Positions 1-17,504 of a stretch of 17,504 nt of DNA are shown here, piece by piece. The notes beneath the pieces are model-generated. The model saw nothing but the letters and a program-made list of their open reading frames with translations, did no database searches and had not been told where the DNA came from. How positions within the stretch are numbered: position 1 is the stretch's first letter; each line of letters starts with the position of its first letter. Where the stretch lies: contig JAHLKH010000357.1 of assembly GCA_025526915.1 (NCBI GenBank), forward strand, positions 1 to 17,504, written 5' to 3'. This DNA comes from Entophlyctis helioformis (Eukaryota; Chytridiomycota; Chytridiomycetes; Chytridiales; Chytriomycetaceae). The translations under genes were made by a program, and so were the position numbers.

Positions 1-71
1 GCATGCCGGCAGGCATCCACAAGGTTGGGCGAGACGGCAGACGCAACGCACTTGTTCTTGCCAACAGCCAT
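1..71 (-). CDS. Ribosomal protein eS1 (RPS3A/RPS1 family), first exon and part of intron 1
   Basis: On the minus strand an ATG at 71-69 opens a 20-nt exon (71-52) reading MAVGKN plus two bases of a seventh codon. It is followed at once by a GTGCGT donor at 51. The same donor hexamer is used by other introns in this window (G-beta intron 2, the last Fanzor intron). MAVGKNK is the near-universal start of fungal and animal eS1, a 40S small-subunit ribosomal protein, and a very short first exon is common in fungal ribosomal protein genes. Only six or seven residues are visible and the rest lies beyond the left edge, so the call rests on one short but distinctive N-terminus. The 5' flank is short: the Fanzor pseudogene begins about 130 bp upstream. 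Confidence 0.6.
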   Translation of the reverse strand, partial: MAVGKNKCVASAVSPNLVDACRH

Positions 72-203
72 GTTTTGATGAGAGTGCGAGGGAAAGCGAG
101 GGGCAGGCCAAATTCTTGTCGTGGTCCATCCGGATTTGAAAAAGGTTTGAATTCGTGTTCAGATTTTAGTTGGACGATTACCAAGAATTTTGGAAAACCA
201 GCA
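72..203. promoter_or_regulatory. Probable 5' UTR and promoter of the eS1 gene
   Basis: Spacer between the eS1 start codon and the end of the Fanzor pseudogene. No canonical TATA box is evident on the minus strand. It contains a 19-bp motif at 177-195 that recurs with one mismatch at 3950-3968, downstream of the larger Fanzor gene. The promoter role is inferred from position only. Confidence 0.35.
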
Positions 204-1450
204 GGCCGCCTTGGCCTGTAAAGTCGATGCCAAATGCCCACACAACGGGAATGTCCTTCTCTGTTGGCTTGTCACAGCGGCCTTGAGATGCAGCAGATGC
301 GCGCTCTCCAGTGGTCGAGCCTGCCAGCTTCATGATGCCCTCAAGAGCGTTTCCGCGAATTGACATGCTGTTGCTGCGCATGGTGAACCGCTTGGCCTTG
401 ACCTTCTGTGGAATGCCATGCCATGCCATGCCATCCAGTGTGATCAGCAGGCGATCAAGCAGCATGGCGGCCATGCCAATGGGCATCCAGAAACAGAGAA
501 AACGTACCCGTGCATTCAGGAATGGCGTGCAGTACGCATGGCAGCGCAGATCCCAAAAGGCTCTCTCGCCTGCTGTGGCGTTTGGATCGGCATGCTTTGC
601 TGTCTTGAATGCAATGGCCTCGTGGACGTCCGCAGCCTTGGCAAGTCGATTGTTGAGCCTGACACAAGAGACAGGCTCTGTGAGCCGATCTGGTCAAGAG
701 TGCAGAGCATGGCAGCGGCCAGGATCAATGCGTGCACCAAAGCATCCAAGCACGGCATAGACTGCAAGGACGAGACCCTGGGCGGTTCGTGCGGCAGTCG
801 AGAGTCAATTGAGAAACACTCATCCCGCCGGCCCGGATGCTGCCCAGCCAGATCACTTTGCGTGGACTCGCAGAAGGCAGAGCATTGATCACAGCCTCGA
901 TCAACTGCTTGGTCTGACCATCATCCAGATCGAGAGTCGTGGCATCGCTCTCTGCGTTGGCGATGACTGCGTCCTTGGCTATGACATGAGCCACATTCAT
1001 TGCCTCGTGAGTCTCTGCCAGTGTTGGAAGGCGTCCTCTTTCCAAGCAGAGGCCAGGAAGGAGGAGATCCACAATGCACAGCTCGTGGCTTGAACTGAAA
1101 GCAAGCTGGATCGTCCCAATGGTTGCTGATAGCCCCAAGGCTGGCGATGCTGGTTCTTGGGGAGAAGTGGATTGTGAGCATCAGATGGCAGAAACCCGAC
1201 AAAGACAGACAGTGCGAGCATTCAAGAGGTTCATTCTCATGCGCTCCATGATGCCACTGTGCATGCCATTGTTGCGCTGCTCGGCCGTGTCCATCACAGA
1301 TCAACTGAATGGCTTCTGTGATGCAGATGTGCACATCCACGGCTTGCAGGCTGTGGGCACTGCCCGACGGTTTGTATCTTGAGCGAGGCAGCGCGGGCAG
1401 TTGGGCATGCCGACCTGCGACAGCGACGTGTTGCACAGGAGCTGGACAGT
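204..1450 (-). pseudogene. Truncated Fanzor (TnpB-like nuclease) pseudogene, paralogue of the 4136-11417 gene
   Basis: The minus strand is homologous to the 3' half of the large gene at 4136-11417, introns included, so it is a DNA-level copy rather than a processed one. From 204 to about 570 it matches 4757 to about 5120 at roughly 96% without gaps, covering part of the last-but-one exon, an intron and part of the next exon. Upstream the match drops to about 70% but can be followed to about 1450; for example NTSLSQVG here aligns with NKSLSEAG there. The copy is broken three ways. The 3' end stops at 204, losing the zinc finger and RuvC-III. An internal deletion of about 0.5 kb near 695 removes the exons equivalent to 5283-5787, including RuvC-I. 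Frameshifts separate blocks near 1270-1380. The conserved TDG segment before RuvC-I reads AGG here. The upstream limit is uncertain. Confidence 0.75.
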
Positions 1451-1890
1451 GTTGCTCGGGTCTGGTGGGAGTCCGCAGCCCCTCGTCTCCATGGCCGTCT
1501 CGGACTGTCCGGCCATCGTGCTCTTGGCAGTCGTGAGCGTGGCGATCTCGGCGGTCGTGGCAGGGCCGCCTCGGTTGTCGGAAGAGGGAGCCGTGCTTCC
1601 GACAAGGCTTGCATGAATCGTGCTGGCAATCGTGCTGGCCATCATGTGTCATGCCAGCACATCGCCCGCAGCACGCAGCACAGTACGCAACATTCAGCCA
1701 CCCACTTTGACGCCACCAGCGGAGGCAACCACGTCCAACACACGGTCGGAGTTTGTGTGGTTGGACGGCATTGCAACAAAGCCAGAATTCGCCGAGCGCT
1801 GTCCTGGCGTCCAACCTCCGCCCCAGATTTACAGGGTCAGAGCAGATCCCCCGCCGAATCTGGCAAGGCGGCGGCAAGGCGCACACAGAC

Positions 1891-1897
1891 TATAAAG
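1891..1897 (+). promoter_or_regulatory. TATA box of the 1955-3898 gene
   Basis: TATAAAG lies 58 nt upstream of the ATG at 1955, a spacing that leaves about 30 nt to a start site and a short leader. It is the clearest TATA element in the window and supports 1955 over any upstream ATG in the same open frame. Confidence 0.55.
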
Positions 1898-1954
1898 CCG
1901 GGAGACGCACCCCGTGCTTGCCTCCGCCCGTTCGAAAGTCACTATCACCACAGC

Positions 1955-3898
1955 ATGCTTCCAGGGCTCGTGGCCGTCTTCGCCCTAGTGCTCATGGCAC
2001 TATTTCCGGTCTCGCTCCCGCCAGTCTGGCGGTTCCAACCAACCATCAGCGCCTACCAAGGCTTCAACTTCAGCGCTCCTGTCATCGTCCGCCTCGCTCT
2101 CGGCCTCGCCCGCCCCGCTCCCGCTGTTGTCGCCAACGCCAGCCAGCCGTCCTTCGACGAGCCTATCGGCTGCCACGGCGACACAAACAGCTTCGGCCCC
2201 GTCGTCCTGGACCCACTCGGACCGGTGCAGCACGTGCGCAACGACAGCCAGGTGCTGCCTCCGCCCGCTGAGCAATTCCACGCTCTCGTCGTCCCAAGCT
2301 CCGCTCCCACCGATCTGGCCATCTTCCGCTCTGATCTCGTCGTCGGCAGCACGGATCTCGTCCTCACCAGCACGGATCCCGTCGTCGTCCGCAACGCCAT
2401 CGCCTTCTCTCGCACGGGTCTCGCACAGTTCAGCCAGTCCTCGGAGCATCCCGGAGTGGTGCATGCCATGGTGAGCTTGTTTCTGCATGCTGCTGTTGCT
2501 GCTTCCTGCCGCCTACCACCACCATCCTCTGCCACCATTGACACCATCCGCCCATGCCTCGCTTATCTCGATCAGCGGTGCTGGCAAACCGGCATGGCTC
2601 GCATGGCGTTCCGTATCAAGTCGAGGCTGCTGGACACTCTTGTCATCGCACGCGACGCAATCAACGAGTCCTCCTCAAGCTTGTCCATGCACGGCGTCGC
2701 CACGCTGCTGCTTTTGACCATCGTCATCATCCAGCTTGTGGTTCTCGTCGGCCTGGCACGCAAGGCCAAGCGGCTTGAGCTTGAAGCCTGCCGAATGGAT
2801 GCAAGCAGTGATCGACCGGCCGACCATCCCGCTCCTGCTGTCATTGCCATCCCTATCCAATGGATAGACGGGCCTATAAGCATCGTCGTGACATGGTCCA
2901 ACACCGTCAAGACTGTCAATCATACCCCGACCCCCGACACCAAGCTTCTGTTGCTCGCCGCGTCCATTCCACTCCCCGAGGACACCAAGACAGACGAGAT
3001 CGATCTCGTCCTCCTCGCTGCGTCCATTCCGCTCCCCGATGATGTCATGGCAGATGACACCGATCTCTTGCTGCTCGCTGCGTCCATTCCACTCCCCGAG
3101 GACACCAAGACAGACAATGCCGAGCTTCTGTTGCTCGCCGCGTCCACTCCGCTCCCCGAGGACGTTCTGACGGCTGAGATCGATCTCGTCCTCCTCGCTG
3201 CGTCCATTCCGCTCCCCGAGGATCCCAAGACAGACGAGATCGAGCTTCTGTTGCTCGCCGCGTCCACTCCGCTCCCCGAGGACGTTCTGACGGCTGAGAT
3301 CGATCTCGTCCTCCTCGCTGCGTCCATTCCGCTCCCCGAGGATCCCAAGACAGACGAGACCGAGCTTCTGTTGCTCGCTGCGTCCATTTCAATCCCTGAT
3401 GATACCATGGCTGATGACATTCTGACTGATGACAAGCCCTTTGCTGTTGATCATACTACCACTGCCATCCTCGTCTCGTCTCCTGCCGCAAACGATCACC
3501 TTGCGCCTGCTCCTCAAGACGCAGCTGTTTCCGCAGCTCAAGACCTGATCACCCACTCTCAGAGTGCCGTAGAACGGGTCAAGAGCGCCGAAATGGCCGC
3601 TGTCGCGAGAGCACGCAGGTTTCCTGGCCGCACTGGCGATCAGCTAGCGATCAGCCATTTGATTGCATACTGCCCAAGTCGACTCGAGCTTGACGTCAGA
3701 TGGTTGGTCAAGGATGGCGGCACAAGTCGCAACCGAGTTCATGTCTCGTTCTTCGAACCATCCGTTGCAAAACGCCTCATCCGCCAAGCAGTGAAGACGG
3801 ACATCCCGGACGCGGTCCTCGATGCAACGGTGAAGACGCCGTACAACCCGACTGTCAAGAAGAACATCCGTCGTGGCGGCAAGACCAAGAAGCGCTGA
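1955..3898 (+). CDS. Unrecognised 647-residue putative membrane protein with eight 20-residue repeats
   Basis: I do not recognise the family. The frame stays open upstream to 1379, but the ATG at 1955 is preferred because a TATA box precedes it and it starts a hydrophobic, signal-like N-terminus (MLPGLVAVFALVLMALFPV, residues 1-19). Residues ~24-245 are moderately hydrophobic and Pro/Ala/Ser/Val-rich. A strong transmembrane segment at about residues 248-269 (LLLLTIVIIQLVVLVGLA) is followed by basic residues, suggesting a cytosolic C-terminal side. Residues 331-490 are eight tandem units of the type LLLLAASIPLPEDTKTDEIE. The last ~110 residues form a separate basic domain (about residues 545-647) ending KKNIRRGGKTKKR. 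No introns are needed and the stop is TGA. The upstream sequence overlaps the edge of the Fanzor pseudogene copy. Signal, topology and function are inferred from composition only. Confidence 0.6.
   Translation: MLPGLVAVFALVLMALFPVSLPPVWRFQPTISAYQGFNFSAPVIVRLALGLARPAPAVVANASQPSFDEPIGCHGDTNSFGPVVLDPLGPVQHVRNDSQVLPPPAEQFHALVVPSSAPTDLAIFRSDLVVGSTDLVLTSTDPVVVRNAIAFSRTGLAQFSQSSEHPGVVHAMVSLFLHAAVAASCRLPPPSSATIDTIRPCLAYLDQRCWQTGMARMAFRIKSRLLDTLVIARDAINESSSSLSMHGVATLLLLTIVIIQLVVLVGLARKAKRLELEACRMDASSDRPADHPAPAVIAIPIQWIDGPISIVVTWSNTVKTVNHTPTPDTKLLLLAASIPLPEDTKTDEIDLVLLAASIPLPDDVMADDTDLLLLAASIPLPEDTKTDNAELLLLAASTPLPEDVLTAEIDLVLLAASIPLPEDPKTDEIELLLLAASTPLPEDVLTAEIDLVLLAASIPLPEDPKTDETELLLLAASISIPDDTMADDILTDDKPFAVDHTTTAILVSSPAANDHLAPAPQDAAVSAAQDLITHSQSAVERVKSAEMAAVARARRFPGRTGDQLAISHLIAYCPSRLELDVRWLVKDGGTSRNRVHVSFFEPSVAKRLIRQAVKTDIPDAVLDATVKTPYNPTVKKNIRRGGKTKKR
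2945..3424 (+). repeat. Eight 60-bp coding tandem repeats
   Basis: Eight units of exactly 60 bp encode 20 residues each, with core LLAAS(I/T)PLPED followed by a variable acidic tail. There is also a higher-order 120-bp period: 3121-3240 and 3241-3360 differ at only one base, indicating a recent duplication of two units. The register is kept throughout, so the array expands without breaking the frame. Confidence 0.92.
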
Positions 3899-4135
3899 AC
3901 TGTCCTGAAAGCATCCTTTGTGTTGAAGTTATTCTCAATATATCAAACAATTACCAAGGATTTTGGAATTAAATTCGTCGCAAGAGGCGTCGAATAGATG
4001 CCCGCGTATCACACGATGGAAGGTTCGAGTCAGCAACGAGCATGCGACGACAGGCGGGCGATGCACATCTAACGAGGGTCTTACCTTTATCCTTAGAAAA
4101 AGTGACCCGTTAGGTCGATCGGGAGGTCCCCCGAT
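3899..4135 (-). other. Structured non-coding region 3' of the Fanzor stop; possible guide-RNA region
   Basis: Lies between two convergent stop codons. Read on the minus strand, a perfect 6-bp hairpin (4118-4135, ATCGGG/CCCGAT) begins at the first base after the Fanzor stop. A small GACC/GGTC hairpin follows (4104-4116). Further on is a hairpin at 3973-3995 with arms ATTCG/CGAAT and CGC/GCG around one A-A mismatch. A 6-bp GCCCGC/GCGGGC pairing could bracket about 4000-4050. In TnpB and Fanzor loci the guide RNA usually comes from the 3' end and flank of the nuclease gene, so this is where one would look for it. The hairpins are seen; the guide-RNA role is inference and the associated gene carries stop codons. 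Confidence 0.3.
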
Positions 4136-6225
4136 TCAAAGTTGGTAGTCAAACAAGTCACTGTGTGGGATGAGTGACAGGTGACTTGAGGGCAGGCTGT
4201 CTGCGTGCTGGTCGCTGCTGGACGACGGATGGACCATGTCTTGAACGCCACAGGACGGCAGGCTGATCTGGTCCCATGAGGCCACATGCGACTTGAAGTG
4301 TTTCCGCGTTTGAGGCTGTGGGACAACAGGCGGAGCATTTCGTGCACGCAGCTTGATGGCAGTATGCATTGCCGCGATGTCTGCAAGGTACTCTGGCGTG
4401 GCTGGATTGCTGTCGGCTTTGGTGTGCGTCAAGTAGAGCGGCCGGTGTCCAAAGAGCAGATGCCACAGTGCAACCATCCCGATGTTTGTGGCTCCAAGCA
4501 CATCGCGGTGGTAGACAGTCTTGCATGGTATGCACTCGTAGCGTCACAGGTTGGTGCGGTTCTCGTATGGGATCCGCTGCTTGCACTGCGGGCACATCTG
4601 GCTGGTCAGGTTCTCATTGCAGCGGTAGATCTGTGTGTGAGAGTGTGTGTGTGTCAGTTGGTGCACAGATGGATGGACAGCATGGCGTCAGACGCACATA
4701 AGCATATCCAGATGACCGCAGATGCCTGATGAGAAACTTCTCAAACACAGCGTGCCGGCCACCTTGGCCTGTAAAGTCGATGCCAAATGCCCAGACAACG
4801 GGAATGTCCTTCTCTGTTGGCTTGTCACAGCGGCCTTGAGACGCAGCAGATGCGCGCTCTCCAGTGGTCGAGCCTGCCAGCTTCATGATGCCCTCAAGAG
4901 CGTTTCCGCGAATTGACATGCGGCTGCTGCGCATGGTGAACCGCTTGGCCTTGACCTTCTGTGGAATGCCATGCCATGCCATGTCATCCAGTGCAATCAG
5001 CAGGCGATCAAGCAGTATGGCGGTCATGGCAATGGACATCCAGAAACAGAGAAAACGTACCCGTGCATTCAGGAATGGCGTGCAGTACGCATGGCAGCGC
5101 AGATCCCAAAAGGCTCTCTCGCCAGGCTTGACGCCTGGATTGGCATGCTTTGCGGTCTTGAATGCAATGGCCGCCTGGATGTCAGCTGCCTTGGCATATC
5201 GATCAGCAAACCTGGCGCAAGAGGCAGGCACCGTGAGTTGATCTGGTCAAGAGTGTATGTGGCAGAGTCATTGCATGCATACCACCGCTGAAAGTCATGC
5301 TCAGCTTGAAACATGCCAGAGGAGAGCACGTAGTTGGACTCGAGCTTATACGAAAAGTCTCTGAGATCAACCAAGATGCTGGACGCGCCATACAGGTACC
5401 GCTGGCCCCAATCAAAGCTGACAACGCGAACAGTCTGGTAGCCTTGGTCAGTGAACAGATTGTTGGCATTGATGATGTCGCGCAGTCGCTGCGAGGCGTA
5501 AAAGTTGCGCTGGGCCTGTTGTGCCATGGAATGAGTGAGGAATGTGCAATGCATGTGCACCAATGCGCGAGTTTAGCATGCAAGTGGCTTACAGGATTGG
5601 GCGTGTATGGCTTGGCGGCTGACGGGTTGGCTGGATTGGCGGCTGTGGATGGCATGTCAGTCGGTGTGGACAACAAGTGTGCGTCTGGATTGGCACAGCA
5701 ACTCACATTCGCCGTTAATGTAATCGGGCTCGCCATCAGCCTCGTCAACAAGCCACGGCTGCTCGCCTGAAGACGCCGCGTTGGGATCTGCAGATCAAGG
5801 CGGCAGTCAGAATCAATGTGTGCACCAAAGCATTCAAGCACGCCACATACTGCGAGGTGACTCTGGACGGTTTGTGCGGCAGTCCAGTGCCAGCTGGTAG
5901 ATGCTGTATCCATCCGTCATGATGCTGCCAAGTAGGATCGCCTTGGTTGGTCTCGCTGGACGCACGGCCTTGATCGCAGCCTTGATATGCTTCTCGCGCT
6001 CCTTGCCATCCAGACCCTGCTCGTCGGCCTCTCGCGTCGCCTTGGCTGTGGCATCGGCAACCGCGTCCATCTCATCTTTGGCTTCTGAAGGTGTCTGGAA
6101 GCGACCGTTCTTGGGGCAGAGACCTGGGAGAAGGATGTCAAAGATGCAAACCTCGCGACTTGCGCTGAATGCGTCTTGGATATCCTTGTTGGATGACGCA
6201 AGAGCTGACTCGGCATCTTCATAGC
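4136..6225 (-). pseudogene. Fanzor-type RuvC nuclease module with CxxC zinc finger, premature TGA
   Basis: C-terminal seven exons of the large gene. Fanzors are eukaryotic relatives of IS605/IS607 TnpB, RNA-guided DNA endonucleases. Landmarks in order: SIMTDGYSIYQLALD (the TDG segment typical before RuvC-I); RuvC-I with D1544 in VVSFDWGQRYL; a long helical stretch; VVWAFGIDFTGQGG in the RuvC-II area, where no canonical Glu is obvious; E1730 in CNENLTSQMC; zinc-finger cysteines 1737, 1740, 1757 and 1760 (CPQC and CIPC); and RuvC-III D1767 in YHRDVLGATNIG. A TGA at 4544-4546 splits the two CxxC halves, so translation would end before RuvC-III. The code is standard here, since UTP18 and the 647-residue protein also end in TGA. 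About 120 further residues follow RuvC-III. Introns in this part are small (64-102 nt) and all in phase. The Fanzor family call is strong. Confidence 0.85.
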
Positions 6226-8421
6226 CTTGGAGAAAAGTGCAGAGTCAGCATCAAATTGTGTACACATGGCATAAACAGGCAGTGCGACCAACCAAGTGCA
6301 GCCAGAAGCTGTAGTCTCAATGCCTGCAAAGCAGGATCCTGATTGCCACGGATGCGCTCATCCTTTGTCCTCATCACCGCCCAAAAGAGGGTGGTCTCAG
6401 TAATGAGGACAAACGGATCGCGGCCTGCAGGCTGCGGACACAACTTGAGGGATGAGCCTGCGAGATCACACAACTGCTTGAACTTGCCGGCCTCTGACAG
6501 CGACTTGTTGCGCACGACCGCCGTGAGCCTGTGCAGTGCTTGTGGGATCTCGACAACGCGTCCGTCTTGTCTGGTTGACAGTGGCATGCCAGACGTGGCG
6601 TCCCCGGTGGCTGTATCCATTGCCTTGGCAAATTCCGCTACCTTGTCAGCAGATATACCAGGAATCAGTCGGTGGATTGCCCAGTCAATGAGCATTGACT
6701 GGTGGGTCATGAAGTGCACAGCAAGCATGCCACAGATGCCCCGTGCCAGATTTTTGTAGATGTCGTTCCGAGCAGCTGCACACAAACTGTCGTCAAGCCT
6801 GCCAGGCAAAACGGCATGCATCGTGCTTGCGTCCATGTGCACAATGGCTGACAGCAATGAGCCGGCCTGCGTCGCGTCCATCTTGGCTGCCCGCGCCACA
6901 CCAGCCCACATCTTGGTCATGCTGTCCCGGATCATCTGCTGCGTCCATTCGCGGTTGATGATCATCTGCATGATGGTCACAATCCACGAGTGGGCCACAT
7001 GCTTTGTCGCCCGTGGCATGACTGACTCCTGACCAGTGAGAATGTAGCTCAGGTATCGCAGAAGCATCGTGATGGCTCCCTCGCCACCAGAGGTGCTGTT
7101 TGTGAGCACCTTGAGCAGATCATTTGCCGATGGTACTGCCCATTGTAGTGGTGGCTCGATGGCTGGTGGTTGGGCATCGGTGCTGCTGGATGCGGCGGCT
7201 ACTGCTGCTGGTGCTGCTGTTGCTACTGCTGGTGCTGTGTCATCGGTGAAGGTGCAGATCTTGACCATTGTGCCCGCCTCAAGTCTCACCAAGTCGCCAT
7301 AGTGAGCGATGTTGGTGTTGCTGCAGAGCGGGCCTTCGCCGTACATATGCCAGGCATTAACGGGCCATCTGAGGATGCATCCAGCGGCGTAGAGCCATGT
7401 GCTCTCGTCCTTGAAGTGATCAGGATCAATATACACATATTCTATCTCACCATTCCTCCTGGCCTCCATGACGCAGAACTTGAGTGGCAGCGGTGCATAT
7501 GGGTTGAGTGCGACGAGCTCTTTGACGATGGCGCCGATCATAGTGATGCATGCATGCCGCACGTCGGCCGTGTATCGGTACACGCCGTTGAAGATGCTTT
7601 CTGAAAGTGAACCGCGGGTCTGTGTCACTGGCGCCGTCTTGGCCTGGCATCCAAAATGCTTTGCAAGCATTAGATCTCCAGAGAGCATTTCCTGTATGTA
7701 GCACAAGTCAACATACACAAAGCCAGACATGCAGAGCAACATGGCAATCAAAACTCATACCTCCATTTTGACAATCTGCTCAGGGCGATCGTATGTGCTC
7801 TCCACTGGCCTTGCCTCATTGCCATGGATGGCAGCAGCAGCCGTCATGACTGGCAATGCCATCATGCGGTGGATCTTTTCAAGCATCTGCTCTATCGCCG
7901 ATCTTTCACCACGCTCATATCTGTCAAAGAACGCACCGGTCAGCACACACACTCAAGGCACATGCCATGCCATGTGCCACTTACGCCCGTGTCTCGGCAT
8001 CAGATTGAGCCTGGCGGGCTTGCCTGCTCGCATCCTTCTTGTGCTCCTGGATGAACTTCTTGGTCTTGGCCTTCTCAGCTTGCTCAGCTCACTCCTTATC
8101 ACGCTCAGCCTGCATGGCCGGTGTGACCAGGTATGGATCCTGCTGTGGTTGAATGCAATGTTAGGCATGCATCTTGAATGTGCACAAGATGCTCGCAATC
8201 ACAAGCCTGCAGTTCAACTCACAGTCGTCCTTGTGTCTTGAAGCACACCAATGTGAAAGACCTTGTCGCAATCTGTGCCTCTATCATCTGCGGCTCAAGG
8301 TGGCAGCAGCATCTTGCATGGTTTTGGTGGCTTGACGGCCTGTTGAGTGGAAGGATAAGCAATTGCAGCAAGCCGTCACATGCAAACAGAGCCAGCAAAT
8401 GCAAAGACGCACCGGTACTCA

Positions 8422-11417
8422 ATTGATAATCGACTGCAGCATCTGCTTTGCTTGGTCATAACACTCGCCAAATTCTGACACTCAGAAATCAGCATGCCTG
8501 ACATCTGTTGGGTTTGTGAAAGGGAAGAGAGTCGGTAGCAGATAAGACTGCACAGATGGTTGAGTTCATTGGATACCAAGGGGGATGGAGGAGGCACAGA
8601 CCTGCACAGATGGTTGAGGAGAGCTGGGGAAACTCTGTGCAGGAAAGGCAGATTGGTGTCAATGGGCAATCACGTGACCCAGACTCGATCCTTACAGTTT
8701 GTCAGGGCATTGAGCGTCTTTATGGCCATTTCGCGAATATCGGCAACAGCTTCTGGGGTCGCAATCCGTGTGCTCCTTCTGAGCGGCTGCTTTGTCTTTT
8801 TACCCTTGACTGTCACACAAATGCCGTGATCAGTGGTGAATACACAATGTCGCACTGTGTCAACCCGTGCAGAGCAAACCTGGCTTCTTTAGACGCCTGA
8901 AAGATGCACATTTCAAGCCTGGATACTTCTTGAGCCGCTCATTCAGTCTTGCTATCACCTTCTGCTCACCCAGTAATGGATCAAGCCGACAGCATTGAAG
9001 ATCAGCAACAGCATGCAGTGGACAGCCAAGACACACATCCAAGCCTCACAAAACCCACCAATGCATGATAAAGAATCTTGCCGGCCGCACTGAGCCTTGC
9101 ATATGCTTCTTTAGCGATACGCCAGTCATGCACAGCCTGCAGCAGCTGCTTGCTTGCATTCTCGCAGATATCAGCAAGGATGTCGCGGCCGTTGAGAATG
9201 TCGTCGGCGAGGAGGTCTGCCGTGCATCGGAGAACGCAGCTAAACACGACACGGCAGCCGTTGAGCATGACAAAAACGTCGTCCAGTCGCCTTGTGTTGA
9301 CAATGTGCTTGGCGAGCACCATGACTTCATCCCATGTAAGGTGCCAAACCGCACCACTGGCATTGCCCTTCCGCTGCTGTGTCGTGTGGCTCAAGCAGCA
9401 GCCACTGCGGGCCGTGCATGCAGAGGCAGATCTGCCAGTGGCATCCATCAGAATCAGTGCCATGAGAATCCTCCAGAGATCACAAGCACGCCTACTTTTT
9501 TCGAGCTGAGGCGGTCCTGTTGGCAGTCCTGCTGTTGCCATTGGATGATGCATGCATTCATGTCAATGCCATGCTGTCCAAGTGCATCCAAAGCAAGACT
9601 TACAGCGGTATCATTTGAGCAAAAACATCCCCATAACAACCATGGCTTTGGTCTGTGAACTCTCCAATATCCGCTCCAGTTTCGTCACGGTCGAGAAACA
9701 CCGCGAAGGCATTGCTGAACGATTGAGCAAGAGGCTTGCCGCCGATCTTGTACATCTGCAACATAAATGAGGCCTTGAAGACGTCCACAAACATCCTGGC
9801 AATGTCTGGGTCTTGCAGGCGTTGACAGAACTCTGCGACAGTGATCCCTGCCCATGTTGCCTCAAAACGAATGCATGCCATAATGCACTTTGCAGCCGTG
9901 ACGATCCCTTGCAAGTCATCATTGCAGCATCACGAGTAAGTCAAGGTCGCAGTGCATGGCATCCAAAATTGCAAAGCAGGCAAGCCAGCATACCAATCTC
10001 ATCACAATGAAAATAGTCATTTCTCGCTGCGGCTGCCGCCAACCAGCAGATGTCAAGAATCTCTGGCAAGCCAAAGGTGGCTGCAATAGATGCTACACCT
10101 GGGTGGTTGTACAATCTCATCTGTGCAATCTGTCTGCCGCGCATTTGCAGCAGCAGGACAGGTGTAACGGATGCTCGGTCGCGGTCACGTGATCCACGTG
10201 ATCCACGTGACCCACGTGACCGGACAGACATTGTCGGGCCGCACCGGCCGCTCTGGTTTCCCCCGTTCTTGCAGTCGTCTGCCCGCCGTTCCCCTGCGTG
10301 CATACTCACTGCCCCGAGACCAGGTCTGTGCTGCCTCCCAATGAAGTAGTCGTCTGCCCGCCGTTCCCCTGCGTGCATACTCACTGCCCCGAGACCAGTT
10401 GGCAAGTCCGCCTGGAGGCCCAGTGCTACAACAGGGCAATACCCCTCGCAATGAAAGATAAGGTCGGTATCACCACTGATGACGACGACCGGCACATTGC
10501 TGTCAAGAAAGGCGCGTGAGCCATGGATTGGAGAGGCATGCAGAAGACCAACTGTAACGGATGCTCAGCCGTGGTCATGTGATCCACGTGACCCACGTGA
10601 CTGCACAGACATTGCCCGGCCGCGTCCCCCGCTCTGGTTGCCCCCGTTCTTGCAGTTGTCTGCCCGCCCTTCCTCGCGTGCATACTCACTGCCCCTGCAA
10701 CCAGCCGGCAAGTCCGCCTGGAGGCCCAGTGCTACACCAACCAACCTTGCTTCGCGCACACGGCATGCAATGCAAACATCTGCCTCATTTTTACAAAGGC
10801 ACACAGACGACCCTTCCCCAAAGTATCCAAGAAGACCCCCAATGGCCCCACAGATTGCCGCCTTACGCTCGCATGTCAATGGAAATGCCCACTGGAGTGA
10901 CTGGATCTCATCCCTGGAAAGGCACTCAGTCAGCATGGCATGCAAATCAACAACAGCAAGTGGCATACTTTGTGAGCCTGTTGCCTTTCTGGTCTGCTTT
11001 TCGCTTGGCCACCATTGTCTGGATCGACAATGCTGCTTCCAAATTTACCTGTGCCCGCTCAGTGCGGACAGCCTTGACATTGGTGTTGAGAAGCGAGCCA
11101 TCGACATGGAGCCGGACTGCGTGGAGCTTTCCAATTGATGCTGCGAGGCTGGCAATGAGTGGCTCGAGTGTCGGCGTCCAGTTTTCCTCTGGCTGTGCCA
11201 GCAGTATTGGTGCTGCTTTGTAGATATCGCCAGTAAAAAGACTGAGAACGTCCACATGCACAACGCACTGGATGGGCGGACGCTCTGTGTTGTGCTGCTG
11301 CAGTGTTTGATGGGGCTGTACCACGACCTGAATTGCACCCGAGAGAGGGTTTGTGGGATCAAAGGTTTTGCTACCACCTGCTTTGTCGATGGGTACAGTT
11401 GCGCCGACGACTCCCAT
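8422..11417 (-). CDS. XPG/FEN1/asteroid-like 5' nuclease module (intact reading frame before the first TGA)
   Basis: This is the N-terminal 726 codons of the large gene, uninterrupted by stops. The acidic residues expected of a PIN/XPG-fold metal-dependent nuclease all appear in order: D56 (VDVLSLF), D106 (HVDGS), E193 and D195 (NEADVCIA), D236 and D238 (ISGDTDLIF), and D387 (RNDY). RNDY is followed by a helix-hairpin-helix-like DEIGIVTAAK spanning an intron. Members of this superfamily cut flap or branched DNA, or RNA in the asteroid group; the substrate here is unknown. Residues ~250-340 are encoded by an in-frame inserted element, between the SGDTDL motif and RNDY, which may disrupt folding unless spliced. 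Residues ~400-726 have no recognised domain; KVIARLNERLKKYPG and KGKKTKQPLRRS are basic helical pieces. The family call is firm; activity is not established. Confidence 0.65.
8548..8618. repeat. Two direct 17-bp repeats inside an intron of the XPG-Fanzor gene
   Basis: CTGCACAGATGGTTGAG occurs at 8548-8564 and again at 8602-8618, 54 bp apart, inside the largest intron of the gene (8481-8695, 215 nt). On the coding strand each copy ends in CTGTGCAG, a good acceptor-like sequence, so the intron may have grown by a local duplication that copied a splice acceptor. Confidence 0.6.
10163..10430. mobile_element. Introner-like/MITE-like element, copy B (268 bp), inserted in an exon
   Basis: Bounded by TGTAAC at one end and GCTACA at the other (terminal inverted TGTA...TACA) and flanked by the perfect 5-bp direct repeat ACAGG (10158-10162 and 10431-10435), the expected target-site duplication. 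It is nearly identical to copy A at 10553-10736 but 84 bp longer. One cause is a 75-bp internal duplication: a 50-bp unit at 10274-10323 is repeated at 10349-10398. The other is one extra 9-bp CACGTG unit. Element plus duplication is 273 bp, a multiple of three, and the minus-strand frame stays open through it, so it could be translated as 91 extra residues. Excising it with one duplication restores a continuous XPG motif order. No AG sits at its 3' junction, unlike copy A. Confidence 0.8.
10186..10221. repeat. Four 9-bp CACGTG (E-box) units inside element copy B
   Basis: Four tandem 9-bp units CACGTGATC/CACGTGACC, each with the palindromic E-box CACGTG. Copy A has three related units at 10576-10602, the first degenerate (CATGTG). 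The unit number differs between copies by exactly one. On the minus strand the copy B array would read as Gly-Ser-Arg repeats. Confidence 0.85.
10553..10736. mobile_element. Introner-like/MITE-like element, copy A (184 bp), coincident with an intron
   Basis: Starts TGTAAC, ends GCTACA, and is flanked by the perfect 5-bp duplication CCAAC (10548-10552 and 10737-10741). On the coding (minus) strand the intron is 10737-10552, that is, the element plus one base of each duplication. The donor GT is made from the last G of one duplication plus the element's first T. The acceptor AG is made from the element's last A plus the first G of the other duplication. Splicing therefore leaves the exon sequence as it was before insertion, apart from the duplicated bases needed to keep phase. 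This is how introner elements are known to create introns. It carries no open reading frame of its own and would be non-autonomous. Confidence 0.8.
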
Positions 11418-11569
11418 GCGTGTTGGGCGTGCTTGTTGGTTTGTTGTTGCGTGTTGTTGTGTGTCGTGGCAAGTCGCGATCTGGTGTTTGTTTGCATTGA
11501 CATGCTCTGATTGTTTGGCGGCAATGCATGGAGCACTGGTCTGTGTGTGTGTGGAATGGCATGCTCCTC

Positions 11570-11595
11570 AGAGAGAGAGAGAGAGAGAGAGAGAG
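11570..11595. repeat. (AG)n microsatellite
   Basis: Thirteen uninterrupted AG dinucleotides lie about 150 bp upstream of the XPG-Fanzor start, in the spacer between divergent genes. Purine tracts of this kind are often nucleosome-poor promoter DNA, but no role is shown here. Confidence 0.95.
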
Positions 11596-11746
11596 CGTTG
11601 CACATGACTATGCATTCGCCCCTCTTTATTCATGGAGGACACACACGCACGGCCCAGCGAGACAGCAGGCGCTGCTGCCTGCACCACTGCCGGTGCTGTG
11701 CTCGCATCGCGCAGTGTCAGCACTGCGCAAGGGCTCTCTAGATCGA

Positions 11747-11862
11747 CCAATCACAGCGATTCCACCAGGATCAACCAATCACAGCGATTCCACCAGGATT
11801 GACCAATCACAGCGATTCCACCAGGAGTTGACCAATCACAGCAATTACCAGAATTGACCAAT
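11747..11862 (+). promoter_or_regulatory. Five-fold CCAAT-box array upstream of UTP18
   Basis: CCAAT occurs at 11747, 11775, 11803, 11832 and 11858, with spacings of 28, 28, 29 and 26 bp. The boxes lie inside a decaying tandem repeat whose core is CCAATCACAGCGATTCCACC. The array ends about 115 bp before the UTP18 start. CCAAT boxes are bound by the HAP/NF-Y complex in fungi. Whether the array serves UTP18, the divergent XPG-Fanzor gene, or both cannot be told from sequence. Confidence 0.65.
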
Positions 11863-11976
11863 CAGGAATATTCCACCAGGGGTAATGGTATGAGAACCGG
11901 GCCGATGTTATTCGTTAAAATCACTTCTACCAAACTTTTTTTGACACCTTCGCATCTGTCACGACAACGGACGACA

Positions 11977-14106
11977 ATGAGTCCAACAGCAGGCGGTTCG
12001 ACGGTCAAACAGCAGCCCAAGCAGCAGCCCAAGCCCAGGCAGAAGAAGGGCGATGCGCAGGAAAAGCATTCATCGCAGAGCCGCATTCAGCCTGCCAAAG
12101 CCAAAGCCCAGCAGCCGCAGCCGCAGCAGCCGCAGCAACAGTCGACGAAGCTGTCCAAGAAGAGCGAATCCAAGAAGCGCAAGCGTGGAGAAGAGGCTGT
12201 CATTACATCACTCCGGCAGCTGCCACAGGCCGACGGCGACGATGGAGCGAGTGTGCCAGCCATGGACGACGAAGAGCGCGAGCTGGCCGACCTTGTCTTT
12301 GGAGGCGAGGTGGAGGGTGCCGTCTCCAAGGTGCTCGACGGGTTCGACCTGGCCACGTTCGAGCGTCGCCTGCCAGAAAAACATGCCAAAGACGACGACG
12401 ACGACGACGGCAACGACGATGCGCTTGGCTTCTCGATCGACACGGCCGGCATCGCTCAAGACGAGACCGACCTTGCCATTCCAACAGAGACGGATGCGCT
12501 TGCTAGCGCCAGAGTGATCAGCGGTCGGGCCGTGAGCAGCGCCTTGCAAGACGCACCGGCGGCCTGGACCGACGACGGCGATGAGCAGGTCAAGGTCAAC
12601 ATCCGCGACAAGAAGCGTCTCCGCAAGCTGCGCAAGGACTTTGACGAAAAGGCCATTTCCGGCACAGACTATGAGCTGCGTCTGCGTGCGCAGTACGAGC
12701 GCATGTTCCCGACACCAAAGTGGGCCGAGATCCCAGAGGAGAAGCAAACGGCATCCAAAAGACGGGCTGTGGGTGCAGACAGCGATGACGGCGGCAACGA
12801 GGACGATGACCAAGACGACGAGGACAACGAGGCTGTGAACGACCAGCGCGTCATTACAAGCGCAACCGATCCCAATGCAGGAGATCTGGGCCACAGCGAG
12901 CTGCTGCGTCTTTTGCGCACGACACAGCCAATCGTGGACAGCCATCGCCGCCGCGTGTTGTCTGCAGATAAGCTGGACATTGTGCGCGTCAAAGACGCCA
13001 ACCAGCTCGCATATGCACAGGTATGCTTTTGGGAGCGCTTGGCGATGATTGTTTTTCTGCCGATGCGCCTACCAATGCGCATACCAATGGGCATACCACT
13101 GACGCCCCCGTGCCCAGGCTGTCATCCAATCTGCCCAATTCCATCCCCGGGCACCGGTTCTGCTCACTTGCGGATTTGACAAGACCCTGCGTCTGTTCCA
13201 GATTGACGGAAAGATCAACCCCAAGATCACGAGCATCTATATCAAGGACATGCCTATTTTCCGCGCTCACTTTACACCCGACGGCCGTCAAATTATCATG
13301 ACGGGCCGTCGCAAGTGGTTCTATGTGCACGATCTCGAGACTGGCCAGACCAACAAGATCTGGGGCATTCGCGGTAAGTTGCCGCGCGACGCGTTGCTCC
13401 CCTGCTTGAATGGCTTCTTTGTCTGACGGCTGCCAATCCAACCCAATCAGGCCGCGACGAAAAAAGCTACGAGCTTTCGATCGTGTCTCCGTGCAACCGC
13501 TTTATTGCATTCATGTGCCGCAATGGATACATTTCGCTCGTGTCGCTCCAGACAAAGCAGTGGGTCGCCGACTTGAAGATGAACGGCCTGGTCACGGCCG
13601 TTGCGTTTTCCAAGTCGGGAAAGCACCTCTACTCGTTTGGATCCGATGGCGAGGTGTACCAGTGGGACACGGCCACGCGCCAGTGCCTGCACCGCTTCCA
13701 CGACGAGGGCTGCGTCAAGGCAACCGCGCTTGCTGTCTCGGATGACGAGCAGTACATTGCAACCGGCACCGCTGCCGGTGTCGTCAATGTGTACCTGACC
13801 AAGACGGCTCTCAAGAGCAGCAACCCCAAGCCCGCCAAGACGTTCATGAATCTCACCACGCCCATCTCCGAGCTTCTCTTCCACCCTGACTCGCAGCTCC
13901 TGGTCATGGCCAGCAAGAACGTCAAGGACGCTCTGCGTATTGTCCATCTGCCGTCCCTGCGTGTGGTGCAAAACTGGCCGACTGGCGCGACCCCGCTCGG
14001 CTATGTGTCAACGGTCGCCTTTTCGTCGGGCGGTGGTGGCTATCTTGCCATTGGCAATGCAAAAGGAAAGGTGCTCCTCTACAAGCTGACGGCATACAAC
14101 GCGTGA
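11977..14106 (+). CDS. UTP18: UTP18, WD40 subunit of the U3 snoRNP / SSU processome
   Basis: Three exons (11977-13020, 13118-13373, 13451-14106) joined by GT-AG introns of 97 and 77 nt give 651 residues, a little longer than the yeast and human proteins. The start ATG at 11977 has A at -3; the open frame continues upstream but enters the CCAAT array. Residues 1-~330 are low-complexity and charged: Gln/Pro/Lys-rich, a nuclear-localisation-like KKSESKKRKRGEE, and a poly-Asp run. From the end of exon 1 the WD40 propeller begins (AVIQSAQFHPRAPVLLTCG, DKTLRLFQIDGKINPKI), then IFRAHFTPDGRQIIMTGRR, YELSIVSPCNRFIAFMCRN and VYQWDTATRQCLHRF. UTP18 works in the nucleolus in early cleavage of the 18S rRNA precursor. 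No indels or stops interrupt it. It is divergent from the XPG-Fanzor gene and convergent with G-beta. Confidence 0.9.
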
Positions 14107-14819
14107 GAGGACGCGGTCGTGCACGGCCCATGAATGCCGCTGGATGAATATGCTGGACTGGCCGACGCCGCCGTCTCTTTCTGCTTTGCCATGCCCGGTC
14201 TGTTTTAGTTTCCTATTTCTCCCCCAAATACAGCAGCCTGATACATGTTCTCGAGTGGAATGGACAGAGCGTATCGAAAAAGGAGCCTTGGCATTCAAGA
14301 AAGAAACAGGAGATGTTTAGGTGGTGGAAATGATTGTAGTGGTGGTTGTCGTGGTGGCAGGGAGGGGACGAAGCGATGAGCGTGGGCGGCCGCAAGGGGT
14401 TGTCGTGAGAAGAGCCACGACCGATCCAGACGAGCAGCAGCACAAGTACGACCACCACGACCACCACGACCACCACCAAAAAGGACATAAGATAAGAACG
14501 TGAGGGATGGGAGGGATGGGGATATGGTGGTAATCGACGCACAAAAAGGCGGCGGTCGGGACGTGGCGGTGCAGGAGGGTGGAAGCAAGGAAGAGGAAAA
14601 GGCGGGAAACAAGAGCGATGTGGCGGGAAGACGGACTTGTGGAAAACGATGATGTATAAGAGCAAGGGCGGAGACACTGGCCAGCAGACGAGGGGGTGGG
14701 AATTTGCAGAGGGCCGAACAAGAGTGGGAGCGAATGGATGGACGGGCGAGGGCTGCCCTCTGCCGCATCCCTCTCGGTCGACGATCCGCACGACTTTTTC
14801 TTGCCACTCGCCGACTCCT
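14107..14819. other. Convergent intergenic spacer (3' UTRs of UTP18 and G-beta) with an inverted repeat
   Basis: No gene is supported here. The notable structure is a GTGGTGG-rich arm at 14339-14357 and its near-perfect inverted counterpart, a CCACCACGA repeat, at 14452-14477. They could pair around a loop of about 95 nt in a transcript from either side. No AATAAA signal is seen next to either stop codon. Confidence 0.6.
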
Positions 14820-16137
14820 TTACGCCCAGACCTTGAGCAAACTGTCCCAGCTTCCTGTGCAGAGTGCCATAACCGTCGGAAGACACGCCGAGACACGACA
14901 CGCGGTTCTCGTGCGCGGCCAACACGCCGACTCGCTCGCCCTTGAGGGTGTCCCACACGTTGCAGTTGAAGTCATCATAGCCTGCAAACAGAAGACGACC
15001 CGAGATGGAGAAGGCGACGGATGTGATGCCGCAGAGAATGTTGTCGTGTGTGTACTGGTTCAATTCGCGGTCGGCACGGAGATCGAACAGGCGGCAAGAC
15101 GCATCGTCCGAGCCTGTGCCAAACGCCTCGCCGTTGGGGAAGAATCTGGATTGCGCAAACAAGAGTGCCACGGTTGGTGTGCAAGGGTCAGCCATCTGCC
15201 AAGGCAATGCCAGATCACAAGGAGCGGGCAACGCACTGGACAGCATTGATATCCGACTCGTGCCCAGTAAAGGTTTGCACACATCGGCCTGTCCGGATGT
15301 CCCAGATCTTTGCGTGGCATCGCAGGCGCCCGACACAAAACGTTCTTGTCGGGAGACAGCGACAGCGACATGACGTCACCAGTGTGGTCGTTGAACTCGA
15401 GCGTCTTCATGCCAGCATCAATGTCCCAGAGCATGCACGACATGTCGCCGGAACTGGTGAGAATCTGGCGATCGCTGATGAAACGGCAGCACGACAGGTA
15501 GCCGGTGTGAGCAGAGAGTTCGCGGGCGACCTTGACGCTGCCCTCCTTTGTTTTCAGTTGTAGATGGAGCAGATGTTGTCGAGACCACCGCAGGCGACGT
15601 AGTTGCCAGATGGCGCGTAGGCGCCACGTCATGACCCAAGATGACCGCAGCGGAATGGCGTGGACTTTGTTGGTTGTGAAGGCGTCCCAAACAATCAGCT
15701 TGCCGTCCTGGGAAGCCGATACCAAATGTCTCTTGTCCGATGCCCAGTGCATGGCGTAGATCTTGGCAAGATGGCCCTTGAGGGTTCTGCGAACCTTCAT
15801 CATGATGCGAGGGAGTGCTCAATGTCTGCGGCCACAGCCTTGACTGATTGCGCGGTTGAGGTTGCGATGGGCAAAGATGGGCCAGAAGGGTATGCGAGAT
15901 CCGAGTCAGTACAGAACGACTGCCCAAAAGATCGGCAGAAGGGGAGACGATGCCCAACAGGAGTAGCATATCAAAACAAAGGCAGGCCAGTGGGAGAAAG
16001 CAAGGCGTCGGGAGAGCAGCGGCAGAAAGCGACGTACGTGTTGTGTCTGCAAGAGCATCCCGCTTCTGCTTGATCTTTTCCTTGAGGGCCTCTGCTTCTC
16101 TACGGACGCTGGCGATCTTTTCCGAAATGTCGGCCAT
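14820..16137 (-). CDS. Heterotrimeric G-protein beta subunit, interrupted by apparent single-base indels
   Basis: Three exons: 16137-16038, 15843-15237 and 15145-14820, with introns of 194 and 91 nt and stop TAA. The N-terminal coiled coil that pairs with G-gamma ([20 protein letters not shown]) is followed by a seven-blade WD40 propeller. Highly conserved blocks include [78 protein letters not shown] and, at the end, [13 protein letters not shown]-beta works with G-gamma and G-alpha at the plasma membrane below seven-helix receptors. To read through, six one-base corrections are needed, near 15817, 15624, 15557, 15340, 15313 and 14871 (four missing, two extra). Encoded residues around them are otherwise strongly conserved. 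They may be assembly errors or recent inactivation. The family is certain; whether the gene is functional is not. Confidence 0.88.
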
Positions 16138-17504
16138 GGTAGTCTTTGTCAAGTGAGGAGTGAGGTAGCAGAACCGTCAACAGATGCCAATGGCAATCGA
16201 TAGTTCTGATGATTGCCAAGGGATTGCAGAGGGGCAACCGCGCGGCCCAGACGGGTAGTGACGGACAGACGCATAGCCAGCAGGCATGGCCAGCGGGCAT
16301 GTCGAGGAAGAGCCATGCAGCGGACGGGAGGACGCAACCCAGCGCAACAAACAGCAGCGGTGAGAATGCAGAAGAACAAGGGCGAGGCCAGACGGCAGAT
16401 GGGCTGGAACAGACAGAGGGAGATGATGCAAAAGCAAACACGGCCAAACCGCAGGCATGACTGCAGATGCGCTGGAAATCGGAGTGGCAAGTGAGGGAGG
16501 GGGTTGCCCGGCCCGTTGGCGCCAGGAGCAAGGCGAGCGATGCTCACTCACCTGACGACAACAAAAGAGCCGACGAGGGGGAGGAGAGGCGGCGACGGAC
16601 GGGGCGCAGCGACGGACAGACGGAGTTGCCGAGACAAGCGAGAGAGCGAGAGCGAGAGGAAGAGGAAGAGGGAGAGCGAGAGCGAGAGCGAAATGCGAGA
16701 ACGAGCGAGATTGCAGGCGAGGTTGGAGAAAAGCGCGTCGAGCGAGGGACGGGCCAGCGCGTGCCAAACGAGCGAGGAACGAAACCACAAACAGAGCGAC
16801 GCGGGAGTGGGTCGGCGAGAGCGTGCCAGGCAGCGACAAGTGTCAGTGACAGCGCAGACGCTCAGGCGGGCAGACAGCGACTGCAGCGCATCACGGCGTG
16901 TTGGGCCACGCGGGGGAAGTGGGAAGTGGGCGGGGATGGGGGCAGGGGACGGGGGGCAGGGGGCAGGGCAGATGCGGGTTGGGCCGCGATGCGCAGTGGC
17001 AGAGCGATGGCATCGGGTGAGGCGACGCGAGGAGGTGCAGCAGGTCGTTGTGGTTGTGGCGTGGCGTGGCGTGGCTTGGAGCAGCACGGCGCAGGGCAGA
17101 GCAGGGCAGGCGGGCGTGTGCCAGTGGACGGTCCGAGGGCCAGAGGGCCGCATACAGAGAGCAGCATACAGAGAGCAGCCGCAGCCGCAGCCGCGCACGC
17201 GAGGAGCGAGGCGGAGCATGTCCGCTGGCGTGTCCGCTGGCGTGTCCGTTGGCGTCCCCGCCGAGTGGCGCTTTCCTGCTCCTGCTGCCCGCCGCATCTC
17301 GCAAGCCACACAAGCACCGCTCGCGCGCTGCGGCTGCGGCTGGCTGCGGCTTTCCCGCATGCCTGCCCTGCCCTGCGCTGCTTCTGCGCTGCCTCGGCTC
17401 GGCTCGGCTCGGCTGCTGCTGCTCTCCTGCTGTGCTGCTGTGCTGCTGTGCTGCCCCATCCAGAGTGCCGCAGGGCGTCTGCTGCTGCCATCTGCGTCTG
17501 CGTG
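16138..17504. other. GC-rich low-complexity upstream region of G-beta; no supported gene
   Basis: Contains the G-beta promoter and 5' UTR by position. Open frames here (for example minus 17459-16548) are compositionally biased and match nothing I recognise. Visible structure: a purine GAGAGC/GAGGAA tract at 16631-16711, a G-run cluster at 16912-16968, two copies of GCATACAGAGAGCA near 17150-17178, three 12-bp TGTCCGCTGGCG-type units at about 17219-17254, GGCTC repeats near 17396, and a CTG/TGTGCTG-rich stretch at 17411-17454. No TATA box was identified. Confidence 0.55.
16912..16968 (+). repeat. Cluster of G-runs (G-quadruplex potential)
   Basis: At least nine runs of three to six G within 57 bp on the plus strand, separated by short spacers, far more than the four needed for an intramolecular quadruplex. 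It lies about 775 bp upstream of the G-beta start codon; the sense strand of that gene is therefore C-rich here. Confidence 0.7.

Follow-up and report, generated by a model that had tools for sequence, protein, structure and literature searches.

A decayed transposon of Entophlyctis helioformis carries a gene in which an XPG/FEN1-like module appears to be fused to a Fanzor1 nuclease

The stretch of Entophlyctis helioformis DNA analyzed here (the window; 17,504 nucleotides, contig C357 in our numbering) contains an old, CpG-decayed insertion of a DNA transposon with terminal inverted repeats (TIRs), and a gene fusion is the only gene recognized within it. The observations as a whole are probably best explained by a TIR transposon encoding a protein of about 1,774 residues, in which an XPG/FEN1-like module of the PIN superfamily is joined through a linker to Fanzor1, with a Fanzor part that would cut DNA and an attached module that would trim it. 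Judged from its sequence, the window copy is dead and the fused gene is real at the level of the family.

Searching the genome (29.6 Mb, 482 contigs) delimited the transposon at window positions 11903-3935 on the minus strand, which corresponds to about 7.3 kb after subtraction of later insertions (Table 1). Eleven full-length copies, including the one in the window, aligned end to end with sharp ends and a mean pairwise identity of 97%. Their TIRs start with GGG and are imperfect (GGGCCCGGTTCTCATACCATTACC versus GGGCCCGATATTCATACAATTACC). Exact TIR patterns occurred 75 times (left end) and 112 times (right end) in the genome, while reversed control patterns did not occur at all; 35 of the 75 left ends were followed by one of 100 listed right ends (of the 112) on the same strand and 7.2-15.9 kb downstream, compared with a single pairing for the wrong order or strand. 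Among the matches listed, which we compared by eye, 33 of these 35 TIR pairs enclosed a listed Fanzor zinc-finger exon, leaving only the pairs with right ends at C60:101255 and C186:10801 without one. Putative target site duplications (TSDs) of 9-10 bp were present in part of the copies (GAATAACATC/GAATAACTTC in the window), with TSD-like matches of 7-11 bp (score of at least 7) flanking 5 of 11 copies as compared to 2.7% of mispaired flanks. TIRs, TSDs and multiple copies show this gene to be carried by a transposable element, a criterion for Fanzor1. For the open reading frame around exon 12 (6219-7754) alone, the genome search gave 168 matches or more.

Table 1. Coordinates of the transposon's features in the window
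Feature	Position	Strand	Basis
5'-side target site duplication GAATAACATC; one base off from its partner	11904..11913	.	Flank comparison
5' terminal inverted repeat GGCCCGGTTCTCATACCATTACC	11881..11903	-	End comparison and genome pattern search
Exon 1: XPG-like module, D56 and D106	10969..11417	-	Alignment; conserved in six families
Exon 2: XPG-like module, E193/D195, D236/D238, D297; split by two LTR-type insertions	9994..10913	-	Alignment, six families
LTR-type insertion in exon 2; TG...CA ends, 5-bp TSD (by eye)	10553..10736	-	Absent there from the other ten full-length copies
Further exon-2 insertion of this repeat, the two being 81% alike across 166 bases	10163..10430	-	Absent there from the other ten full-length copies
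Exon 3: conserved XPG-like module ends here	9604..9907	-	Alignment
Exons 4-7 (9531-9496, 9404-9059, 8961-8927, 8879-8846): N module's C-terminal portion, then the beginning of the linker	8846..9531	-	Alignment
Exons 8-11: linker into Fanzor; window-copy stop codons starting at 8484, 8421, 8297, 8091	7761..8786	-	Alignment
Third insertion, in exon 8; perhaps LTR, TG...CA (by eye)	8518..8696	-	Absent there from the other ten full-length copies
Exon 12: large exon, N-terminal part of Fanzor	6266..7691	-	Alignment
Exons 13-18: TDG segment, RuvC-I (FDWG)	4698..6225	-	Alignment
Exon 19: NENLTS, C4 zinc finger, YHRD, C-terminal tail; window-copy TGA starting at 4546	4136..4630	-	Alignment
3' terminal inverted repeat, degenerate in the window copy	3937..3957	-	End comparison and genome pattern search
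3'-side target site duplication GAATAACTTC	3925..3934	.	Flank comparison

The TIRs together with TSDs of 9-10 bp give insertion a MuDR-like appearance. No transposase was recognized in the element, and two Pfam models, MULE (PF10551) and Transposase_mut (PF00872), had no match in the genome. An element without a recognizable strand-transfer enzyme would need a separate transposase, or the fusion, for insertion; the combination of MuDR-like ends with zero matches to the two models would imply either an unrecognized transposase acting in trans or a fusion that exceeds the known roles of Fanzor. As to the mode of movement, a MuDR/MULE-like element with its transposase supplied in trans is a credible possibility that we entertain tentatively, and it is compatible with the fused gene structure. 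The GGG termini and the TSD-like matches in 5 of 11 copies agree with it, as do published parallels with 9-bp TSDs that, in the accessible text of the source, come without a MuDR transposase (PMC3627910). It is opposed by the absence of PF10551 and PF00872 from the genome and by the TIR pairs themselves, almost all of which hold the Fanzor zinc finger, with no transposase-bearing partner among the matches listed.

The surroundings of the element in the window were also inspected. A truncated relative of the element's 3' part lies at 201-901 (minus strand), perhaps extending over 149-1984; its DNA matches positions 5255-4754 of the main copy at 92% and 5986-5789 at 73%, and a forced protein alignment over 149-1984 gave 169 identical residues out of 325. 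The plus strand contains a stop-to-stop open frame of 858 codons (1322-3898) with tandem PLPEDTKTDEIDLVLLAAS-like repeats; it terminates some 40 bases away from the 3' end of the transposon and had no Pfam match. Beside the element, a host gene at 11803-14106 (plus strand) showed WD40 matches at 13378-14103 and a frame at 11803-13176 with no Pfam match; the two frames together read, presumably, like Utp18. A further host gene at 14317-15818 (minus strand) encodes the beta subunit of a G protein (PF25391, E = 3e-67 and 1.4e-50).

The gene model was built by splice-aware protein-to-DNA alignment with the three insertions set aside. As claimed in a first-pass annotation of this DNA, the minus strand carries both modules, with a start at 11417 and a stop at 4136. 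In the window copy's family (family A), the gene is split into 19 exons and has about 1,774 codons (1,699 modeled plus a 75-codon tail); an XPG/FEN1-like N-terminal module some 400 residues long is followed by a linker and then by Fanzor1. The gene's 18 introns are 40-102 nt long in the window (55, 86, 72, 91, 97, 47, 59, 73, 83, 82, 69, 40, 84, 64, 77, 71, 102 and 67 nt); their number agrees with the eighteen placed before, which cannot all equal the present ones. The single frame of 1,888 codons with phase kept throughout, in turn, did not survive: the window copy is not an intact gene, as it carries five in-frame stops, one insertion that breaks the frame and, in all, three insertions within exons, and without insertions the model falls to the above length.

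The decay of the window copy could be read against its relatives. The zinc-finger TGA at 4546 is CGA in all 16 other copies holding this stretch, two of which differ elsewhere in it. Among the 56 C-to-T changes private to the window (both strands), 41 fell at CpG, which makes up 760 of 3,672 C sites, and this concentration makes the copy look decayed by CpG transitions. The same dominance of CpG changes suggests cytosine methylation of the element repeat. None of the 11 aligned copies was wholly open: each has stops or frame breaks, the fewest in L013 (one) and the most in L025 (eleven), and a frame break at residue 210 is common to six of them. In five other families, when modeled under guidance of the family-A peptide, we found three to eight frame breaks each, one stop each in C264 and C53, and additional short 'introns' in the large exon.

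Three long 'introns' of 186, 269 and 191 nt were considered as genuine introns and ruled out, as they are not present in the other ten full-length copies; for the first, the repeat at 10553-10736 moreover occurs on eight contigs as LTR-like direct pairs separated by 5.6-6.5 kb. An introner reading of the three insertions was rejected on the same evidence. The exon-2 insertions begin with T followed by GTAG and end near TTACA, so that a resemblance to GT-AG introns is possible.

The C-terminal half is predicted to be a Fanzor1, and this assignment is solid. The family-A peptide matched PF07282 (Cas12f1-like_TNB) with 40.8 bits at a cut-off of 26.3 (E = 2.5e-10), and natural genome copies, 150 of which were scored, exceeded the cut-off as well. 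Taken by itself, the final open frame of the window copy reached a sub-threshold 15.5 bits with this model, which was the sole notable Pfam match of single window frames. The published Fanzor motif, as given in the accessible text of PMC3627910, reads D-X(125-275)-[TS][TS]-XX-[C4 zinc finger]-X(5-50)-RD, and the family-A model contains D1430, 188 residues, TS at 1619-1620, CPQC/CIPC, five residues and RD, with a TDG segment upstream of this region. All of the signatures named in the first-pass annotation (TDG, FDWG, CPQC...CIPC and YHRD) were recovered, supporting its Fanzor1 C-terminus. A candidate guide RNA was placed at the element's 3' end, because Fanzor1 reRNAs run about 15 nt past the TSD according to the accessible text of PMC10711439. 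An Rfam search of the window gave no match; across 19 3' ends, a double change was seen in 1 of 41 predicted pairs (covariation term 0.1), and the folding z score was -1.95, computed for one copy only. Viral contigs searched with the Fanzor peptide and with the XPG-module alignment returned pattern matches and no relatives.

The N-terminal half was compared across six families, that is family A and five more (C26, C5, C264, C53 and C98), whose N modules are 33-68% identical to that of family A. The XPG/FEN1 active site holds seven acidic residues in a set order. In all six families, whose N-module rows were read with the family-A peptide as a guide, D56, D106, E193, D195, D236, D238 and the aspartate of an (N/T)D(Y/F) motif (D297) are invariant (D10, D60, E147, D149, D189, D191 and D249 in the numbering of row A1). 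The first row has 35 D/E columns; just eight of them do not vary between families, and all but one of those eight fit the XPG set. In order and rough spacing, we take these seven to match the XPG/FEN1 active site; farther along from the second aspartate, a K and an R that are likewise invariant presumably resemble K93 and R100 of FEN1. Six of the seven acidic residues had been named correctly at first pass; the seventh is D297 rather than D387, a 90-residue shift that fits the insertion at 10163-10430 having been read as coding.

Pfam scans of the N module with XPG_N, XPG_I and XPG_I_2 gave nothing significant, the nearest being XPG_I_2 with E = 0.41 in one of six members; a PDB sequence search with both modules and a PHROG search of the N module likewise gave no significant match. 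Genome-wide, XPG_I listed three places, none of them in an element that we read and two of them host XPG- and EXO1-like genes (C1, C43), and XPG_I_2 listed the C1 XPG gene plus one further place, C38:89474. Alignment of the N module with the host EXO1/XPG-like sequences by hhalign yielded a probability of 0.25% versus 0.30 and 0.33% for two controls, with tiny alignments and low power, and lined up the DSD and DY motifs in register. The earlier designation as an XPG/FEN1-like nuclease is thus borne out by the residue pattern, and not by a significant profile or by an hhalign score better than the two controls. The same failures would suit a fusion of Fanzor to a different fold with acidic residues, be it a degenerate domain, a DNA-binding one or some other PIN-like one, given that XPG_I's three places exclude the element. 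We nevertheless regard such a fold as doubtful in view of the seven acidic residues, invariant in all six families in XPG order and at roughly XPG spacing, the correct hhalign register and the XPG_I_2 hit in one member. We describe the N module as XPG-like, a putative kinship by residue pattern.

To what extent both modules form one gene was addressed at the genome scale and at the junction. Searching with exon 1 returned 136 matches, or 128 loci once second fragments (8 rows) were set aside. At least 61 of these 128 had a listed Fanzor zinc-finger exon (150 exons listed) 6.1-9.3 kb downstream on the same strand, as compared to 0, 0 and 1 in wrong-arrangement controls, and 67 had no partner among the matches listed. 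Recurrence of the same exon order throughout the genome indicates that the two-module arrangement is not chance. In C26, whose N module is 68% identical to that of family A, the whole 1,699-residue model aligned, and sixteen introns, those of the linker included, had the same or nearly the same length (55, 86, 72, 91, 97, 47, 56 for 59, 73, 83, 82 and 69, then 84, 64, 77, 71 and 102 nt); the introns of exons 4-7 thus measure 91, 97, 47 and 56 nt versus 91, 97, 47 and 59 nt in the window. The C26 large exon showed extra gaps in the splice-aware alignment. In the four remaining families, one open frame continues directly after the XPG-like part for 155 (C5), 163 (C264), 358 (C53) and 122 (C98) codons, and luck is an unlikely cause of open linker frames in all four.

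Complementarily, dN/dS was compared for one family pair, A versus C26. All 14 segments had ratios below 1 when L013 (0.24-0.91) or L015 represented family A; with L010 this held for 12 of 14, as exon 6 (15 codons) and residues 1461-1610 reached 1.15. The linker (residues 546-712) gave 0.34-0.71 with all three copies. Linker intron lengths, open frames and dN/dS together favor one fused gene, and the first-pass proposal of a single gene structure joining both modules in one element holds in many copies and six sequence families. Homologues that are always two genes, which would have spoken against it, were not what we found, as the frame is open past the XPG-like part in four families and the junction introns of C26 keep their lengths. 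An apparent shared frameshift at the family-A module junction was discarded, since a 59-nt GT-AG intron removes the break in re-aligned copies and C26 has a 56-nt intron at the same place. Stand-alone Fanzor genes were likewise discarded: the diverged open frames of 600-800 residues that we looked at are the large exon of related elements.

Two neighboring genes in one transposon, XPG-like and Fanzor, with an untranslated linker or a spurious join, are improbable: family A does need two short junction introns (47 and 59 nt) to keep the frame, the junction sequence pattern is identical in all 17 family-A loci holding the site (window included) and a fully open copy is absent among those sampled, but the linker exons combine conserved intron lengths with the above constraint relative to C26, single frames run past the XPG-like part in four other families and no start codon is common to A, C26 and C264 at a possible Fanzor start (by eye).

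The families also proved to share their 3' ends. In the final 1.8 kb (roughly 5750 to 3932), counting introns, family-A DNA is 82-92% identical to C26, C5 and C264 and mostly 79-87% identical to C98 and C53; upstream, DNA aligns in short pieces only, C26 excepted. The shared part (window 3932-5750; loci L035 and L037-L040) comprises RuvC, zinc finger, 3' untranslated region and TIR, and the 5' 5 kb has diverged. In line with this, dS between L013 and C26 drops from 0.23-1.02 upstream to 0.11-0.13 in the 3' part. Exchange or gene conversion between families at the 3' end is the simplest reading, and a tie between this sharing and guided cutting there is speculation.

Under the fused-gene reading that we favor, Fanzor, guided by RNA from the element's 3' end, would cut empty or donor sites homologous to the flank, and repair of the guided cut would copy the element back, restoring or spreading it. 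The attached module, a metal-dependent flap-nuclease-like domain, may trim 5' flaps or ends at the guided break. Insertion itself would depend on a separate transposase, or on the fusion. We consider it rather unlikely that these elements form a self-sufficient TIR lineage, with the XPG-Fanzor fusion as the whole mobility machine instead of a DDE transposase; guided RuvC cutting would then be coupled to a structure-specific 5' nuclease in one polypeptide, the element would be kept up by repeated repair and copying, and the shared 1.8-kb 3' ends would be the trace of this process.

Among known systems, Academ transposons carry an XPG nuclease, have TSDs of 3-4 bp and encode their own transposase. 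They resemble the present element in placing an XPG-type nuclease in a DNA transposon, and differ from its 9-10 bp TSD and its Fanzor. With the host XPG/EXO1-like genes (C1, C43), the N module shares the catalytic acidic order and the D(S/T)D and EA(D/E) motifs; unlike the XPG/FEN1/EXO1 family, it shows no significant sequence match, is fused to Fanzor and lies inside a transposon. Fungal Fanzor1 elements of the MuDR superfamily, namely ROr-4, PBl-3 and MCi-4, were reported by Bao and Jurka in 2013 (PMC3627910). According to the accessible text of that report, they likewise have Fanzor1 in a TIR element with TSDs of about 9 bp and no MuDR transposase in the element, whereas Fanzor here is the C-terminal part of a multi-exon XPG-like fusion. 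SPu-1 of Spizellomyces punctatus is described in the accessible portions of PMC3627910 and PMC10432273 as a 633-residue, one-frame element of about 2.1 kb with a putative TA TSD. Fanzor1 RuvC, zinc finger, RD motif and a TIR element are common to SPu-1 (SpuFz1) and the present family, which differs from the SPu-1 so described in its roughly 1,774 residues, 19 exons, length of about 7.3 kb and TSD of 9-10 bp.

A search of full-text literature, outside which Repbase reports, supplements and most subscription papers lie, found no description of an XPG-Fanzor fusion among the papers listed, and the accessible parts of PMC3627910, PMC10711439, PMC10432273 and PMC6338049 do not mention one. Fanzor1 in MuDR-like elements is already known; its joining to an XPG-like module in many related elements appears to be new. 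What Fanzor does for the transposons that carry it is treated as an open question in the accessible text of PMC10432273 and PMC10711439. That Fanzor and a flap-nuclease-like module have stayed joined in families that have diverged suggests a processing of ends at the guided cut. If the fusion is true, these elements would naturally unite an RNA-guided nuclease and an end-processing one in a single fusion, and hence offer an architecture that can be tested.
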